From contig JAPMTX010000135.1 in the NCBI GenBank assembly GCA_026552855.1, positions 1-64,000 of the forward strand: a DNA stretch of 64,000 bases. The letters run 5' to 3'. Below are positions 1 through 64,000 of this stretch, one piece after another; the stretch's first letter is position 1, and each line of letters opens with the position of its first letter. The notes under the pieces were generated by a model that was given only the letters and a program-made list of their open reading frames with translations, searched no databases and had not been told where the DNA came from. A program made the translations under genes and the position numbers. The DNA is from Candidatus Methanoperedens sp. (GTDB taxonomy: Archaea > Halobacteriota > Methanosarcinia > Methanosarcinales > Methanoperedenaceae).

Positions 1-200
1 TTTCTTGTATTGGAAAGGTTTTTCATGCTATGTTAAATTCAAAATCATTTGATACTTCGTTTTATAGCATCCTTATATTATGGTGAGCTTAAAATGATTC
101 TCTTAACCGAACACCCATGCATCAGACTCACAAGGAAAATAGTTATGCTGGATAATAAAGCACCACTCATTCTCATGACTTTAGAGATAACTTTTTGTAT

Positions 201-3149
201 TTATACCTTATGTTTCCTTTTTATTTCCTCAAGCACCAACGGGTCCCATTGTGCTTTTACCCATTTGCTGCCTCCCAGATTATCTATCGTTATTGAATCG
301 ATATCCGCACCTCTGAAGTCAGTCTCATTATCAAAATCAGCGCCCTTGAGATTCACCTGGCGCAAATTTGCTCCTCTCAGTACAGCCCCTTTTAAATTGG
401 CACTCATAAGCCCGGCATTATAAAGATCGGCACCTGATAAATCAGCTTTAGATAAATCTGCACGATATAATTCAGCATCTTTTAAATCAGCGTTTTTTAA
501 TTTTGCTTTTTCCAGATTTGCATACCATAATGTTGAATTATTTAATTTTGCATTATTAAGAATTGCATTTTCTAAATGTGCACTATTCAATTTGGCACGG
601 GTCAATTTAGCATTTTCTAAATTAGCCTCACTAAGGTCAGCCCCATCTAAATTTATAGAGCTCAGATTTAACCCTTTCAAATCTACCTTATGCAGACTTT
701 TCCCAGCTAAACTTTCTCTATTTTTTATTGATTTATCAAGTTCATCTGTTAGCCCGATATATTGCTTGATACCTTCTTTCTTCTTCTCTGAAGTTGGGAT
801 TTCTTGCGGTTTAATGGATTTCTGGACAGCGTTTATCTCATTTGTAAGCTCATTAATTGCAGCTTTTATCCTGTTTGTATCCTCTTCTTTCAAAACCTTT
901 TTTATCTCTTCTATTGATCTTTCGATATTCTTTTTATGATCTGGAGATGTATCGTTAAGTTCTTTTAGAGTATCTTCAGCCTCATGTATCAGTGAATCGG
1001 CATTATTCTGGAGATTGATAAGTTCCTTTTCTTCAACCTTTTCACTTGTGACATGACCCAGAGAAATAACCTGCTGAATTAGACCATCTAACTTCCATTC
1101 CGGGATTTCTTCTGATTCCAATTTATCTTCTTGCTCATTGATATATTCGTGAAATTGCGTCAAGAGGTTACTCAAAGATTTATCATTCAAAAAATCATCA
1201 ATTTGTTTGGTTTTTTCAGGCAGTTCCATGAACTTGTATATGTTCAGTTCATCATTTTCTGTCTTAGCAATGAATTCACCTTTATTAACGTCGTCAATTT
1301 TTAGATTTGCCCTGGTTTTCATTTCGTTGAGTCCAAACGAAAGATAATTTTTTTCAGCAGATACTCTTATGGCCGTGTTGTTGTCAGTTTTTTCAATTTT
1401 TTCTTTTTTTACCCAGTCAATACTATAATTCTGCTTTAAAAAGTTCATGAATCTATCGCTATCGTTTTCGGGAATTTTATCCCAGCAAAACAAATGCTCG
1501 TTGGAACTAAAGTATTTGGATAATTTCTCCCGGAAAAGCACTTGCCTCAAAATCAATGGGTCTCTTAATACTGCATCTCTGAGTTCAGGATGATTAAGAC
1601 ATATAATATTCCAGATTATCATTAAGCTATCATTGATTATTCGTTCTGCCTCTGATAGATCTTCCTGAAGATTCATTGCCTTGGCAATATTGCGCTGAAG
1701 CTCTATAATATTGAAAAAACGTTTTATTTTCCGCGGGTTATTTTCTATCCCTTCTATTATCAGTTTCAGATATTGACCGTAAAATTCTAAATCCAAATCT
1801 CGCATATTGCGGATAAACTTCTTCATATCAGTTTTTTCAATAGGCGGGAGCTGAAAGCTTAACTGAATGATCTTCTCCAGATAATTTTCTCCGGTGATAA
1901 GAACATTTTCATTGGTCTTTCCTTCATCACCTTTTCCTATGAATTGTTCCCTGTACTTCTTATTTATTATATATGAAATCACACGTCTATCTATTCCCAG
2001 AACAAAAATACAGCCCTCCACATCTAGAAAGAGCTTAATTGCATCAAGGACTTCCAGGGCTTTCTCAGGAAGGGAGCGGTCAAGATCATCAATAAAGATG
2101 ATGACCCTTCTATTAACATAATATTTTTTAATAATTTCCGCAAATTTATTATGGAACTCTTCCATGAATTGAATTTTTTTAATGTTTATGGTCTTTTTCT
2201 CTCGCTGTACCGATTCTAAAATATCTTTGATAGCTTCTTCATTTGCGCCTTTCTCTATCAAATCAGTAAGATTACTTCCTATTACTGGCACAAGTGAAAG
2301 ACTGATCTTAAGTGCCCCTTTTGATGCTCTTCCGAGGTCAAAGTTTAAATCGCCAAGTTCCTCACGATTGACTTCGTGGTAAAGGCTTGCCTGGAGATCT
2401 GTAAGTTCTTTATCCAGTTCTTTCTCATTTTTGCCTTTAGGGTATATGCTCAACTTACCATTTTCCGTTTCCACAATATATTTGTCAATACTACCGCCAC
2501 TGATCTGCAGGTCTCTGGTTTTTTCATTGTTAAGTCTTAGTGAAAGAAAATTTTTTCCGATAGTTACTTTTATGGCATTATCGTTATCAATTTTCTCAAT
2601 TTTTGCCGTTTTTACCCAACCAATCCCAAATTTCTCTGTCAGAGAAAGAAAATCTTTTCTAGTAGTTACTCTTATGGCCTTATTGCCATCGATTTTCTCA
2701 ATTTTTTCTTTTTTTACCCAGTCAATATTACAATTCTGCTTTAGAAAGTCTATGAGTATTGCGCTATCGTTTCCGGGAATCTCATCCCAGCTAAACAAAT
2801 GCCCTTTAGGTTTCAATTCTTCCAGAACTCGCATTAGCAGAGCGCGTCGAATCGAGTCTTCTTTATCAAACTTCCATGCGTTAAACCAGATAGTCTGGGC
2901 AGGGCAATCGTTTTTGTTTTCTTGAATCTTTTTCTCTATAGTCCTCATGAGGCTGGTTTTTCCGCTTCCCCAGTCACCAACTATACCTATAACAAGTGGT
3001 GTGCCAGTTTTCTTACTCTGGATAATTCCTGCTATAGCATTTGCATAAGCATCAAAATTGAAAAATTTTGCCTCTGATTCAGGGTAATCATCAAAAATCG
3101 TTGCCTCTGATACCGGGTTACCACCAGGAGGCGCCTGTATGTTTTTCAT
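201..3149 (-). CDS. KAP-family P-loop NTPase with C-terminal pentapeptide repeats
   Basis: About 982 residues from the ATG at 3149, which has GGAGGAGG upstream; a TTG at 3173 is an alternative start. The N-terminus has a Walker A motif (GIVGDWGSGKTSL), and a Walker B-like segment (RVIIFIDDLDRS) follows in the middle, as in KAP NTPases. The region after the NTPase is rich in acidic coiled coil. The last ~150 residues are A(N/D)LxxAxL pentapeptide repeats (DNA about 300-690), which form a right-handed beta helix. A module with the signature WVKKEKIEKID..AIRV occurs about three times, twice next to Walker A (DNA ~2560-2830) and once in the second half (~1300-1510). KAP ATPases are linked to membrane-associated assemblies and to some defence loci; the function here is inferred only. 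No partner gene is adjacent, since the upstream neighbour is a surface-glycan protein 77 bp away. Confidence 0.85.
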   Translation of the reverse strand: MKNIQAPPGGNPVSEATIFDDYPESEAKFFNFDAYANAIAGIIQSKKTGTPLVIGIVGDWGSGKTSLMRTIEKKIQENKNDCPAQTIWFNAWKFDKEDSIRRALLMRVLEELKPKGHLFSWDEIPGNDSAILIDFLKQNCNIDWVKKEKIEKIDGNKAIRVTTRKDFLSLTEKFGIGWVKTAKIEKIDNDNAIKVTIGKNFLSLRLNNEKTRDLQISGGSIDKYIVETENGKLSIYPKGKNEKELDKELTDLQASLYHEVNREELGDLNFDLGRASKGALKISLSLVPVIGSNLTDLIEKGANEEAIKDILESVQREKKTINIKKIQFMEEFHNKFAEIIKKYYVNRRVIIFIDDLDRSLPEKALEVLDAIKLFLDVEGCIFVLGIDRRVISYIINKKYREQFIGKGDEGKTNENVLITGENYLEKIIQLSFQLPPIEKTDMKKFIRNMRDLDLEFYGQYLKLIIEGIENNPRKIKRFFNIIELQRNIAKAMNLQEDLSEAERIINDSLMIIWNIICLNHPELRDAVLRDPLILRQVLFREKLSKYFSSNEHLFCWDKIPENDSDRFMNFLKQNYSIDWVKKEKIEKTDNNTAIRVSAEKNYLSFGLNEMKTRANLKIDDVNKGEFIAKTENDELNIYKFMELPEKTKQIDDFLNDKSLSNLLTQFHEYINEQEDKLESEEIPEWKLDGLIQQVISLGHVTSEKVEEKELINLQNNADSLIHEAEDTLKELNDTSPDHKKNIERSIEEIKKVLKEEDTNRIKAAINELTNEINAVQKSIKPQEIPTSEKKKEGIKQYIGLTDELDKSIKNRESLAGKSLHKVDLKGLNLSSINLDGADLSEANLENAKLTRAKLNSAHLENAILNNAKLNNSTLWYANLEKAKLKNADLKDAELYRADLSKADLSGADLYNAGLMSANLKGAVLRGANLRQVNLKGADFDNETDFRGADIDSITIDNLGGSKWVKAQWDPLVLEEIKRKHKV

Positions 3150-3226
3150 CTCAATCCTCCTCCGATTGTCCAAATTTACGGTATAGAAAACTATTTCTTT
3201 TGTTAAAAGCCTTTCTACATTACATC

Positions 3227-6200
3227 TTACGTCCCTGAATTATTCGATGGCGACATCTTTACCAGACTGTCAAATAATTTATAAATCCTTCCCTTCACCT
3301 CAATCTCAGCATCCTTCGGTACGAACCCCGGCTTTTCAGCCCTGAAGGTATGATTGCCTCTTCTTACCGAGACCTCCACTTTCCCATCACGGTCGCTCTC
3401 ATACCTTCTTGCATCCACGTAAACGCTGGCATTCGCTACAGGCGCGCCCTCACTGTCCCTGACCGTTACAATGCTGCTGCCCTCATAAACTCCCGAAAGG
3501 TCAAGCGTGAGATTTTTTCTTACGATATCCGGTTCTACGGTTATCTGCTTCTGCTCTTTGCCTTTCAGGTCAAAGCTGACATAAAGCCTGCACTCCTCTG
3601 CTCTTATCTCCTGCCTCGGTATCCGCCCGTTCACGGCAGAGTACGGGCAGGAATCGTTCAGGAGCGGCATCGTAAGCCTGTATGTGATACCTTTTACCTC
3701 TTCGGCATTGTAGCTTGAGGCGTTCATGACCATATAATCAATGCCGCCTGTCGCTTTTATAGAAATGTTGTCAAGACGCCTGAAATGGGCAGCAACCGCT
3801 TCAGGGGTTGTAAAGCTCATCTCTCTCTTCCTGGCGTAATCTACCAGCTCCATCGCTCTGTTTGTGTACTCAGGATTGCCAATATCGTTAGTGTTCCACC
3901 AGAGCACAGCCACGCCTCCGTCATCGATCACCGAATCAAGGGTCTCTCTCCACTGGTAGAACACGTTATCCACATCGAATTCGGGTCTCAGGAGCAGGCT
4001 GCTCGGAGAGGTGACAGGAATGAACACTATCCCTGTCCTTTCGCCCTGGTAATAGGCAAGCTTCGGGTGCCTCACCCCTTCCCTGAAGAACTCCATATAC
4101 GGCGATGCGACACTGGGCGACTGGGCGAACAGGATATTATTATCAGACATCGCCTTTATTGTATCAAGGTTGTACCTGAACGACTTGAACGACACGCCGC
4201 TGGCTCCGAGCGCTTTTAACCTCCTCAGTTCTTCTCTCTGGCTGCTCTGGCTTTTGTATGTATCCTTCTGTTTATCCTTCTGGTAAAGGCTTGCATAACC
4301 CACCGGCTTTACCCCTTCCTGGACCCTGTCTGTATTCTCCGGGGTGATTACCTCATTGTATGTCACTTTCTTTTTCTGGAACTGAACATATGCGTTCGAT
4401 GAGTACTGCGCAGTATCGCTGTCCTCAGAGGAATAATAACCTGTCAGGATGACCGGTACTTTAGCCTCGGGATACAGGTACGGCGTAATAGAGGTATAGC
4501 GTTCTGCATTGCTCTTTGCTGTAGCCATGTCACCGACCGAGATGTACTGCACCAGGTCTGCCGAATCCGCGGGTGTGAGGGTAGAACTTGAACCCATGGA
4601 GATGGAGCCGTACTCGTAGATGGTCGAGCCCTTATAGGATATCCTGGTAGGATAGGGTTTCATGTCGCTGTACCTGATGTATATGCCTGTATCGTCCTCG
4701 TTAAAATATATCTCGTTGAATTTCTTATCCTTCAGGATCACGGTATCCTGCGAAGGGTAGATTATTTTCTCCCGCGAACTCTCTCCTCCAAGCTCGATCT
4801 GGTTGAACTCGAACTCCCTTACAGGGGCAAAGATGGAGGTTGTAAGCGCAAGGTTCATCTCAAGGTCGCTGCTGGATCTCACCCAGTCGTTCGCAACCGT
4901 TATCTCTCTCTGTATGGTCTTTTCATAGAAAATATACCTGACAATCAGGGTTGCCCAGTTCTCTGTATTGTTCTCATCCTTCACGACCGCCCTGTATAAT
5001 ATCTCGTTACCTTCTACCGATATAGAAGGATAGTACAGATCGTTCAGGTTGTAATCCACCTGTCTATCCATGTACGCGCCCCTCCATGAGATCTTTATGT
5101 TATCAAAAAATCCGCCATCTCCCAGCAGGTTCTTTGTCCTTGTTCCGATGTAACTTATCATGGGCGATGACTGGCTGAGCTTTACCTTATAGAATTCGTT
5201 CTCGATAACGTAGACCGAGCCCATCTCCCGTATTTCAGGCGCATTATCCTCAAACCTGAGCCCCGCTCCCTCAGGGCTTGCGCTTACCGTGTTCGCAGGA
5301 GGAGCCACGTACCTGTAGATACTGAAATTATTATTGGAGGAATATATCTTATCCAGTTGTTTGTTCGAATCTATGCTCAGCGGTTTCCTGATATCACTGA
5401 ACCCGCCGAGCGTTCTCTCGGATGAGATGATGTATTTGATATTGAACGAGTAGAGGTCTTTCGTATACTCCTCAGCCCCTTGCGAGAAATAGGTGTTCTC
5501 AAGGTCTTTTATGTACCTTTTCATCTCAGCACCTGAAGGGATGCTCGGCGTGAGCTTGTCCGCGTATATGTTTATCCTCTCCCTGTATGCGAATTCAGGC
5601 GCACCTTCCGCTGGATTGCCGACCGTGCTGAGCCATCTCAGGTTCTCCTTCTCGTTCTCAGTACCGCTGATGATGGGCTGGTAGTAGAGATTACCTATTA
5701 TCGGGGCTGCAATGAGAGTGAGCAGAAGTAATAAAAAGACAGCAGAGGTAGCTATTCGTTTAACTTTATCCTCCTGATACCTTTTAAACGCCGGGAGAAT
5801 ATAGTAAAATCCAGCTGCTGAGCTGATGGGGATTATAAGGAACATGTAGTACAGCTCTCTTAATGAGCCCGTACCTTCACCGGATTGCAGTGCGCCGGGG
5901 AAAAAAGATGTCAGGGCAAGAGATAAAGCAATGCACTTGCCCCTGTAATCAAGTTTCAGTATCCCGATAGCGGAGAGCAGAGTATGCGCAGGACCCAGCC
6001 AGAAGGGTGAAGTTGCAATGCTGTGGGATACATTCCTGATATTCCCTACTACGGGCAGGGCTGCATGGTTCAGATAGTCCTGTGCTCCTACTTTTGATCT
6101 GATGAATATAGAGAATTTTGCCGCGGCAAAGATCAGCGAGGACCAGAATATCACATAGGTAATGTTGTTCCCGACAAATATCCTTTCGTAGAAGATATTC

Positions 6201-7054
6201 CCCATCTCTCTGATCGATTCCACTCCGAGCCTAGAAGCGATGGATTCGCTGATAGATATTACAAGCTTTCCCTTGTCTATGTACTGGGGCTGGACATAGG
6301 GAAAAATCTGCATTGCAGCGACGTAAAGAATAAGCATGCCCACAATGACAACATATACCCCGGTATCGAATTTTTTCCAGAACAGAGCCAGCAGGATAAA
6401 ATAAGCTATAGAGAAGAACAGCAAAAATATGAATGTCCCGGTATGCGTGAAAACCAGGGAGAATACGAGCATTGCCATAATAAGGACCTTGCCTGGCTCA
6501 TGCTTTGTTAAGAACATGTATATGATCGGGACGAGGAGCACTGAAATAAACCTGCCAGTGGCATACTGCAGCATGTTCATGACCATGAGCGGCATGGAAA
6601 CAAGGAATATCGCAGCCACGATAGCCTGGTTCTCTGACTGGAGCAGGTAGCGGGCGTATATGTAATAAAAAAAGACGAGTACCAGGGACAGGATGAGCGG
6701 CAAAAGGTATGCAAGCTCCTGGATACCTATACCTGTGACCTTCATGACTATGGAGCCGAAAAACCACAGACCAAAGGGATAATCGTACAGCAGGTACTCC
6801 TCCTTGAACGATTTTTCGTAAAACCCGAACAGCGAATTTGAATCCGCCATTCTTACTGTGTTGTACATGTGCGTATAGACATCCGTGCCCGACGGGGAAA
6901 GTAATACCAGTGTGGGGAGCACGTATGCAAGGAATATGATGGAGAGAAGGAAATATACCAGGTATAAAGTCTCCCTATCCCATCCCGGACCTGTAAAAGG
7001 CAAAGCGCGGACGTATCTGTTAAACCTGCTGATTAATTCGTCTCTAACTCCCAC
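3227..7054 (-). CDS. Large GT-C-like multi-membrane protein with deacetylase-like and carboxypeptidase-regulatory-like exterior domains
   Basis: 1275 residues, GTG start. About a dozen membrane helices in residues ~25-470 are interrupted after the first by an extracytoplasmic loop with a GTDVYTH motif, the layout of GT-C/STT3-like lipid-linked sugar transferases. A long exterior part follows. It includes a beta-rich segment, then a TIM-barrel-like region around residues 900-1120 resembling NodB/polysaccharide deacetylases but without a clear metal triad. The end is a carboxypeptidase-regulatory-like beta sandwich (VRDSEGAPVANASVYVD). The protein probably acts at the membrane in surface glycan metabolism; this is inferred from topology. 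A TATA-like GTTTAAATCC lies about 25 bp upstream of the GTG, so the transcript may be nearly leaderless. The exact family is not recognised. Confidence 0.7.
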   Translation of the reverse strand: MGVRDELISRFNRYVRALPFTGPGWDRETLYLVYFLLSIIFLAYVLPTLVLLSPSGTDVYTHMYNTVRMADSNSLFGFYEKSFKEEYLLYDYPFGLWFFGSIVMKVTGIGIQELAYLLPLILSLVLVFFYYIYARYLLQSENQAIVAAIFLVSMPLMVMNMLQYATGRFISVLLVPIIYMFLTKHEPGKVLIMAMLVFSLVFTHTGTFIFLLFFSIAYFILLALFWKKFDTGVYVVIVGMLILYVAAMQIFPYVQPQYIDKGKLVISISESIASRLGVESIREMGNIFYERIFVGNNITYVIFWSSLIFAAAKFSIFIRSKVGAQDYLNHAALPVVGNIRNVSHSIATSPFWLGPAHTLLSAIGILKLDYRGKCIALSLALTSFFPGALQSGEGTGSLRELYYMFLIIPISSAAGFYYILPAFKRYQEDKVKRIATSAVFLLLLLTLIAAPIIGNLYYQPIISGTENEKENLRWLSTVGNPAEGAPEFAYRERINIYADKLTPSIPSGAEMKRYIKDLENTYFSQGAEEYTKDLYSFNIKYIISSERTLGGFSDIRKPLSIDSNKQLDKIYSSNNNFSIYRYVAPPANTVSASPEGAGLRFEDNAPEIREMGSVYVIENEFYKVKLSQSSPMISYIGTRTKNLLGDGGFFDNIKISWRGAYMDRQVDYNLNDLYYPSISVEGNEILYRAVVKDENNTENWATLIVRYIFYEKTIQREITVANDWVRSSSDLEMNLALTTSIFAPVREFEFNQIELGGESSREKIIYPSQDTVILKDKKFNEIYFNEDDTGIYIRYSDMKPYPTRISYKGSTIYEYGSISMGSSSTLTPADSADLVQYISVGDMATAKSNAERYTSITPYLYPEAKVPVILTGYYSSEDSDTAQYSSNAYVQFQKKKVTYNEVITPENTDRVQEGVKPVGYASLYQKDKQKDTYKSQSSQREELRRLKALGASGVSFKSFRYNLDTIKAMSDNNILFAQSPSVASPYMEFFREGVRHPKLAYYQGERTGIVFIPVTSPSSLLLRPEFDVDNVFYQWRETLDSVIDDGGVAVLWWNTNDIGNPEYTNRAMELVDYARKREMSFTTPEAVAAHFRRLDNISIKATGGIDYMVMNASSYNAEEVKGITYRLTMPLLNDSCPYSAVNGRIPRQEIRAEECRLYVSFDLKGKEQKQITVEPDIVRKNLTLDLSGVYEGSSIVTVRDSEGAPVANASVYVDARRYESDRDGKVEVSVRRGNHTFRAEKPGFVPKDAEIEVKGRIYKLFDSLVKMSPSNNSGT

Positions 7055-7241
7055 AACCGTATATACCGACTATGTGGATTTAAACTTTTTCAGAGTAAAG
7101 AATTAGGTTTATTTTCAAAAAAATATTTTCAAATGAAGAAAAAAACAAATTGGATACATATTAACTGTTAAAAACCAGAAATAACAGAAATTTACCGATA
7201 AATTTATAAATAAGTCGGTTATTTGGTTTAGTACGATACCG

Positions 7242-7640
7242 ATGATAAAAAAAATGCTGACGTTATTGCTTTTAGCAGTGCGCTGGTGCTCTTCATCAGC
7301 ACCCTTATCATTGATTCAGAGGCAGATCTCTACTGTCTATTATTTCGGAACGGCTGTGCCTCCTAAAGTAATCCCCTGGTATAACAGCAGGATTAATGGT
7401 AACATCCAGCTTCTAATAATCAACAACGGGGGAACTGTAGCATACGCCGTGAGAGAGACAGTAAGCTGCCTGAACTGGCTTATGGATGACATGATGCAGG
7501 GCAGCAGGTATTATCCAGTGCCGGGCAGCAGGTATGACCTTCCCGTGGCTTTTCGGGGAACGTCTGGCAGCCAAAAACTACTTTTCAGTGCCGTGAACTC
7601 TGACAGCAAAGCGAGCGGCTGCCCTGTCGGTTTTATATAA
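7242..7640 (+). pseudogene. Frameshifted small secreted/membrane protein remnant
   Basis: The open frame encodes 132 residues with a poor N-terminus (RWCSSSAPLSLIQRQ). The neighbouring frame over 7244-7330 instead reads KKNADVIAFSSALVLFIST, a convincing membrane-anchor segment, and then stops. The downstream part (VPPKVIPWYNSRINGNIQLL through an RYDLP stretch) reads well in the first frame. This indicates an anchored exterior protein broken by a frameshift between about 7310 and 7360, or a sequencing indel. No family recognised. Confidence 0.45.
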
Positions 7641-7772
7641 TAGCAATGAAATTATTTCTTGCATTTGTAAACTTTTGGCTTGGTAATATTAATATAATTA
7701 TTTGATATTGTAATTCTAATATAAATAGAAAAGTATATATAATCCAAATTCATATGCTTTAAAAAATGGAAC

Positions 7773-10700
7773 GTGGTCGTAATGATTATGATGAGAAAAA
7801 CAGAAAGACAACGACGAATGATATTAGGACGGTTGAGGTATACGGTAAAAACACTTAGCTTTAAACCACTGCTGGCAGGGCTGCTGCTTATATTTCTTTC
7901 AGCGCCCGTCATGGCTTCGGCTGAAAGCTGGAAATTAAGTTTTGATATAAAAGCCGAATGGGATTCCAATCTTGAGCGCCTTGATATATACGTTGACAAT
8001 ACAAAGGTCACTCAGATAGATTCAAGCAATTTTGCGGCTGATAAGTATTACGATAATGCCCCTGTATCGCCTGCGCATATGGAAATTGACCTGAGCAGCT
8101 ACGCCTCTTTGAATTCACGGGTGAAACTTCGGCTTTACATGAAAGGTTCAGAGGAATACGGCAGATGGGTCCTGCTTGATAAGGTTTCTATACTTCACAA
8201 CGGGAAATCTGTCAGGTACACTGACTGGACCATGAACAAATATCCATCTGATACAGGCATAACAATGAAACAGATATACGGGGATGAGCAGAGGCTCATG
8301 TTCTCGCGCAGCCCGTCTATAGACGGACCGACTAAGAGCGGGGACTACGCTGAGTTCGTCTCTGCGCCTTTAGCTGATTCAGCCGAGCTTGAGATCGAGC
8401 CTTCTGATATTTCATTCACACCTGAGACGCCCATCAGCTCAGTGCCGGGTAATGTTAATATTAATGCCAGGGTCAGGAACACAGGCAGCCTTGATACCGG
8501 GAATACTGTCAGGATGGAACTCTGGATCAATGACGCAAAACAGGGTGAAACATCCTCTTTCTCAGTGCCTGGCGGCGGGTCAGCAACAAAACAGTTCTCA
8601 TATAATTATGCAGGCAACCTTGACAGGGTGGAGGTCAGGGTGGTTTCAGCGGACGATGCAAGAACCTACAACAACAGGGCAGTCCGCTATCTCACGCCTG
8701 CGAAACCCTATCTTCTCTTTAAGAACTTCGCCGACACCCCGATATACAAGTATGCGAACAGCGAGCCGTATAAGACCTGGAGGCTCCAGATAAAAGATTA
8801 TGCGGATACGTACAAGAGCAATCCGGGTACTGTGGGCTACATGATCAAATACCTGGCTGCAGCTTACCTGATTACAGGCGATGCGTCGTATGCCGATGCA
8901 GCAGCCGGCGCCCTGCTCAATATAAAACCGCCGTCGTCGCCGAGTTTTGCGGCGCACCCTTATCTTGATTATGAGAACGATATGCCGGACTACATAGAAT
9001 CATTCGATCTCATAAGGGAATACCTTTTCAAGAACAGGAATTCGGATTACTATGCAATCCAGGAGAAGCTTGCAGCCATGGCTTCAGACGTGAAATGGAG
9101 GACTTTCAATTATTATTTCTATGATTTCACCGAGGTCTTCCCCAGAGATGCGATGCTCGGAGATACGAACAACCACCCTATCTCAGAGAATTCTGTGCTC
9201 ATTTCCATAGCTTCAGGTCTTCTGGATTATCACGGCAGTAAAATGGACAATCTGGACGCTGCCGGCTCTGCAAAGATAGCTGCCAGGAACCTGTTTGAGG
9301 AATCGTACCTCGGCGCCCCTATCCCGGTCGCAAGGCTTGTGAATGGAAAGGGCGGGTACGGCATGCAGGGAGGGTACAGGTTCCAGTATGCAGATTTTCT
9401 GGCAAAAGCGATGGTCGTCTATAACTCGGCGTACGGGATAAACCCTGTAAAAGCCTATCCTCTTGCGCACGATGTGCTTGATATGCCGATATGGCATATG
9501 CTCCCTGCCGGGTGCGAGCCCCCGGGGAAAGGGCAGTCCTCAGGCTCGACCTCCTGGGGTGAAGAGTACATCCTGGCAGGTCTGTTCGAGGGAAAGGACA
9601 GGGCAAACTACCAGTGGTATATCGAGAACGTGCTCAAAAAACCCTACTGCTCGCCCGCAACCTCTCCCGATATAGTGGATAAGGGGCTGCTGTACGATTC
9701 CAGCTACAATCCTCCTGCAAAGCCCTCTTTTAGCCCGGGGGATTCTTATATCTCGGAAGATAGCGCGATGGCAATCCTGAGGAAAGGGTATACGCCAGAC
9801 TCCACGTACCTGCGGCTGATGGGGCACCGGGATTCTGTCTCAGGTCACGCTGAGACCTCGCACAGCTACCAGGGCTCATACACCATGTGGTACAAGAACG
9901 CATACCTGATAGCAGACCGCGGCGATGAGAGAGGATTTACTGTTCCCCTACCTGAGTACGGGGGATTCGGTCATTCCTCCTTTATCTTTAACGACAGGCT
10001 TACACTGAGCACTCTCCAGCAGTTCGGCGAACAGAAAAATCCCGCAATACTGGACGGGTTTATCTCGTCGCCCGATATAGACGCTACGCGCATTAACACT
10101 GCAATAACGGACCTGAGGGACGTATACTCTGAGAAAGAGAGCAGTATGCCAGGCATCAACTGGGACAGGGATGTCCTGTTCCCGTCAGGGGAATACTACA
10201 TAATCGCAGACCATCTTACATCTGCTTCTCCCTATGATTTCGACATGACCGTGCATTACGGCGGCACCGAGGCTGACACATCCTCAGCTAAGTACGGCGG
10301 GGAATACAGCACTGCGGGTTATCCTGTCTCAGGAAATCTGCTCATCGACGGGCAGAAGGTGGACTGGTGGAGCAATTATGACAAGACTGACCAGCCTGTT
10401 GCCAGGAACACGAACAATATCAGGTGGACGACGAAAACCCTTACAGGAAGCCAGCTAAGCGGAAGCATTCCGCTCCAGCAGCACGATGTTGAGGTGATAA
10501 CGTACATAGCGCCCCTCACCAGGATAACGAACTACAAAGGACAGCAGCAGTTCGGCATCTATAACAAGGTAGGCGGTCTAATGTGGCATCCCTACATCCG
10601 CTCAAGGCAGTCAGGGACTGATGTGAAATATCTTACAGTTCAGTATCCCAGGGATGTAACTGCAGGTGAAGCTGTGCCGTCAATACAGCAGATCACAGTC

Positions 10701-12227
10701 AGCGGCGGGAGCGGCAGTGAGTACGCAGTAAAACTTACCCGCGGCACGGTCAAGGACCTTGCAAGCATAAGCGACGGAGAAGTGATAACTGCCGACAGTA
10801 TGAAGACTGATGCAAAGGTCGCGTTCTCGCGCTTTGACGGCTCACTGAGATACTTCATGATGAAGGACGGCTCTGCGTTCTCCTATGACGGTTCTGATAA
10901 GGTGCAGCTAACAAAGAGCGCCTCTTACTTTGCTGCGGACTACGACAGCACAGGAGTTATCAGATTCAAGATCAAAGGTCACGGGAGCGAAAGCATAACG
11001 CTCAAAGGAATGGCGGAGAGCAATTATTACGTCAGGCGTGACGGTTCGCCGTATTCCAATGTTGTTAAGAAGGGAACAGACCTGGTAATAACAACGGATT
11101 TAAGCGACCATGATTTCGAGGTGAGCACATCGCAGAGCCCGGCGCCGACAGCCACGCTGACCCCCCCACCAGCTCCCACACCAATTCCTACACCAGCTCC
11201 CACATCAACACCAGTACCAACACCTGCTCCTACATCAACACCGGTTCCAACACCTGCTCCGACCCCCGCCCCCTCGGACAGGATATATTATTTCGATGTG
11301 GAATCAGGGCAGGATGGATGGCAGACCACAGGTCTCTGGCACGTTACAGGCAACAGGTACAGCAGTTCAAGCCACAGCTTCTGGTACGGCGATGAGAACT
11401 CAAAGACCTATAAGACGGACAGGGACAACTCAGGAACCCTTGTATCTCCTCAGATAAACCTGCAGGGGGATCATCCTGTTCTGTATTTCAGGAGCTGGTA
11501 CCAGACAGAGCCGAGCAAAGCCTATGACAGGAAGGTCGTGCAGATATCAGTTAACAACGGCGCATGGACTGACCTGAAGATGATAACAGACACACCGCAG
11601 GCATGGAACCAGGAAGCTATAGACCTCTCAGACTATGCAGGGAGCAGCGTGCGCCTGCGGTTCCTGTTCGATACCCTGGACGGCAACATGAACAACTACG
11701 AGGGCTGGTATGTGGATGATATAGAGATAAGGTCTACTGCAGCCCCGGCGCCTACGCCTTCAGGCAGCATCTATAACTATAATGCAGAATCAGGATTGAA
11801 CGGGTGGCTGACTGAAGGCATGTGGCATATCACTGGTAACAGGTATCATAGCTACAGCCACAGCTTCTGGTATGGCGACGAGAACACGAAGACCTACAAG
11901 ACGGACAGGGACAACTCAGGAAGCCTTGTATCTCCTGTGATCAACCTGCAGGGAAGTTCACCTGTTCTATCTTTCTGGAGCTGGTACCAGACAGAGCCGA
12001 GCAAAGCCTATGACAGGAAGATCGTGCAGATATCAGTTAACAATGGCGCATGGACTGACCTGAAGATGATAACAGACACACCGCAGGCATGGAACCAGGA
12101 AGCCATAGACCTCTCAGGCTATGCGGGCAGCAGTGTACGGCTGCGGTTCCTGTTCGATACCCTGGACGGCAACATGAACGAATACGAGGGCTGGTATATA
12201 GACGACATAGAGGTGGCTCAAAAATAG
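7773..12227 (+). CDS. Secreted heparinase II/III-like protein with P/T linker and two tandem MAM/immune-inhibitor-type domains
   Basis: 1484 residues from a GTG at 7773; the ATGs at 7782 and 7791 are equally likely starts. A signal anchor covers residues ~30-48 ([18 protein letters not shown]). A beta-sandwich and CARDB-like region come first. Next is an alpha/alpha-toroid part (~310-640) and a beta-rich part beginning near [18 protein letters not shown], the order seen in heparinase II/III-like polysaccharide lyases. [12 protein letters not shown] linker (~1125-1165) leads to two ~150-residue copies of a jellyroll-like domain ([10 protein letters not shown] to WYVDDIEI). The copies are nearly identical at DNA level (11279-11735 and 11770-12222). 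It probably binds or cleaves acidic surface polysaccharide outside the cell. The lyase assignment is inferred from order and motif only. Confidence 0.7.
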
Positions 12228-12249
12228 TATAATTTTTTAATTCCGGGTA

Positions 12250-12282
12250 TTATGCACAAATAACTTGTGCATAACTTTTTTT
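12250..12282 (+). terminator. Hairpin plus T-run terminator
   Basis: A perfect 10-bp inverted repeat (TTATGCACAA / TTGTGCATAA) with a 5-nt loop, 22 bp after the stop of the heparinase-like gene and followed by seven T residues. Confidence 0.7.
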
Positions 12283-12469
12283 ATTTATTTTACCATATAT
12301 CTGAAGATGGGAAGCTTCATTATAAATGCGATATAACAACAATAGGTAAAAAATAAGTAGATTAGAAGATAGTCCGGGGGAGAGGGACATAGATAAAAGA
12401 ACTCTGGTTCAGATTAAGGGAGACATATCCGACAGATTCCTTGAGTGGCTGCTGCATGACTCGTCAGAA

Positions 12470-13291
12470 ATGGAGAGGGCAATAGCTATCTCCATACTTG
12501 CAGGAGTGATAATAACATCTGTACTTATCATAGAGAAAAAAGATGAGAGTTTCTCCTCCCTGTACATATACCCCGAATCTTATACGAATTTCCCGGCAAA
12601 CGATACCGTATCTTTCATGTACGGTGTCAGGTCGCACGAGAGAGAGAGAACCGGCTATGGGCTTGAGATATATGTGGATAACCGGCTTGTTGATAAAAAA
12701 AACTTTGAGATAGAACCCGGAGAAAAACACGAGGAGAATGAGACTCTTCAAACAAGGGGTATTAAGCTCCCTGTCGAGGTCGTTCTTGTGCTGGTATCAC
12801 CTTCCCAGAGATACTCTGCCCGTTACTGGCTGAAAAACCCGCATGAGATACCTCCTGCACCTGTAAAAACACCTGCCTCTGAGATTACTCCTGAGGCAGG
12901 GATTTCCATGACCCCTGAAGGTGCAACCTCTGTTATCCCTGAATCAACAGTTTCTGCTACTCCTGAGGCGATAGTATCGATTACCCCGGAATCAACATCT
13001 TCGCCCGCCCCCGCAGCTACCCGGGGTTCAGCCCCAACTGCCGTCCCGGTACTGATAGATACAAGGAGAGGATTCAATCCGAAAGAAATCTCTATAAATG
13101 CAGGGGATTCGGTGCGGTGGGTAAATCACGATGCGCTCAGCAGGGAGTTCACGCTTGTAAGCAGCGAGGGGCTTTTTTCGAGGTTCATTACGGAAGATAA
13201 GAGGTTTGAATATATGTTCAATGCCACGGGTACGTACAGTTTCTACCTGAAGGAGTATCCGGACGTAAAAGGTGTAGTCAACGTGAAGTGA
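12470..13291 (+). CDS. Membrane-anchored protein with DUF1616-like part and copper-less cupredoxin fold
   Basis: 273 residues from ATG 12470: a membrane helix at 3-21, a beta domain (~30-115) resembling DUF1616, a Pro/Thr/Ser linker with repeated TPE units, and a C-terminal cupredoxin-like domain (FNPKEISINAGDSVRWVNHD onward). The usual plastocyanin ligand segment YxCxxHPxMxG reads YSFYLKEYPDVKG here, so Cys, His and Met are all replaced and copper binding is unlikely. The frame stays open and protein-like upstream of the ATG (GDISDRFLEWLLHDSS). It contains no ATG, GTG or TTG start, but an ATA at 12389 follows a strong GGGGGAGAGGG site, so the true start may be non-canonical. Confidence 0.65.
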   Translation: MERAIAISILAGVIITSVLIIEKKDESFSSLYIYPESYTNFPANDTVSFMYGVRSHERERTGYGLEIYVDNRLVDKKNFEIEPGEKHEENETLQTRGIKLPVEVVLVLVSPSQRYSARYWLKNPHEIPPAPVKTPASEITPEAGISMTPEGATSVIPESTVSATPEAIVSITPESTSSPAPAATRGSAPTAVPVLIDTRRGFNPKEISINAGDSVRWVNHDALSREFTLVSSEGLFSRFITEDKRFEYMFNATGTYSFYLKEYPDVKGVVNVK

Positions 13292-13401
13292 GATAATGTT
13301 GCTCATGGCGGAATCTCATGGTAACTTTTCAATTTTGAATAAATTTATTCATTTTTGAATTTATAAATGTTTGTTTTGAACATTGACAACTGAAGTTACA
13401 T

Positions 13402-13890
13402 TCAGCCTTCTAAAGTCGGGGGAGAATAGCCGTACCAGGTTCCTTCCTGCTCAAGGTAATATAGCGCATCCTCAAGCGTCTTCTTGTGACCCTCTTCGAA
13501 ATGGACAAGTCTTGTGAACAGGCTCTTGGTTGATATAACTTCAGTCTCCTGCGCTCCTCTGGTGTACAACTCGATGGATCTCTCCTCTGTCCTTATGCCG
13601 AGCTTCAGAACATCCTTTGTCTCTGATATGTCCATGGGCTGGAGCTGTTCAGGGAAAATGCGCCTGGCTTTTTCTCTGTTCTCCTCGTCCAGCACTTCAA
13701 TATCAATGGGTTTCTTTGAGATGTTCCTGTATTCCTTCTCAAGCAGTTCCTGGTGTTCCTTTTCGTACCTGGCAAGCCCCCTGAACATTGCCTTCGGTTC
13801 CTCTTCCTCGACTATGTCGCTGAAAATCGAATAATATTCCCTTCCGTAAATCTCGATCGATATGGCTTCTTTTAAGATGTCAGGAAGCAT
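13402..13890 (-). CDS. Ferritin-like/rubrerythrin-type diiron protein
   Basis: 162 residues from the ATG at 13890, the start of the recognisable domain; the open frame further upstream has no similarity to it. Two half-bundles each carry an E...(Y)..E..H pattern (KEAISIEIYGREYY, ARYEKEHQELL; then RTEERSIELYTRGAQE, VHFEEGHKKTLED), which are the diiron ligands of erythrin/rubrerythrin four-helix bundles. No rubredoxin domain is present. It is probably a peroxide- or oxygen-detoxifying protein in the cytoplasm. It is divergent from the CBS-ParB gene with about 125 bp between starts. Confidence 0.85.
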   Translation of the reverse strand: MLPDILKEAISIEIYGREYYSIFSDIVEEEEPKAMFRGLARYEKEHQELLEKEYRNISKKPIDIEVLDEENREKARRIFPEQLQPMDISETKDVLKLGIRTEERSIELYTRGAQETEVISTKSLFTRLVHFEEGHKKTLEDALYYLEQEGTWYGYSPPTLEG

Positions 13891-14014
13891 ATTGTTTTGA
13901 TCTGCCGTATTATTCACCCTGTAAAAAATGATTCCAATCGGTAATAAAGATTGGTATGATGCAATGATTTTTACGAGAGGAAACCCATTTATACTAATAC
14001 TGACAGGTGCTATC

Positions 14015-14830
14015 ATGGTCGACCACCCAAAAGTCAAGGATTACATGACAACCGAAGTGAACACGGTCTCTCCCGACGATAAGGTCAAGGATGTCATACG
14101 GCTGATACGGCGGACAGGGCACGACGGTTTTCCCGTAGTGCGGGACAGCAGGGTAATAGGCTACATATCTGCGGCTGATATGCTTGAGAAAGACCTTGAT
14201 GAGAAAGTCGGAAGCATCATGAGCAGGGACGTGCTGGTAGCTGATACCGAGATGGACATGAGCGATGTGGCGCGCGTGATATTCAGGTACGGCAAATCCA
14301 AATTACCTGTCGTGGATTCAAACGAGCACCTGCGCGGCATCATTACGAATACAGATGTCATACGCTCGCACATAGAGAAAACAAGCCCCCAGAAGGTCTG
14401 GACGCTCAAGAAGACGCTTGAGACGATACATAATATTCACGTGGACGTTGTGCGCGAGCCTGTCAATATAGAAGAACTCATACCCACGCAGCCAAAGGTC
14501 TATGCAGATGAACTTGACGGCAGGATATATGAGCTGAAAAAAGGTCTGGCTGAGCCCATAGTGGTAATAAAAAAACCCAACAAGCTTATACTCGTGGACG
14601 GTCACCACAGGGTCATAGCAGCAAAGAAGCTCGGGATAAAAAGCATGGATGCCTATGTCATCCTGCTCGGCGACGAGGTAAACCTCGGCATGGAAAAAAC
14701 AGCAGCATCAGCGGGTCTGCACACGCTCACGGATATCAAGATACTTGACTATGCCAAGCACCCCCTCATTGAGATAACAAAAAGGCTGAAGAAGAACGAT
14801 GAGAACGGTCTGACAGATGTTCCCCAGTAA
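14015..14830 (+). CDS. CBS-pair protein fused to ParB/sulfiredoxin-like domain
   Basis: 271 residues. The ATG at 14015 is chosen because the domain begins there (VKDYMTTEVNTVSP) and GGTG lies upstream. Two CBS motifs occupy residues ~5-120. The C-terminal half (~150-250) is a ParB/Srx-type nuclease-like fold with the motif LVDGHHRVIAAKKLG, matching the GxHRxxA box. CBS domains bind adenine nucleotides or SAM. The fusion is probably a ligand-controlled regulator rather than a plasmid partition protein, since no parA is nearby. It is convergent with an HTH-CBS regulator. Confidence 0.85.
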   Translation: MVDHPKVKDYMTTEVNTVSPDDKVKDVIRLIRRTGHDGFPVVRDSRVIGYISAADMLEKDLDEKVGSIMSRDVLVADTEMDMSDVARVIFRYGKSKLPVVDSNEHLRGIITNTDVIRSHIEKTSPQKVWTLKKTLETIHNIHVDVVREPVNIEELIPTQPKVYADELDGRIYELKKGLAEPIVVIKKPNKLILVDGHHRVIAAKKLGIKSMDAYVILLGDEVNLGMEKTAASAGLHTLTDIKILDYAKHPLIEITKRLKKNDENGLTDVPQ

Positions 14831-14842
14831 GGCCCGCTAAGA

Positions 14843-14862
14843 CCCCGCATTTAAATGCGGGG
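14843..14862. terminator. Perfect GC-rich palindrome between convergent genes
   Basis: A 20-nt perfect palindrome (CCCCGCAT-TTAA-ATGCGGGG) lies between the ends of two convergent genes and probably acts as a bidirectional stop. A shortened relative with the same flanks (TAAGAC...TATCAG) is found at 53270. Confidence 0.6.
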
Positions 14863-14887
14863 ACTATCAGCTTCGATGACACTATTC

Positions 14888-15763
14888 CTAATAAACAGCA
14901 AGTTTATCCAGGATATCTGTTTTCGAGATAAGCCCCACGATCTCTCCATTTGACCTGACAAGAAGTCTTCCCACTTTCTCTTTACTGAAGACTTTCACTA
15001 CTTCGTAAAGAGGCAGTTCGCTGTCGACGGATATGATCTTTTTTGTCATTATATCCTTTATCTTAAGACTTGTCTTGCCGTCAGCAAGCGTCTTACCTAT
15101 GTCGGTGAGGGTCACTATGCCCACTATGGCGTTCTTATCCCTGACAGGCGCGCCGTGTATCCTGTTCTCCACAAGGACCCTTGAAGCTTCCTGTATCGTT
15201 GCAGTGGCTGGTATGGTTATGGGCTGTTTTTTGATGTAGTACTTGACAGCTTTTTTAGGCAGGGATATCATTTCCTGTATAACGAATAGTATCGAATTCT
15301 GGATATCATCCCTTCCGATCACTTCGCCGCGCATTATAAGCTTGTTAACCGGTGTAGGTCCTATTGTGATGGTGTCACCAATATCGAATTTCTTTATATC
15401 ACCTATAACGTGCACTGTAGCGTTGCACAGGTCGGGGTGCCTTACGGTGGTAAAACTGATCTCAGCCGCGGTCGCGTTCGGGATCACTTCATCATTGCGC
15501 TTTACCGTCACAGGGATCTCTTTTTCCATCTCAAGCAGGCAGAGAGCGCGATAGGTCTCGCCTGTAGCTTTATATCCACCCTTCGGTCCGGGAACACCTT
15601 CGACCAGTCCCAGCGCTTTGAGCGACTGCATCTGGTTCCTGACAGTCCCGGGGTTCCTGTTTATAACCTCGGCAATATCCTCTCCCTTGATTGCCTGTTT
15701 CCTCTCCCTGTAGAGGTTTATTAATGCCGTTAAAATCTCCTTCTGGATAGGCGTGAGTTCCAT
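14888..15763 (-). CDS. HTH-CBS transcriptional regulator
   Basis: 291 residues. A winged-helix HTH covers residues ~1-70 (LTPIQKEILTALINLY, VRNQMQSLKALGLVEGVPG). A ~90-residue beta-rich middle domain contains GDTITIGPTPVNKLIMRG. A CBS pair fills ~165-290 (ITIPATATIQEASRVLVENR; ISVDSELPLYEVVKVFSKE). This is the archaeal HTH plus CBS regulator architecture and probably senses a nucleotide. Its target is not evident, but the Hps-RraA gene lies next upstream on the same strand. Confidence 0.8.
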   Translation of the reverse strand: MELTPIQKEILTALINLYRERKQAIKGEDIAEVINRNPGTVRNQMQSLKALGLVEGVPGPKGGYKATGETYRALCLLEMEKEIPVTVKRNDEVIPNATAAEISFTTVRHPDLCNATVHVIGDIKKFDIGDTITIGPTPVNKLIMRGEVIGRDDIQNSILFVIQEMISLPKKAVKYYIKKQPITIPATATIQEASRVLVENRIHGAPVRDKNAIVGIVTLTDIGKTLADGKTSLKIKDIMTKKIISVDSELPLYEVVKVFSKEKVGRLLVRSNGEIVGLISKTDILDKLAVY

Positions 15764-15927
15764 ATGTCTAACTCTCCTGAGTACATATTACATAGAGGGT
15801 ATGTATATAACTATTGATTATGATAGTTGCCAATACCTTCAATTCAGTCTCCTATTTATTAAGTTAAAAATAGTATTCATGAATAATAAATATATGCCCT
15901 ATTTAACACTAATTTACGTTAATTTTC

Positions 15928-17202
15928 CTATCTTTTCTCCCATTTCTGAAGGTATAGTACCTCTGAAAGCGTTTTCCCCCTTTTTATCTCATCCCGTATC
16001 CTGCGCTCGTTCTTCTCGACCTCGACTGCACGCCTTGCTATCTCGTATCCCCTCTCTTTCGGTATGACCACTACGCCGTTATCATCACCCACGATATAAT
16101 CGCCGGGCTTGACGCTCTGACCTCCGCAATGTATCTCCGCATTTATCTCACCGAATCCCTTGGGCTCCCCGGCGTTCGGGACTATTGAGGAGGCGAATAC
16201 GGGGAAGTTAAGCCGCCTGATGTCATCCACATCCCTCACCGCGCCGTCTATCACCACACCTGCCACGCCGTTGTTGATGCAGCTCAGGGTCGCAAGTTCT
16301 CCCCAGGGGGCGATGTGGGGGCTGCCGTTGTATATCACTATAACGTCGTCCTTTTTTGCTATATCGATAGCCTCCACGGTCTTAGCCCAGTCACCCTCAA
16401 AGGTCTGCACCGTGATAGCCCTGCCGACTGCTTTTGTGCCCCGGCAGATGGAGCGGATATTCCTCATGGCGCCTTTCCTGTGCATGGCATCAGAGATGTT
16501 GGGCGTGGATACGCGCCTCAGCAGTTCAATCGTTTTCTCTTCTATGGATTTCTCCTGCTTCTCCAAGACCTGAGGTGCATCGATGCTCTGGCGGATAGCT
16601 CTCGCTGAGGCTGTGACGCTGGATGAGCGTACTATGTTCCCGCCCACTATCACTATGTTCGCGCCGGAAAGTACAGCTTCAGCCGCGTTCTGCGCATCAA
16701 GCCCGCCAGCGACTGCTACTGGCACGTTGAGTTTGAGTCTCTTGAGGAGTTTTATCGGGTCTTCGCCCGTCATCTGCTGGTCGATGCCCACATGGACGTT
16801 GATGTAATCGATTCCCATTTCAGCAAGTTCTTTTGCTCTTTTCGCAGGTTCGTCTGCCGAGATGAGATCAGCCATGAGCTTTACGCCGTACTTGCGGGCT
16901 GCCCTTATCGCGTCCATGACCGCGGAGTTATCAGCACTGCCAAGAAGTATGATTACATCCGCGCCAGCCTTGGCTGCCATCTCGACCTCCAGGGCTCCCG
17001 TGTCTACGGTCTTCATGTCAGCCAGGATAACGTTGCCGGGAAATGCTGCTTTTAGCTGCCTTACAGCGTTCATGCCTTCGCTTTTTATCAAAGGCGTGCC
17101 AGCCTCTATCCAGTCAACCCCCCCCTCGACTGCTTCTTTTGCGATCTGGATCGCGCGGTCTATCTCTAAAACGTCAAGCGCGACCTGAAGTATGGGTTTG
17201 AT
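15928..17202 (-). CDS. hps: Bifunctional 3-hexulose-6-phosphate synthase / RraA-like protein, apparent ATC start
   Basis: 424 residues if started at 17202. Residues ~1-205 form an orotidine-5'-phosphate decarboxylase-superfamily barrel ([44 protein letters not shown]). This is typical of Hps, which condenses formaldehyde with ribulose-5-phosphate and in archaea runs in reverse to supply pentoses. Residues ~215-400 are an RraA/HMG-aldolase-like fold ([16 protein letters not shown]). The fusion is common in methanogens. The conserved N-terminus [12 protein letters not shown] is in frame before the first ATG (17091) and follows GGTGATACTATC, which at 52636 and elsewhere in this window reads GGTGATACTATG. 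The start ATG is therefore replaced by ATC. Confidence 0.9.
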
Positions 17203-17271
17203 AGTATCACCATAGAATAAATTAGTGTATGTAATTAAAGCTTTAATGGTCAGTTTTTTTCAAAAATAAAA

Positions 17272-17288
17272 AAGGGCTCGTTGAGCCC
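17272..17288 (-). terminator. Rho-independent-like terminator
   Basis: GGGCTC-AAC-GAGCCC hairpin followed on the minus strand by TTTTTT, 9 bp after the stop codon of the gene at 17297. Confidence 0.75.
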
Positions 17289-17296
17289 TAAAGAGT

Positions 17297-17878
17297 TTAT
17301 TTGCTTTCCTGTATTCTCTTAAGTACCTCTTGCAGCGGTAGATCTTGGTGTTCTTTCGGTAGCTTTGGTCTAATTGCACGGTCATTGGTTATTTTGAATT
17401 TTCCATGCATCCATCCAATTACTCTATAGTGCTGTCCACCGATATCTTTGGAGAAGGGGTCTTCTGTTGTCAGGAGAAGGAGTACCTTTTCGTTGGGTTC
17501 AAATTCAGCTTCATCAAAATCGATCATTCTATCATTGCCCACCGTCCCTCCAAGCGTTCTTACTATTATTTCTTTTGAAGGCTGCGGATTCATAAGATAG
17601 TCGTCAACTTTTATGATGGTATCAGTATATATTCTCTCGCGATCTAGTATAATTGGTCTTTTACCATCTGTAGTCGTCCATCTGCTTGGTAGAATCTCTT
17701 TGACTTCTCCCATTACAATTACATCTGAACCTTTTGCAAGATACGATATGTTTAGCATTTCGGCTCCCCATAACCCCTCTGAGGTTACATTAATAGGTGT
17801 CATCATTACACCTACAACGCCTATCAATACAATTATGCCAAGTACCGCGCAAGCATATAATATACTTTTATTTTTCAT
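17297..17878 (-). CDS. Anchored exterior protein of unknown function, operon partner of matrixin
   Basis: 193 residues with one N-terminal membrane helix (ILYACAVLGIIVLIGVVGVMM) and the rest outside. The body is beta-rich, with YLAKGSDVIVMGEVKEILPS resembling a small beta barrel, and a conserved-looking FEPNEKVLLLL and HYRVIGWMHGKF. GAGGTAA lies upstream. It starts 15 bp after the matrixin stop, so the two are probably co-transcribed. Related proteins are seen in archaea beside secreted proteases, but the function is unknown. Confidence 0.6.
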   Translation of the reverse strand: MKNKSILYACAVLGIIVLIGVVGVMMTPINVTSEGLWGAEMLNISYLAKGSDVIVMGEVKEILPSRWTTTDGKRPIILDRERIYTDTIIKVDDYLMNPQPSKEIIVRTLGGTVGNDRMIDFDEAEFEPNEKVLLLLTTEDPFSKDIGGQHYRVIGWMHGKFKITNDRAIRPKLPKEHQDLPLQEVLKRIQESK

Positions 17879-17893
17879 ATTATTTACCTCAAC

Positions 17894-18454
17894 TCAAGGA
17901 TATATATATTTGATCCCATTTTTATCATCTTGTGTCAATGATCTTTTTGGCCCATTGTACGGATCATACATGACCGTACTGGTATCGCTTGTATGAGCCA
18001 AGCTTAGCCAATGTCCAAATTCATGCAAGGCAGCCGTCTCAAAATCGTACGGTGGATAATCTGGGCTTTGAGTCGTTGTCCAATACTTGGCACTATTACT
18101 ATTCATCTCTGTAACAGCTCTTGAGATGGAAGAAGTAAAGGGATATTTGTAAATGTTGGTATGCCCTAATGGGCCATTGCCCCCTAGATCAACCCAATCT
18201 ACATAACTGGTAACTTCGTACCATTGATAGTTGAATCTGAAGGATGAACCGGCATTATTCCATGTATTTGCTGCATTTTGAACAGATTGCTTATAGCTAT
18301 CTGGGAAATTTGTACTAAATCTCCAATCTGCGCTACCCCAGGGCCATTTATAGCCTGTGTAAACATAGGCATTAACAATCTGAAGCATAGCTGCCACTAC
18401 TATTAGAGTAAGAAACAGCTTTTTGAAAGTAGTGCCTAATTTTTTGTGTTTCAT
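17894..18454 (-). CDS. Secreted matrixin-family zinc metalloprotease
   Basis: 186 residues. A signal peptide is at ~10-30 (LFLTLIVVAAMLQIVNA). The catalytic motif HEFGHWLSLAH (HExxHxxxxxH) is followed by the Met-turn segment TSTVMYDPYNG, the signature of metzincin matrix-metalloprotease-like enzymes. A strong GGAGG site precedes the ATG. The enzyme is small, with only the catalytic domain and no propeptide with a cysteine switch. It is probably secreted and acts on cell-surface or environmental proteins. Confidence 0.9.
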   Translation of the reverse strand: MKHKKLGTTFKKLFLTLIVVAAMLQIVNAYVYTGYKWPWGSADWRFSTNFPDSYKQSVQNAANTWNNAGSSFRFNYQWYEVTSYVDWVDLGGNGPLGHTNIYKYPFTSSISRAVTEMNSNSAKYWTTTQSPDYPPYDFETAALHEFGHWLSLAHTSDTSTVMYDPYNGPKRSLTQDDKNGIKYIYP

Positions 18455-18980
18455 ATTTTTAATCCTCCATTTAGTTTTTTATGTTGAAGGCAAAACTATG
18501 CGAGTTTTAATATTTTTAAAACTACCACTAATTTGCCTTCTGACGAATTCTTGGAACTCAGCCACTCTTTAGAAATGACTATGCCCCACGTTTTTTGCAT
18601 CCATAGAATCCAGCTATTTGAGTTTTTACCTGCTCAACCACCGATTTTATAGACCCAGCCTTTAGATGCTATAAGTAATATATATTTTTAATAGTAGATA
18701 ATATTACAACATGGCTGAAATACTATAACGGCGTTGTAATATTATAATGGCATTGTAATCTTTTAGAATTATCGAGGTTTTCAAATTGTTCTATGGTTAC
18801 TACTGCCGGTTTATACCTTACAACCAGAGTTCAGCGGCTTCCCTTTGTTTTCAAGAATATATACTAATTTTGAGTGTTCGCTGTGCATAGCAGGCTTTTT
18901 ATACTTTACAGGTCATCACCCTTCTTCCTGAACTTGGTACGAAATACGTACTACAACAGATACCAGTAAAGGTGGTTCAC
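18455..18980. other. 526-bp AT-rich divergent intergenic region
   Basis: This separates the matrixin gene (leftward) from the S-layer gene (rightward). No credible gene is seen. It contains TATA-like runs (ATAAGTAATATATATTTTTA at ~18671) and the inverted repeat listed separately. Confidence 0.6.
18698..18745. promoter_or_regulatory. 13-bp perfect inverted repeat, candidate operator
   Basis: ATAATATTACAAC (18698-18710) and GTTGTAATATTAT (18733-18745), with a partial third copy (CATTGTAAT) just after. The spacing puts half-sites roughly three helical turns apart in the S-layer gene's upstream region. Confidence 0.45.
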
Positions 18981-21665
18981 ATGTTCAAAAACAAAATTTG
19001 CACAGGGCATACCCTCAGGATTGGATTAACAATATTGATATTATTAACTGCGGTCGCAAGCGCAGCTCCGGCTTCAACTGGCAACCGCATATGGGATAAA
19101 AGCAAGGGAATGCCCACGACTTACACGTGGAATCCGTACAGTTTTGCAGGATTTTATTACAACCTCGATGAAAATCTGGGTACTGAAGAGCTTAAGATAC
19201 GTGACATCAAGAGAAACATAGATGAAGGCGATATCGTTTATAGAACATCTCCAATGGAGGTCAGCTTCGGTTATTCAGGTTTTGGCAAGTTCCAGGTAAT
19301 CGGCTTCATGGCTGACAAGTATTTTGCAGGCTATACCGGAAACAGCATAATCTCCAATAAGGAAACAAAAAGCGCCCTCGGCAGCAAACAACTGCACAAG
19401 ATACTCATGGATGACGACGATAAACGGGTAGTTTCTGAAGGAGGGACTTTAACTTTAAGGGAAGGTTATGTGCTGCAAATGAAAGAAGTGGATATCAGTG
19501 CAGGTCCTGGACAGGTATGGGTAACCCTGCTAAAGAACGGAGACGTGGTGGATGACGATGTCATCTCAGGGAACGACCTCTATGTATATTCGAAAAAAGT
19601 TGGAAGCGAGAGCGATATGCCCATTATAGCCGTGCACTTTGACTCCGTTTTCAGGGGCAGGGAGGTGAATGCCGCCTTTATCAAAGGCGTTTTCCAGATA
19701 TCCGAATCCTTCACACCTGTGGAAACAGGCGACAGGTACGGGGAAATGGAAATCAGCAGCGTAGGAGCGGGCGTGATCGAGATGACCAATAGGAATTCGA
19801 TCGGACTCTCTGCGGGAAATACGATAGACCTGATGGGCGATCTGAAAATCATAGTCGCTGACAGTAGTAATCTTCGGTTCGCACTATCGGTAGAAAGAGC
19901 AGGCATATTTGAGGCAAGGGGAACGATCTATCCCACAGCCTCGGAATGGACACCGATGAACTTTGGCTTGAACATCGGCGGCACGAACATAGGTTTTTAT
20001 TACGATATGGACCAGGATATAGGGACGGAAAACCTTAAGGTAGAAACCATCAGCGGCAGCTCGATCCCGGAAGGCAGATTGAAGTATTCAACATCTGCCG
20101 AAGAGATTAATTTCGATTATTCAGGTTTTGGCAAATACCAGGTAATCGGCTTCATGGCAGAGAAATACTTCGCAGGCTATACCGGAAACAGCATTATCTC
20201 CAATAAGGACACAAAAAGCACACTTGGAAGCAGGCAACTTCATAAAGTGCTTCTTGATGATGATATTAAGCGCACTATTGCACAGGGTGGAACTCTGACC
20301 CTGAGAGAGGGCTATGTGCTCCAGATGAAAGAGGTCGATACAGGCGCAGGTCCCGGACAGGTGTGGGTCGTTCTGCTAAAGGACGGGAAAGAGGTAGATA
20401 GCGATGTTGTTTCAGGAAATGATGCCTACATATACACGACCAATGCCGGAGGCGTGAAGGAACTGCCCACTATAGCCGTGCACTTTGACTCCGTTTTCAG
20501 GGGCAGGGAAGTGAACGCTGCTTTTATCAAAGGGATTTTCCAGATCTCCGAGACATTCACCCCGGTGGGAACAGGAGATAGATACGGACAGATGGAGATC
20601 ACTACCGTCGGCGCGGATGGAATACAGATGAAGAACCATAATTCTGTAGGTCTCTCTTCAGGAAGCACTGTGGACGTGATGGGTAATATCAAATTCAAAG
20701 TAGCAGATTCCAGCACTCTCAGGTTCTATCCTTTTGTCACAGTAAGCCCGGAGATGATAGCTAACCAGCTCCTGATAGATGCACCAGCCAGGGCGACTGC
20801 CGGGGATGCCGTCAATATTAAGGTTACGGCAGGCGGTAAACCTGTGGACGGAGCATCTGTCGGTATTGATTCCGATACAGGACTGACTGATAAGGACGGC
20901 ATTATCAAATATACACTGCAAAAATCAATGAAAGGCATCTACAACATTACCGCTACAAAGCTGGGATACCAGAAAGCCAGCAAGGGTATAGAGGTACAGG
21001 CATATATCGAGAACAAGCTCAGTATAGAAGCGCCTGCAAAAGCAAACCAGTTCGAAACAATAACCATACGGGTCACGATCAACGGCACGCCTGTTAAAGA
21101 CGCGGCAGTGGTGTTTGACAACACGACAGCAGGTCAGACCGATGGCACCGGCACCCTGAGATATGTATTGAACGAGAGCGGTACACACACCATATATGCC
21201 TCAAAGAGCGGCTACGCCACCGCAGCCAGGGACATATCGGTCGCGCTGCCTTTTGCAGAGTTTAAGTCACTTGATATCAGTACCTCGTCGGATGTGGTTT
21301 TTACAGGTCAGCAGGCTGTGATAAGGTCGAATGTCACAAATACAGGTACTAAAACCGATACTCTGCCCGTTGTACTTATAATTAACAGCACCGAGGTTGA
21401 AAGCAAACCTGTTACTCTTGCGCCTAAAGAGACAAAAGAGGTCACTTTTAAATATAATGTGGCTCTCCCTGCGGGCAATTATACGGTTGAAGTACTCGGG
21501 CAGAAAAAGCAGATAGAGGTCAGGGAATCGGGGGTCAGCGTCTTATCCATTATTGGAATAATAATCGGTTTAATCGGCGCCGGTGTAATTATTATCTATC
21601 TGCTGACTAAAAAAAGCAGGGAAGGTTCAGAACTGGCGGGCAAAGCCCCCGGTAAGCCTGGTTAA
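18981..21665 (+). CDS. S-layer protein with tandem DUF1608-type domains and C-terminal anchor
   Basis: 894 residues from ATG 18981 (AAAGGTGG upstream; a GTG at 18972 is possible). A signal peptide ends near ASAAPAS. Two ~300-residue copies of the S-layer-related duplication domain follow (both contain SGFGK(F/Y)QVIGFMA and [14 protein letters not shown]). Next come two carboxypeptidase-regulatory/Ig-like repeats ([26 protein letters not shown]), a CARDB-like domain, and a C-terminal membrane helix ([21 protein letters not shown]) with a basic tail. The tandem domain is the lattice-forming unit in Methanosarcinales. The extra Ig-like stalk suggests an accessory or anchoring S-layer protein. 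Its last 39 bp overlap the convergent ruvB. Confidence 0.9.
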
Positions 21666-22637
21666 ATGTTGTTTTGCCGCAGGCGTGGTCCCTCTTCCCT
21701 GCGGTGTTCTTTTTATGAATCCTACCTGTATGAGGTACGGCTCGTAAACTTCTTCTATAGTCCTTACCTCTTCTCCTACTGAGATAGCAATGGTCTTTAC
21801 ACCCACAGGACCGCCCCCGAAATCCTGCGCTATGACTTTGAGGATGCGCCTGTCAAGGTCGTCCAGCCCGAGTTTATCTATCCCCAGCAGGTTCAGGGCG
21901 CTGTCAGCCACTTCCTGCGTAATCTCCCCGGCTGCCCTGACCGTAGCGAAGTCCCTCACGCGCCGCAGCAGCCTGTTGGCGATGCGGGGAGTACCGCGGC
22001 TGCGCTTGGCTATCTCTATCGCGCCGTCCCCGGTCACAGGGATAGCCAGGATTGAGGCGCTTCGTTTCACTACCTGCACAAGCTCAGGCACAGTATAGAG
22101 ATTGAGCCTGGCTACGAAACCGAACCTGTCGCGGAACGGCGAGCCCAGCAATCCAACCTTGGTGGTCGCACCAATGAGGGTGAAGTGCTCAAGGCTGAGC
22201 TTTATCGACCTTGCGCCCGGACCTTCGCCTATCATGACATCTATCTCGAAATCCTCCATCGCAGGGTAAAGTATCTCCTCGATGACGCGGTTCAGACGGT
22301 GTATCTCGTCGATGAAAAGCACATCCCCTTTTTTAAGAGTGGTCAGTATCGCCGCAAGGTCGCCCGGGCGCTCAAGCACAGGACCTGATGTGGCTTTGAT
22401 GCCTGAGCCCATCTCATGTGCGATTATGTGCGCAAGCGTGGTCTTACCAAGACCTGGAGGTCCTGAGAAGAGTATGTGGTCAAGGGGTTCTCCTCTCTTT
22501 TTAGAGGCTTCGATAAATATCTTCAGGGATTCCTTGAGACCTTCCTGTCCGATGAACTCATCAAGCTCTGCCGGGCGGATGGTGAGGTCTTCTTTTTCTT
22601 CGTTCTGCTCTGCGGGTGAGATTATCCGTTCTTCCAT
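21627..22637 (-). CDS. ruvB: Holliday junction branch migration ATPase RuvB
   Basis: 336 residues from ATG 22637 (the domain starts MEERIISP). Walker A is [14 protein letters not shown], Walker B is LFIDEIHRL, the sensor/RuvB signature is [18 protein letters not shown], and the C-terminal winged helix is [13 protein letters not shown]. RuvB forms the hexameric motor that, with RuvA, drives branch migration. It is a bacterial-type enzyme, and archaea usually lack it. RuvA and RuvC lie just upstream on the same strand. The last codons are antiparallel to the S-layer C-terminus. Confidence 0.95.
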
Positions 22638-22707
22638 GGTTGTTCCTGATATTTTGAAAAATCCGTGCTGATTTATAGTTACCAGCATAAAATCACATAA
22701 TTAACCG

Positions 22708-22757
22708 AACCGCAGATGAACGCAGGTATAAGGTTGCATCTGCGTTCATCTGCGGTT
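22708..22757. repeat. 18-bp perfect inverted repeat element
   Basis: AACCGCAGATGAACGCAG (22708-22725) and its complement at 22740-22757 with a 14-nt loop, in the ruvA-ruvB gap. Confidence 0.75.
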
Positions 22758-22761
22758 AATT

Positions 22762-22892
22762 TTAGGTTATGTCCTATAAATGAGCCACAGAGACGCAGAG
22801 GCACAGAGAGCTTTTTGAAATATTTCTCTGTGTCTCCATGCCTCCGTGGCGATTGTTTTTATATAGGTCATGAAATTTAGGACATCACCTAA
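22762..22892. repeat. 131-bp nested inverted-repeat (MITE-like) element
   Basis: Outer arms TTAGGTTATGTCCTA (22762-22776) and TAGGACATCACCTAA (22878-22892) match at 14 of 15 positions. Inside is a second imperfect arm pair (GCCACAGAGACGCAGAGGC... at 22784 and its partner ending 22850). The core resembles the inverted repeat at 55559. Apart from this and the preceding hairpin, the 435-bp ruvA-ruvB gap holds nothing recognisable. Confidence 0.6.
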
Positions 22893-23072
22893 TTTTATAG
22901 ATAGTTATGCAGGACGCTATAATCGGATTTTCAGGCTTTTTATGCTCTACAAGCTCTTTAATTTTTCTTTTTCTGGTTTTTTTTCAATTTGTTTCTCTGG
23001 AAATTCAGTTTGCACCTCCCGGAGTTCGGAAAAATCGCAAAAGCAGAATTATGCACCGTCCCAGAGCAAATA

Positions 23073-23660
23073 CTACCTCTCCTTCAACCTCGCCAGCGCC
23101 GCCTTCACCAGCGCCTGTACCGTGGGCTCTTTCAACCCCGGCGCCACGGCATCCACAGCATCCTTAGCCTCGCGCTGCGAGAACCCGAGCGACACAAGCG
23201 CGCTCACGGCATCGTAGCTTACGCTGCTCACGCCCGCAAGAGCCACGCCCTCCATCTTCTTTTTCATCTTGTCCCTTAATTCAAGTATCAATCTCTTCGC
23301 GTTCTTCGGTCCCACGCCTGAAATGCTTGTCAGTACCTTCTCATCTTCATGGATTATCGCAGCCGCAAGCTCCTCTATCCGTATCTGCGAAAGGATGTTC
23401 ATCGCTATCTGCGGTCCCACTCTTGTCACGCTGATGAGGAGTTTGAACATCTCAAGCTCGCTCATAGTGGTGAACCCGTACAGCATGAGCGCGTCCTCCC
23501 TGACGTGCAGGTACGTGTATAATTTGATCTTCTCCTTCCTCTCTCCAATCTCCTGGAGCGCGGGCTGTGTTATGTTGATCTGATACCCGATGCCTCCTAC
23601 ATCGAGTATAACAAAACCTTCGCCGCGGTACGTTATTTCGCCGTATATGTGTGAAATCAT
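23073..23660 (-). CDS. ruvA: Holliday junction DNA-binding protein RuvA
   Basis: 195 residues from ATG 23660, the canonical RuvA beginning (MISHIYGEITYRGEGFVILD). An N-terminal OB fold, two helix-hairpin-helix motifs (LISVTRVGPQIAMNIL, LTSISGVGPKNAKRLI) and the C-terminal domain III that contacts RuvB (VSALVSLGFSQREAKDAV) are all present. RuvA binds the four-way junction as a tetramer and loads RuvB. It is only 4 bp from the GNAT gene upstream and separated from ruvB by repeats. Confidence 0.95.
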   Translation of the reverse strand: MISHIYGEITYRGEGFVILDVGGIGYQINITQPALQEIGERKEKIKLYTYLHVREDALMLYGFTTMSELEMFKLLISVTRVGPQIAMNILSQIRIEELAAAIIHEDEKVLTSISGVGPKNAKRLILELRDKMKKKMEGVALAGVSSVSYDAVSALVSLGFSQREAKDAVDAVAPGLKEPTVQALVKAALARLKER

Positions 23661-23664
23661 GGCA

Positions 23665-24186
23665 TTACACCCTTTTAAGTATCGGGTACATATTGAGATA
23701 CATCTTTGGGGTATCGCTATGCCGATACTTCTCCACAATCCTAAAACCGTGTTTTTCGTAAAACCCTACAGATTCGGGTTTGGAGTCCACTGTAATGTAT
23801 CGGCATCCAATTTCTTTAGAGATAGCTATGGCTTTACCTATTGTTGTTAATAACATGAACTTTCCGATCCCTCTTCTTTCATAATCTTTATGTACTGCCA
23901 GTCTCGCTATTTTAACCGCTGGATACCTGTGATAAAGGTATCCTGCAATTTTATCATATTCATCTATCGCTTCAACCTCAAGGGTATCGGCAACTAATGC
24001 CAAGTATCCAACTATATCCTTATTCCAGCAACATAAATAAGTCCTACTTACCATATATTCTTGATCTTTTAAAGCATCATTTTTCAAGAAATCGTTTAAC
24101 TCAGCGGATTTACAACAAAAAGAAGAATTATCAGGCATTTCGGTCAGCGGTACGATTTGGAGTTCTTTGTCTGGAGTTTTTCCCAT
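23665..24186 (-). CDS. GNAT acetyltransferase, toxin-like
   Basis: 173 residues. The acetyl-CoA loop is RRGIGK (motif A) after IARLAVHKDYE, and the end is VDSKPESVGFYEKHGF. The N-terminal SAELNDFLKNDALKDQEYMVSRTYLCC followed by IVGYLAL matches the layout of small GNAT toxins such as TacT/AtaT-type enzymes, which acetylate aminoacyl-tRNA. The 48-residue gene 7 bp upstream fits an antitoxin. No SD is seen, so translation is probably coupled to that gene. A general protein or metabolite acetyltransferase is the alternative. Confidence 0.75.
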   Translation of the reverse strand: MGKTPDKELQIVPLTEMPDNSSFCCKSAELNDFLKNDALKDQEYMVSRTYLCCWNKDIVGYLALVADTLEVEAIDEYDKIAGYLYHRYPAVKIARLAVHKDYERRGIGKFMLLTTIGKAIAISKEIGCRYITVDSKPESVGFYEKHGFRIVEKYRHSDTPKMYLNMYPILKRV

Positions 24187-24193
24187 CTAAAAT

Positions 24194-24340
24194 CTAAAAA
24201 GGATGTGCTTTATATAGACGCATGGCTTCCCTGAACATCTCTACTTGTTTCTCAGTGACCTTGGGGTTCTTCTCGTTCTTCCAGAATTCCTCGGCGTCTT
24301 TGCCTTCCAAGATCAATCCTAATTCAATAGGTTTCACCAT
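24194..24340 (-). CDS. 48-residue probable antitoxin of the GNAT gene
   Basis: ATG at 24340 to TAG at 24194. The predicted product starts MVKPIELGLILEGKDAEEF and ends FREAMRLYKAHPF. It is acidic/basic mixed and mostly helical, with no DNA-binding fold visible. The stop lies 7 bp before the GNAT start, the tight order of toxin-antitoxin pairs. It is shorter than usual RHH antitoxins (~90 residues), so only a toxin-wrapping segment may be present. A TATA-like AAAATATATA is upstream on the minus strand. Confidence 0.6.
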   Translation of the reverse strand: MVKPIELGLILEGKDAEEFWKNEKNPKVTEKQVEMFREAMRLYKAHPF

Positions 24341-24384
24341 ATTACAATACTACATCTCCTCATATTCTTTACATTATATTGCAT

Positions 24385-24400
24385 CCAACAAATCTGTTGG
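24385..24400 (-). promoter_or_regulatory. Palindrome in leader of the GNAT pair
   Basis: CCAACA-AATC-TGTTGG, flanked by ATATTG/CAATAT arms, lies between the putative TATA box (~24437) and the 48-residue gene. It is a candidate autoregulatory operator or leader hairpin. Confidence 0.45.
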
Positions 24401-24460
24401 GTCTAACAATATGCACCTTTATGTACGTAGGGGTATATATTTTTGGTGACCGAAGCTGGA

Positions 24461-24478
24461 TAACTAAAATTTTAGTTA
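24461..24478. promoter_or_regulatory. 18-bp perfect palindrome
   Basis: TAACTAAAATTTTAGTTA lies between ruvC and the GNAT pair promoter. It could be an operator, or a weak terminator for ruvC. Confidence 0.4.
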
Positions 24479-24528
24479 CCAACCTTACAAGTTTCCATAA
24501 CATTATACGGGATACGCGGAATATAAAA

Positions 24529-24999
24529 TTAACCATACTGATTTATATGGCATAACGCAATCGAAAGTCCATCCGCCGCATCGTCCGGCTGCGGGATCTC
24601 ATCCAGCCCCAGGAGCCTCTTGATCATCTCCTGCATCTGTTTCTTATCAGCCCTTCCCGAGCCTGTTACCGCCTGCTTCACCCTGTTTGGGGTATACTCG
24701 AACACTGGGATGTTCTTCTGCTGCGCCGCCAGGAAGATAACGCCCCTGGCTTCGCTCACGCTCATTGCATTGGTGACGTTCTTACTGAAAAAAAGCCTCT
24801 CGATAGCGATCATATCCGGGGCGTACTTCTCTAAAAGCGCGCAAACCTCGTTATATATTTCCATGAGACGCTCAGGCGTCTGTTTTTCAGCCGATGTCCT
24901 TATGCATCCGTAGCTGACAGGAGTGATGACCTCACCATTTTTCAGTATCACGCCGAAGCCCACGGTCGCAAGTCCCGGGTCGATGCCGATGACGATCAT
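24529..24999 (-). CDS. ruvC: Holliday junction resolvase RuvC
   Basis: 156 residues, the normal RuvC length. The RNase H-fold catalytic acids are all present: D7 (VIGIDPGLATVGFG), E67 (MIAIERLFF), and D140/D143 in PDDAADGLSIAL. RuvC is the bacterial junction-cutting nuclease; archaea normally use Hjc. With RuvA and RuvB on the same strand within 3.4 kb, this looks like a complete bacterial RuvABC set split by a GNAT pair and repeats. Confidence 0.95.
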   Translation of the reverse strand: MIVIGIDPGLATVGFGVILKNGEVITPVSYGCIRTSAEKQTPERLMEIYNEVCALLEKYAPDMIAIERLFFSKNVTNAMSVSEARGVIFLAAQQKNIPVFEYTPNRVKQAVTGSGRADKKQMQEMIKRLLGLDEIPQPDDAADGLSIALCHINQYG

Positions 25000-25056
25000 A
25001 GTATGTTAAAAGCATTTATGATTTATATATTTTGATGCTTATGCTTTTATCTATCC

Positions 25057-25878
25057 TCACGCAAGCTTGCTCCTCACTTTCTCGTAAAACCCGTCCTTCC
25101 TTGTCTTCACGAACCTTGCGGGTTTTTCAGCCTTCGTTATCGATATCTTATCATCCACGTTTATCTTCCTTGTGTACTGCCCGTCTATCACTATCACCGC
25201 TTCCTTTTTCGGGATAGTGAGTTCCATCCTTATCTCGCTATTCGCTGGAACTACCCACGGGCGCGCTGATAGTTTAAAAGGCGCAAGAGGAACAATCACA
25301 GTACCGTCCACCCGCGGGTCGACGATGGGACCTCCCGCGCTCATCGCGTACGCTGTCGAGCCCGTGGACGTGGCAAAGACTATGCCGTCTGCCCGCAGCT
25401 CCTCAAGCTGGTTTTTATCCACGAATATCTTGTATGATAATATCTTGGCAGGATTCGCCGTTATGACCACCACCTCGTTGGTGGCAGGCGGCAGCGGTTC
25501 ATCGTTCACCCGGATAGCGAGCCTTGAGCGCTCCTCCACTTCAAACCCTGAGAGTATCCTGTCGATGACATCGATAGCTTCCTCAGGGTTCACGTCGACA
25601 AGGAACCCGATAGTGCCCATATTTATCCCGAGCACAGGCAGAGGATCGTCCATCTTCTGTATGCCCCTGAGAACTGTCCCGTCACCGCCTACTGCTATGA
25701 TGAACTCTGCACCCTTTTTCCTCATCTCTGACATCGGCGTGCCCTTTTGCCTGAGCTTCTCAGCGGTTTTGGTGTCGATCAATACTTCAGCTTTAGGTCT
25801 CAGGTGAGCCACTATATTCTCGATAAAAGCAATCACGTCATCCCTGTCGCATCGTGAGATCAGTCCTATCCGTTTCAT
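25057..25878 (-). CDS. nadK: NAD(+) kinase
   Basis: About 273 residues; ATG 25878, with GTG 25884 directly after the upstream stop as an alternative. The GGDGT motif (AVGGDGTVLRGIQ) and the second family motif (ADGIVFATSTGSTAYAMSAGGP) are clear. The enzyme phosphorylates NAD to NADP in the cytoplasm. It is in an operon with the inositol-monophosphatase-type enzyme, and the two are fused in some archaea. Confidence 0.93.
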   Translation of the reverse strand: MKRIGLISRCDRDDVIAFIENIVAHLRPKAEVLIDTKTAEKLRQKGTPMSEMRKKGAEFIIAVGGDGTVLRGIQKMDDPLPVLGINMGTIGFLVDVNPEEAIDVIDRILSGFEVEERSRLAIRVNDEPLPPATNEVVVITANPAKILSYKIFVDKNQLEELRADGIVFATSTGSTAYAMSAGGPIVDPRVDGTVIVPLAPFKLSARPWVVPANSEIRMELTIPKKEAVIVIDGQYTRKINVDDKISITKAEKPARFVKTRKDGFYEKVRSKLA

Positions 25879-25884
25879 ATGCAC

Positions 25885-26670
25885 CTACACAAGCTCAAGC
25901 AGTTTATCATGTACCTTTCTGTTGCTTGCAACTACATTAACCCGCTGCTTCACGTCAAACGGTGTCGAAAGAGACTTCCCTTCTCCACCCGTGACAATGC
26001 CGCCAGCCTCCTCAACGATCAATTTCCCAGCCGCTATGTCTGTGACGCGTAGCATCCCGCGCAGGTCGATGAAAGCATCGAATATCCCTGATGCGACGTA
26101 GCAAAGCTCAAGCGCTGCGCTCCCGAAAGTCCTCACCCTTCTCACATTGTGATTGTTGATAGCGACCGCATGGGGTCGGTGACTGTACGATATCACGCTC
26201 AGTTCGGAAAATTCGGAGCGGGAAGAAACATGTATCCTCTTGTTGTTCAGGAACGCACCCTTTCCTCTCTCTGCCGTATAGATATCCCCGTTCACAAGGT
26301 TCTTTATGTACGCATACCTGATATCGGATAGATCAGACCCACTTATCGCTATCGGCACGCAGTAAAAAGGGATGCCGTGCACCGCATTGAACGTGCCGTC
26401 AATAGGGTCAAGCACAAAAGTGAATTCAGGTCTTTTGCCGATGATTTTCTCGCCCAGTTCCTCGCTCACGAACCGCATGGATCTATTCCCTGATTCAAGC
26501 ACCTTAAGGGCTGCTTTCTCCGCTGCTTCATCGATATTTTCAGTCGGTGTGCCGTCAGCGCCGATGCGAAGCGTAACGCCTGCTTCGGGTTTTCCGATAA
26601 GTCCCGAAACAGCCTGCTCGACCGCCTCCGCGGCATCATTGCACAGGTTATAAAACACAGTGTTTATCAT
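25885..26670 (-). CDS. Inositol monophosphatase/fructose-1,6-bisphosphatase family enzyme
   Basis: 261 residues. The metal-binding motif is LDPIDGTFNAVHG, the preceding acidic motif is FVSEELGEK, and the distal motif is VTDIAAGKLIVEEAGG. In archaea this family hydrolyses inositol-1-phosphate, FBP and sometimes NADP. The contiguous nadK suggests a role in NADP or sugar-phosphate balance. Start ATG 26670. Confidence 0.9.
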   Translation of the reverse strand: MINTVFYNLCNDAAEAVEQAVSGLIGKPEAGVTLRIGADGTPTENIDEAAEKAALKVLESGNRSMRFVSEELGEKIIGKRPEFTFVLDPIDGTFNAVHGIPFYCVPIAISGSDLSDIRYAYIKNLVNGDIYTAERGKGAFLNNKRIHVSSRSEFSELSVISYSHRPHAVAINNHNVRRVRTFGSAALELCYVASGIFDAFIDLRGMLRVTDIAAGKLIVEEAGGIVTGGEGKSLSTPFDVKQRVNVVASNRKVHDKLLELV

Positions 26671-26744
26671 ATTGTTTGTGTATTTCCTTTATAAATTAAA
26701 CATCGATCGAGATTAAAATATTTAAAGGCTTTATTGCATTGAAA

Positions 26745-27314
26745 TTATCTTTCGGTCAATTTTTCAAGAATCTTCTCAAGGCGCTTATTATGCCCTCTCT
26801 GTTCGACAACAAAAGAGCCCATTACTTCATTTAAACCATGGGTATCTTCCCCGATTCCAGACAACCTACCATCGATACCAGACATTTTATCATCGATGCC
26901 AGATAACCTATTATCGAGCCCGGACAATCTATCATCAAGAGGTGATAATTTTGTATTGATTCCTTTCAGCTCGCTGTTGCCTATATCCAGTTTTCTACCG
27001 ATATCTCCGAGATCATCTGTATATAATCTTGAGAATCTTTCAGGGAGGAATATATTAGAGGGTAATTCTTCTTTTGCAATGGCATCAATAACTATGCCCC
27101 TCCTTGAACCGATAGTTCGTATCTCGGTAAATAATTTACTGACTGCACTGTTCTCGCCGCAGCAGACCATTTTTACACTACCATCAATATCATTAAAAAC
27201 AAATCCCTTCAGATCAAGCAGCCTTGCAACTTCTTCTATGAGAGCTCTAAAACCGGTATCCTGTACTTTTCCCGTTACTATTATGTTATAGCACTTCTGC
27301 ATTGTTCTATTCAT
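26745..27314 (-). CDS. Acylphosphatase domain fused to heptad coiled coil
   Basis: 189 residues from ATG 27314 (27302 also possible). Residues ~5-90 are acylphosphatase-like with the catalytic Arg in GKVQDTGFR and Asn in FVFNDIDGSV. The C-terminal half is a run of seven-residue repeats (DDRLSGL DNRLSGI DDKMSGI DGRLSGI), a parallel coiled coil. The acylphosphatase may hydrolyse acyl phosphates or, as in HypF-type proteins, carbamoyl phosphate. The coiled coil implies oligomerisation. Function is inferred. Confidence 0.8.
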   Translation of the reverse strand: MNRTMQKCYNIIVTGKVQDTGFRALIEEVARLLDLKGFVFNDIDGSVKMVCCGENSAVSKLFTEIRTIGSRRGIVIDAIAKEELPSNIFLPERFSRLYTDDLGDIGRKLDIGNSELKGINTKLSPLDDRLSGLDNRLSGIDDKMSGIDGRLSGIGEDTHGLNEVMGSFVVEQRGHNKRLEKILEKLTER

Positions 27315-27361
27315 AGGTGTGTACAGTATTAAATTTAACTTACTTGCAGTTATAAATATAT

Positions 27362-28405
27362 TTAGACAACAACCTCGCACCCTGCCACCAGCCTCTGCTT
27401 CGGGTTATTGAGCTGGGCTATCAGGAACCTGTCGCTCTTACTGTACGCAATGTCCTTCTGTGCCGCAAGCGCGACGCTGCACTCAGAGCCCGGAGGCGCC
27501 TGCGTCACGTCCTTCCCGCCCATGGTTATGCTGCTGATGGTGGCTGGCATATCCTGGAGCCCTGCGAACAGATGCACGGCATCGCCCACGCCGAGAGGCT
27601 GCGTGAACTTCGAGAGCCGGCATTTCAGGTTGATTTTCGATGCGGTCTCTTCCTTCTGCGACAGCATGTACCCCCTGTCGAACTCCTTTGACTGCACACC
27701 TTTCAGAGCCAGCCCGACCCTTGTGCCTGCGGGTGCGGATTTTAGATCCACGTCGTTGCTCTGGATGGAGCGTATCTCAGCCGGACGGTTGGTCGGAAAA
27801 AGTGCCAGGCTGTCGTGTACCTTGATAGTGCCCTGAGCCACGACTCCGAGCACCACGCAGCCTATGCCTGTGACGTTGAAGAAATGATCGACCATCACGC
27901 GCGGGGGAAGCCCGTCGAGGGCTGCATTTTCTTTTTTTGTCTCCTCACCGAGTGAGAATATTTTTTCCTTGAGCGTCTCAATCCCCTCAAAGGTGGTGGT
28001 GGAAACGGCAATGGATTCCCATTTCTCAAGGTTAGTGCCTTTCGTTATGGCTTTTATCTTCTCAGAAAGCTCGGAGAGAGCCACAGGGTTTGACCTATCA
28101 GACATGGTTATGACAAAAATTCCCCTTTTATTGCCGAGGAGATCAAGCGCCACTATGCACTCACCTACCTGTGCGTTCAGCCCGGTCGAAGGGATGCAGA
28201 CAAGGGCGATATCGGAGAGATTTATTGCATTGATGAGCGATTTCAATGAGGCGGGATAGCCGTTTGAGTCCACGAACGCATATATGCTGTCCCCTTTTAC
28301 GAAATTGTACAGGGTTATATCGGACTCAGTCCCCTTCTTTCCAAGTTTTCCGGCGAGGGTCGTCCTGCCCGATTTCTCGCTGCCGATGATCGATATGTTT
28401 GCCAT
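27362..28405 (-). CDS. EF-Tu/SelB-like GTPase paralogue with degenerate G motifs
   Basis: 347 residues. The P-loop reads GSEKSGRTT (Arg instead of Lys). The NKxD motif is replaced by TMSD, and there is no DxxG. Two beta barrels follow (VMVDHFFNVTGIGCVVLGVV, then LKCRLSKFTQPLGVGDAVHL and VAGCEVVV), as in EF-Tu domains II and III. This is a methanogen-type SelB-like paralogue whose role is unknown. GTP hydrolysis is doubtful given the changed motifs. Confidence 0.75.
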   Translation of the reverse strand: MANISIIGSEKSGRTTLAGKLGKKGTESDITLYNFVKGDSIYAFVDSNGYPASLKSLINAINLSDIALVCIPSTGLNAQVGECIVALDLLGNKRGIFVITMSDRSNPVALSELSEKIKAITKGTNLEKWESIAVSTTTFEGIETLKEKIFSLGEETKKENAALDGLPPRVMVDHFFNVTGIGCVVLGVVAQGTIKVHDSLALFPTNRPAEIRSIQSNDVDLKSAPAGTRVGLALKGVQSKEFDRGYMLSQKEETASKINLKCRLSKFTQPLGVGDAVHLFAGLQDMPATISSITMGGKDVTQAPPGSECSVALAAQKDIAYSKSDRFLIAQLNNPKQRLVAGCEVVV

Positions 28406-28468
28406 TATAAAACTTCCATGCTTTAATATGATTTAACCTATATGAAACTGGCGTTTTCCTATCCGTTT

Positions 28469-28579
28469 TTACTGCGTGGCAGGGATCAATTCTACGCTCA
28501 CGTCAGGGTTCCATTTGAATAAATAATAGCCAGTCTCATCGAGATAAATGAACGTATTGTAAAGACGATAGGTAAATAC
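28469..28579 (-). pseudogene. Possible 36-codon gene remnant
   Basis: The minus strand reads VFTYRLYNTFIYLDETGYYL and continues FKWNPDVSVELIPATQ to a TAA, with no start codon and a stop just upstream. It looks protein-like but has no visible family. Otherwise the 286-bp gap (28406-28691) holds only AT-rich promoter-like DNA for the MNT gene. Confidence 0.25.
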
Positions 28580-28691
28580 ATATTATTATCGGTTATATAT
28601 ATCGTGATTATAGAAACAGCATAAGAACATAAGATAATTATTATGTAAGTAACGTATCTGAACTAAAGATAAGATTAAAGTAGAGCTAAAC

Positions 28692-29180
28692 ATGCGCGGA
28701 TATAAAGACTACAAACAAATACTCAATAAATTCAAGCAATTACTTCTTGAGAAGTTTGGAGATAAACTTATTTCATTCGTCCTGTACGGTTCCGTAGCAA
28801 GGGGTACAGCAGGAGAAGAAAGCGATATCGATCTGCTCATCATCCTTAAAGATGCCCCGTCTGTTTATTACGAACGCCTGGAACCTGTAATAGAGATTGA
28901 GCTAAAACTGCGGGAAAGCACCTCAGAAAATACCGCGCCATCGATTTTCAGTTGTATTATCTTATCTAAGGAAGAAGCAATGGAAAACCGCAATATTTTC
29001 CTGGATATGATTGATGCCTCTATAATCCTGTACGATAGAAACAACTTTTTCAAAAACCGGCTAAAAGAACTCAAGAACAGGCTTCTGGAGCTTGTATCAA
29101 AAAAAATCGTCCTTGAAGATAAAACATGGTACTGGGACCTGAAGCCTGATATAGCGCCTGGGGAAGTCATAGAGCTATGA
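28692..29180 (+). CDS. MNT-type minimal nucleotidyltransferase (antitoxin)
   Basis: 162 residues. The polymerase-beta-type motif is LYGSVARGTAGEESDIDLLI (GSxARG...SDxD). A third acidic residue lies in the following IEIELKLRES region. MNT proteins inactivate partner HEPN toxins by adenylylation. It overlaps the HEPN gene by 4 bp (ATGA). Confidence 0.88.
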   Translation: MRGYKDYKQILNKFKQLLLEKFGDKLISFVLYGSVARGTAGEESDIDLLIILKDAPSVYYERLEPVIEIELKLRESTSENTAPSIFSCIILSKEEAMENRNIFLDMIDASIILYDRNNFFKNRLKELKNRLLELVSKKIVLEDKTWYWDLKPDIAPGEVIEL

Positions 29181-29401
29181 CCACAAACAGAGAGCAGGGC
29201 GAGAAACTGTTAAAAGAGGCTGAATGGATATTTGAAAAAGACCTTAAAAACGCTATGGAAGAGGGAAACTATAATATCGCTGTCAGAAGGGCGCAGGAGA
29301 TAGTTGAACTATCTCTTAAAGGGTGCCTGCGAATATCAGAAGATACAAAAAAGGCTTTTGAGGACGCCACTTTTGTGCTTAAAGAAATAAAGCCACGATA
29401 A
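29177..29401 (+). CDS. Shortened HEPN-domain protein
   Basis: 74 residues, about half a usual HEPN toxin (~130). The first two helices (WIFEKDLKNAMEEGNYNIAVRRAQEIVELSLKG) match HEPN, but the region carrying the RxxxxH ribonuclease motif is missing; the rest (CLRISEDTKKAFEDATFVLKEIKP) is short and unlike the family. It is likely an inactive remnant or a deletion fusion. Partner of the MNT gene. Confidence 0.75.
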   Translation: MTTNREQGEKLLKEAEWIFEKDLKNAMEEGNYNIAVRRAQEIVELSLKGCLRISEDTKKAFEDATFVLKEIKPR

Positions 29402-29519
29402 TGCCGACACGTAAATAAAATCCAGTTTTTGTTTGATGAACTGGCATTTTTGCAAAAAATATACATGCAAGTTAGTTGTATAAGCCCCAGGAATAGGAAA
29501 CTACCAGGAGAGATATACC

Positions 29520-30665
29520 ATGAACCTTGAGAACATGCTAATTATGATACCCGGTCCAGTACCGGTCGCACCAAGAATACTCCGCGCCATGGCAAAGCCC
29601 ATAATCGGGCACCGCGGAAAGGAATTCGGGGACATGTACAATGAATGCAGGACAATCCTGCAGGAGCTTTTCTGCACAAAGAACGACCTCTACGTCATCA
29701 GCGGCTCAGGCACTGCAGCCATGGAGGCTGCTGTCGGTAACGTTATCGGGGAAAATGACACGCTAGTTACAGTCGAGAACGGGAAGTTCGGCGAGCGCTT
29801 CAGGGAAATAGGGGAGCGCTACGGGAAGGTCAGGGCGGTCAAGTTCGACTGGACAAAAGGCGAATCCATAGACCTTGATAAGGTCGAGGATGCGCTTGCC
29901 GAGGGCGCAAAGGCGGTCTCTCTCGTCCATAACGACACTTCAGTTGGCATAAAGAACCCGGCTAAAGAGATAGGTGAGCTTGCGAAGAAATACGGCGCGC
30001 TGTTCATCATGGATGGCGTGACCACCATAGGCGGCGACGAGGTGCTGGTGGACAAGTGGGGCGTTGATCTGGCTGTCGTGGGCTCACAGAAATGCATCGG
30101 CGCACCTCCAGGGTTATCAGCCATCTCGGTCAGCAAGAAAGCCTGGGAATCCATGGTCGAGAAGCCTCCCTATTACATGGACCTGAAGGCGTACAGGAAA
30201 TCAGCCAGCAAAGAGACGGCGCAGACGCCTTATACGCCCGCTGTCCCTCTCTTCTTCGCCCTGCACGAGGCGCTCAAGATAGTCAAAGAAGAGGGACTTG
30301 ATACGCGCATCAAAAGGCATGCCAGATTTGCGGAAGCAGTGCGCGCCGCGGCTGAGGCGATGAACATAGAGATGTTCCCGCAGTTGAACGGGTACAGCAG
30401 GTACTCAAACACCGTCACTGCCATGAAGATACCCACTGGCATCGACGACAAGAAGCTGCGCGGCGGGGTAAAAGAGCTCGGCATCCAGATCTCAGGCGGT
30501 CAGGGAGCGCTTGAGGGCAAGATTTTCAGGATAGGGAACATGGGCAATATTAGCAAGCTGGATATCCTGAGCACCATAATGGCTGTAGAGATAGTGCTCC
30601 ACAAGAACGACGTTGTCAAGAAGATAGGACCGGGCATTGAGGCTGCAAGCAACGTGCTGAAGTAA
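29520..30665 (+). CDS. Alanine-glyoxylate / serine-pyruvate-type class V aminotransferase
   Basis: 381 residues, GGAGAG upstream. It begins MIPGPVPVAPRILRAMAKP with GHRGKEF, the AGT/SPT signature. The PLP lysine is in VVGSQKCIGAPPGLSA, with MDGVTTIGG as the aspartate motif before it. It probably transaminates glyoxylate/pyruvate with alanine or serine. It is monocistronic and followed by a repeat element. Confidence 0.9.
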   Translation: MNLENMLIMIPGPVPVAPRILRAMAKPIIGHRGKEFGDMYNECRTILQELFCTKNDLYVISGSGTAAMEAAVGNVIGENDTLVTVENGKFGERFREIGERYGKVRAVKFDWTKGESIDLDKVEDALAEGAKAVSLVHNDTSVGIKNPAKEIGELAKKYGALFIMDGVTTIGGDEVLVDKWGVDLAVVGSQKCIGAPPGLSAISVSKKAWESMVEKPPYYMDLKAYRKSASKETAQTPYTPAVPLFFALHEALKIVKEEGLDTRIKRHARFAEAVRAAAEAMNIEMFPQLNGYSRYSNTVTAMKIPTGIDDKKLRGGVKELGIQISGGQGALEGKIFRIGNMGNISKLDILSTIMAVEIVLHKNDVVKKIGPGIEAASNVLK

Positions 30666-30672
30666 TTGCGAT

Positions 30673-30757
30673 AGAACACGGATTGCACGGATGACACGGA
30701 TACGCACGGATACGATTAATCCGTGAAAATCCGTTTGATCCGTGCAATCCGTGTTCT
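30673..30757. repeat. 20-bp perfect inverted repeat element
   Basis: AGAACACGGATTGCACGGAT (30673-30692) and its complement at 30738-30757, with internal CACGGAT copies in the loop. It fills the gap between two convergent aminotransferase genes and could double as a terminator. Confidence 0.75.
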
Positions 30758-30819
30758 GTACTGTTTCTGCTCATCTGCAGTCTCGTATATCTGCTGTTCC
30801 TTATCATCCTTCCTTGTAG

Positions 30820-31911
30820 TCATCCAGTTAATATCTCTTTCAACGCCCCTGCGATTGAATCCAGATCACTCCTGCTTACCGCAGGATGAACGGGCAGGGA
30901 AAGAACTTCCTCTGCTGCCCTCTCGGACACGGGAAGAGAATAGTTGCAACCTGATTTCTTATAGAAAGGCTGCCTGTGGACCGGGAGCGGATAGTATATC
31001 CCGGTACCTATACCTCTCTTATTCAAAAGAGATGCAACATTGTCCCTGACAGCAGAGCCTCCTTTTAACCTGATCGTGTACTGGTGGAACACATGCCTGC
31101 GGCTCTCTCCAACTGAAGGCACCCTTAATCCCTTTATCTTGCTCAGCCTGCTGCTCAGGTACTCTGCATTTTTGATCCTTGCCTCATTGAAACCTTCAAG
31201 CTTTCCTAACTGGACTGAGCCTATGGCAGCAGCAATATCGGTCATCCGCAGGTTAAATCCAAGCATCTCGTGGTAATACCTCTGCTTTGAGCCGTGAGAC
31301 CTTATCATCCTTGAGCGCTCAGCCACGTTCTTGTCGTTCGTGGTTATCATGCCGCCCTCTCCTGTCGTCATGTTCTTGGTAGGATAGAAGCTGAACGCGC
31401 CAGTGCCGAAGGAGCCAGCCATTTTACCCCCGTATGTGGCGCCGTGCGCCTGGCATGCATCCTCTATTACAGCCAGATTATAGTCTTCCGCTATCTTCAT
31501 TATACTTTTCATATCAGCAGCCTGACCGTAAAGGTGAACAGGTATGATGGCTCTTGTCCTTGCGGTTATTTTCTCAACTATACTCTCTGGATCGATATTG
31601 AAACTCTCCTCTTCGATATCTGCAAAAACAGGCCTTGCGCCTGTGAATAAGACCGAGTTAGCCGATGCTATGAACGTAAAAGGGGTTGTTATGACCTCAT
31701 CCTTTTCTTTGATATTATGCGCAAGCAGCGCAACATGGAGCGCCGCCGTCCCTGAATTCACGGCTACAGCATAGGATGTGCCAATGTACCCGGCAAATGC
31801 TGTCTCAAAGGCTTTTACCCCCTCGCCCTCGGCTATGTTCCCTGATCTCATAACCTCTGTTATTGCATTGATCTCTTCTTCGCCGATGAGAGGTTTTGCT
31901 ACTGGTATCAT
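30820..31911 (-). CDS. DegT/DnrJ/EryC1/StrS nucleotide-sugar aminotransferase
   Basis: 363 residues. [29 protein letters not shown] and the PLP-lysine motif [14 protein letters not shown] are family-defining. It makes amino sugars on nucleotide carriers for surface glycans. The next gene is joined by an ATGA overlap, a hexapeptide acyltransferase that would N-acylate the product. Confidence 0.92.
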
Positions 31912-32576
31912 AACCCTCCAATCGCGTTGATGGTCCGCAGGTCATCGGGCAGCTCCTTTACCTCTGCCGGGAAACCTATCGCCAGCTTCCACGGCGGCAC
32001 GTCTTTTGTCACAAGAGCACCTGCAGCCACCATAGCCCCTTCCCCTACCTCCACCCCAGGCAGCAGGGTGGCATTTGCCCCGATAGATGCGCCGTGCCTC
32101 AGCACCGGACCCCTCATATCTGTATTCTTCCTCACTGGATATTTATCGTTAGCCAGCACTGCGCACGGTCCTATGAACACGTTATCCTCGACCACGACGT
32201 TCAGAGGGATATACACGTTCCCCTGTATGCTGACGTTATTCCCTATCACCGCGCGCCCGTCAATAATTGTGTTCGTACCGATAAGCACGCTGTTACCGAT
32301 GATGGTCTCTTCGCGAACCAGGACGTTGTGACCTGTACGCAGGTTGTTCCCGGTATCAACACCTGCATAAATAACTGAATTCGATCTGATGACCGCATCA
32401 TCGCCTATAACTGCGCCCCTGTAATCCATGTCATCGATGCCGGTTCCGTACAGCGAAGCCCTTCCCAGAATATCGGCTGTCGGGTAGCCGATGATCACGC
32501 CCTCCCCGATGATGGCGTTCTTCCCTATGCTGCTCCTGCCGTATATCCTGAAATGGCTTCTCCTTTTACTTTTCAT
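31908..32576 (-). CDS. Left-handed beta-helix (hexapeptide) acyltransferase
   Basis: 222 residues with many I/VGxxx(V/I) hexapeptides ([48 protein letters not shown]). The 3-4 surface-sugar N-acetyltransferase type fits the adjacent aminotransferase. Start ATG 32576; 11 bp from the MraY-like gene. Confidence 0.9.
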
Positions 32577-32587
32577 ATCTAACCTCC

Positions 32588-33589
32588 TCAGTTTCCATAT
32601 CTAACCTCCTCCGGAATCAAAATCCCGATGATGCTGAAAGCAATAGTGATTGCATACATGGCGACCGTTGCCTGTCTCTCGGTCATCCTCCTGTGGTACG
32701 GAAGCACCCATTTCAGAGTAAGGGGATTGGGTACATCGAGCGTCCCGTCATCCCTCTGCTTTCCGAACTTCGCCTGGGGGTACTTTTTGATGCGCCAGTA
32801 GACGTACATCAGGAAATTAACGGTATGCGGAATAAGCATGACAAACCCGCTGATTATGTATCCCTGCATGACGATCAGCACGCCGATAGCAGCCCCGACT
32901 GTTAGCGAGCCTATGTTCCCCCAGAATATCCTGGAAGGGTAGCGCTCGAACAGGTGGAACCCCAGGGTCGCGCCTGTTACAGCGAATATCGCCATGATAT
33001 TATTGACGTTCTCTAAAGACCCCCCGGTCAGGGATTTTATGAGCAGGGAGAAAAGGATTATCAGTGAGAGCCCTGATGACATGCCGTTAAAGCCTGAGTG
33101 CATGTTCACAAGGTTTGCCGAGACCAGGACGTACGTGGGCATGATAAGCTGGCTGTAGAACTTCCCGAGATCGACCTCGCCTATAAAAGGAAAAACCATC
33201 CATGAATGCGTTGCATACTGTATCAGCGGGTACGAACAATAATACATCAGGATGAGCTTGACCGTTCTTCCGATATCTATCATATCATCCAGGACGCCGA
33301 ACAGACCGAAGAGTATGATCACGTTCAATACAACATAGTTCGTGGCGCTGAACTTGTAGAACAGGGAATTTATGGACAGCGAGAAAAGGACTGCAAGCAT
33401 GATGGCAATCCCTCCGCCCGTAGGCACCAGCTTCTCGCCCTTCTTGTGGTAGTCTTTCGCCACAAAACCCTTTTCAGTAAGTTTACGTATGAGATAAGGC
33501 GTTGTGAGAAGTATAATCAGGAACGGGAGCAGAAATACAGCACCAATCTCAATCGCCAGCCAGTAAATAGTCTCCAAACACTCACCCAT
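32588..33589 (-). CDS. MraY/WecA-like phospho-sugar transferase (glycosyltransferase 4)
   Basis: 333 residues with about ten membrane helices. The acidic motifs [19 protein letters not shown] (LDD) and [17 protein letters not shown] (N..NxxDG-like, with HSGFNG) and HFRRMT-like PYHRRMTE at the end define the family. It transfers a sugar-1-phosphate from a UDP-sugar to a polyprenyl phosphate, the first membrane step of glycan assembly. It is first in the leftward operon. Confidence 0.88.
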
Positions 33590-33772
33590 TGCTATAATGG
33601 TGAATTACGTATATAGATTTTCTTCATATACACATCCATACATCCAAGCGTACAGAACATATTTTCCCGGATATATTCCTTCAGAATATATATCCTCCTG
33701 CTGCAGTTTACACACTTCACTTCTACCAGTTCCAAAATAACCCCCCTTTTGAATAATTAATATTAGCTTTTA

Positions 33773-34336
33773 TCAATTCATCTCTTTCCTGCTGTTGAAG
33801 AAAAATACCAGTCCCATTATCACCGCCACTGGCAGAGCTACCGTAGGGAATTCAGGTACGCTAACACCTGAGAGAGGCTTCACTTCAACGGTCGCCTTTG
33901 CCAGTTGAGCGCCGGATGCCGGGTCTTCGATCTTTATTATGTATTTTTTTGCAGCCCCGCTTATGTCCCTGACTCTCAGATTAAATGTATCAAAACCGTC
34001 CGCTCCATAGTTTAACCTTATAACCGGGTTATCTGCTAACGATGCCTCATCTGTTCCTTTAGAGCTGATTTTTTTATCAATTACTACCTGGAGACCTTTT
34101 GCTGGGTTTCCTGCATCATCCAGCACCGAGATGCTCATGTTTCCCGGCATTGCGGCGTTATCTCCCGGTGCGGCGGCTATTATATCCAGGTCTGCCCAGC
34201 CGTCTGCCGGCAGTGTAATCACTGAAACTTTCATATCGGTATTATCCTCAGGGATGCGAATGTTAGCCGATGCTATCCCAGTTATACTAATAATGATAAG
34301 AAAAAGCGCAGCTACATCCTGGATTCTGTTCCTCAT
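33773..34336 (-). CDS. PEF-CTERM surface protein
   Basis: 187 residues from ATG 34336 (GTG 34345 possible). Signal peptide (AALFLIIISITGIASA), Ig-like beta domain, then a C-terminal tripartite signal: VPEFPTVALPVAVIMGLVFFF plus basic RKE. This PEF-CTERM tag is recognised by archaeosortase, which cuts and anchors the protein. No sortase gene is in the window. Its place between the two arms of the glycan locus fits a glycosylated surface protein. Confidence 0.85.
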   Translation of the reverse strand: MRNRIQDVAALFLIIISITGIASANIRIPEDNTDMKVSVITLPADGWADLDIIAAAPGDNAAMPGNMSISVLDDAGNPAKGLQVVIDKKISSKGTDEASLADNPVIRLNYGADGFDTFNLRVRDISGAAKKYIIKIEDPASGAQLAKATVEVKPLSGVSVPEFPTVALPVAVIMGLVFFFNSRKEMN

Positions 34337-34527
34337 ATTCACCACTCCTTTGATTCTTACCCCGGGCCTACCCCACCGTCCCAGAGCATTATCTCATACG
34401 ACCCGTAAACTTATAAATCTAGCGTTCACCGGGAATACTAAGAAGCTGAGGCTGTATTCCACGACAGCGCAGATAAGCTTATAACAGAATACTGTAATTC
34501 TAATTACCTGTAGTGGGGTAAGATAGT

Positions 34528-35151
34528 TTGGCTGAAACGGTTTTGATCCTGAGCCCGCATACCGATGACGGCGAGCTGGGCTGCGGCGGCAGTATTGCCA
34601 GATTCGTTGAAGAGGGAAAAGACATCTATTACGTAGCCCTCTCAGGCTGCGAAAAATCCGTACCCGCGGGATACCCTGCGGATATACTCAGGCATGAGGT
34701 CAGGAATGCCACGAAAGTGCTGGGAATAGAGAACCTGCTCCTGTACGACTACGAGGTCAGGGAATTCCCGCGCCTGCGCCAGGAGATCCTTGACACGATG
34801 ATAGAGATAAGGAAAAAGATCAATCCTGATATTATTCTCACCCCGTCCTCTTACGATACCCACCAGGACCACATGATCGTCAGGGAGGAGACGCTGCGTG
34901 CGTTTAAGAGAGGTACGATACTGGGATACGAGCAGCCCTGGAACAATATCACCTTCAATACGATGGCATTTATCCCTTTAAAAAAAATCCACCTCTTAAA
35001 GAAAATAGAGGCGCTGAACTGCTATGAGACCCAGAGGGGTAAAAGCTATTTCTGCGAGGATTTCATAAAAGGGCTGGCTCAGACAAGGGGAACCCAGATA
35101 GATGAGATTTACGCCGAGGCTTTTGAGGTCATAAGATGGGTCATAAGATGA
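34528..35151 (+). CDS. PIG-L / LmbE-type deacetylase
   Basis: 207 residues, TTG start with GGGGT upstream. Zinc motif SPHTDDGELGCGGS and the distal THQDHMIVREE. It removes N-acetyl groups from GlcNAc-containing lipids or conjugates. First gene of the rightward glycan operon; overlaps the next by 16 bp. Confidence 0.9.
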   Translation: MAETVLILSPHTDDGELGCGGSIARFVEEGKDIYYVALSGCEKSVPAGYPADILRHEVRNATKVLGIENLLLYDYEVREFPRLRQEILDTMIEIRKKINPDIILTPSSYDTHQDHMIVREETLRAFKRGTILGYEQPWNNITFNTMAFIPLKKIHLLKKIEALNCYETQRGKSYFCEDFIKGLAQTRGTQIDEIYAEAFEVIRWVIR

Positions 35152-36071
35152 TGCATTTCCTTATGACGGTCGATGTTGAGGGGTTTTCAATCCCCCTGAA
35201 CAGGTGCGACCATAACACGGGCAAAGAGGTCTATGAGACCGGACTGCCAAGACTGCTTGACCTGTTAGACAGGCACGACATCCCTGCTACGTTCTATTTT
35301 ACCGGGAAGATGGCTGAGGCTTTCCCCGGATCCGTGGAACTGGTAATGGAACACGGGCACGAGATAGGATGCCACGGGTACGACCATTCGCACGAGAGAG
35401 CCTTTGATGTGCTCAGTTATGACGAACAGTTATCCGACCTGAAAAAGGCGAAGGATATCATAACCGGGATTGCGGGCAGGATCGAATCGTTCAGGGCGCC
35501 TGCACTCAGGCTTAATGAAAATACAGTGAGGGCTCTTGAGAGAACGGGGTTCAGGACAGATTCCTCCATCTGCTCCCAGCGTTTTGACGGTCCCTTCACT
35601 TTCGGTTCGAAAAAAAAGCTCAACTGGTTACTCGCCCCCAGGAAGCCGTATTTTCTCTCTTACAGTTCCATATTCCACAGGGGAGATTCAAAGATACTGG
35701 AAATCCCCGTATCTGCCCTGTTCTTTTCATACAGCGGCACGGTGATGAGAAGGGCGCCGAACATAACAAAGCTGCTCCAGAAAAGCCTGTTCATGGAATC
35801 CAGGGCTACGGATAAGCCGCTCATCTTCCTGTTCCATCCCAATGAGTGCCTGGATGCAGGGAATTCGGTTGTTGCGAACAGGAGAGCCAGTTATATCCAG
35901 TACCTTTTCTCGGATGTTATCAGGCAGAGGTTAAAACTCAAGAACCTGGGCATGAATGCCCTGAAGCTTCTTGATGAGCTTTTCAAATCAGCAAAGGGAT
36001 ACAACCCGGAATTTATTACTATGAAGGATTATAGAAAATCGTATGGGGGGTTAGATGAACATAGAGATTGA
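35136..36071 (+). CDS. Polysaccharide deacetylase (NodB fold)
   Basis: 311 residues. FLMTVDVEGF carries the catalytic Asp, and GCHGYDHSHERAF carries the two zinc histidines of the CE4 family. The later YSSIFHRG and LFHPNECLDAG resemble membrane-sugar deacetylases of the archaeal/exosortase-linked group. It acts on a lipid- or protein-linked glycan. Overlaps the FemAB gene by 17 bp. Confidence 0.88.
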   Translation: MGHKMMHFLMTVDVEGFSIPLNRCDHNTGKEVYETGLPRLLDLLDRHDIPATFYFTGKMAEAFPGSVELVMEHGHEIGCHGYDHSHERAFDVLSYDEQLSDLKKAKDIITGIAGRIESFRAPALRLNENTVRALERTGFRTDSSICSQRFDGPFTFGSKKKLNWLLAPRKPYFLSYSSIFHRGDSKILEIPVSALFFSYSGTVMRRAPNITKLLQKSLFMESRATDKPLIFLFHPNECLDAGNSVVANRRASYIQYLFSDVIRQRLKLKNLGMNALKLLDELFKSAKGYNPEFITMKDYRKSYGGLDEHRD

Positions 36072-37077
36072 CTGGTTGAAAAAAACCGAGGAGGGATTAT
36101 GGGATGGTTTCGTCCTCCGGCACAGCGGATCTACTTTCTATCACCAGACAGGATGGAAGCGCGTTATTGAGAGTGCATACGGTCATGCGCCGCATTACCT
36201 GATCGCAAAGGTGGACGGCAGCGTACGCGGTATACTGCCTCTTTTTAAAGTGGGCGGGAAGGTGGTATCCATGCCGTTTGCGCCTTACGGCGGTCCATGT
36301 ACAGTTAATAAAGATATTGAGAGGCTGCTTATAGATGAGGCTATCTCGCTCGTAAAAGAGGAGGATCTAAGCTACCTGGAGCTCCGTAATCCTGTTGAGA
36401 TACCAGAAGAGCTGCTGGTCACGAGCGATTCTTATACTACCTTTATCATACAATTGCATAAAAACCCTGATATCCTGTGGAGAGATACGTCTAAAGGAGC
36501 AAGGCGCTCTGTTAATAAAGCCCTTAAATCCAATCTGAAAGTGGCTATGGGAGACAGCTATCTTGACGAGTTCTACCATATCTACTCTATTAAGAACAGG
36601 GAACTTGGCGCGCCGGTCCACAGCCGGGGTTTTTTTGAGGCGATACTGAAAGGATTTCCCGGCAGGTCGTCAGTTCAGGTCGCAACCGCAGACGGGCGGG
36701 TTGTGGGTGCAAAGTTCCTGCTGTTCTTCAGGGACAGGATAATCTCAGGATGGGCTGCATCCGACAGGGAGTATAAGAATATCAGCCCGAACAGCCTGCT
36801 TACCTGGGAGATACTGAAATACGGGTGCGAGAATAATTATTCCGTCTTTGATTTCGGACGGAGCGAGAAGAATACGGGCAGCTTTAATTTTAAAAGGTCG
36901 TGGGCAAATGCAAGGGTCGTCGATCTTCACTACCAGTACTATTTGAACAATACGGGCAAAATACCCGATATCTCAAAGCTGACCCTTAAGAGAAAATTAT
37001 TCAGCAGGATGTGGAGCGCCCTGCCGCTCGGGTTCACGACCAGGTTCGGCCCGTCGCTGAGAAAACATTTCCCTTAG
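36055..37077 (+). CDS. FemAB-like GNAT ligase
   Basis: 340 residues with two GNAT folds. The N-terminal half has FYHQTGWKRVIESAYGHAPHYLIA, the C-terminal half VAFDFGRSEKN-like YSVFDFGRSEKNTGSFNFKR. FemAB-type enzymes add an amino acid from aminoacyl-tRNA, or are linked to PEP-CTERM/PEF-CTERM loci (XrtA system). A second, divergent copy is three genes downstream. The start follows GGGGGG. Confidence 0.85.
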   Translation: MNIEIDWLKKTEEGLWDGFVLRHSGSTFYHQTGWKRVIESAYGHAPHYLIAKVDGSVRGILPLFKVGGKVVSMPFAPYGGPCTVNKDIERLLIDEAISLVKEEDLSYLELRNPVEIPEELLVTSDSYTTFIIQLHKNPDILWRDTSKGARRSVNKALKSNLKVAMGDSYLDEFYHIYSIKNRELGAPVHSRGFFEAILKGFPGRSSVQVATADGRVVGAKFLLFFRDRIISGWAASDREYKNISPNSLLTWEILKYGCENNYSVFDFGRSEKNTGSFNFKRSWANARVVDLHYQYYLNNTGKIPDISKLTLKRKLFSRMWSALPLGFTTRFGPSLRKHFP

Positions 37078-37085
37078 GAGAAATC

Positions 37086-38165
37086 ATGAGGATTTTAATC
37101 GACGTGGGTCATCCGGGGCATGTCCACCTGTTCAAGAATATGATATTCAACCTGCAGAGCGAGCATGAGGTCATCGTCACTGCCAAACCTAAAGAATCCA
37201 CTGTAAACCTGCTTGAAGCCTACAGCATACCCTATCATACAGTAAGTAATTTCCAGAGCGACCTCTTTAAAAAAGCGGTAAATTTCCCTCTCAAGATGGC
37301 AAGGCTGTATAAATTCTGTAAAAAGTTCAACCCGGATATCCTCATCGGTGTACACGATATGTACATCGCGCAGCTCGGGAAGCTGATACGGAAGCCGTCT
37401 ATCATATTCACAGATACCGAGGAGGCAAAATTCGCGGATGCCATTACCTTCCCGTTCGCAGATGTCATCTGCACGCCGGAATGCTACATGAAGGATATCG
37501 GCGGTGGAAAACATGTGAGATATAACGGGTACCATGAATTAGCCTACCTGCACCCGAATTATTTCAAAGCAGAGGAAGCCGTACTTGACGAACTGGGCGT
37601 ATCGAAGAACGACAGGGTGATCGTTGTAAGGTTGATCTCCCTGGATGCATACCATGATGTTGATCTGAAGGGGATAAACAGAAAAAACGAGCTTGCTTTT
37701 ATCAGGGCACTTGAGGACTACGGGAGGGTTTTCATCAGTTCTGGCAAACCGCTTGGCAGGGAGCTGGAAAAGTATGCGCTTCGTCTCCCGCCTGAGAAAT
37801 TCCATTCCGTGCTCGCTTTTGCTGACCTCTGCATTGGCGACGGCGGCACGACCGCAGTAGAAGCTGCCGTGCTGGGCACGCCTGCGATACACATAGAGGC
37901 TGATGCGGGAGGACGGGCGACAGGAGAAACAAGCGGGAATTTCATGGAACTGCGGGACAGGTACAGCCTGCTGTATTTCTATCCTGATGAGGAGAGCGCG
38001 CTTGCAACAGCACGAAATATCCTTGAGAACAAAAATTCAAAAGCTGAGTGGGGGCGTAAAAGGGAACTGCTGCTGAGGGACAAGGTAGATGTGACAGCCT
38101 GGATGACCGGTTTCATCGAGGGATTCCCGGGGAGTTTTTATGACCGCGTGGGAAAGGGCGTATGA
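37086..38165 (+). CDS. DUF354 glycosyltransferase-like protein
   Basis: 359 residues from ATG 37086, with TTAGGAGAAA upstream. GT-B architecture: RILIDVGHPGHVHLFKNM at the N-terminus and a donor-binding LCIGDGGTTAVEAAVLGTPAIH in the C-terminal domain. It probably transfers a sugar in the surface glycan pathway. Confidence 0.88.
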   Translation: MRILIDVGHPGHVHLFKNMIFNLQSEHEVIVTAKPKESTVNLLEAYSIPYHTVSNFQSDLFKKAVNFPLKMARLYKFCKKFNPDILIGVHDMYIAQLGKLIRKPSIIFTDTEEAKFADAITFPFADVICTPECYMKDIGGGKHVRYNGYHELAYLHPNYFKAEEAVLDELGVSKNDRVIVVRLISLDAYHDVDLKGINRKNELAFIRALEDYGRVFISSGKPLGRELEKYALRLPPEKFHSVLAFADLCIGDGGTTAVEAAVLGTPAIHIEADAGGRATGETSGNFMELRDRYSLLYFYPDEESALATARNILENKNSKAEWGRKRELLLRDKVDVTAWMTGFIEGFPGSFYDRVGKGV

Positions 38166-39778
38166 TCTCGGTAAGCTGCAAAGGGCAGAGCGGATATGAG
38201 GGGAAAATAGGTCTTGACCATTTCATCCGCACATACGGGCTCATTTTGGGCAGGGATTCTCCCGTGGGACTCGCATACGGCGGCGACAGGACCGGTAAAT
38301 TTAATGTGATCGTTAATGAGGGCTCCGGAGACCGCGCTTTTGAGGATATGGTACAGTGCGCCTTAAAAATATCGGACAGTTTACCGGAGCTAAAAAAGGT
38401 TAACAGCTTTCCGGATTTATCTTTTATCTCGGCTGATGAGGATTCGGTCACTGTCAGCCTTGATGTTTTCTCTTTCGTCGGAAGATGCCTCTCCGGCGAG
38501 CTTGAGCGCTTCTGGAAAAATGCGCCTGAGAGAGAAAAAACTGGGAAAGTACCGCTTATCGATGCCTGTGAACGAATGCTGTTTTCGATCCTGCTGTACG
38601 GCTGTGGAAAACTTCGCCTGCCTTTTGTATGTAAATCCCTCTGGCCGGGAAAAAGGTTCGCAGTCTGCCTCACGCACGATGTCGACGAAGTGAGAAAAAC
38701 CTACCAGTGGCTCACAAGACCTGTTGCATACCTGAAAAAAGGACAGGCAGGATTACTTAAAGGACAGCTCCTCTCGCTCTGGCACAGGCTGCAGGGGGAA
38801 GAGCCGTTCTGGACGTTCGAAAGTATCATGGAGCTTGAAGAAAGGCTCGGTGTCAGGTCATCGTTCTATTTCCTCAAAGAGAAAGGCAAAGCTGATATCC
38901 TGTCCCCGGATACCTGGAAGCTGCTCGGAAGAAGGTACGATTTCAACGACCCGCAAGTAAAAGGGGTCATGAAAAAGCTGTGCGATGGAGGATGGGAGGT
39001 AGGGCTTCACGGCTCCTATGACTCCTATCGCGATTTTGAGATGCTTGAGGGGGAGAAAAAAATGCTGCAGGAATCCCTGGGCAATAAAGTAACCGGTATC
39101 AGGCAGCACCACCTGAACCTTAAGTTACCAGAGACCTGGGAATACCATGATAGGGCAGGACTGAAGTATGATACTACTCTTGGCTTCAAAGACCGGATGG
39201 GGTTCAGGGGAGGGACATGCCTGCCGTTCCACCCGGTATCAGGACAGGAAATGCTGAACCTGTTAGAGATCCCGCTTGCTATAATGGATACTCCCCTTTT
39301 TGGATATAGAAAAGACAGATTACACGCTGACTTTGAAGGGATGGTGGATGCAGTCTCAGGGTTTGGCGGAGTTCTGACCCTGCTCTGGCACCATGCTGTT
39401 TTTAACGAGCATGAATACCCCGGATGGGGCACAGCATACGGGAGGTTAATAGAGCTTTGCAGGAGGAGGAATGCCTGGATAACGTGCGGAAAGGAACTGG
39501 CAGACTGGTGGATATGGAGGGAAAAAGCAGATTTTGGTCTGGAGCATGAGGGGGACTGCCTGATGATAACGCCGCACAGGAGGGGGGACAGGTATTTCCT
39601 GAGCGTTTATCTGCCTGAAGGCATGCGCCCTAAAAATATCCTCCATGCAGAGGTCGTAGATACCTGTAAGGGCATGCATACAATAAGAACAGATAAACTT
39701 AAACACGATGAGCGCATAAAAATAGAGTTCGTGGAGATGGGTTATGGAAATAGATCTAAAAATAGCCGGCGACAGTGA
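38162..39778 (+). CDS. Large polysaccharide deacetylase-like protein
   Basis: 538 residues. An ~155-residue N-terminal domain precedes the NodB fold. CLTHDVDEVRKTYQW gives the catalytic acid and EVGLHGSYDSYRD the distal H. A ~100-residue C-terminal beta tail follows the LLWHHAVFNEHEY segment. This is the longer deacetylase of the locus, distinct from the gene at 35136. It overlaps DUF354 by 4 bp and the next gene by 35 bp. Confidence 0.82.
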   Translation: MISVSCKGQSGYEGKIGLDHFIRTYGLILGRDSPVGLAYGGDRTGKFNVIVNEGSGDRAFEDMVQCALKISDSLPELKKVNSFPDLSFISADEDSVTVSLDVFSFVGRCLSGELERFWKNAPEREKTGKVPLIDACERMLFSILLYGCGKLRLPFVCKSLWPGKRFAVCLTHDVDEVRKTYQWLTRPVAYLKKGQAGLLKGQLLSLWHRLQGEEPFWTFESIMELEERLGVRSSFYFLKEKGKADILSPDTWKLLGRRYDFNDPQVKGVMKKLCDGGWEVGLHGSYDSYRDFEMLEGEKKMLQESLGNKVTGIRQHHLNLKLPETWEYHDRAGLKYDTTLGFKDRMGFRGGTCLPFHPVSGQEMLNLLEIPLAIMDTPLFGYRKDRLHADFEGMVDAVSGFGGVLTLLWHHAVFNEHEYPGWGTAYGRLIELCRRRNAWITCGKELADWWIWREKADFGLEHEGDCLMITPHRRGDRYFLSVYLPEGMRPKNILHAEVVDTCKGMHTIRTDKLKHDERIKIEFVEMGYGNRSKNSRRQ

Positions 39779-40802
39779 AGCTGCAGTATGGGATAAGATC
39801 GTTGATTCGTCGCCTCACGGCACGATATTCCATAAATGGAAATGGCTTAAGATAGCAGAGAAACACTCAAGAAGCAGGCTGTACCCCGTGATGGGATATA
39901 AAGGCACCACCGTTATCGGGATATATCCTCTATTTTTTCAGAAGATGTTCGGGATATCCTGCGTATTCTCCCCGCCGCCTGCTACTGCTGTCCCTTTCTT
40001 AGGTCCCATCATAGTGGGCTACGATGCGTTAAAACAGAACAAAAAGGAATCTGTGTCCCTGAATTTCCAGAAAAGTATTGATAAGTTCATATTCTCAGAA
40101 TTAAAATCCAACTATACCCTTATCTCCCTTGTGCCTGGTCTGGATCCCAGGTCTTTTGCATGGAATGATTATAATATAAAGGCTCTATTTGATTATAACC
40201 TCGATCTCAGCAAGGGTATCGAGAGGATCTGGCAGGATTTTGACAAGCATACCAGGGACCATATAAAAAAGACGGAGATGATAAAAAGAACAGACGGCGC
40301 GATCGATATAATCCAGGGATCAAAAGATGATATAATCCATCTGTACAACCAGATTGTCAGGCGGTACAGGGAGCAGAAAAAGCCTGTAACTGTGCCCATG
40401 GAATACCTGCTGGACATATGGGACGCATTCTATCCTGATAATTTAAAAGTGTTCGCCATCAGGTACAACGGGAGCATAATAGGGGGGATAGTTGCGATCT
40501 TATACAAAGACAGGATCTCTTTCTGGATAGGCGGGACCAAGCCTGAGATAAAGAATTTTTCGCCCAACGAATTGAACCACTGGGAGACATTGAAGTGGGC
40601 TTATGATAATGGTTTTAAGATTTACGAAGAGTTCGGGGCAAATTCTGAGAATCTGTGCATGTCCAAATCCAAATACAATCCCAGCCTTTCAGTGCGGTTC
40701 GTGGCTCATAAATACTCCTCGTTCGTATATGCCCTGGCAGAGAGAGGTTATACCGACGTGCTGAAGAAAGGATACGGCTTGCTCCTGAGCTTCAAGGAAT
40801 GA
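39744..40802 (+). CDS. Second FemAB-like ligase
   Basis: 352 residues, same overall fold as the gene at 36055 with low identity. DKHTRDHIKKTEMIKR in the middle is a basic helix, and the C-terminal GNAT half has WIGGTKPEIKNFSPNELNHWE and YEEFGANSENLCMSK. It acts in the same glycan locus and may use another acceptor. Confidence 0.82.
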   Translation: MEIDLKIAGDSEAAVWDKIVDSSPHGTIFHKWKWLKIAEKHSRSRLYPVMGYKGTTVIGIYPLFFQKMFGISCVFSPPPATAVPFLGPIIVGYDALKQNKKESVSLNFQKSIDKFIFSELKSNYTLISLVPGLDPRSFAWNDYNIKALFDYNLDLSKGIERIWQDFDKHTRDHIKKTEMIKRTDGAIDIIQGSKDDIIHLYNQIVRRYREQKKPVTVPMEYLLDIWDAFYPDNLKVFAIRYNGSIIGGIVAILYKDRISFWIGGTKPEIKNFSPNELNHWETLKWAYDNGFKIYEEFGANSENLCMSKSKYNPSLSVRFVAHKYSSFVYALAERGYTDVLKKGYGLLLSFKE

Positions 40803-41299
40803 TCAAAAGAAGTGTTATGATGGGGTTTCTAAAAAGATTGTACCAAAGGGTGCGGTTCAGCCTGCTTTTTAAAAGCATTCTGCATACCATAGCCATGAAC
40901 GCCCCTCACGGCAGGTTGAGAGAGCCGTTCTACAGGATGAGAGGCATCAGGATAGGGAAAAATGTAGCCTTTGGTCCCGGCGTTTTTATCGAGGAAGCAA
41001 GACCTGAACTGGTGGTCATAGAGGATAATGTAAGCATCGCGCCCAATGTCACCATAATATCCCATGATTCAAGTTACAGCAGCATAGACCCGCGGAATCC
41101 TGTTCGGAGGGAGCATGTTGTGATAAAAAGGAACGCGTTCATCGGAGCCGGGTCGACCATCCTTCCCGGAGTTACGATAGGGGAGTATTCGATCATCGGC
41201 GCAGGCTCGGTCGTGGTAGAGGATATTCCTCCCTGGAGCGTGGCTGTGGGAGTGCCGGCCAGGGTAATAAAAATCATTGATGTGAAGCATAAAAAATGA
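40799..41299 (+). CDS. Hexapeptide acetyltransferase (maa/wcaF type)
   Basis: 166 residues. Hexapeptides GKNVAFGPGVFIEEA, VSIAPNVTIISHD and IGAGSTILPGVTIG are clear. It probably O-acetylates the glycan. ATGA overlaps link it to both neighbours. Confidence 0.88.
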   Translation: MIKRSVMMGFLKRLYQRVRFSLLFKSILHTIAMNAPHGRLREPFYRMRGIRIGKNVAFGPGVFIEEARPELVVIEDNVSIAPNVTIISHDSSYSSIDPRNPVRREHVVIKRNAFIGAGSTILPGVTIGEYSIIGAGSVVVEDIPPWSVAVGVPARVIKIIDVKHKK

Positions 41300-42756
41300 G
41301 CACAGCACAGAAAGTAGCGGTCAATACCGGCATCATCCTCGCAGGAAGGCTTGCCGAATTGCTCATCCGCCTGGTACCCGTGATATTCATGACCAGGTAT
41401 CTCGGCGGCGAAGGCTACGGCGAGTACGCATATATCCTTGCTTTTGTCGGGTTCTTCAGCATCTTCATTGATATGGGGATCGATACCATACTTGTCAGGG
41501 AGACCTCCATAGACAGCAGCAGGATAGGGAAGCTGGTGGGGAACGTGATCATCATGAAGTTTTTCCTCTCTATCATCATATTTATTGTAGCCCTTACAGG
41601 CGCGTACCTGCTGGATGTTTCCCGCTCAAAGTTCACAGGGATAGCTATTGTCGCGGTCATCCTGCTGTTCGAGGCATACAAGGTACCCCTTGATTCTTAT
41701 TTCAGGATCAACCTGAAGATGCAGTATTCTTCACTCGCAACAGTAGTGGGAAGCGTAGTTTTCGCAACAGCCGTTCTGCTGGTCATTTACCTTAAAGGAA
41801 ATATAATGCACTTTCTTGCGGCTTATGCCCTTTCCTACATCGTGGATTTTATAGTAACGCTATCGCTATCTCTTAAGTTCGTTAAACCGGAGCTGGGCAT
41901 TGATGCGGGGCTGTGGAAGCAAATTATCAGGAGCGCCATCCCTGTAGGACTGGCTGATATATTTATCGTCACCTACGGGAAGCTCGGCATCCTGATGCTG
42001 GCATGGATGCAGAACGACGCCGCGGTCGGGTACTATGCCGCTCCCTCAGGGCTCATTTACAAGCTTGATATCATACCCTGGGCGCTTACGATAAGCCTCC
42101 TGCCTGTGTTCTCCCAGTATTACGATAAGAACAAATCCAAGTGGGAGAGAGCGAACCAGTTGAATTTCAAGTACCTGCTGGTGGTGAGCCTGCCGCTTGC
42201 TGTTTTCATAAGCCTTTTCTCAGGCAGGATAATCGACCTGATCTTTGGTGGAAAATTCAGCGCTTCAGCCCTGGTGCTGTCCATACTTATATGGTCAAAG
42301 GTCTTCGTTTTCCTGAACTACCAGTTGATCAGGGCAATCGTATCAGCAGGGAGACAGGGGTTGTTCACCCTGGCTGCAGGTATCATGGTCGTCCTGAACA
42401 TAGTGCTGAACTTCCTGCTCATTCCGGGCTACAGTTATATCGGCGCAAGCTATGCTATCCTCTTTACCGAGGCTTTCGGGACGATCCTGCTATTTTACTT
42501 TTTATCTTCTTCCACCCGTATGCCCATGCAGGTCTCCATGTATATCCGGCTTGCGCTTATAACCGCAGCCCTGTACCTCTTTATACCTGTTGCAAATCTT
42601 AATGTGTGGATGGCATTCCCTGTGATGGTCATACTCTACATCCCGCTCCTGTTCGCTCTCAGGGTGGTGGATGAGGAGGATATATCGCTCTTCAGGATGA
42701 TGGCGAGCATGAGGCTGGATAAGTCTCAGTTCCTGGATTTATCTGGGAAGAGATGA
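41296..42756 (+). CDS. Wzx-type polysaccharide flippase (MOP superfamily)
   Basis: 486 residues with about 12-14 membrane helices. VNTGIILAGRLAELLIRLVP and FMTRYLGGEGYGEYAYILAF are typical of the O-antigen/teichoic acid exporter type. It flips the lipid-linked glycan to the outside. Last gene of the rightward operon; convergent with the nSTAND gene. Confidence 0.92.
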   Translation: MSTAQKVAVNTGIILAGRLAELLIRLVPVIFMTRYLGGEGYGEYAYILAFVGFFSIFIDMGIDTILVRETSIDSSRIGKLVGNVIIMKFFLSIIIFIVALTGAYLLDVSRSKFTGIAIVAVILLFEAYKVPLDSYFRINLKMQYSSLATVVGSVVFATAVLLVIYLKGNIMHFLAAYALSYIVDFIVTLSLSLKFVKPELGIDAGLWKQIIRSAIPVGLADIFIVTYGKLGILMLAWMQNDAAVGYYAAPSGLIYKLDIIPWALTISLLPVFSQYYDKNKSKWERANQLNFKYLLVVSLPLAVFISLFSGRIIDLIFGGKFSASALVLSILIWSKVFVFLNYQLIRAIVSAGRQGLFTLAAGIMVVLNIVLNFLLIPGYSYIGASYAILFTEAFGTILLFYFLSSSTRMPMQVSMYIRLALITAALYLFIPVANLNVWMAFPVMVILYIPLLFALRVVDEEDISLFRMMASMRLDKSQFLDLSGKR

Positions 42757-42796
42757 GAAATTGCACATCTCTGAGATGAAATTGTTTTGAACAATA

Positions 42797-45700
42797 TTAG
42801 GACTGACCAAGCTTCCCATCTTTATATTTCGATAGAAGATTTTTGAACCACTTCCTGCTTCGGACACTTTTGAAATCTGAGTCTTCCTCTGCCGTTTGAA
42901 TAAGGTTATGATCCAATTCAATTGCGGTGGATAGACACTTTGAAATTTCTTCGCTATCGCCATTGATAAGAGAAAGTGAGCAGGCTTTATTATACCAGGC
43001 AGTAGAATTGTTCGGGTCAATCTCTATGACTTTCTGGTATTTTTCAATCGCTTCTTCGTGCTTCTGGAGATAAGCTAAGGCAAGACCACAACTGTTATAG
43101 ACATCGGCATATGTCGGGTTAATCTCTATAGCTTTCTGGTATTTACTAATCGCTTCCTCGTACCTCTGGAGATTTGCCATGGCAAGACCGCAATTGTAGT
43201 AGGCAAATGCATTGTTCGGATCGATCTCTATAGCTTTCTTGTATTTTTCAATCGCTTCCTCGTACCTCTGGAGATTGGCTAGGACAAAGCCCGAGCCGTT
43301 ATAAGCTTTGACATAATTCGGGTCAATATCTATAGCTTTCTGGTATATCCCAACCGCTTCCTCGTACCTCTGGAGAAAGGCTAAGGCAATACCCCAGTTA
43401 TTGTAAGCATCGACATAATTCGGATTGATTTCTATAACCTTCTCATACATCTCAATCGCTTCTTCATACCTGTGGAGATTGTCTAAAGCCAGACCACAAC
43501 TGCAATAGGCATCGGCATATTTCGGGTTAATCTCTATAGCTTTCTGGTATTTACTAATCGCTTCCTCGTACCTCTGGAGATTTACCATGGCAAGACCGCA
43601 ATTGTAGCAGGCAAATGCATTGTTCGGATCTATCTCTATAGCTTTCTGGTATTTCTCAATCGCTTCCTCGTACCTCCGGAGATTGGCTAGGGCAAAGCCC
43701 GAGCCGTTATAGGCTTTGACATAATTCGGGTCAATATCTATAGCTTTCTTGTATTTTTCAATCGCTTCCTCGTACCTCTGGAGAAAGACTAAGGAAAGAC
43801 CCCAGTTATTGTAAGCATCTACATGATTCGGATTGATTTCTATAGCCTTCTTATACCTCTCAATCGCTTCTTCGTGCTTCTGGAGATTGGCTAAAGATAG
43901 ACCACAACTGCAATAGGCATCGGCATATTTCGGGTTAATCTCTATAGCTCTCTGGTATTTACTAATGGCTTCCTCGTACCTCTGGAGATTGGCTAAAGAT
44001 AGACCGCAATTGTAGCAGGCAAATGCATTGTTCGAATCTATCTCTATAGCTTTCTGGTATTTTTCAATCGCTTCTTCGTGCTTCTGGAGATAAGCCAGGG
44101 CAAGACCCCAGCCGTTATAGGCAATGGCATCTTTCGGCTTAATCTCTATAGCTTTCTTGTATTTTTCAATCGCTTCCTCGTACCTCTGGAGAAAGACTAA
44201 GCAAAGACCCCAGTTATTGTGAGCATCGACATAATTCGGATTAATATCTGTAACTTTCTGGTATTTACTAATCGCTTCTTCATACCTCTTGAGTTCGTAA
44301 AGAGCAAGACCCCAACTATTGTAAGCATCTGCATGCATGGGATCAATCTCTATAACTTTCTGGTATTTTTCAATCGCTTCTTCATATTTCTGGAGATAAG
44401 CCAGGGCAAGACCCCAGCCGTTATAGGCAATGGCATCCTTCGGATTAATCTCTATAGCTTTCTGGAATTTCTCAACCGCTTCTTCATGTCTCTGGAGAAA
44501 GACTAAGGCAAGACCCCAGCCGTTATAGGCAAATGCATTGTTCGGATTGAACTCTATCGATTTCTGGAATTTCTCAATTGCTTCCTCATACCTGTTTAGA
44601 CTAAAAAAAACATAACCCCAGTTGTTGTAAGAATAGGTATTATAGGGGTCTACATTTATAGCTTTCTTGTACCATTCAATGGACTCCTCGTATCTTTTTT
44701 GGTCGTAGTATATCCGCCCTATATTGACAAGCGTATTCGCCTCTGCCCAGGAGTCTTTAATGTCCTCATAAATAGCTATAGCTTCTTGGTAGTATTTGAG
44801 TGCCTCCTCATAGTTGCGCTCCCCCCACGCCTGTTCTGCTTTTGTGACGGCTTGGTTAGCTCTCCTGCTGGCATCATCCTTTTCTTCCACTCCTGTAGTC
44901 TTAGTACGATACGACCTGTTAGAAAAGAGAATAGGCTCAATAAACCTGTCATGTGTAAGTTCATACCATCTCGCACCAGCCCGTATCTCTGCCCTGATGA
45001 GATGCTTGCTTTCCAGGACATCTATGGCTGGGTTGGGAATGCCGCCGGTGGACTCAGGTGCTCTATACACAGTCCCGCGTGTTCCCATGGATGTTATGAG
45101 CATTTCCTCACACCATGTGCGCAGGCGTTCTTCATCTATGCAGGAAACCTGTGCTGCTGCCCTAAGGGTTTCATCATAGAACCTGGACAGTGCCCTTTCC
45201 ACATTTCCGTAGGTCTCCAGATGGTGCATGTTGATTTCCATGATGTTTTGCGGAAGTTCTTGCCACAGGTTCTGGCAGACCACCTGAAGCTGCACAGCCT
45301 CTATGAACTCCCCTGCTACTTCGATTATCTCCCCCGGAGTTGTTTCAACGCGGATTTTGAGCAGATCCTCTACAAGTTTTTCAGCCACTCCTTTTGCGAA
45401 ATATCGTCCGGTGTTTTTCAGCGGTTCTTTGATAGCCAGAAGAGCTGCATCTCTGTTCAGTCGCTCCATTCGAAAACGTGTCCTCAATCTTTCAGGCAAA
45501 AAATTAGCATAAGGCTCAATCTGAGCTATATAATCCTCTCGCATGATAAAAACAACCCGTAGAAGCTTATCTGCATCCAGAGCATCCCTGACCTGCTCGA
45601 AGAACCCTCTTCTATCTTTCCAGCGGTCCTGGTACAAAGAAAAAAGTTCCTCAAATTGATCGAATATGAAAGCGCGTGGTACAGGTAACCCCATTTCATC

Positions 45701-46090
45701 AACAGGATGCATCCTCTCGTTAAGAAACTTTGCAAGTGCCATCGTTGAAAGACTTTTTGTATCCGATACTTTCTCGTTCTCCACCCAGGTCATAAGGGTA
45801 TTAAATACGAAAATATTTGATATTTCCTCATTCTTGATTTTCCCAGTAAGCATACCTTTTACCCGAGCCACCGGAAAAACTTCAAAATTATTTTCCTTTA
45901 GCATCGGAATTAGCCTTGCATTGAGAAGCGATGTCTTGCCTGCCCCTGACTGGGCATAGACGAGAACCACATTGTGAGCGATAACTAAGGAAAGCAGATC
46001 TCTTGCTTCGCGTTCCCGCCCGAAAAAGACATTTTTATCTTTCAGTTCAAAAGGTCGGGGACCCACATAAGGTTGAAGTTCAATTGCCAC
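42797..46090 (-). CDS. nSTAND-type NTPase with about 18 TPRs (defence sensor)
   Basis: About 1097 residues from GTG 46090, where GGGGTGAT lies 7 bp upstream; a GTG at 46102 is also in frame. The N-terminus (PYVGPRPFELKDKNVFFGRE) and Walker A (YAQSGAGKTSLLNARLIPML) match novel-STAND NTPases, and RAFIFDQFEELFSLY gives Walker B. A winged-helix/linker segment (WYELTHDRFIEPILFSNRS) comes next. About 18 tandem 34-residue TPRs (YNxxGLALxxLQRYEEAIxKYQKAIEIxP) fill the rest. STAND ATPases with TPRs bind phage proteins and then oligomerise to switch on an effector. Here the effector is the SIR2 gene, overlapping by 11 bp. Confidence 0.9.
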   Translation of the reverse strand: MAIELQPYVGPRPFELKDKNVFFGREREARDLLSLVIAHNVVLVYAQSGAGKTSLLNARLIPMLKENNFEVFPVARVKGMLTGKIKNEEISNIFVFNTLMTWVENEKVSDTKSLSTMALAKFLNERMHPVDEMGLPVPRAFIFDQFEELFSLYQDRWKDRRGFFEQVRDALDADKLLRVVFIMREDYIAQIEPYANFLPERLRTRFRMERLNRDAALLAIKEPLKNTGRYFAKGVAEKLVEDLLKIRVETTPGEIIEVAGEFIEAVQLQVVCQNLWQELPQNIMEINMHHLETYGNVERALSRFYDETLRAAAQVSCIDEERLRTWCEEMLITSMGTRGTVYRAPESTGGIPNPAIDVLESKHLIRAEIRAGARWYELTHDRFIEPILFSNRSYRTKTTGVEEKDDASRRANQAVTKAEQAWGERNYEEALKYYQEAIAIYEDIKDSWAEANTLVNIGRIYYDQKRYEESIEWYKKAINVDPYNTYSYNNWGYVFFSLNRYEEAIEKFQKSIEFNPNNAFAYNGWGLALVFLQRHEEAVEKFQKAIEINPKDAIAYNGWGLALAYLQKYEEAIEKYQKVIEIDPMHADAYNSWGLALYELKRYEEAISKYQKVTDINPNYVDAHNNWGLCLVFLQRYEEAIEKYKKAIEIKPKDAIAYNGWGLALAYLQKHEEAIEKYQKAIEIDSNNAFACYNCGLSLANLQRYEEAISKYQRAIEINPKYADAYCSCGLSLANLQKHEEAIERYKKAIEINPNHVDAYNNWGLSLVFLQRYEEAIEKYKKAIDIDPNYVKAYNGSGFALANLRRYEEAIEKYQKAIEIDPNNAFACYNCGLAMVNLQRYEEAISKYQKAIEINPKYADAYCSCGLALDNLHRYEEAIEMYEKVIEINPNYVDAYNNWGIALAFLQRYEEAVGIYQKAIDIDPNYVKAYNGSGFVLANLQRYEEAIEKYKKAIEIDPNNAFAYYNCGLAMANLQRYEEAISKYQKAIEINPTYADVYNSCGLALAYLQKHEEAIEKYQKVIEIDPNNSTAWYNKACSLSLINGDSEEISKCLSTAIELDHNLIQTAEEDSDFKSVRSRKWFKNLLSKYKDGKLGQS
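43202..44017 (-). repeat. Two tandem 408-bp blocks of four TPRs each
   Basis: TPRs 9-12 (43610-44017) and 13-16 (43202-43609) follow the same order of distinct first residues: CYNCG, YCSCG, YNNWG, YNGSG. A third block begins at 43201 with YYNCG. The period is exactly 4 x 102 bp. Confidence 0.85.
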
Positions 46091-46964
46091 AGTTAAAATC
46101 ACCCCATCTTCGTTTCAAATCTGCGGAAAACTCGCGGCAATCCCCCCAGTAAACACGGATATCGAGCTTGCCAAAATAGCTATCCAGATATTCCTGTACT
46201 TTCTCTTTTTGTGCCTCTGAGCTAGGCAAAAGCTGGACAGATACGTGAGCCCGACTTAGACTCTTCTCAAAGTAGCTGGCAAGACTTCGCAAAAGTACAC
46301 GTAAGTTCCAATCTGCAATCCGGTATCCTAGAAACAGAAGCGAAGTCCCTGCTAATGCTTCCTGAACCCGGGCAGGAATTAGATCCTGTTCTCTGGATAT
46401 ATTTACAAGGAAGTCCAAATAATCGTCCTCTGTTAGAACTATCGACTCTGGCGTTTCATAGAACCCATGAAGATGAAATACTAAGGGATTTGATACTGTG
46501 GGATTTAATTCTGTAACTGTTGATATGCGCCTGATGTATTTGTTCCACTGGCACAGTTCCAACCTTGGGGTTTTGTTTCGGTTTTTGAGCGCCTGTAACA
46601 TAAAATTATCATAATTTGTAGTGATATATACCGGAAGCGGAAGATCTGCCAGAACGCCGTGAGGCTCATCGGGATTATTAAAATATTGTAAATTAACTTC
46701 TTCCAGACATTTCCTGATTACCTCTTTCATTTTTTCTTTTGGGGTCATAGGATCTTCAGTTACGGCTAGAAATTGAGCGACCTGTGCTAAATCACTGCAA
46801 TTCTCCAGAGGAAAATTATACTCCTTAGCCCATTCTCTTGCGATCTGCGACCCCAGAGGAATTTTTCCAAAACATGCACCTGCTCCAAGAAATGGAGTAC
46901 ATTTTCCATCCTTAATCCTCCTGAGAAGGAGTTTCCAATCTTTATCTTCCAGCGTGTTAGGCAT
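46080..46964 (-). CDS. SIR2-domain protein (probable NADase effector)
   Basis: 294 residues from ATG 46964, which has a perfect GGAGGT 6 bp upstream; an in-frame TTG at 46979 is less likely. SIR2-type motifs: FLGAGACFGKIPLGSQIAREW, ITTNYDNFMLQAL and LVFHLHG, the SIR2_2 form found in defence systems. LLFLGYRIADWNLRVLLRSL completes the Rossmann part. The catalytic region is intact by eye (N in TTNYD, H in FHLHG). In Thoeris, DSR and SIR2-STAND systems such proteins destroy NAD to stop phage replication. It is the middle gene of the operon. Confidence 0.9.
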   Translation of the reverse strand: MPNTLEDKDWKLLLRRIKDGKCTPFLGAGACFGKIPLGSQIAREWAKEYNFPLENCSDLAQVAQFLAVTEDPMTPKEKMKEVIRKCLEEVNLQYFNNPDEPHGVLADLPLPVYITTNYDNFMLQALKNRNKTPRLELCQWNKYIRRISTVTELNPTVSNPLVFHLHGFYETPESIVLTEDDYLDFLVNISREQDLIPARVQEALAGTSLLFLGYRIADWNLRVLLRSLASYFEKSLSRAHVSVQLLPSSEAQKEKVQEYLDSYFGKLDIRVYWGDCREFSADLKRRWGDFNCGN

Positions 46965-47005
46965 TGCTAACCTCCGCAATAAAACAGTTATGCGACGATG
47001 ATATG

Positions 47006-47650
47006 CTACGGCTGATCTTCTCTCTCATGCTCACCGATTGCAGCGTCAGTCTCCTCTGCGCTTTTCTTCGATTCCGCATCTGCCCCAGTCTTGGGCTTCT
47101 GCAGGGGATTCTCTCCTACCTCAGTCTCCTTCAGCAATGTCACGGCTACTTCTCTGAGTTTAAGCACTGCCGGCTCCGAGAAAAGTCCAGCCAGGGCAGC
47201 CAGTGCCATAAAGCCAAAGGGGCTTGTTTCAGTTACTGTTGCCGTGGGGGAGAAGAACCCGCCTCGAATAATGAGATAGAAAACAAGTCCAATGCTTGCC
47301 CCGACAAAGGGCAGCAGGATATACATGGCTAGCCAGCTCCACACCAATTCACGATGACCCACATACTTATAGAACGACCGGAGAGCGTGCACCATACTGC
47401 CCAGAGCCCCGGCGAGCATCACATTGAGAAGGGATCGTACCTCACCAAAAATCGGAAATTTCCAGAGATAGACAACGGCGTCACAACCCGAATCTTTTGT
47501 CACACATGGCCAAAACAGCACGAGACTTGACAGGAGGAGTACGGTGAACAGAATCAGGTAGCCCATAATCAAAACAATGACCTTAGGGCCGACATGATAT
47601 TCACCTGGTCCTTGCCTAAGCGCTTCAGTTCTTTTAGGTTCGTTTACCAC
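47006..47650 (-). CDS. Four-helix membrane protein, first gene of the SIR2/STAND operon
   Basis: 214 residues, GTG start with GGTGGG upstream. Helices at ~23-46 (VIVLIMGYLILFTVLLLSSLVLF), ~75-92 (LLNVMLAGALGSMVHAL), ~105-130 (WSWLAMYILLPFVGASIGLVFYLII) and ~145-160. A cytoplasmic charged tail ends EHEREDQP. The FMALAALAGLFSEPAVLKLREV segment recalls a widespread uncharacterised membrane family. It lies 41 bp from the SIR2 gene. It may anchor the system or be a second effector. Confidence 0.7.
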   Translation of the reverse strand: MVNEPKRTEALRQGPGEYHVGPKVIVLIMGYLILFTVLLLSSLVLFWPCVTKDSGCDAVVYLWKFPIFGEVRSLLNVMLAGALGSMVHALRSFYKYVGHRELVWSWLAMYILLPFVGASIGLVFYLIIRGGFFSPTATVTETSPFGFMALAALAGLFSEPAVLKLREVAVTLLKETEVGENPLQKPKTGADAESKKSAEETDAAIGEHEREDQP

Positions 47651-47875
47651 GTTTTTCCCACCATTTGATTATTATGAACTACGGGCTAATATATATTTCT
47701 TTTGCTCTATTAATTTTTTAGCCGAATCTTTTTTGGGGATAGTTCCCATTTCTCATATTTAAAGAGCAAAAGCTCGACAGTTTCATAGTATATTCCTTAA
47801 CACCTGCTCATCTTACTCTCTCCTTTATTCGCTTGTTTTAGCTTTTATCGACAGGAGGAGCATGCAGTTTAATCG

Positions 47876-48301
47876 CTAAGGGATATCCCTTGGGTGATAG
47901 ATTTCTATCCCAACCCGTCCTTTTATTCGCAATAAAAAATCATCTTCGTCCAGAGATACGAGGACAGTATGGTGCTTTAGCGCCGTCTCAAGATAAAGAG
48001 AATCTGTTGCATAAGTTCCGTACAGCGCCCCCGTGTATCCCGTACTGGTGCAGAAATGATTGTCACATATTTCCCATATAGAAACCATACGCCTGAGATT
48101 ATTCTCCTGTGTCTTTCCTGCTTCCATTCCCAGGTATTTTGTTATGTTCCGTATGACCTCGGTCAGACAGATGGTAGGCTCAATTAAATAGAATTCGCCA
48201 TCAGCTACCGCCTGTATTACTCGCTTGCAATCAGCAGAATAAGGCTCGTTCCCTTTTGTTGAGGCGATAAAAACATTGGCATCAATGCAGATTGGTTTCA
48301 T
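47876..48301 (-). CDS. PIN-domain ribonuclease toxin (VapC-like)
   Basis: 141 residues. Acidic quartet: D8 (ICIDANVFIAS), E47 region (TICLTEVIRN), D in ATDSLYLETAL and the final LDEDDFL. It cleaves RNA. ATGA overlap with the antitoxin-like gene upstream. Confidence 0.88.
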   Translation of the reverse strand: MKPICIDANVFIASTKGNEPYSADCKRVIQAVADGEFYLIEPTICLTEVIRNITKYLGMEAGKTQENNLRRMVSIWEICDNHFCTSTGYTGALYGTYATDSLYLETALKHHTVLVSLDEDDFLLRIKGRVGIEIYHPRDIP

Positions 48302-48519
48302 TCATTGTGTCTCCTGTCCTTTTTCGTCATCTCAAGGACAGAAGAGGCTGTTTTTGGCCATTCCTTTTCGAGTTTTTTTGCTTCAGCAAGCCATGCTCTG
48401 GCTGCCGATTTAGCCTCCTCTCCTTTTATTCGGCTGCCGCTTTCCAGAACCATCTTTCTGAGGTCATGGATTTGTTCGTCTATGGATGCTATTTTCTCGA
48501 TAATTTCTCCATCTGTCAT
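48298..48519 (-). CDS. Small antitoxin-like partner of the PIN gene
   Basis: 73 residues, all helical and charged, with a coiled-coil-like IIEKIASIDEQIHDLRKMV. No DNA-binding fold is seen. Position and overlap mark it as the antitoxin. A TATA-like TATTTAAA lies upstream on the minus strand at ~48545. Confidence 0.7.
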   Translation of the reverse strand: MTDGEIIEKIASIDEQIHDLRKMVLESGSRIKGEEAKSAARAWLAEAKKLEKEWPKTASSVLEMTKKDRRHNE

Positions 48520-48613
48520 GCATCTTATTTTTATTTTTTTGGTTTAAATAGTTGCTTGAGCTCATGAGTATCCTTCAGTCACCATCCCCGTACTATACAT
48601 GAGGAAAGTATTT

Positions 48614-49399
48614 TTAACCCCTCCCCGCCCTCGTCCCCTCCTTCAATTCCCCAGCCAGCGCCTCAAGCCGCTGCTCCACATCCTTTCTGCTCGCGATGAT
48701 TTCCACGAACGCAGAGCCCACGATCACTCCTTCCGCGCCCGCCCGGATTATTTCAGCAGCCTGCTTCCCGCTCGATATACCGAATCCCACCGCTCTGGGC
48801 GTCCGGGTCTTCACCCTCCCGATGAGTTCGCGCGTCGAGCCTGCGACATCAGCCCGCGCACCCGTGACGCCGAGGCGCGCCACAAGATAGATGAACCCGG
48901 TTCCCTGCGCCAGTATCCGCTCCATCCTGGCTTCGGTCGTGGTGGGAGCCACAAGGAATATCAGGTCAATGCCGTGTTTTTTACACAGCCCTGCAAGCTC
49001 CCCGGCTTCCTCTGCCGGCAGGTCCGGGACTATAATGCCTGATATCCCGGATGATGCGCAATCCTGAACGAATCTCTCAAGCCCTCTTTTGAACAGGAGG
49101 TTATAGTAGGTCATTACGACAAGCGGGATATTGACCTTGAGGGAGCGAACGAGCTTGAAATAAGCATCAGGCGTCATTCCACCGTTCAGCGCCCGTTCTA
49201 TGCCCGCCTGGATGGTCGGACCGTCAGCAACAGGGTCGGAGAAAGGCATTCCGAGTTCAATGATGTCAGCGCCGCCCTTTATGAGCGATACCACGTACCT
49301 CTTCGTATCCTCAGGCGTGGGGTCGCCAGCGCAGATATAGGCGATGAGCGCGCCTTCGTTCTTCTTCTGAAGTTCTTTGAACTTCTCATTAATTCTCAT
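48614..49399 (-). CDS. trpA: Tryptophan synthase alpha subunit
   Basis: 261 residues. Barrel with the catalytic motif [18 protein letters not shown] and ends [25 protein letters not shown]. It cleaves indole-3-glycerol phosphate to indole, passed to TrpB. 11-bp overlap with trpB. Confidence 0.97.
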
Positions 49400-50585
49400 G
49401 TTTTACCCCCAGCACGGTCTCAAGGTCTTTATCGCCTCTACCCGATATGTTTATTACGACAACATCGCCCAGCTCTCCTGATGCTGCGGCTTTTTTGACG
49501 TACGCGACCGCATGCGATGACTCAAGAGCGGGGATTATGCCCTCAAGCCTGCACAGGTCGTGGAATGCCTCAAGCGCCTCGCTATCCAGCGAATAGCAGG
49601 GCTTTATCCTTCCGATATCAGCCAGGTACGCAAGCTCAGGACCGACACCCGCATAATCCAGCCCTGCGGCTATCGAGCTTGATTCCAGTATCTGCCCGTA
49701 TTTATTCTGTAACACCTTTGTGCGCGCTCCGTGAAGCACGCCCTCCTCGCCCGCGCACAGCGTGGCTGAATGCAGCGCCTCTTTATCCGTAGATTTCAAG
49801 CCGCCGCCGCCCGCCTCGACTGCGAAAAGCGCCACGTCATCGTCGCCTATGAACGGATGGAATATTCCCATCGCGTTGCTGCCCCCGCCCGTGCACGCCA
49901 CGATGGAGTCCGGGAACCTGCCTTCCTTCCCCATTATCTGCGTGCGCACCTCTTTCCCGATGACGCTCTGGAAATCGCGCACCATCATGGGATAGGGATG
50001 CGGTCCGACCACCGAACCTATCATGTAGTGCGTGGTCTCAACGTTCGCGACCCAGTCGCGCATCGCTTCGTTGATAGCATCCTTCAGTGTCTGCGAGCCG
50101 CTCCTTACAGGTATCACCTTTGCGCCCATGAGTTCCATCCTGTAAACGTTCATGCGCTGGCGCACAGTATCCTTGGCGCCCATGTAAACCTCGGTACTTA
50201 TCCCGAAGGCTGCGCCTGCCATTGCGCACGCTGTTCCGTGCTGCCCCGCGCCCGTTTCTGCGATTATCCTTTTTTTGCCCATGTACTTCGTCAGAAGCGC
50301 CTGCCCGAGCGTGTTGTTGAGTTTATGCGCGCCGCCGTGCACAAGGTCCTCGCGCTTCAGGTAGATCTTTGTCCCGTATTCCTTGCTCAACCGCTTTGCG
50401 TGATACAGAGGAGATGGGCGCCCGCCGAAATCCCTGAGATAATAGTTCAGCTCCTCATTGAAAACAGCATCATCTTTGTACCTCTCGTACTGTTCTGTCA
50501 GCTCTTCAAGCGCAGGCATCAATACTTCAGGCACGAACTGCCCGCCGTATTTGCCGAATTTGGTTAAACCGGGTTCCTGTTTCAT
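49389..50585 (-). CDS. trpB: Tryptophan synthase beta subunit
   Basis: 398 residues, TrpB1 type. PLP lysine in [26 protein letters not shown], and the phosphate loop [10 protein letters not shown]. It joins indole with serine. Middle gene of trpCBA. Confidence 0.97.
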
Positions 50586-50590
50586 AGCTT

Positions 50591-51352
50591 CTATCTTCCG
50601 TTCAATGCATGTACTAGCTCGTAAGTCTTTTCGTAAATATTCCCCTGCATGATAGATGTTCCTATAAGTATCGCATCCGCCCCAGCCTCCATCATGCGGA
50701 CTGCTTCCTGCGGCGTGGATATGCCGCTCTCGCTTATGATTATCCTGCCGCTTACAAGGGGCGCAAGCTTCTCGGTGGTGGATATGTCAACCTTCATTGT
50801 CGTTAAATCCCTGTTGTTGATCCCTATGATGCAGGCGCGGGTCGAGAGGGCATTCTCCAGCTCCATCCCGTTGTGCACCTCAACAAGAGGTTCCCTGCCG
50901 TAAGAGATAGCCTCATTCACAAAATCATCCAGTCTTTCGCCAAGAATCCCGGCGATGAGCAATATCATATCGCTCTCAGCCTCGAATATCTGGGCTTTAT
51001 CGATGATGAAATCCTTCCTCAGCACAGGGATTTTTACAGCTCTTCTCGCCGCATTCAGGTTCTCAATGCTGCCTTTAAAAAACTGCGGCTCTGTCAGTAC
51101 GGAGATAGCGGCAGCGCCAGCAGCTTCCATCTGCCCTGCGATCTCAGCAGCGTCCTGCGGCGTCACTGTTCTAATAAACCTTGTCGGGGATGAGGGTTTG
51201 ACTTCAGTGATTACAGGGATCAGATCATGCTGTTTCGAGGCTTTTATGCTTTCGCTGAAACTCCGTGCGTCTACTCTTCTTTTTTTATTTTCCGGGAGAG
51301 TTTGAACCCTCTTTTTCGTTGATTCAAGTATCTCATTGATTATCCGGTGCAT
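50591..51352 (-). CDS. trpC: Indole-3-glycerol phosphate synthase
   Basis: 253 residues. [14 protein letters not shown] carries the catalytic E and K, with [19 protein letters not shown] and the glycine-rich phosphate site ISESGIS. First gene of trpCBA; no trpE, G, D or F in the window. Confidence 0.96.
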
Positions 51353-51368
51353 AAGTATCCTGTTTGAT

Positions 51369-51414
51369 TGTACGTTTTAGTACATTGATGTACAATTATG
51401 TTCGTCGTATATAA
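51369..51414 (-). promoter_or_regulatory. trp promoter with three helically phased GTAC operators
   Basis: TTATATACG at ~51406-51414 is the minus-strand TATA box. TGTACG, AGTACA and TGTACA (51369, 51379, 51389) are spaced exactly 10 bp and cover the expected start site. TGTACA is the TRP box bound by TrpY in Methanothermobacter; the match is to that known sequence, while a TrpY gene is not in the window. Confidence 0.65.
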
Positions 51415-51446
51415 GGGTTATGGAATTGTCCGTATCTGCTATAATA

Positions 51447-52262
51447 TTATGCAAAAACATACCCTTCAAGGCAATAATTTTTACCATCCTTCACGGTAAA
51501 GTTTTTGCGACTTGCACAAAATGTTGAGTAAGCTGCAATAATGCTGTCAAGAGCATCGCCGCCAGCATTGTTTAAAGCAATAGTACGAATCGAGCCCGGT
51601 ATCGATATATTTGTATTAAGTTTATCGATAATTTGTTCGCGTGCCTCGAAATGCGTATCCGTGTTATGCTTATATGAAAGGGGCTTCCCTGGATGCCACA
51701 ATTTCTTCAATGTAGAAGCCGGGCATATTTCTATAACTATGGTTTTTCCATTCTCTACATTCTGCATTGGTAAGATTCGTGCCTGATCGGCGCTCACCAG
51801 TGGGTAGAGTATATCATGAATTCCATAGTAGGTCTGATAATAAATCCTGAGATTGTATGGTGAGAATGGGGTTTTACTCTTTATATCTGTGGTTCGTTTC
51901 AGTTCAGGTTCATGATATATTTTGCATGCATCTCTGAACTTCTTGAGGTTTGGGTAATTTTCAGGAAAGTGCCGTACAAAGTCCTCCCAGCTGCTCTCTT
52001 TGACCAGCTTTTTTGGCAATCCGAAAGGAAAATCAAGACCGAAGGCGCAATCCTTCTCACTTGCGATAAAATCTCGAAGCGACCTGAGGCATGCATCGAG
52101 TCTGTCTGTGCCCAGAGAATCTTTACCTCTTTCACATTTTTCAATATGCAATACACCTTCTTTAATTATGCCACTGGCTATCCATATCTTCTTGCCTGCA
52201 TCCTTCGCACCGCTAAAATCTACGCCATATATCCTGCGTGGTAAACCCTGTGACTCTATCAT
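51447..52262 (-). CDS. DUF429 protein, RNase H-like fold
   Basis: 271 residues from ATG 52262 (AAGGAGGAATTTG upstream). Motifs YGVDFSGAKDAGKKIW and CAFGLDFPFGLP, typical of DUF429 proteins, predicted nucleases. Function unknown. Monocistronic or with the small membrane protein upstream. Confidence 0.8.
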   Translation of the reverse strand: MIESQGLPRRIYGVDFSGAKDAGKKIWIASGIIKEGVLHIEKCERGKDSLGTDRLDACLRSLRDFIASEKDCAFGLDFPFGLPKKLVKESSWEDFVRHFPENYPNLKKFRDACKIYHEPELKRTTDIKSKTPFSPYNLRIYYQTYYGIHDILYPLVSADQARILPMQNVENGKTIVIEICPASTLKKLWHPGKPLSYKHNTDTHFEAREQIIDKLNTNISIPGSIRTIALNNAGGDALDSIIAAYSTFCASRKNFTVKDGKNYCLEGYVFA

Positions 52263-52285
52263 CAAATTCCTCCTTCAAATATATT

Positions 52286-52525
52286 TTATAATATCGACCT
52301 TAAACCAAGCCAGAGCAGCAGGACTCCAAGAGCCATTTCAGTAAATTTTATTCTCCGCAGTATCCCTGGCGGTAATGCAGAGATACGTTCAATGAAGTTA
52401 CCATATGCTTTCGGCGTGTACTCTAGGCCCCACAGCATATAACGGTTCCCAAGGATTATCGATAAAAGAGAATCTAGCAGCAGGAACACAGCAACCGCGA
52501 TTAAAACTATTTCGGCAAGTCTCAT
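52286..52525 (-). CDS. Small two-helix membrane protein
   Basis: 79 residues with helices at ~4-24 (IVLIAVAVFLLLDSLLSII) and ~62-77 (MALGVLLLWLGLRSIL). No family recognised. Lies 23 bp upstream of DUF429 on the same strand. Confidence 0.55.
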   Translation of the reverse strand: MRLAEIVLIAVAVFLLLDSLLSIILGNRYMLWGLEYTPKAYGNFIERISALPPGILRRIKFTEMALGVLLLWLGLRSIL

Positions 52526-52644
52526 AATCCTACTTCCTTTTATTTTTACAATATTGGAATCTTTTTTTGAAAACGTGATGTTATAAGTTCCAGTAGGTAT
52601 ATATCTGATTGAGTATAACTCAAACCCCCTGTTCAGGTGATACT

Positions 52645-52824
52645 ATGAATTTTATTGTGAAGGGAACTTTCAAAGCCGGAGAGAAAAGGGAACGGTTCAC
52701 GAAAACTGTCACATCCCAGAATAAAAATAATGCACTGGAAAAAGCCTATTCATTGATCGGGAGCGAGCACGGACTGAAGCGCTACCTGATAAAGATCGAA
52801 TCTGTAGAAGAGGCAAAAGCATGA
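52645..52824 (+). CDS. rpl18a: Large ribosomal subunit protein L18Ae/LX
   Basis: 59 residues from ATG 52645 in GGTGATACTATG. VKGTFKAGEKRERFTKTV and ALEKAYSLIGSEH match archaeal LX. First gene of the conserved rpl18a-pfdA-ftsY block. Confidence 0.93.
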   Translation: MNFIVKGTFKAGEKRERFTKTVTSQNKNNALEKAYSLIGSEHGLKRYLIKIESVEEAKA

Positions 52825-53267
52825 GCGATGAGAAACTGACACAGCAGCAGCTTCAGGAGCTGGCGGCAAGGCATCAGCAGTACCAGTACCAGGCAGAATC
52901 AATAGCGCAGCAGATTAACATGCTGAAGTTAACTCTTAAAGACCTTGAGACCGCGCTGACCACGATAACAGCATTAAAAGACATTCCTGCAGGAAACGAG
53001 GTGCTTGTACCTGTAGGTTTCGGCTCGTTCGTCAATGCTACCCTTTCCACCCCTGATAAAGTCGTAATAGGGATTGGAGCCGGGGTGAGCGTCGAGAAGA
53101 AAACGGATGATGCAAAAGCCATACTTGAGAAAAGGAAAGATGAGCTTAATAAATATTATGAGCAGTTGAACAGCGCGTTCACAAAGCTTGCCACAGAGTT
53201 GCAGGGCATAGAGGGAATCCTGCAGAAGTATACTGCCCAGACCCAGCAGCCCATGAGCGCCGAATAA
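52821..53267 (+). CDS. pfdA: Prefoldin alpha subunit
   Basis: 148 residues: two long coiled coils (QQLQELAARHQQYQYQAESI; KRKDELNKYYEQLNSAF) around a beta hairpin GNEVLVPVGFGSFVNATL. Transfers unfolded proteins to the thermosome. ATGA overlap with rpl18a. Confidence 0.95.
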   Translation: MSDEKLTQQQLQELAARHQQYQYQAESIAQQINMLKLTLKDLETALTTITALKDIPAGNEVLVPVGFGSFVNATLSTPDKVVIGIGAGVSVEKKTDDAKAILEKRKDELNKYYEQLNSAFTKLATELQGIEGILQKYTAQTQQPMSAE

Positions 53268-53269
53268 GA

Positions 53270-53283
53270 CCCCGCATACGGGG
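53270..53283 (+). terminator. Short GC-rich hairpin before ftsY
   Basis: CCCCG-CATA-CGGGG, 3 bp after the pfdA stop, with the same flanks (TAAGAC before, TATCAG after) as the palindrome at 14843. May attenuate or process the transcript rather than end it. Confidence 0.4.
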
Positions 53284-53296
53284 GTTATCAGGAGAT

Positions 53297-54343
53297 ATGT
53301 TCGATAAGCTGAAAGAGAAGCTTGGCGGTTTTAAGAAGGTCCTTGGTGGCGCAATAGAGGAAAAAGAGAAGGAAGCCGTAAAGACCGTACCTGAAGCCGC
53401 TGTTAAGAAAGAAGCGACTGAGCCTGCAGTACCTTCCGAAGCTCGCGCCCCTGAAAAGGTCGGCGTGTTCGATAAGATAAAAGCAGCAGTCCTTGAGCAG
53501 GAGTTCATTATCGATGAGAAAAGCATCAGGGACCATCTGTGGGAGCTTGAGATGGCGCTTCTTGAAAGCGATGTTGCGCTGCCTGTGGCTGAGACGATAG
53601 TAGAGACCGTAAGGTCTGAGCTTGTGGGCAGCAGGCGGAAGATCGGCTCTGATACAGGCAGTATAGTTGAGGCAGCGCTCCGCAGGGCGATACTGAAAGT
53701 GATCGCGGTCGATTCCTTTGATTTTGATGAGTTCATCAAGAAATCCGGCAAACCTGTAAGTATTGTCTTCGTCGGAGTTAACGGCACAGGGAAGACAACG
53801 ACGATAGCAAAAATGGCAGAGCGGCAGAAGGAGCAGGGCTATTCTGTGGTAATAGCTGCCGGGGATACCTTCCGCGCTGGAGCCATAGAGCAGATAGAGC
53901 GGCATGCCGACGCCCTTGGTATAAAGCTCGTAAAGCACCAGGAAGGGGCTGACCCTGCGGCTGTGATTTACGACGCGATACAGTTCGCAAAGTCAAAGCA
54001 CAAGGATATCGTGCTTGCAGATACAGCAGGCAGGATGCATACCAACATCAACCTCATGGACCAGTTAAAGAAAATATGCAGGGTGAACAAACCCGACCTT
54101 ATTATTTTTGTTGACGAGGCTGTGGCAGGGAACGATGCTGTGGAGCGCGCCAAGCTGTTCAACAGTGCTGTATCCTTTAACGGCAGCATACTCACCAAAC
54201 AGGATGCAGATGCAAAAGGCGGAGCAGCAATATCGATAGCGTATACAACTGGCAAGCCCATACTGTTCCTGGGAATTGGTCAGAGCTATAAGGATTTGAT
54301 AAAGTTCGACCCGCAGTGGCTGCTTGACAGGTTATTTGAATGA
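53297..54343 (+). CDS. ftsY: Signal recognition particle receptor FtsY
   Basis: 348 residues, AGGAGAT upstream. An acidic/basic N-terminal A domain, then NG domain: FVGVNGTGKTTTIAKMA (G1), DTAGRMHTN (G3), TKQDADAKGG (G4) and LGIGQSYKDLIKFD. GTPase that docks SRP-ribosome complexes at the membrane. Confidence 0.97.
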   Translation: MFDKLKEKLGGFKKVLGGAIEEKEKEAVKTVPEAAVKKEATEPAVPSEARAPEKVGVFDKIKAAVLEQEFIIDEKSIRDHLWELEMALLESDVALPVAETIVETVRSELVGSRRKIGSDTGSIVEAALRRAILKVIAVDSFDFDEFIKKSGKPVSIVFVGVNGTGKTTTIAKMAERQKEQGYSVVIAAGDTFRAGAIEQIERHADALGIKLVKHQEGADPAAVIYDAIQFAKSKHKDIVLADTAGRMHTNINLMDQLKKICRVNKPDLIIFVDEAVAGNDAVERAKLFNSAVSFNGSILTKQDADAKGGAAISIAYTTGKPILFLGIGQSYKDLIKFDPQWLLDRLFE

Positions 54344-54373
54344 CCTCGTACATATATAAGCCGTTCCATAAGT

Positions 54374-54389
54374 TTCGTACAAAAACGAA
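54374..54389 (+). promoter_or_regulatory. MsvR-type operator
   Basis: TTCGTA-CAAA-AACGAA matches the published MsvR box TTCGTA-N4-TACGAA except for one base. TTTATATTA (TATA) follows at ~54395 and the regulator's ATG at 54423, so the site fits autoregulation. Confidence 0.7.
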
Positions 54390-54422
54390 CAGTATTTATA
54401 TTACTACGGCTATTTAGAAATC

Positions 54423-55178
54423 ATGGGTCATGTTCGGAATACTATGATTTTCTCTACGGAGAGCGGCATAGTGGCTCTGGATAGCCCTGTTAAGCTGAAA
54501 ATACTTGAGCTCCTGAGGAACGGAGCAACGTCTTTTGACGAACTCGTTGAGCAGTCCGATAAAGCCAAATCCACGATATCGGTACATCTGGATGACCTTC
54601 AGGAGTTAAACCTGATACAGGAAAAAACGTTCCCTAACGATAAGCGTAAGAAATATTTTGTGATGAACTCCATATGCCTTGCTTACTCAGAGCCGCCCCT
54701 GCGGAGGCAGTACAGCGAGCATTTAAATAACTTTGCCTTTCCTGAGGCGGACGGTGAAGCTTTTATGACGCACCTTTTCCATACGGTCAGGTTCGGCATG
54801 GAGGCATACGGCTTTGATCCGAGACCCATCATGAAACGGCTGGGGAACGATGTGGGAGTAAAGATCGGGCAGAAATTCAGGGCTGATGATTATGATGGGG
54901 TTTTGAACGAACTCTCTTCTTTCTGGAAAGAAAATAAACTCGGGAACATGAGGATAATCCAGAGCGGCGACCCTGCGATCCTTATTAATAACTGCTATCA
55001 CTGCGGCAAGATGCCGAACGTGGGGAAAACGCTGTGCTCCATGGACGAGGGGATTATCGAGGGAGTATTCGCAAGCAGGCTAAACATGCGCTGCTCTGTG
55101 AAGGAGACCGAGTGCTATGGGACAGGGCATAACCACTGCAAGTTCGTGGTGGAAAAGGGCGGAAAACCGAAAAAGTAA
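54423..55178 (+). CDS. msvR: MsvR-type redox-sensing HTH-V4R regulator
   Basis: 251 residues. ArsR-like winged helix (~15-80: VKLKILELLRNGATSFDELVE, STISVHLDDLQELNLI), then a V4R domain rich in cysteines (NCYHCGKMPNVGKTLC, NMRCSVKETECYGTGHNHCKF). V4R cysteines in MsvR sense oxidation and control DNA binding. Family is known from methanogens, which supports the organism assignment. Confidence 0.88.
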   Translation: MGHVRNTMIFSTESGIVALDSPVKLKILELLRNGATSFDELVEQSDKAKSTISVHLDDLQELNLIQEKTFPNDKRKKYFVMNSICLAYSEPPLRRQYSEHLNNFAFPEADGEAFMTHLFHTVRFGMEAYGFDPRPIMKRLGNDVGVKIGQKFRADDYDGVLNELSSFWKENKLGNMRIIQSGDPAILINNCYHCGKMPNVGKTLCSMDEGIIEGVFASRLNMRCSVKETECYGTGHNHCKFVVEKGGKPKK

Positions 55179-55218
55179 GCTGTATAGACCGCCCCGACTG
55201 GTATGCCTGCGGCTGCCT

Positions 55219-55395
55219 CTAAACATTTTTCAGTATATAATCAAGTGCGTCCTTCAGATCGCTTATAATTCCTACCACGTAGCCGGGAATGCTGAATATA
55301 ACCGGCTGTGCACGGTCCCACCACAGCGGGACAGACAAGCCTCCCAGCATGATGAACAGCAGCAGGAAGATTACTATTATCTGGCTTAGTTTCAT
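55219..55395 (-). CDS. Small membrane protein
   Basis: 58 residues from ATG 55395 (MKLSQIIVIFLLLFIMLGGL); one or two helices and a conserved-looking VPLWWDRAQPVIFSIPGYV. Unknown function. The 10-bp repeat array lies just upstream. Confidence 0.45.
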   Translation of the reverse strand: MKLSQIIVIFLLLFIMLGGLSVPLWWDRAQPVIFSIPGYVVGIISDLKDALDYILKNV

Positions 55396-55433
55396 AATTA
55401 TAATACTCATAATTAAGGTTATTAAACTTAGCG

Positions 55434-55483
55434 ATAGTTTCCAACAGTTTAGAACAGTTCTGGATAGTTTGGAATAGTTCAGG
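55434..55483. promoter_or_regulatory. Five helically phased 10-bp repeats
   Basis: ATAGTTTCCA, ACAGTTTAGA, ACAGTTCTGG, ATAGTTTGGA, ATAGTTCAGG, head to tail with no gaps, consensus A(T/C)AGTTYNGR. One unit per DNA turn suggests a cooperative protein array upstream of the small membrane protein. Confidence 0.5.
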
Positions 55484-55558
55484 AGGATTTTATATTTACT
55501 GAATATATAACAAACATTACAATTGATTCGTGAAAATCCTGATTATCACCTCCGTGTT

Positions 55559-55605
55559 CTCTGTGCCTCAGTGGCTTCAGAAAGAATTTGCACTGAGGCA
55601 CAGAG
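55559..55605. repeat. 15-bp perfect inverted repeat element
   Basis: CTCTGTGCCTCAGTG and CACTGAGGCACAGAG (55591) with a 17-nt loop; the core is shared with the nested element at 22784. Sits in the gap after the small membrane protein promoter and before the argJ end. Confidence 0.7.
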
Positions 55606-55709
55606 GCGCAGAGACTATCGCGATGAGCACATCAAAAGCTAACCTCTTATCTCCAATTTCCGTATTCTATTCTATAAATTTTCTAAGTCTTTCTGCAAAT
55701 ACTGTAACT

Positions 55710-56885
55710 TCAGGTCGTATACATCGCATTGATCTTCACGTAATCATAAGTCAGGTCGCAGCCCCACGCTGTCGCCTCGTGATCCCCAAGACCGATGTCC
55801 ACCTCAATAACTATCTCGCCTCCCGCCATGATGCCTTTTAGCGCCTCAAGCTTCCCCTCCACTATCCTGCCGGAATCGACAAGCGTGACCTCCTCGTTAT
55901 CGTTCGAGAATTTCAGGGATATCCTGTCCTGATCTACCTCTGCGCCTGAGTACCCTGCGGCTGCCACTACCCTACCCCAGTTCGGGTCTTTCCCGTATAT
56001 CGCGGTCTTAACAAGTGGAGACCGCACTATTGCCTTGGCTGCAAGCCTTGCATCGTTCTCTGTGAGCGCGCCTTTTACCCTGGCTTCTATCAGTCTTGTT
56101 GCGCCCTCGCCGTCTTTTGCTATCATCCTTGCAAGGCTGATGCACACTGAATCAAGTCCTTCCTGGAACTCCTCTTCGCCGCAGTCCCGGTAGCCTGTGG
56201 CTGTGAGCAGCGCCATGTCGTTGGTGCTTGTATCCCCGTCCACCACCACCATGTTGAAGCTCTTATCCACCGCCCTCCTGAGACAGATATCAAGGATTTT
56301 CTTCGGTATCTTCGCATCCGTATACAGGAACGCAAGCATCGTACCCATTTTCGGCTCTATCATCCCCGAACCTTTCGCGATCCCGGCGACGCGAACGCCA
56401 TTATCAAGTTCTACAGCCACCTCTTTCATCGCCGTATCAGTTGTCATTATGGCGTGGGCGCAGGCTCTGCCTGCTTCTTCCGTATCTGAGAGGCGGCTGA
56501 ACACCTCATCAAGCTGACCTGCTACCACCGCTTTATCAAGGTACCTTCCGATAACACCCGTGGAAGCGACGCCTATTTCTTCCGGCTTGCATCCGAGCCT
56601 CTCTGCCAGTATCCCTGCCATCCACTGTGCATCAAGTATGCCCCTTTCGCCAGTGAAAGCGTTGGCGCACCCGCTGTTGGCTATGACAGCCTTAAGCTCA
56701 TTTTTCTTGAGCGCCTGCCGGGTAATGATAAGCGGGGCTGCTATCACCCTGTTACGCGTGAAAACGCCTGCCGAAGCCGGACCGGGGGTATCCGCTACCA
56801 TGATGGCAAGACCGTTCTTTCCCTGCTTTATCCCGCCTGCCCTCACTCCCCTCACCGCGCAGATGCCGCCCTCGATACGCTTCAT
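55710..56885 (-). CDS. argJ: Glutamate N-acetyltransferase / amino-acid acetyltransferase ArgJ
   Basis: 391 residues. Self-cleavage Thr in VVDGDTSTNDMALL; IYGKDPNWGRVVAAAGYS and the final WGCDLTYDYVKINAMYTT. Recycles the acetyl group from acetylornithine to glutamate. Operon argC-CBS-argJ. Confidence 0.96.
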   Translation of the reverse strand: MKRIEGGICAVRGVRAGGIKQGKNGLAIMVADTPGPASAGVFTRNRVIAAPLIITRQALKKNELKAVIANSGCANAFTGERGILDAQWMAGILAERLGCKPEEIGVASTGVIGRYLDKAVVAGQLDEVFSRLSDTEEAGRACAHAIMTTDTAMKEVAVELDNGVRVAGIAKGSGMIEPKMGTMLAFLYTDAKIPKKILDICLRRAVDKSFNMVVVDGDTSTNDMALLTATGYRDCGEEEFQEGLDSVCISLARMIAKDGEGATRLIEARVKGALTENDARLAAKAIVRSPLVKTAIYGKDPNWGRVVAAAGYSGAEVDQDRISLKFSNDNEEVTLVDSGRIVEGKLEALKGIMAGGEIVIEVDIGLGDHEATAWGCDLTYDYVKINAMYTT

Positions 56886-56889
56886 GATC

Positions 56890-57360
56890 TCATTCCGCTG
56901 AAGTTATACCGCGTATTATATCGCTTCTTGCGACGATTCCCACCAGCTTCCCGTTCTCTATTACCGGCAGCCGGTTAACCTTATGCCTGACCATCTCCTC
57001 CGATGCTTCCTCCAGGCTGTTCTCGGGCGATATCGAGTGGACGGTTTTTTTCATGATACTCCTGACAGGCTTTAGCTTTGCCTCTTCAAGAACCAGTTTG
57101 AATTCTTCAAATCTCGCCAGGCTTCTTAGAGGGACCTCAATCACTTCCAGAGGGCTTGGGAGCCACAACTCCCCTTTGAACTCAGGTATTTTGAACAGCT
57201 TGAGCAGGTCGGTCTCGGAAACAACACCTACAACTTTTCCATTCTCAACTACAGGCATGCCGCTTATGTGGTGCTCTTTGAATAGCGTTGAGAGATAACC
57301 CACCGGGTCATCCGGCTTGCATGTAATTACGTCCTTATTCATTACGTCCTTTACTTTCAT
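56890..57360 (-). CDS. CBS-pair protein inside the arg operon
   Basis: 156 residues, two CBS motifs (KDVITCKPDDPVGYLSTLF; TVHSISPENSLEEASEEMV). 4 bp from argJ and 9 bp from argC, so it is probably a ligand-binding regulator of this pathway. Confidence 0.9.
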   Translation of the reverse strand: MKVKDVMNKDVITCKPDDPVGYLSTLFKEHHISGMPVVENGKVVGVVSETDLLKLFKIPEFKGELWLPSPLEVIEVPLRSLARFEEFKLVLEEAKLKPVRSIMKKTVHSISPENSLEEASEEMVRHKVNRLPVIENGKLVGIVARSDIIRGITSAE

Positions 57361-57369
57361 ATCTTAACC

Positions 57370-58380
57370 TCACGGGGCAAAACCCGGCATCCAGAGACCC
57401 GTTTTCTCATCAAGCCCGAACATCAGGTTCATGTTCTGGATAGCCTGACCGGATGCGCCTTTTACAAGATTGTCAATAGCTGATATTATAACTATCCTGT
57501 TGCTGCCTTTTTCGACCTCAAAACCTATATCGCAGAAATTGGAGCCGCGCACGCTGTACAGCATGGGTATCCCTTTGACCAGTCTGATAAATGGTTTGTC
57601 CCCGTAGAAATTACCGTATATCTCACCGATTTCTTCTTCGCTCAGTTCCTCTTTAACAAATATATGTGCCGTAGTCAGAATCCCGCGCACGCTCGGAATG
57701 ACGTGGGGTGTGAAGCTTATCTTTTTCAGATCCGGGTCAAGCCGCGAAAGCTCTTGCGCGATCTCGGCGCGGTGGCGGTGGGACGTAAGTTTGTAAGCCT
57801 GTATGTTCTCAGCCATATTTGGATAATGCGAAACCCCGGTCGGCTCTGCGCCCGCGCCTGAGATGCCGCTTTTAGAATCAAAAACAGCAAGCTCGATAAG
57901 TCCTGCCGAAGCCAGCGGCGCAGCAGCCAGCGAGGCTCCCGTGGGATAGCAGCCCGGGTTTGCAACGAATGACTGCTCCCTTACTTCGGGATGCAGCTCA
58001 GGAATTCCGTATACCGCTTCCCTCGGGTCCGTGTGCTTTATTTTATAAACTTTCTCGAAAACCTCTGTCCTCAGGCGGTAGTCTGCGCTGAAGTCTATGA
58101 TCTTCACGCCTGCATCAAGGAGAGATGGCACGACCTGCATCGCAGTGCCGTGGGGTACGGCTGTGAAAACGACATCAGAGCGCGAGGCGACTTCTTCTGC
58201 GCTCAGGTCTTCGAAACTTAAATCGTATATCCTGCGAAGATGGGTATGGGTATCGCCGACCTGCTGCCCTTTCCTGCTGCGCGAAGTGACTGCGACCACA
58301 TGCGCTTCAGGGTGCCCTGCAAGCAGGCGCATCAGCTCTCCGCCGGTATATCCTGAACCTCCGATGATTCCAATGTCCAT
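57370..58380 (-). CDS. argC: N-acetyl-gamma-glutamyl-phosphate reductase
   Basis: 336 residues. NADP site IGIIGGSGYTGGELMRLL and catalytic Cys in VANPGCYPTGA, with HVIPSVRGIL. Third step of arginine synthesis. Confidence 0.96.
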   Translation of the reverse strand: MDIGIIGGSGYTGGELMRLLAGHPEAHVVAVTSRSRKGQQVGDTHTHLRRIYDLSFEDLSAEEVASRSDVVFTAVPHGTAMQVVPSLLDAGVKIIDFSADYRLRTEVFEKVYKIKHTDPREAVYGIPELHPEVREQSFVANPGCYPTGASLAAAPLASAGLIELAVFDSKSGISGAGAEPTGVSHYPNMAENIQAYKLTSHRHRAEIAQELSRLDPDLKKISFTPHVIPSVRGILTTAHIFVKEELSEEEIGEIYGNFYGDKPFIRLVKGIPMLYSVRGSNFCDIGFEVEKGSNRIVIISAIDNLVKGASGQAIQNMNLMFGLDEKTGLWMPGFAP

Positions 58381-58387
58381 GCTCTCC

Positions 58388-58825
58388 CTACATGTGCGGA
58401 TTTATTATGATACTTTCGTTTCCAGTGAGTTCATTGCATTCTCTGGTGATATTGTCCCTGAAATCCGCTTTAGAAAAGAAAAGGTGCGCTGGGCAGCCAC
58501 AGTCCGTGCACCCGAACCCTTCGATTCCTTCTGAGAATTGTCCCAGCACTCTTGCCACTTTGCATTCAAGCGCTTCTTCTGTCGGCATAAGTATAGCACA
58601 AGCCACCTCAGAGCGGGGCAGCAGATGATCGATATGCCATTTCCTTGTACGATTTATGCCTGAAGCAACATTGAAATGCCGTGTTACGCGCTTGAACCCT
58701 CCTGCCCCAAGGGCTGAACCGACGTAAGCATAGAACCCTTTCTTAAGGTGAAGTTCCCCAAAGCTACCTGTATGAATGTTTGTATCATTATCCAGCCTCA
58801 GGATTAAAACGTAGACTCCCTTCAT
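58388..58825 (-). CDS. DUF123 (Uri, GIY-YIG-like) protein
   Basis: 145 residues. GVYVLILRLDNDTNIHTGSFG, FYAYVGSALGAGG and KWHIDHLL are DUF123 motifs. In archaea it is often fused to endonuclease III. Metal-binding FGCTDCGCPAHLF. ATGA overlap with the hydrolase gene. Confidence 0.85.
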   Translation of the reverse strand: MKGVYVLILRLDNDTNIHTGSFGELHLKKGFYAYVGSALGAGGFKRVTRHFNVASGINRTRKWHIDHLLPRSEVACAILMPTEEALECKVARVLGQFSEGIEGFGCTDCGCPAHLFFSKADFRDNITRECNELTGNESIIINPHM

Positions 58826-59835
58826 GTTTGATTGATCTTGTATATCCTTACTGCGTTCTCCTTTTCAATATTCTTTAGAACCTCAGGGGGTAGCTGTTTT
58901 AGAAACGTCCTGTGGTCTTTGATACGGTTGAATTCATCCTCTTTCTCACCGGGTTTGATATCGCTTCCTACCATAAATCGGTCAGGGAAATCCCGGAACA
59001 GTGTCATCCATTCAGGCATGATCTTATCATTCTCATCAAGTATCCTGACCGCTATTCTCTCAGCAGTTTTAGGCTTCCTTATCTTGACGGCTGAGTACAG
59101 GTTGGGATGTTTCTCCATCATCTGTCTCATCAACTGCGGTGTGGTTTTACCGGTATTGGATCTGCCTGCGTGCTCCCAGATTATTTTCGTGTTCTTATTG
59201 TGGTCCAGGAGTTTCTCAAGACCTGCCACGGACTCGTCCTCAGATTCCATGTGTATGTCAATGGGCACGTCATATTTTGCCGCGATATCGCTCATAATGA
59301 GCATCCACGGATGGTCGCCCGGGACTGTTATCTCAGTTCCGTCCTCGGCGGCGTAATGCCGCAGCGCCACCTCCCCGAAACCTCCGTATTTTCGTGATTT
59401 CATCGCCTCGTCGAGCAGTGAAGAGAATTTTTCCTCATCTGCTTTAGTATAATTTCCTTTAGCTGCGACAGAGTATAACATGAAGAGAGCCTCGCCGCCG
59501 TATAACGCGATGAACCTGTCTGGATATTTTTCTGCCGCATCCGGGATTCCGAATTCAGACTGGGGTTTCCCGTTGTAGATATCGGTTGGCGATTCCATTA
59601 TGACCATTCTGTCTATGCCTTCTTTATCCATGTTCTGGATTATCTGGTCAATAGGCATACCATTTGGTGTTATATGGGTATGAACGTCGATATATCTGCC
59701 CTCGAATTTGATCGTAGGTGTCGTAATGGCTGGTGATGCTGTTGGCTGTTGAGCATTCAGAGCTGGACTTACGCATCCTGCGATTAAACTTACAAACGAG
59801 ATTGATAACAAAACAATTGCATGGTTTTTTTGCAT
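58822..59835 (-). CDS. Lipoprotein amidohydrolase (TIM barrel)
   Basis: 337 residues from ATG 59835 (AAGGTG upstream). Lipobox LIAGC at ~20-24, then metal motif DVHTHITP, EVALRHY, DIHMESED and the distal VGSDIKPGE. It is an exported, lipid-anchored metal-dependent hydrolase; substrate unknown. Confidence 0.85.
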   Translation of the reverse strand: MQKNHAIVLLSISFVSLIAGCVSPALNAQQPTASPAITTPTIKFEGRYIDVHTHITPNGMPIDQIIQNMDKEGIDRMVIMESPTDIYNGKPQSEFGIPDAAEKYPDRFIALYGGEALFMLYSVAAKGNYTKADEEKFSSLLDEAMKSRKYGGFGEVALRHYAAEDGTEITVPGDHPWMLIMSDIAAKYDVPIDIHMESEDESVAGLEKLLDHNKNTKIIWEHAGRSNTGKTTPQLMRQMMEKHPNLYSAVKIRKPKTAERIAVRILDENDKIMPEWMTLFRDFPDRFMVGSDIKPGEKEDEFNRIKDHRTFLKQLPPEVLKNIEKENAVRIYKINQT

Positions 59836-60066
59836 CTCATACACCTTTTATCCAGATGGATATCTGATGATTGTAACAACACTTCAATATTTAATAATGT
59901 TATGGGAATGCAATCGTGCAAACTACAGACCCCGACAGTACAGGTTTTACTAATTATGCCTGTGCGGTTTGTTTGAATGTACCAATTTCGCTGCTGTGCT
60001 TTGCGCTTTTTGCGAACCTTGCGGAGCCCCGGTTAAATCAGTTCAAGGTCTTAGCAAATCAAAATC

Positions 60067-60369
60067 CTATGTAATAACCAGATTATACACTTCTGGAATA
60101 AACTGAAACTCTCCATTTCTCAGCTTTCTGATTATCTCTTGATGCCCATGTTTTGCTTCTTCCTCTGTATAGTAATGTTGAATAAAACCCGCTTTCAGCC
60201 TGGAATGAAGTTCAATTCCTCCGTTAATCTGTGTCGCATATCTGAATGGTCCGTGTGTTCTTGATAACTCATTAGTAAATACGGAAAGCTCGATTTTTCC
60301 GAACTCTATAGTTCTGAGGGGGACCTTTGAGGAAAGATGCAGTCCTGATTTTGCAATTTGCTGATACAT
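60067..60369 (-). CDS. Hypothetical protein
   Basis: 100 residues, no membrane helix or known motif. It begins MYQQIAKSGLHLSSKVPLRT, with KAGFIQHYYTEEEAKHGHQE in the C-terminal half. The 222 bp upstream of the hydrolase gene and the rest of this area hold no other gene; the stretch 59990-60040 has a TTTGCGCTTTTTGCGAACC motif like other intergenic repeats. Confidence 0.5.
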   Translation of the reverse strand: MYQQIAKSGLHLSSKVPLRTIEFGKIELSVFTNELSRTHGPFRYATQINGGIELHSRLKAGFIQHYYTEEEAKHGHQEIIRKLRNGEFQFIPEVYNLVIT

Positions 60370-60502
60370 ATTTTTACTTAATTTTCTGTAGTAACTTATA
60401 AAACCACGGCGAGCGGGGTGAAAGTATTCGCATGTTCCATCACAAAATCACAAATTGAACACCAAAGCTTTATGTAATAAGCGTCATCTGTAACGCTGTT
60501 CT

Positions 60503-60587
60503 GCGGAGGTAGCCCAGCCCGGTCAAAGGCGCAGGATTTAGAGTCCTGTCTCGCAGGAGTTCGTGGGTTCAAATCCCATCCTCCGCA
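60503..60587 (+). tRNA. tRNA-Leu (UAG)
   Basis: 85 nt. Acceptor GCGGAGG pairs with CCTCCGC, discriminator A. Anticodon arm CAGGA-TTTAGAG-TCCTG with anticodon TAG at 60539-60541. A long variable arm marks class II. No intron, no CCA encoded. Confidence 0.95.
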
Positions 60588-60648
60588 TTATAAAACCAAA
60601 ACATTTAAAACATATAAGAACCCTATTTAACACAGGTGATACTATCCA

Positions 60649-61251
60649 ATGAACGACAAAGAGACGAAGGTACCCATTTATATTGCAATCATAGTAGCTC
60701 TTATTCTTGTTGGTGCTGCTGGCTACTATGTTCTTGGGAAACCATCCCCGACAGCTAAGCCCGATGATGTGAAAAAAACCCCTATCCCAGCCCAGAAAGA
60801 GACGCCCGCAGCCACGGCGGCTACAACATCATCAGCAGCTTTGACCCCTGGTGCGGCGCAGGTGAAAGCGGTTGAAACGATAAAATGCGAACTATGCCAC
60901 AAAGACCCTGACCCCAAAGATCTGGCCCCTCATGTCAATGGTGGAAAACTCTGTATGAACTGCCATGGCAGCCAGGTTCACAATATTCATATCGGGTCGG
61001 GTACAGTCAATCTTAACTGCGATACATGCCACGGATTCCCGCCGAAGATCCCCACTGTGGAGAAAGGAGAAGGTCCGGGTCATTATTCAGTTTGCGAACA
61101 GTGCCATGCACCGCCGCCTGACAACACTAAACCCAGCAATGGCAATCTGATATTGATACATCTGTCAAGAGGCAAATACTGTACGAACTGCCATGGTACT
61201 GATATCGGTGAAATCCATAAGTTAGCGCTTGCGAACACAAGTAAGAAATAA
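60649..61251 (+). CDS. Membrane-anchored five-haem c-type cytochrome
   Basis: 200 residues. One N-terminal helix (YIAIIVALILVGAAGYYVL), a Pro/Thr/Ala linker, then five CxxCH sites: CELCH, CMNCH, CDTCH, CEQCH, CTNCH. Extracytoplasmic electron carrier. Multihaem cytochromes in archaea are typical of ANME and their relatives. GGTGATACTATCC precedes the ATG. Confidence 0.92.
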   Translation: MNDKETKVPIYIAIIVALILVGAAGYYVLGKPSPTAKPDDVKKTPIPAQKETPAATAATTSSAALTPGAAQVKAVETIKCELCHKDPDPKDLAPHVNGGKLCMNCHGSQVHNIHIGSGTVNLNCDTCHGFPPKIPTVEKGEGPGHYSVCEQCHAPPPDNTKPSNGNLILIHLSRGKYCTNCHGTDIGEIHKLALANTSKK

Positions 61252-61270
61252 AAGGGTTTTCCCTTTTATT
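61247..61270 (+). terminator. Hairpin at the cytochrome stop
   Basis: AATAAAAGGG-TTTT-CCCTTTTATT, a 10-bp stem overlapping the stop codon and followed by T-rich DNA. Confidence 0.6.
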
Positions 61271-61304
61271 TTCCTTTTTATTTTTATCGTCATGGACGAA
61301 AGAC

Positions 61305-62987
61305 TTGACCCCCTTTGAAAAATTCGTAGGTGTATGCAAAAGGATCGAGGGGATATCAGGTTCTCTTGAGATCACATCTATTGTTGCTCAATTTTTTAGG
61401 GAAGTTGATGATGCCGAGCTTGGTATTGCAACTTATTTCATCATGGGAAAGGTGTTCCCGGTCTGGGCTGAGCTTGAGCTCGGGATAGGTCCCAACCTTC
61501 TTTATTCGGCAATATCAAAAACATCCTCACTCCCCGTCAGACGCGTAGAAGAACTGGTCAAAGAGACAGGAGATGTGGGTTATGCAGCCGAAAAAGCGAT
61601 CGCATCAGGTAAAAGCCATCTGAATTTCTTCTCTGCGGAGGAGCTTTCGATCCGCGATGTGTACGCGAGATTTGAGAAGATCGCAAGACTAACAGGCAAG
61701 GGCTCCCAGGATGCAAAAATAAAGAACCTTCAGTACCTCTTCAGCGCTGCAAAGCCTGAGGAGACCGTGTACATCGCCCGCCTGGCGGTCGAGGAAATGC
61801 GTATAGGAGTGGGAGAAGGAATAGTAAGGGATGCCATCGCTGACGCTTTTAACGTGCCCTCCGACCTTGTCGAACGCGGATACATGCTTACGAACGACTT
61901 CGGCATTGTCGCATCGACTGCGAAAAAAGACGGGACGCCAGGTCTTGAGAAGCTCGGCACCGTGCTTGGGAGACCGCTTAAGATGATGCTGGCGCAGGTC
62001 GCAGAGGGCATCGGAGAGGCTATAGAAGAGATGGGCACAGTCGCAGTCGAGTGGAAATTCGACGGTGCGCGTGTCCAGATACACAGGGACGGCGACCACA
62101 TCATAATCTATTCTCGCAGGCTTGAGAGTGTAACCCCTTCGCTGCCAGATATTGTAAGATCCATAAAATCAAATGTTAAAGCAAATGCTATTATTCTCGA
62201 CGGGGAGGTCGTGGCTCTTGGTAAAGACAAAAGACCGATGGCATTCCAGGAGATACTCAGGCGCTTCAGGCGAAAGTACGATGTCTCTGCTACAGCCCTT
62301 GAGATCCCTCTGTACCTTAACCTTTTTGATATCCTGTACCTGGATGGCAAAAGCCTCATCGATATGCCGCTGGCTGAGCGCCGGAAATTACTTGAGGAAG
62401 TATGTGACAGCGGCATAGTGGCAAAGCAGACAGTTACGGGCGAAGCCGGGGTTGTGGAAGCCATCTATAAAGATGCGCTTGCTGCGGGGCATGAAGGTGT
62501 CATGTTAAAAAATCCTGTCTCACTCTACATGCCCGGAAAGAGGGGAAAAAACTGGCTGAAGCTAAAACCCATAATGGAAACGCTTGATCTTGTAGTAATA
62601 GGAGGAGAATGGGGAGAAGGAAGAAGAGCGAACCTTATCGGTTCCTATTTACTTGCATGCCGCGATCCTGATTCTGAAAAGCTTCTCACCATCGGCAGGG
62701 TAGCTACAGGTATAACTGATGAACAGCTTGGCGAGCTGACCGGTTTGTTCGGAGAACTTATAATCTCAGAAAGCGGTATCCACGTTGATTTTGAGCCTAA
62801 GGTAGTCTTTGAAGTGGCTTTTGAGGAAATACAGAAAAGCCCGAACTATGATTCCGGGTACGCCCTGCGTTTTCCCAGGCTCGTCAACGTGAGAAGCGAC
62901 AAATCGGTAGAGGATGCAGATTCCATCGAAAAGGTCGAACAGCTTTATATCAGACAGAAAGGGAAGGAAAACTTTAAACCTGAATAA
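61305..62987 (+). CDS. lig: ATP-dependent DNA ligase
   Basis: 560 residues, TTG start. N-terminal helical DNA-binding domain; active-site KxDG in VEWKFDGARVQIHRDG; ILDGEVVAL, FDILYLDGKSL and the OB-fold end KRGKNWLKLKPI. Seals nicks in replication. Ends 48 bp before the decarboxylase. Confidence 0.96.
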   Translation: MTPFEKFVGVCKRIEGISGSLEITSIVAQFFREVDDAELGIATYFIMGKVFPVWAELELGIGPNLLYSAISKTSSLPVRRVEELVKETGDVGYAAEKAIASGKSHLNFFSAEELSIRDVYARFEKIARLTGKGSQDAKIKNLQYLFSAAKPEETVYIARLAVEEMRIGVGEGIVRDAIADAFNVPSDLVERGYMLTNDFGIVASTAKKDGTPGLEKLGTVLGRPLKMMLAQVAEGIGEAIEEMGTVAVEWKFDGARVQIHRDGDHIIIYSRRLESVTPSLPDIVRSIKSNVKANAIILDGEVVALGKDKRPMAFQEILRRFRRKYDVSATALEIPLYLNLFDILYLDGKSLIDMPLAERRKLLEEVCDSGIVAKQTVTGEAGVVEAIYKDALAAGHEGVMLKNPVSLYMPGKRGKNWLKLKPIMETLDLVVIGGEWGEGRRANLIGSYLLACRDPDSEKLLTIGRVATGITDEQLGELTGLFGELIISESGIHVDFEPKVVFEVAFEEIQKSPNYDSGYALRFPRLVNVRSDKSVEDADSIEKVEQLYIRQKGKENFKPE

Positions 62988-63035
62988 GTACTTCTTAATA
63001 AAATACGCAGTATCTACGGACGTGATATGCACTAA

Positions 63036-64000
63036 ATGTGGAAAATTGAGGATGCTATTGACCTGTACGGAATAGAGCGATGGGGCAATGGATATTTCAC
63101 TTTTAATAAAAACGGAAATTTATGCATCAGACCTACGAAGAAAGATGCACAGACCATCGATCTAAAAAACGTCATCGACCAGATCAGTACCAAGAAGATA
63201 AAATTCCCGATACTGTTCAGGTTCCCGCAGGTACTTGAGGGACAGATAAAGGAATTGAACGCCGCGTTTTCAAATTCCATCTCCGAATTTATGTATAACA
63301 ACACCTACCAGGGCGCCTTCCCGATGAAGGTGAACCAGAGAAGGGAAGTGATAGAGGAGATAGTTAAGACGGGCAAAAAATACAATCTTGGTCTGGAGGT
63401 CGGGACAAAAGCAGAGTTACTGGCTGCGCTCTCCTTTGAGCTTGGCTCTGAGTCGCTGCTAATATGCAACGGCTTCAAGGATGACGAATACCTCAGCCTT
63501 GCATTGAACGCCGTGAAGCTGAAGAACAAGGTCATTATCGTCATCGACGAGTACAGCGAAACTACGCGGCTGCTTGAGATCTCAAGAAAAATGGGGATAA
63601 AGCCGCTTATCGGCATCAGGGCTAAACTGTACTCCAAAGGCAGCGGGAAGTGGGCTGAATCAGGCGGAGAGTCCTCAAAATTCGGTCTCACGACTGCTGA
63701 GATGCTGGATTGCATCAGGACGATCGTCGAGTACGAGATGCTCGAGCAACTGCAGATGCTGCACTTTCACATAGGTTCGCAGATAACTGAGATCCGAAGG
63801 ATACAGAAAGCAGTCAAAGAGGCTGCAAGGGTATACGCCAAGATAAAAAAGATGCATGTGAACATCAAGTACTTCAATATCGGTGGCGGTCTCGGTATAG
63901 ATTACGACGGCAGCAAGACCTCTTCGGATGCCAGTGCAAATTATACGATGCAGGAGTATGCGAACAACGTGGTGTACTCTCTCAAGGAGGTATGCGACGA
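63036..64000 (+). CDS. speA: Biosynthetic arginine decarboxylase, PLP type (partial)
   Basis: ATG 63036, cut by the window end after ~321 codons. PLP lysine in YQGAFPMKVNQRREV, with LFRFPQVLEGQI before it, LHFHIGSQI and NIGGGLGIDYDGS. It makes agmatine for polyamine and archaeosine/agmatidine pathways. Archaea often use the pyruvoyl type instead. Confidence 0.92.
   Translation, partial: MWKIEDAIDLYGIERWGNGYFTFNKNGNLCIRPTKKDAQTIDLKNVIDQISTKKIKFPILFRFPQVLEGQIKELNAAFSNSISEFMYNNTYQGAFPMKVNQRREVIEEIVKTGKKYNLGLEVGTKAELLAALSFELGSESLLICNGFKDDEYLSLALNAVKLKNKVIIVIDEYSETTRLLEISRKMGIKPLIGIRAKLYSKGSGKWAESGGESSKFGLTTAEMLDCIRTIVEYEMLEQLQMLHFHIGSQITEIRRIQKAVKEAARVYAKIKKMHVNIKYFNIGGGLGIDYDGSKTSSDASANYTMQEYANNVVYSLKEVCD

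What the first reader, a model, noticed from the sequence alone, without database searches (positions are those of the whole stretch)
24194..24340. 48-residue gene in front of a GNAT: minimal toxin-antitoxin pair
A tiny ORF ends 7 bp before a GNAT whose motifs resemble tRNA-acetylating toxins, with a palindrome in the leader. The partner is half the size of RHH antitoxins and shows no DNA-binding domain, so it would be a new antitoxin type.
Basis: partly seen in the sequence, partly recalled or inferred. Interest (0 to 1): 0.6.

Follow-up and report, generated by a model that had tools for sequence, protein, structure and literature searches.

The report
Archaeal acetyltransferase toxin with minimal antitoxin
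A 48-residue protein gene next to an acetyltransferase gene in a methane-oxidising archaeon is a real, widely shared and mobile two-gene unit; it most likely encodes a growth-stopping enzyme of the tRNA-acetylating toxin group and an unusually small antidote that lacks the DNA-binding part such antidotes normally carry.

Summary
The 48-aa ORF (24194-24340, minus) is a genuine gene: synonymous sites are saturated and median dN/dS is 0.12. It ends 7 bp before a GNAT (23665-24186, minus). Homologues occur in 57 of 394 genomes of the archaeal phylum. Of 83 homologues in relatives, 56 precede an intact GNAT, 13 a broken one and 11 none; 30 of 30 intact GNATs checked have the small gene upstream. 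Orphan small genes exist; orphan intact GNATs of this family were not found. The unit sits between ruvC and ruvA only in this genome and in at least 48 unrelated contexts elsewhere, so it moves as a pair. The GNAT's 38 nearest solved structures are all TA toxins (AtaT, TacT, KacT, ItaT, GmvT). AlphaFold docks the small protein on the GNAT confidently in one of two linked models (pTM 0.87), not in the other (0.73). No RHH or other DNA-binding domain is found. The leader palindrome is not conserved. Best reading: a type II-like GNAT toxin-antitoxin module whose antitoxin is reduced to a toxin-binding element. A 2022 paper noted such short ORFs in passing, untested. Toxicity is not shown.

The parts
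24194..24340 (-). 48-aa small gene, proposed minimal antitoxin (MVKPIELGLILEGKDAEEFWKNEKNPKVTEKQVEMFREAMRLYKAHPF)
   Evidence: no Pfam, NCBIfam, PADLOC or PHROGs family
23665..24186 (-). GNAT acetyltransferase, 173 aa, proposed toxin; catalytic-type Tyr143 in FYEKHGF and acetyl-CoA loop RRGIGK
   Evidence: PF13673/PF13508/PF00583; nearest solved chains are TacT/AtaT/KacT-type toxins; Tyr143 invariant
24434..24446 (-). TATA-like element CCAAAAATATATA about 95 bp upstream of the small gene, possible promoter of the module
   Evidence: read directly from the sequence; inference only

Best explanation
The pair is a mobile type II-like toxin-antitoxin module. The GNAT, when free, acetylates aminoacyl-tRNA and stops translation. 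The 48-aa protein, made first from the same mRNA and translationally coupled to the toxin (in relatives often overlapping by a base, often with a weak TTG or GTG toxin start), binds the GNAT and blocks it. The small protein is essentially a toxin-binding element alone: a conserved LxL strand followed by two helices. It has no recognisable DNA-binding domain, so the operon is probably not autoregulated by the antitoxin in the usual way. Shown: gene reality, pairing, mobility, asymmetric decay, toxin-subfamily fold. Predicted by model: binding. Inferred: toxicity, tRNA target, neutralisation, lack of autoregulation.
For: Purifying selection on the small gene. Adjacent same-strand GNAT in 56 of 83 (intact) plus 13 (broken); 30 of 30 intact GNATs found independently have the small gene. 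About 14 intact small genes with broken or missing GNAT and no intact orphan GNAT of the family: the asymmetry expected if the GNAT is harmful alone. At least 48 unrelated contexts for 69 loci; in 13 sister genomes ruvC and ruvA are adjacent with nothing between. Distances of the two proteins correlate, Mantel r 0.76, 0 of 2000 permutations. Foldseek: top 38 hits all GNAT TA toxins, TM to target 0.77-0.88, then a drop to about 0.54. Closest plasmid-borne bacterial GNATs are preceded by DUF1778 antitoxin genes in the same operon position. Linked-chain model L198: small protein pLDDT 85-93, pTM 0.87, which the GNAT alone (about 158 of 246 residues) could not give, and a strand at residues 9-11 that has no partner strand within the small protein.
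Against: No toxicity or acetylation test exists. The first linked-chain model (L061, short linker, no extra small-protein rows) did not dock the small protein (pLDDT 58-79, pTM 0.73). The small protein is more conserved than the GNAT in 74% of comparisons, unlike many fast-evolving antitoxins. Similarity to the DUF1778 tail is limited to a few members and not above the RHH control across the whole family.
Confidence: 0.75

Rival explanations
1. A non-toxic acetyltransferase (metabolic, protein- or drug-modifying) with a small regulatory or stabilising subunit; the pair is mobile because it is an accessory function.
For: Makarova et al. 2009 (PMC2701414) took GNAT-RHH pairs for resistance modules; Bikmetov et al. 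2022 allow different functions for GNATs outside the DUF1778 clade. High conservation of the small protein fits a constitutive subunit.
Against: All top structural relatives are TA toxins, with a clear gap to other GNATs; loss is asymmetric, with orphan small genes kept; a subunit gene should decay with its enzyme.
Confidence: 0.17
2. The small protein is itself a divergent ribbon-helix-helix repressor and antitoxin, so an ordinary GNAT-RHH module.
For: Strand-helix-helix order in the model; CopG-type RHH proteins can be about 45 aa (own knowledge).
Against: No RHH family for the window protein even at E up to 10; the strand is acidic and hydrophobic (PIELGLVLEG) without basic DNA-contact residues; no conserved operator palindrome; profile comparison with RHH gives no in-register match. 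PF08681 gave no hit in 295 genomes of the phylum, but that search rang in no control either.
Confidence: 0.05
3. The short ORF is a leader peptide or upstream ORF that only regulates translation of the GNAT.
For: Position and tight spacing.
Against: Amino-acid sequence conserved with synonymous saturation, invariant F19 and near-invariant P4, G8, L9, L11, D15, A16; intact orphan copies without GNAT; predicted fold that docks on the GNAT in one model.
Confidence: 0.03

Closest known systems
GNAT-DUF1778 type II TA systems (TacAT, AtaRT, KacAT, ItaRT, GmvAT)
   Same: GNAT of the same structural subfamily with the conserved Tyr and acetyl-CoA loop; antitoxin gene immediately upstream, often overlapping; crystal structures exist of bacterial toxins bound to the antitoxin C-terminal peptide alone (titles of 7ak8, 7ak9, 6gtq, 9ils).
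   Different: Antitoxin is 48 instead of about 80-95 aa, has no RHH domain, and is not recognised by PF08681 except for subthreshold tail matches in two relatives (E 0.12 and 0.086 at profile positions 46-77).
Short ORFs before GNATs outside the 'true TA clade' (Bikmetov et al. 2022, PMC9177977)
   Same: Short ORF in front of a toxin-like GNAT, no predictable DNA-binding domain.
   Different: That paper mentions them in one passage without families or tests; here one family is defined and its distribution, decay pattern and contexts measured.
DUF4065-GNAT (VcaA-VcaT)
   Same: GNAT toxin with a non-DUF1778 antitoxin.
   Different: The antitoxin is a DUF4065 protein; the small protein here matches no Pfam family.
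PaaA2 in PaaR2-PaaA2-ParE2 and epsilon in omega-epsilon-zeta
   Same: Antitoxin without DNA-binding domain (PMC5086665).
   Different: Those operons have a third gene encoding the repressor; no such gene was seen here (upstream neighbour is ruvC).

Membership tests
GNAT-DUF1778 type II toxin-antitoxin | Toxin is a GNAT of the TacT/AtaT subfamily | tested here: met
   phmmer E 3e-12 to TA toxins; Foldseek top 38 all TA toxins
GNAT-DUF1778 type II toxin-antitoxin | Catalytic tyrosine in FYxxxGF and acetyl-CoA loop | tested here: met
   Y143 invariant, G106/G108 conserved
GNAT-DUF1778 type II toxin-antitoxin | Antitoxin gene directly upstream in the same operon | tested here: met
   same position as DUF1778 in bacterial plasmids
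GNAT-DUF1778 type II toxin-antitoxin | Antitoxin carries an RHH DNA-binding domain (DUF1778, PF08681) | tested here: not met
   no family match for the window protein; 48 aa; only subthreshold tail matches in relatives
GNAT-DUF1778 type II toxin-antitoxin | Small protein homologous to the DUF1778 C-terminal toxin-binding tail | tested here: inconclusive
   hhalign tail score reached by 1 of 200 column shuffles; L131, L132, L191 z 5.5-6.7; but across 109 members tail and RHH controls are alike
Type II toxin-antitoxin | Antitoxin protein binds the toxin | tested here: inconclusive
   docked in model 2 (pTM 0.87), not in model 1 (pTM 0.73)
Type II toxin-antitoxin | Autoregulation at an operator in the leader | tested here: inconclusive
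   palindrome not conserved; no DNA-binding domain found
Type II toxin-antitoxin | Toxin arrests growth, antitoxin relieves it | not testable with these tools
   needs expression assays
Type II toxin-antitoxin | Mobile module: patchy distribution, many contexts, orphan antitoxins but not orphan toxins | tested here: met
   57 of 394 genomes, 25 of 136 genera; 48 contexts

The most novel reading that the evidence does not exclude
A large, cross-domain class of GNAT toxin modules uses antitoxins stripped to a 45-65 aa toxin-binding element, with no DNA-binding part and hence no classical autoregulation. It would include tRNA-acetylating toxins in archaea, and related short genes in Bacteroidota and phages (for example Bacteroides phage BS-TP1, Segatella and Parabacteroides plasmids).
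Probability: 0.5. Interest if true: 0.65.

Novelty: new variant of a known kind. Interest (0 to 1): 0.5.

Why it matters
If true, it adds a recurrent archaeal toxin-antitoxin family that annotation misses (no family model, genes often too short to be called), brings tRNA acetylation as a translation block into methanogens and methane oxidisers, and offers a natural minimal antitoxin in which toxin neutralisation is separated from DNA binding, so that the need for autoregulation in such modules can be tested directly.

Tried and rejected
Leader palindrome as operator: not conserved, within shuffle range. Homology of the window protein to DUF1778: window sequence alone z -0.5; the family-wide control removes a general claim. 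PF08681 in the phylum: no hit, but the control did not ring either, so uninformative about absence. Viral-contig, plasmid and phage homologues of the archaeal small protein: none by protein search. Direct search of Bacteroidota genomes: not possible with the handles at hand. First docking model failed. A Leptospira plasmid hit to a divergent member has no GNAT next to it. A first run of the intactness census used a wrong BLAST option and was redone (one search replaced).

Full report
Setting. The window is a contig of a Candidatus Methanoperedens-type archaeon (nearest named relatives). On the minus strand the order is ruvC (24529-24999), a 190-bp leader, the 48-aa ORF (24194-24340), 7 bp, the GNAT (23665-24186), ruvA, ruvB.

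Is the small ORF a gene? Yes. In 200 relatives, 86 have a match at E <= 1, most of them strong. Across 19 copies in the genus the first 44 codons align without gaps; synonymous differences are saturated while non-synonymous ones stay low, median dN/dS 0.12. Conserved positions are M1, P4, G8, L9, L11, D15, A16, F19. No Pfam, NCBIfam, PADLOC or PHROGs family matches it.

Is the pairing real? Of 83 copies of the small gene, 56 are followed by an intact GNAT of the same family, 13 by a broken one, 11 by none, and 3 lie at contig ends. The independent GNAT search gave 30 loci, all with the small gene upstream. Spacing runs from short overlaps to a few bases in most, with the toxin often starting at TTG or GTG. 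A second set of 78 loci from GTDB genomes, all archaeal (Methanoperedens, Methanosarcina, Methanothrix, Methanoculleus, Methanospirillum, Methanoregula and others), shows the same order in most. Distances between the small proteins and between the GNATs correlate (Mantel r 0.76, none of 2000 permutations as high).

Mobility and decay. The pair lies between ruvC and ruvA only in this genome; 13 of 28 sister genomes have the two ruv genes adjacent with nothing in between. For 69 loci at least 48 unrelated contexts were counted. The family is in 57 of 394 sampled genomes of the phylum, in 25 of 136 genera. About 14 intact small genes have a broken or missing GNAT, whereas no intact GNAT of the family without the small gene was found. 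Two distant GNATs (32-36% identity) are preceded instead by a 123-127 aa protein whose C-terminus resembles the small protein. This asymmetry is what a harmful GNAT and a protective partner would leave behind; it is indirect evidence.

What is the GNAT? By sequence its best solved relatives are 7f37, TacT (5fvj, 7ak8), AtaT and KacT. The modelled fold finds 38 TA-toxin chains first (TM to target 0.77-0.88), then other GNATs near 0.54. The tyrosine of FYEKHGF is invariant and the acetyl-CoA loop is conserved. The nearest bacterial plasmid GNATs (Deinococcus aetherius, Acidithiobacillus caldus) follow a DUF1778 gene, so the 48-aa gene takes the antitoxin's place in the operon.

What does the small protein do? 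Two linked chains were modelled, using loci where small gene and GNAT are in the same frame and reading the stop codon as serine. With a short linker (L061) the small part was not placed: pLDDT 58-79, pTM 0.73, about what the GNAT alone gives. With a long natural linker and more small-protein rows (L198) it was placed: pLDDT 85-93, pTM 0.87, strand 9-11 and helices 14-24 and 32-53. If the small part were unplaced in that 246-residue chain, pTM should be near 0.67 (my estimate from the pTM formula). The short strand has no partner in the small protein, so it should pair with the GNAT; it falls on the most conserved stretch (LxLxGxDAxxF).

Is it a DUF1778 tail? The order strand, helix, NP turn, helix resembles the tail. 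PF08681 matches two relatives below threshold exactly in the tail. Three members score z 5.5-6.7 against nine tails and nothing against RHH domains. But over all 109 members tail and RHH controls give the same mean z and about the same number above 3, and the window protein itself gives nothing. I leave homology open.

Regulation. The leader palindrome at 24461-24478 is not conserved and not unusual for its composition. No DNA-binding domain or third gene is present. Classical autoregulation by the antitoxin is therefore unlikely, but untested.

Wider distribution. Bacteroides phage BS-TP1 carries a related short protein (MARPIKNTPVLYGKDAERF..., inside an over-long annotated gene) directly before a related GNAT. 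Segatella and Parabacteroides plasmids, a Paenibacillus plasmid and a Latilactobacillus phage have 50-65 aa ORFs before their GNATs, some with a similar start (MAITIKNIPVLEGVTAEDF); a Methylomonas plasmid GNAT has DUF1778. Two viral contigs carry the short protein without a GNAT.

Literature. Bikmetov et al. 2022 (PMC9177977) state that GNATs outside the DUF1778 clade are preceded by short divergent ORFs without DNA-binding domains and leave open whether they are TA pairs. No paper found in the held library describes this archaeal family; subscription papers were not searched.

Verdict. A real, mobile, TA-like pair with a minimal antitoxin-like partner; a new variant of GNAT toxin-antitoxin systems, function predicted and not shown.

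Noticed in passing
window 21627-24999: Bacterial-type RuvC, RuvA and RuvB genes in an archaeon; the ruvC-ruvA junction is interrupted by segments of different size (about 200-1360 bp) in several sister genomes, so it may be an insertion hot spot.
   Followed up: partly
L354 1492-1764; L355 1501-1689: Viral contigs encode a homologue of the small antitoxin-like protein (DTPVLYGKDAxxF) with no GNAT beside it; possibly a phage decoy antitoxin against host GNAT toxins.
   Followed up: partly
L350 317-820: Bacteroides phage BS-TP1 gp121 seems annotated with too early a start; the likely protein begins at residue 99 (MARPIKNTPVLYGKDAERF) and belongs with the short antitoxin-like family.
   Followed up: yes
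L249 1561-1941; L250 1155-1523: Distant GNATs preceded by 123-127 aa proteins with a C-terminus like the small protein, in turn preceded by a conserved 231-236 aa gene: perhaps a three-gene version.
   Followed up: partly
L330-L333: Small proteins MAKPLETGLELTGEDALRFHRYMEGHEELPQRG... with no recognisable GNAT nearby; may pair with another partner or be orphans.
   Followed up: no
window 28692-29180: Minimal nucleotidyltransferase-like ORF (GSVARGTAGEESDIDLLI motif), often part of MNT-HEPN pairs; partner not examined.
   Followed up: no

Follow-up and report, generated by a model that had tools for sequence, protein, structure and literature searches.

A split SIR2–nSTAND1 gene pair with an optional membrane-protein partner in Candidatus Methanoperedens: a candidate sensor-triggered NADase module

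Three neighboring genes on a contig of Candidatus Methanoperedens sp. raise the question of whether they form a single immune system, and of which of them make up its core. The window, that is, the whole stretch of 64,000 nucleotides that was analyzed (contig JAPMTX010000135.1), had been interpreted from its letters alone (hereafter the sequence-only reading) as carrying a membrane protein (TM) gene, a SIR2 gene, and an nSTAND–TPR gene in one operon of likely antiviral function. An open reading frame (ORF) listing confirmed all three genes on the minus strand between positions 42797 and 47650, as that reading had them (Table 1). Its 41-bp gap between the TM and SIR2 genes was reproduced with the SIR2 start at ATG 46964, and its 11-bp overlap between SIR2 and nSTAND with the nSTAND start at GTG 46090. 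The longest SIR2 ORF starts upstream at TTG 46979, and GTG 46090 was preferred for nSTAND because its relatives start just before QxYVGPRPF.

Table 1. Features of the operon and its immediate surroundings in the window
Feature	Coordinates	Strand	Details and basis
TM-family membrane protein, first gene	47006..47650	-	214 aa; ORF, hydrophobic segments, homologues
SIR2_2 NADase-type effector (predicted)	46080..46964	-	294 aa; Pfam SIR2_2, AF2 model
Catalytic Asn117 codon, motif TTNYD	46614..46616	-	alignments including SeThsA
Catalytic His164 codon, motif FHLHG	46473..46475	-	alignments
nSTAND1 NTPase with C-terminal TPR array	42797..46090	-	1097 aa from GTG 46090; ORF, Pfam
nSTAND1 NTPase domain, residues 7-330 matched	45101..46072	-	Pfam, 126.5 bits
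TPR array (presumed sensor), 102-bp tandem units and 408-bp higher-order repeat	43011..44593	-	
Possible archaeal promoter element, AAATATATAT-like	47689-47698	-	upstream of TM gene; by eye, inference only
Possible ribosome-binding site GGTGGG	47657-47662	-	upstream of TM gene; by eye, inference only
PIN gene	47876-48301		Pfam PF01850, E 1.9e-6
73-aa ORF by PIN gene	48298-48519		no Pfam match

The SIR2 protein was matched by Pfam SIR2_2 (E 1.7e-28) and by no other Pfam domain, and it retains Asn117 and His164, both of which are invariant across a 30-sequence alignment. Its AF2 model was confident (pLDDT 91.6), and a fold search with this model ranked ThsA (Z 25.0 and 23.1) above KomC (22.5) and DSR2 (21.4); the PDB titles of these matches mention helical assemblies as well as NAD-bound forms. 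Structures of Avs5 stood lower in the ranking (Z 19.3 and 18.8). ThsA was also the best PADLOC match (79 bits), with positions 14-232 of the 478 in the model covered. Among homologues, both residues were present in 76 of 90 SIR2 rows, a count that takes in three duplicate contigs and one fragment. In the 86 non-redundant loci, which exclude duplicate contigs yet include the identical SIR2 sequences of L023 and L024, the catalytic Asn was retained in 78 and missing in eight, all of them coupled to a CHAT protease, and the catalytic His was substituted in two CHAT-free loci (Lys in L028, Tyr in L057). SIR2 may therefore not be a NADase family-wide. Loss of the catalytic Asn and His across homologues, which the sequence-only reading would have counted against itself, thus affects part of the family and leaves the window protein intact.

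The third gene encodes an NTPase matched by nSTAND1 (PF20703, E 2.1e-35), its N-terminal region scoring 126.5 bits against a cut-off of 27.1, whereas the nSTAND3 profile remained below its own cut-off (18.1 bits versus 27.2). A Walker A-like SGAGKTS and a Walker B-like FIFDQFEE were recognized in the domain by eye. The array of about 18 TPRs proposed earlier was borne out by Pfam TPR_1 matches in 18 stretches, with 16 regular units of 34 aa (102 bp). Tandem Repeats Finder reported 15.5 copies of the 102-bp unit and a 408-bp higher-order period (86% match), and units are up to 95% identical at the DNA level. The array has expanded recently, as would be expected for a changing sensor. When nSTAND1 proteins were scored by repeat type, the three TPR-type proteins (window, L039, L044) had no internal membrane helix, and 21 of the 25 WD40-type proteins had one (stricter threshold, duplicates counted).

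To compare gene order, 79 named loci were picked by SIR2 similarity alone. In 73 of these, from many phyla, nSTAND1 lies downstream of SIR2 as a separate, co-oriented ORF at most 1.5 kb away; of the six loci with no nSTAND1 call, two are contig ends, one has no SIR2 ORF, and three have no detected nSTAND1. Judged by these alignments and gene orders, the pairing goes beyond chance and the conserved unit is the SIR2–nSTAND1 pair, shared by very different bacteria and archaea. Effector and sensor are indeed split between two overlapping ORFs, as had been noted, and the pair is conserved, but the kinship to Avs5 suggested at the same time did not hold, given the nSTAND1 domain and a SIR2 fold nearer to those of ThsA, KomC, and DSR2. 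The nearest SIR2 relatives were found in anaerolineal and planctomycete metagenome-assembled genomes, followed by Methanosarcina-type loci, and many host genomes belong to Chloroflexota and Actinomycetota. The system had no match in two congeners of the window organism, and its distribution is patchy across domains.

At an E-value limit of 0.01, nothing in Pfam, PADLOC, or NCBIfam matched the TM protein. It has three strong hydrophobic segments; the four helices assigned to it earlier are plausible and unproven, a low-confidence AF2 model from five sequences (pLDDT 53) giving five helices of at least 13 residues. The five family sequences share 28 invariant residues. A homologue precedes SIR2 as in the window in L037, L044, and L047 (Brocadia, Ignavibacteriaceae, and Chromatiaceae), and another lies downstream of nSTAND1 in L050 (a Terriglobia genome). 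Slot and strand match, with a short gap of 26-74 bp, in four phyla (the window and three more). Conservation of the three-gene order in relatives, proposed earlier as a check, was therefore found in three other phyla, but fixed membership of the membrane gene was not, as it occurs in 4/79 named SIR2 loci and is missing from 75/79. The family was found in 3/149, 6/199, and 4/398 genomes searched (1-3%, seed genomes counted), and members also stand alone in other genomes. Fragments were detected in two Methanosarcina-type loci (48 residues at 60% in L021, 84 residues at 60% in L026), and the gene was not found in the other six such loci searched. From this comparison, the membrane gene is a recurrent but optional accessory, one of several exchangeable add-ons. 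An anchor role had been considered since TPR-type nSTAND1 proteins lack a helix and most WD40-type proteins bear one. A pure anchor role is weakened because the TM gene is present in L037, L047, and L050, where nSTAND1 already bears a helix; likewise, L039 has a TPR-type nSTAND1 without a helix and no TM gene beside SIR2.

Elsewhere, the slot before SIR2 is taken by a TM-receiver protein (L034, L045), by a CHAT protease, or by nothing recognized. CHAT occurs as a separate gene in this slot in L096, L106, L109, L111, and L112 and is fused to SIR2 in 16 loci, and SIR2-CHAT is present in most Methanosarcina-type loci where the TM gene is fragmentary or not found. The SIR2 Asn is lost in 8/21 CHAT-coupled loci versus 0/65 loci without detected CHAT (Fisher test, p 3.8e-6, ancestry ignored). 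The tree gave two Asn-loss events and three CHAT changes, and a paired test with two to three usable pairs was not significant; as reconstructed, the association goes back to two evolutionary events. In L026, SIR2 is stand-alone and decayed, and it too carries Thr at the Asn position, so Asn loss is not linked to CHAT fusion alone. Intact TM (five loci) and CHAT (21 loci) were never found together, which by our own estimate is not significant at these numbers.

The window operon has polysaccharide-type and trp genes as its neighbors. The PIN pair described beside it is present as a PIN gene and a small ORF, but the PIN gene shows no conserved association with the system: the window copy has no counterpart among the ORFs of the examined loci, the PIN beside SIR2 in L035 is unrelated to it, and a promoter-like sequence was recognized by eye for the TM gene itself. 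The PIN gene was rejected as a component on these grounds, and the pair is probably only a neighbor. Defense neighbors were sought around nine near loci hand-picked from the 79 (64 flanking proteins, 20 of them compared singly with PADLOC). A restriction-modification pair was found in 1/9, namely L034, the closest planctomycete locus, where type II matches to a restriction enzyme (288 bits) and to a methyltransferase lie 3-6 kb upstream of SIR2. For the 64 proteins, NCBIfam listed 352 families, of which the first 25 were housekeeping. The DpdF match of an L037 neighbor (PADLOC, 5e-250) is ambiguous, NCBIfam giving a RecQ helicase among the 64 proteins, as are matches to an SNF2-type helicase (L035), a UvrD-type helicase (L039), kinase models (L034), and CARF_AAA_HTH (L045). 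Strong PADLOC matches outside L034 were to helicase and regulator models, which ordinary helicases and regulators also hit. The defense-island signal among the nine near loci is weak and does not amount to evidence of an island. The trp genes (48.6-51.4 kb) are kept in three relatives, two of the same genus and one of the same family; beyond trpA, the stretches fetched from these genomes, the third of which ends at trpA, gave no match to the window, so the comparison indicates a variable region and no simple empty site. A plasmid search with the window TM protein gave no match, and searches with two TM homologues returned one and the same Streptomyces record. Viral contigs yielded three distant SIR2 matches (25-27%) and no TM match, and six phage records showed partial SIR2 similarity; no sign of a phage-borne operon was seen in these three kinds of search.

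We consider it probable that the operon encodes a suicide module in which a sensor triggers a NADase and whose partner, here the membrane protein, is exchangeable, the nSTAND1-TPR sensor and the separate SIR2 NADase forming a two-gene immune core to which the membrane protein would be accessory. The TPR superhelix would hold the NTPase off until an invader-derived or stress ligand binds; ATP-driven oligomerization of nSTAND1 would then recruit and cluster SIR2 subunits, which would hydrolyze NAD+ and bring about cell arrest or death ahead of invader spread. The membrane protein may bring the TPR-type complex, itself cytosolic, to the membrane, or it may provide a second, membrane-acting arm. 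An antiviral role is our inference for this module. More tentatively, and with rather less than even confidence, the loci might represent a cross-domain immune chassis not described before, whose SIR2 subunit would act as a NADase and also as the platform on which an interchangeable second weapon docks. That weapon would be the membrane protein in the window and in three phyla of bacteria, a membrane protein with a receiver in other loci, and, in Methanosarcina and Chloroflexota, a CHAT protease. The NADase of Methanosarcina would then be off (Asn to Thr) and the protease arm would act alone, a natural effector replacement, and a WD40-type membrane helix with positive-inside bias would place the sensor outside the cell, the TPR-type sensor of the window lying inside.

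Three other explanations were weighed against the suicide module. SIR2 might be mainly a docking adaptor from nSTAND1 to an exchangeable second effector, with the membrane protein as the real killer here, e.g., by membrane disturbance. The varying slot before SIR2, the concentration of Asn loss in CHAT-coupled loci, and the fragmentary or missing TM gene where SIR2-CHAT is mostly present point this way, but the Asn is intact in the window and in every locus without detected CHAT, which argues for selection on catalysis. In addition, the few loss events and CHAT changes with their non-significant paired test, the Thr of the decayed stand-alone SIR2 in L026, and the lack of a detected second effector in most SIR2–nSTAND1 loci count against the adaptor, which we regard as unlikely.

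A similarly low probability is given to a switch for programmed death or NAD homeostasis, linked to stress or development, in place of antiviral immunity. SIR2 and STAND proteins have known antiphage use, which points to parasite conflict, as do the patchy cross-domain spread, the expanded repeat sensor, and the one restriction-modification neighbor; clear defense neighbors are nevertheless few, many hosts are Chloroflexota and Actinomycetota, and the definition of nSTAND1 comes from a set of conflict and apoptosis systems linked by the authors, in the available part of their article, to multicellular prokaryotes (PMC8195603). A chance neighborhood in which the TM gene serves another function is very improbable: although the family is also solitary elsewhere and missing from most named loci, the constant slot, strand, and gap in four phyla contrast with its rarity in genomes, and SIR2 and nSTAND1 are paired almost throughout. 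As a suicide module with SIR2 effector and STAND sensor in two proteins, the system would allow activation to be tested in vitro with either protein by itself; its relatives display an apparent natural swap from NADase to protease. To our knowledge, STAND immunity in archaea has been little studied, and Methanosarcina, for which genetic tools exist, harbors relatives of the operon.

Among known systems, Thoeris supplies the top PADLOC and fold match of the window SIR2 domain, but ThsA has its SIR2 fused to SLOG/STALD, whereas the 294-aa window protein is SIR2_2 only and its partner is nSTAND1; no TIR match was listed by Pfam in the five window ORFs scanned around the system. KomC (Kongming; stand-alone SIR2) and DSR2 (N-terminal SIR2) have a similar NADase fold and partners unlike that of the window, and neither is known to be paired with a STAND protein; DSR1 and DSR2 are moreover long single proteins with N-terminal SIR2. 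Avs5 shares the SIR2 effector, the STAND NTPase, and a C-terminal repeat sensor (a TPR array in the window), and its available description gives it C-terminal helical repeats (TPR/Sel1) and NAD+ hydrolysis on a phage trigger (PMC12931631). It differs in having nSTAND3, with SIR2 and STAND together according to a PDB entry title, and the window adds an array of 16-18 TPRs and a membrane gene; because the window has two genes and nSTAND1 instead of nSTAND3, it is not a split Avs5. The EAD-based systems of Kaur et al. 2021 (EACC1) likewise combine an nSTAND1 NTPase with modular effectors and variable sensors, and the part of that article available describes, for the EAD10/TPR/GreA-C/PIN system, SIR2 as one of 13 effectors, not as a separate gene paired with nSTAND1 (PMC8195603). 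Pfam listed no EAD in the SIR2 protein or the N-terminal 400 aa of nSTAND1, a scan that weak EADs could escape. CHAT/caspase-like STAND systems resemble the operon through those of its relatives that carry CHAT, either as a SIR2 fusion or in the partner position; for the window SIR2, TM protein, and nSTAND1 N-terminus, Pfam listed no CHAT. By class, the window SIR2 has the Asn/His pair of the SIR2 NADases, and its partner belongs with nSTAND1 through an above-cut-off PF20703 score.

Three minus-strand ORFs follow one another in the window, encoding a membrane protein, a SIR2_2 protein, and an nSTAND1-TPR protein, and the 41-bp gap and 11-bp overlap between these genes described in the sequence-only reading were reproduced with the start codons used here. 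The membrane protein gave zero matches at E 0.01 in Pfam, PADLOC, and NCBIfam. The host assembly comprises 3.4 Mb in 211 contigs (completeness 99.9%, contamination 6.5%), and the trpB gene adjoining the system was 92% and 89% identical to those of two congeners, which argues against a stray contig. By eye, the operon is flanked by polysaccharide-type genes and trp genes. The SIR2 of the operon was not found in two congeners, and the region past trpA had no match to the corresponding congener region. The ORFs of all other loci examined included no homologue of the PIN protein encoded in the window.

Coordinates of the operon, associated features, and a restriction gene set in a related locus (window positions unless a locus is named)
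Feature	Position	Strand	Remarks
214-aa membrane protein	47006-47650	minus	ORF
SIR2_2 protein	46080-46964 from ATG	minus	ORF; Pfam SIR2_2 E 1.7e-28
nSTAND1 NTPase with long TPR array	42797-46090	minus	ORF; Pfam nSTAND1 E 2.1e-35, 18 TPR_1 stretches
408-bp higher-order repeat (4 TPRs)	43044-44530		within the array
PIN-domain gene and 73-aa ORF, 4-bp overlap	47876-48519	minus	VapBC-like pair
Type II restriction enzyme, methyltransferase, kinase-type gene	L034:4176-8621		a few kb upstream of SIR2-nSTAND1 pair, planctomycete MAG

Relatives were collected in one SIR2-alignment scan of a species-genome collection, in which linkage to nSTAND1 played no part. Retaining the best 80 of 98 confirmed relatives gave 79 loci; three of these (L036, L038, L042) are second copies of contigs that were also collected as loci outside the 79, and several genomes contribute more than one locus. 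The loci from these best 80 span Planctomycetota, Chloroflexota, Actinomycetota, Acidobacteriota, Pseudomonadota, Ignavibacteriota, Nitrososphaerota, and others, and in 73 of the 79 an nSTAND1 ORF lay on the same strand within 1.5 kb after SIR2. The six exceptions are two loci at a contig edge, one without a SIR2 ORF by HMM, and three without a detected nSTAND1. The SIR2-nSTAND1 pair is a unit. With longest-ORF starts the two ORFs overlap in many pairs, frequently by 4 bp. The same pair was present on two large replicons of the plasmid collection (Nonomuraea and Ensifer), and same-order genomes with related loci include Methanosarcina types. Two tandem SIR2 genes precede nSTAND1 in L058, L065, and L097 (Verrucomicrobiota, Nitrososphaerota, Planctomycetota).

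An intact gene for a relative of the membrane protein (TM family) was present in the window and in four of the 79 loci from the best 80 of 98 relatives. In Brocadia (L037), Ignavibacteriaceae (L044), and Chromatiaceae (L047) it precedes SIR2 by 38-74 bp, and in a Terriglobia MAG (L050) it comes 17 bp after nSTAND1; the three-gene order proposed from the window recurs in the first three but is not general among relatives. Two Methanosarcina-type loci, L021 and L026, keep fragments of the TM gene, and no TM gene was found in the six other such loci searched. Five TM sequences have 28 invariant residues in common, and TM proteins frequently carry C-terminal additions (CBS in L044 by Pfam; PASTA- and IPT-like by eye). 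The TM-bearing loci are scattered on the SIR2 tree, with seven changes required when fragments are scored as present. The family is rare in genomes overall, occurring in 5 of 392, 3 of 149, 6 of 199, and 4 of 398 genomes (seed or own genome included, at differing thresholds), and for the other TM genes the short flanks examined contained neither SIR2 nor nSTAND1. TM is therefore a scattered membrane family, recruited occasionally by the SIR2-nSTAND1 core. In the Scalindua locus L119 (G399) a short TM-family ORF lies ~300 bp from a gene that is TIR-like by eye. In L137 (G574) a TM-family gene is followed by SH3-type and patatin-like genes (by eye), possibly another system with the same membrane partner. 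In L034 and L045 the accessory position before SIR2 is taken up by a protein that has one helix and a receiver-like domain (in L034 by Pfam, Response_reg E 1.9e-11; alike by eye in L045).

The catalytic residues Asn117 and His164 were invariant in an alignment of 30 relatives, but their conservation did not hold throughout: 76 of 90 rows retained the two together (a count that takes in three duplicate contigs and one fragment), Asn was lost in 8 of 86 non-redundant loci, and His was replaced in two CHAT-free loci (L028, L057). In L028 (same phylum, family f9) the His is Lys; a DUF4062-NB-ARC-TPR protein lies before this SIR2, and the nSTAND1 after it is itself fused to DUF4062-NB-ARC-TPR. DUF4062 was recently reported as an NADase (PMC13174449).

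A CHAT protease was coupled to SIR2 in 21 of the 86 loci, fused in 16 and encoded just upstream as a separate gene in five. Within fusions it is C-terminal to SIR2 in Methanosarcina-type loci and N-terminal in Chloroflexota, and four of the upstream proteins (L096, L109, L111, L112) bear a C-terminal FGE-sulfatase domain; in other STAND systems, DGRs target FGE/CLec domains (PMC10907252). Loss of Asn was confined to CHAT-coupled loci (8/21 vs 0/65 other loci) and represents two events on the tree, in two CHAT lineages. The Methanosarcina-type loci L022-L027 encode SIR2-CHAT fusions with Asn replaced by Thr. In L021 and L026 the His and Cys motifs of CHAT were observed. Of the Methanosarcina-type loci, only L021 has kept a complete stand-alone SIR2 next to nSTAND1; the gene persists as fragments in L024, L025, L026 (also Thr), and L029, and none was found in L022, L023, and L027. 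It looks as though a protease has taken over from an NADase.

The TPR array contains 16 evenly spaced 34-aa units with DNA identity of up to 95% (mean 75%) and a 408-bp super-repeat with an 86% match, a sign of recent unequal recombination. These repeats point to recent expansion of the array, as would be expected of a changing recognition surface. The nSTAND1 C-termini across loci were WD40-like, TPR, or unassigned in our repeat scan. A simple hydropathy scan placed a membrane helix past the NTPase in 45 of 82 nSTAND1 proteins, and the more positively charged N-side in 44 of these 45 suggests a cytosolic NTPase and an external sensor; the window protein has no such helix (maximum 0.57).

Anatomy, conservation, and catalytic residues are established, and the mechanism is a proposal: the TPRs would bind a ligand, NTP would drive nSTAND1 assembly, SIR2 would cluster, and NAD+ would be lost, leading to abortive death, while the TM protein could localise the complex or contribute a membrane arm. 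The same parts could instead serve stress- or development-linked death or an NAD-homeostasis switch, and this is considered rather unlikely. Nine near loci were scanned for defence neighbours, and in one of them, L034 (among the closest relatives), genes for a type II restriction enzyme and a methyltransferase lie 3-6 kb upstream; the remaining PADLOC matches were to helicase, kinase, and regulator models, which ordinary proteins also fit. The 25 families that head the NCBIfam list of 352 for the 64 neighbouring proteins of these loci were housekeeping. These neighbourhoods tip the balance little, and antiviral immunity, which the sequence-only reading considered likely, is the putative function preferred here.

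The nSTAND1 family was defined in PMC8195603, in which SIR2 is one of 13 effectors in a different system, and this was the only source to surface in the literature searched for SIR2 with nSTAND1 or nSTAND with WD40. The word SIR2 is absent from the main text of PMC7159879 (whole-word search). Titles and abstract openings among the matches listed, mainly of open-access papers, contained no description of a SIR2-nSTAND1 gene pair; the pair may have been mentioned earlier. The AF2 model of the SIR2 protein was confident (pLDDT 91.6), and its Asn aligned with the TTNYD motif of SeThsA; PDB names record mutated residues H171 in DSR2 and H146 in KomC. The nearest solved structures were SeThsA (Z 25.0), BcThsA (23.1), KomC (22.5), and DSR2 (21.4), whereas those of Avs5 scored lower (Z 19.3 and 18.8). 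The window NTPase matched nSTAND1 at 126.5 bits and nSTAND3 at only 18.1 bits, under the cut-off, whereas Avs5 has an nSTAND3 NTPase (PMC12931631).
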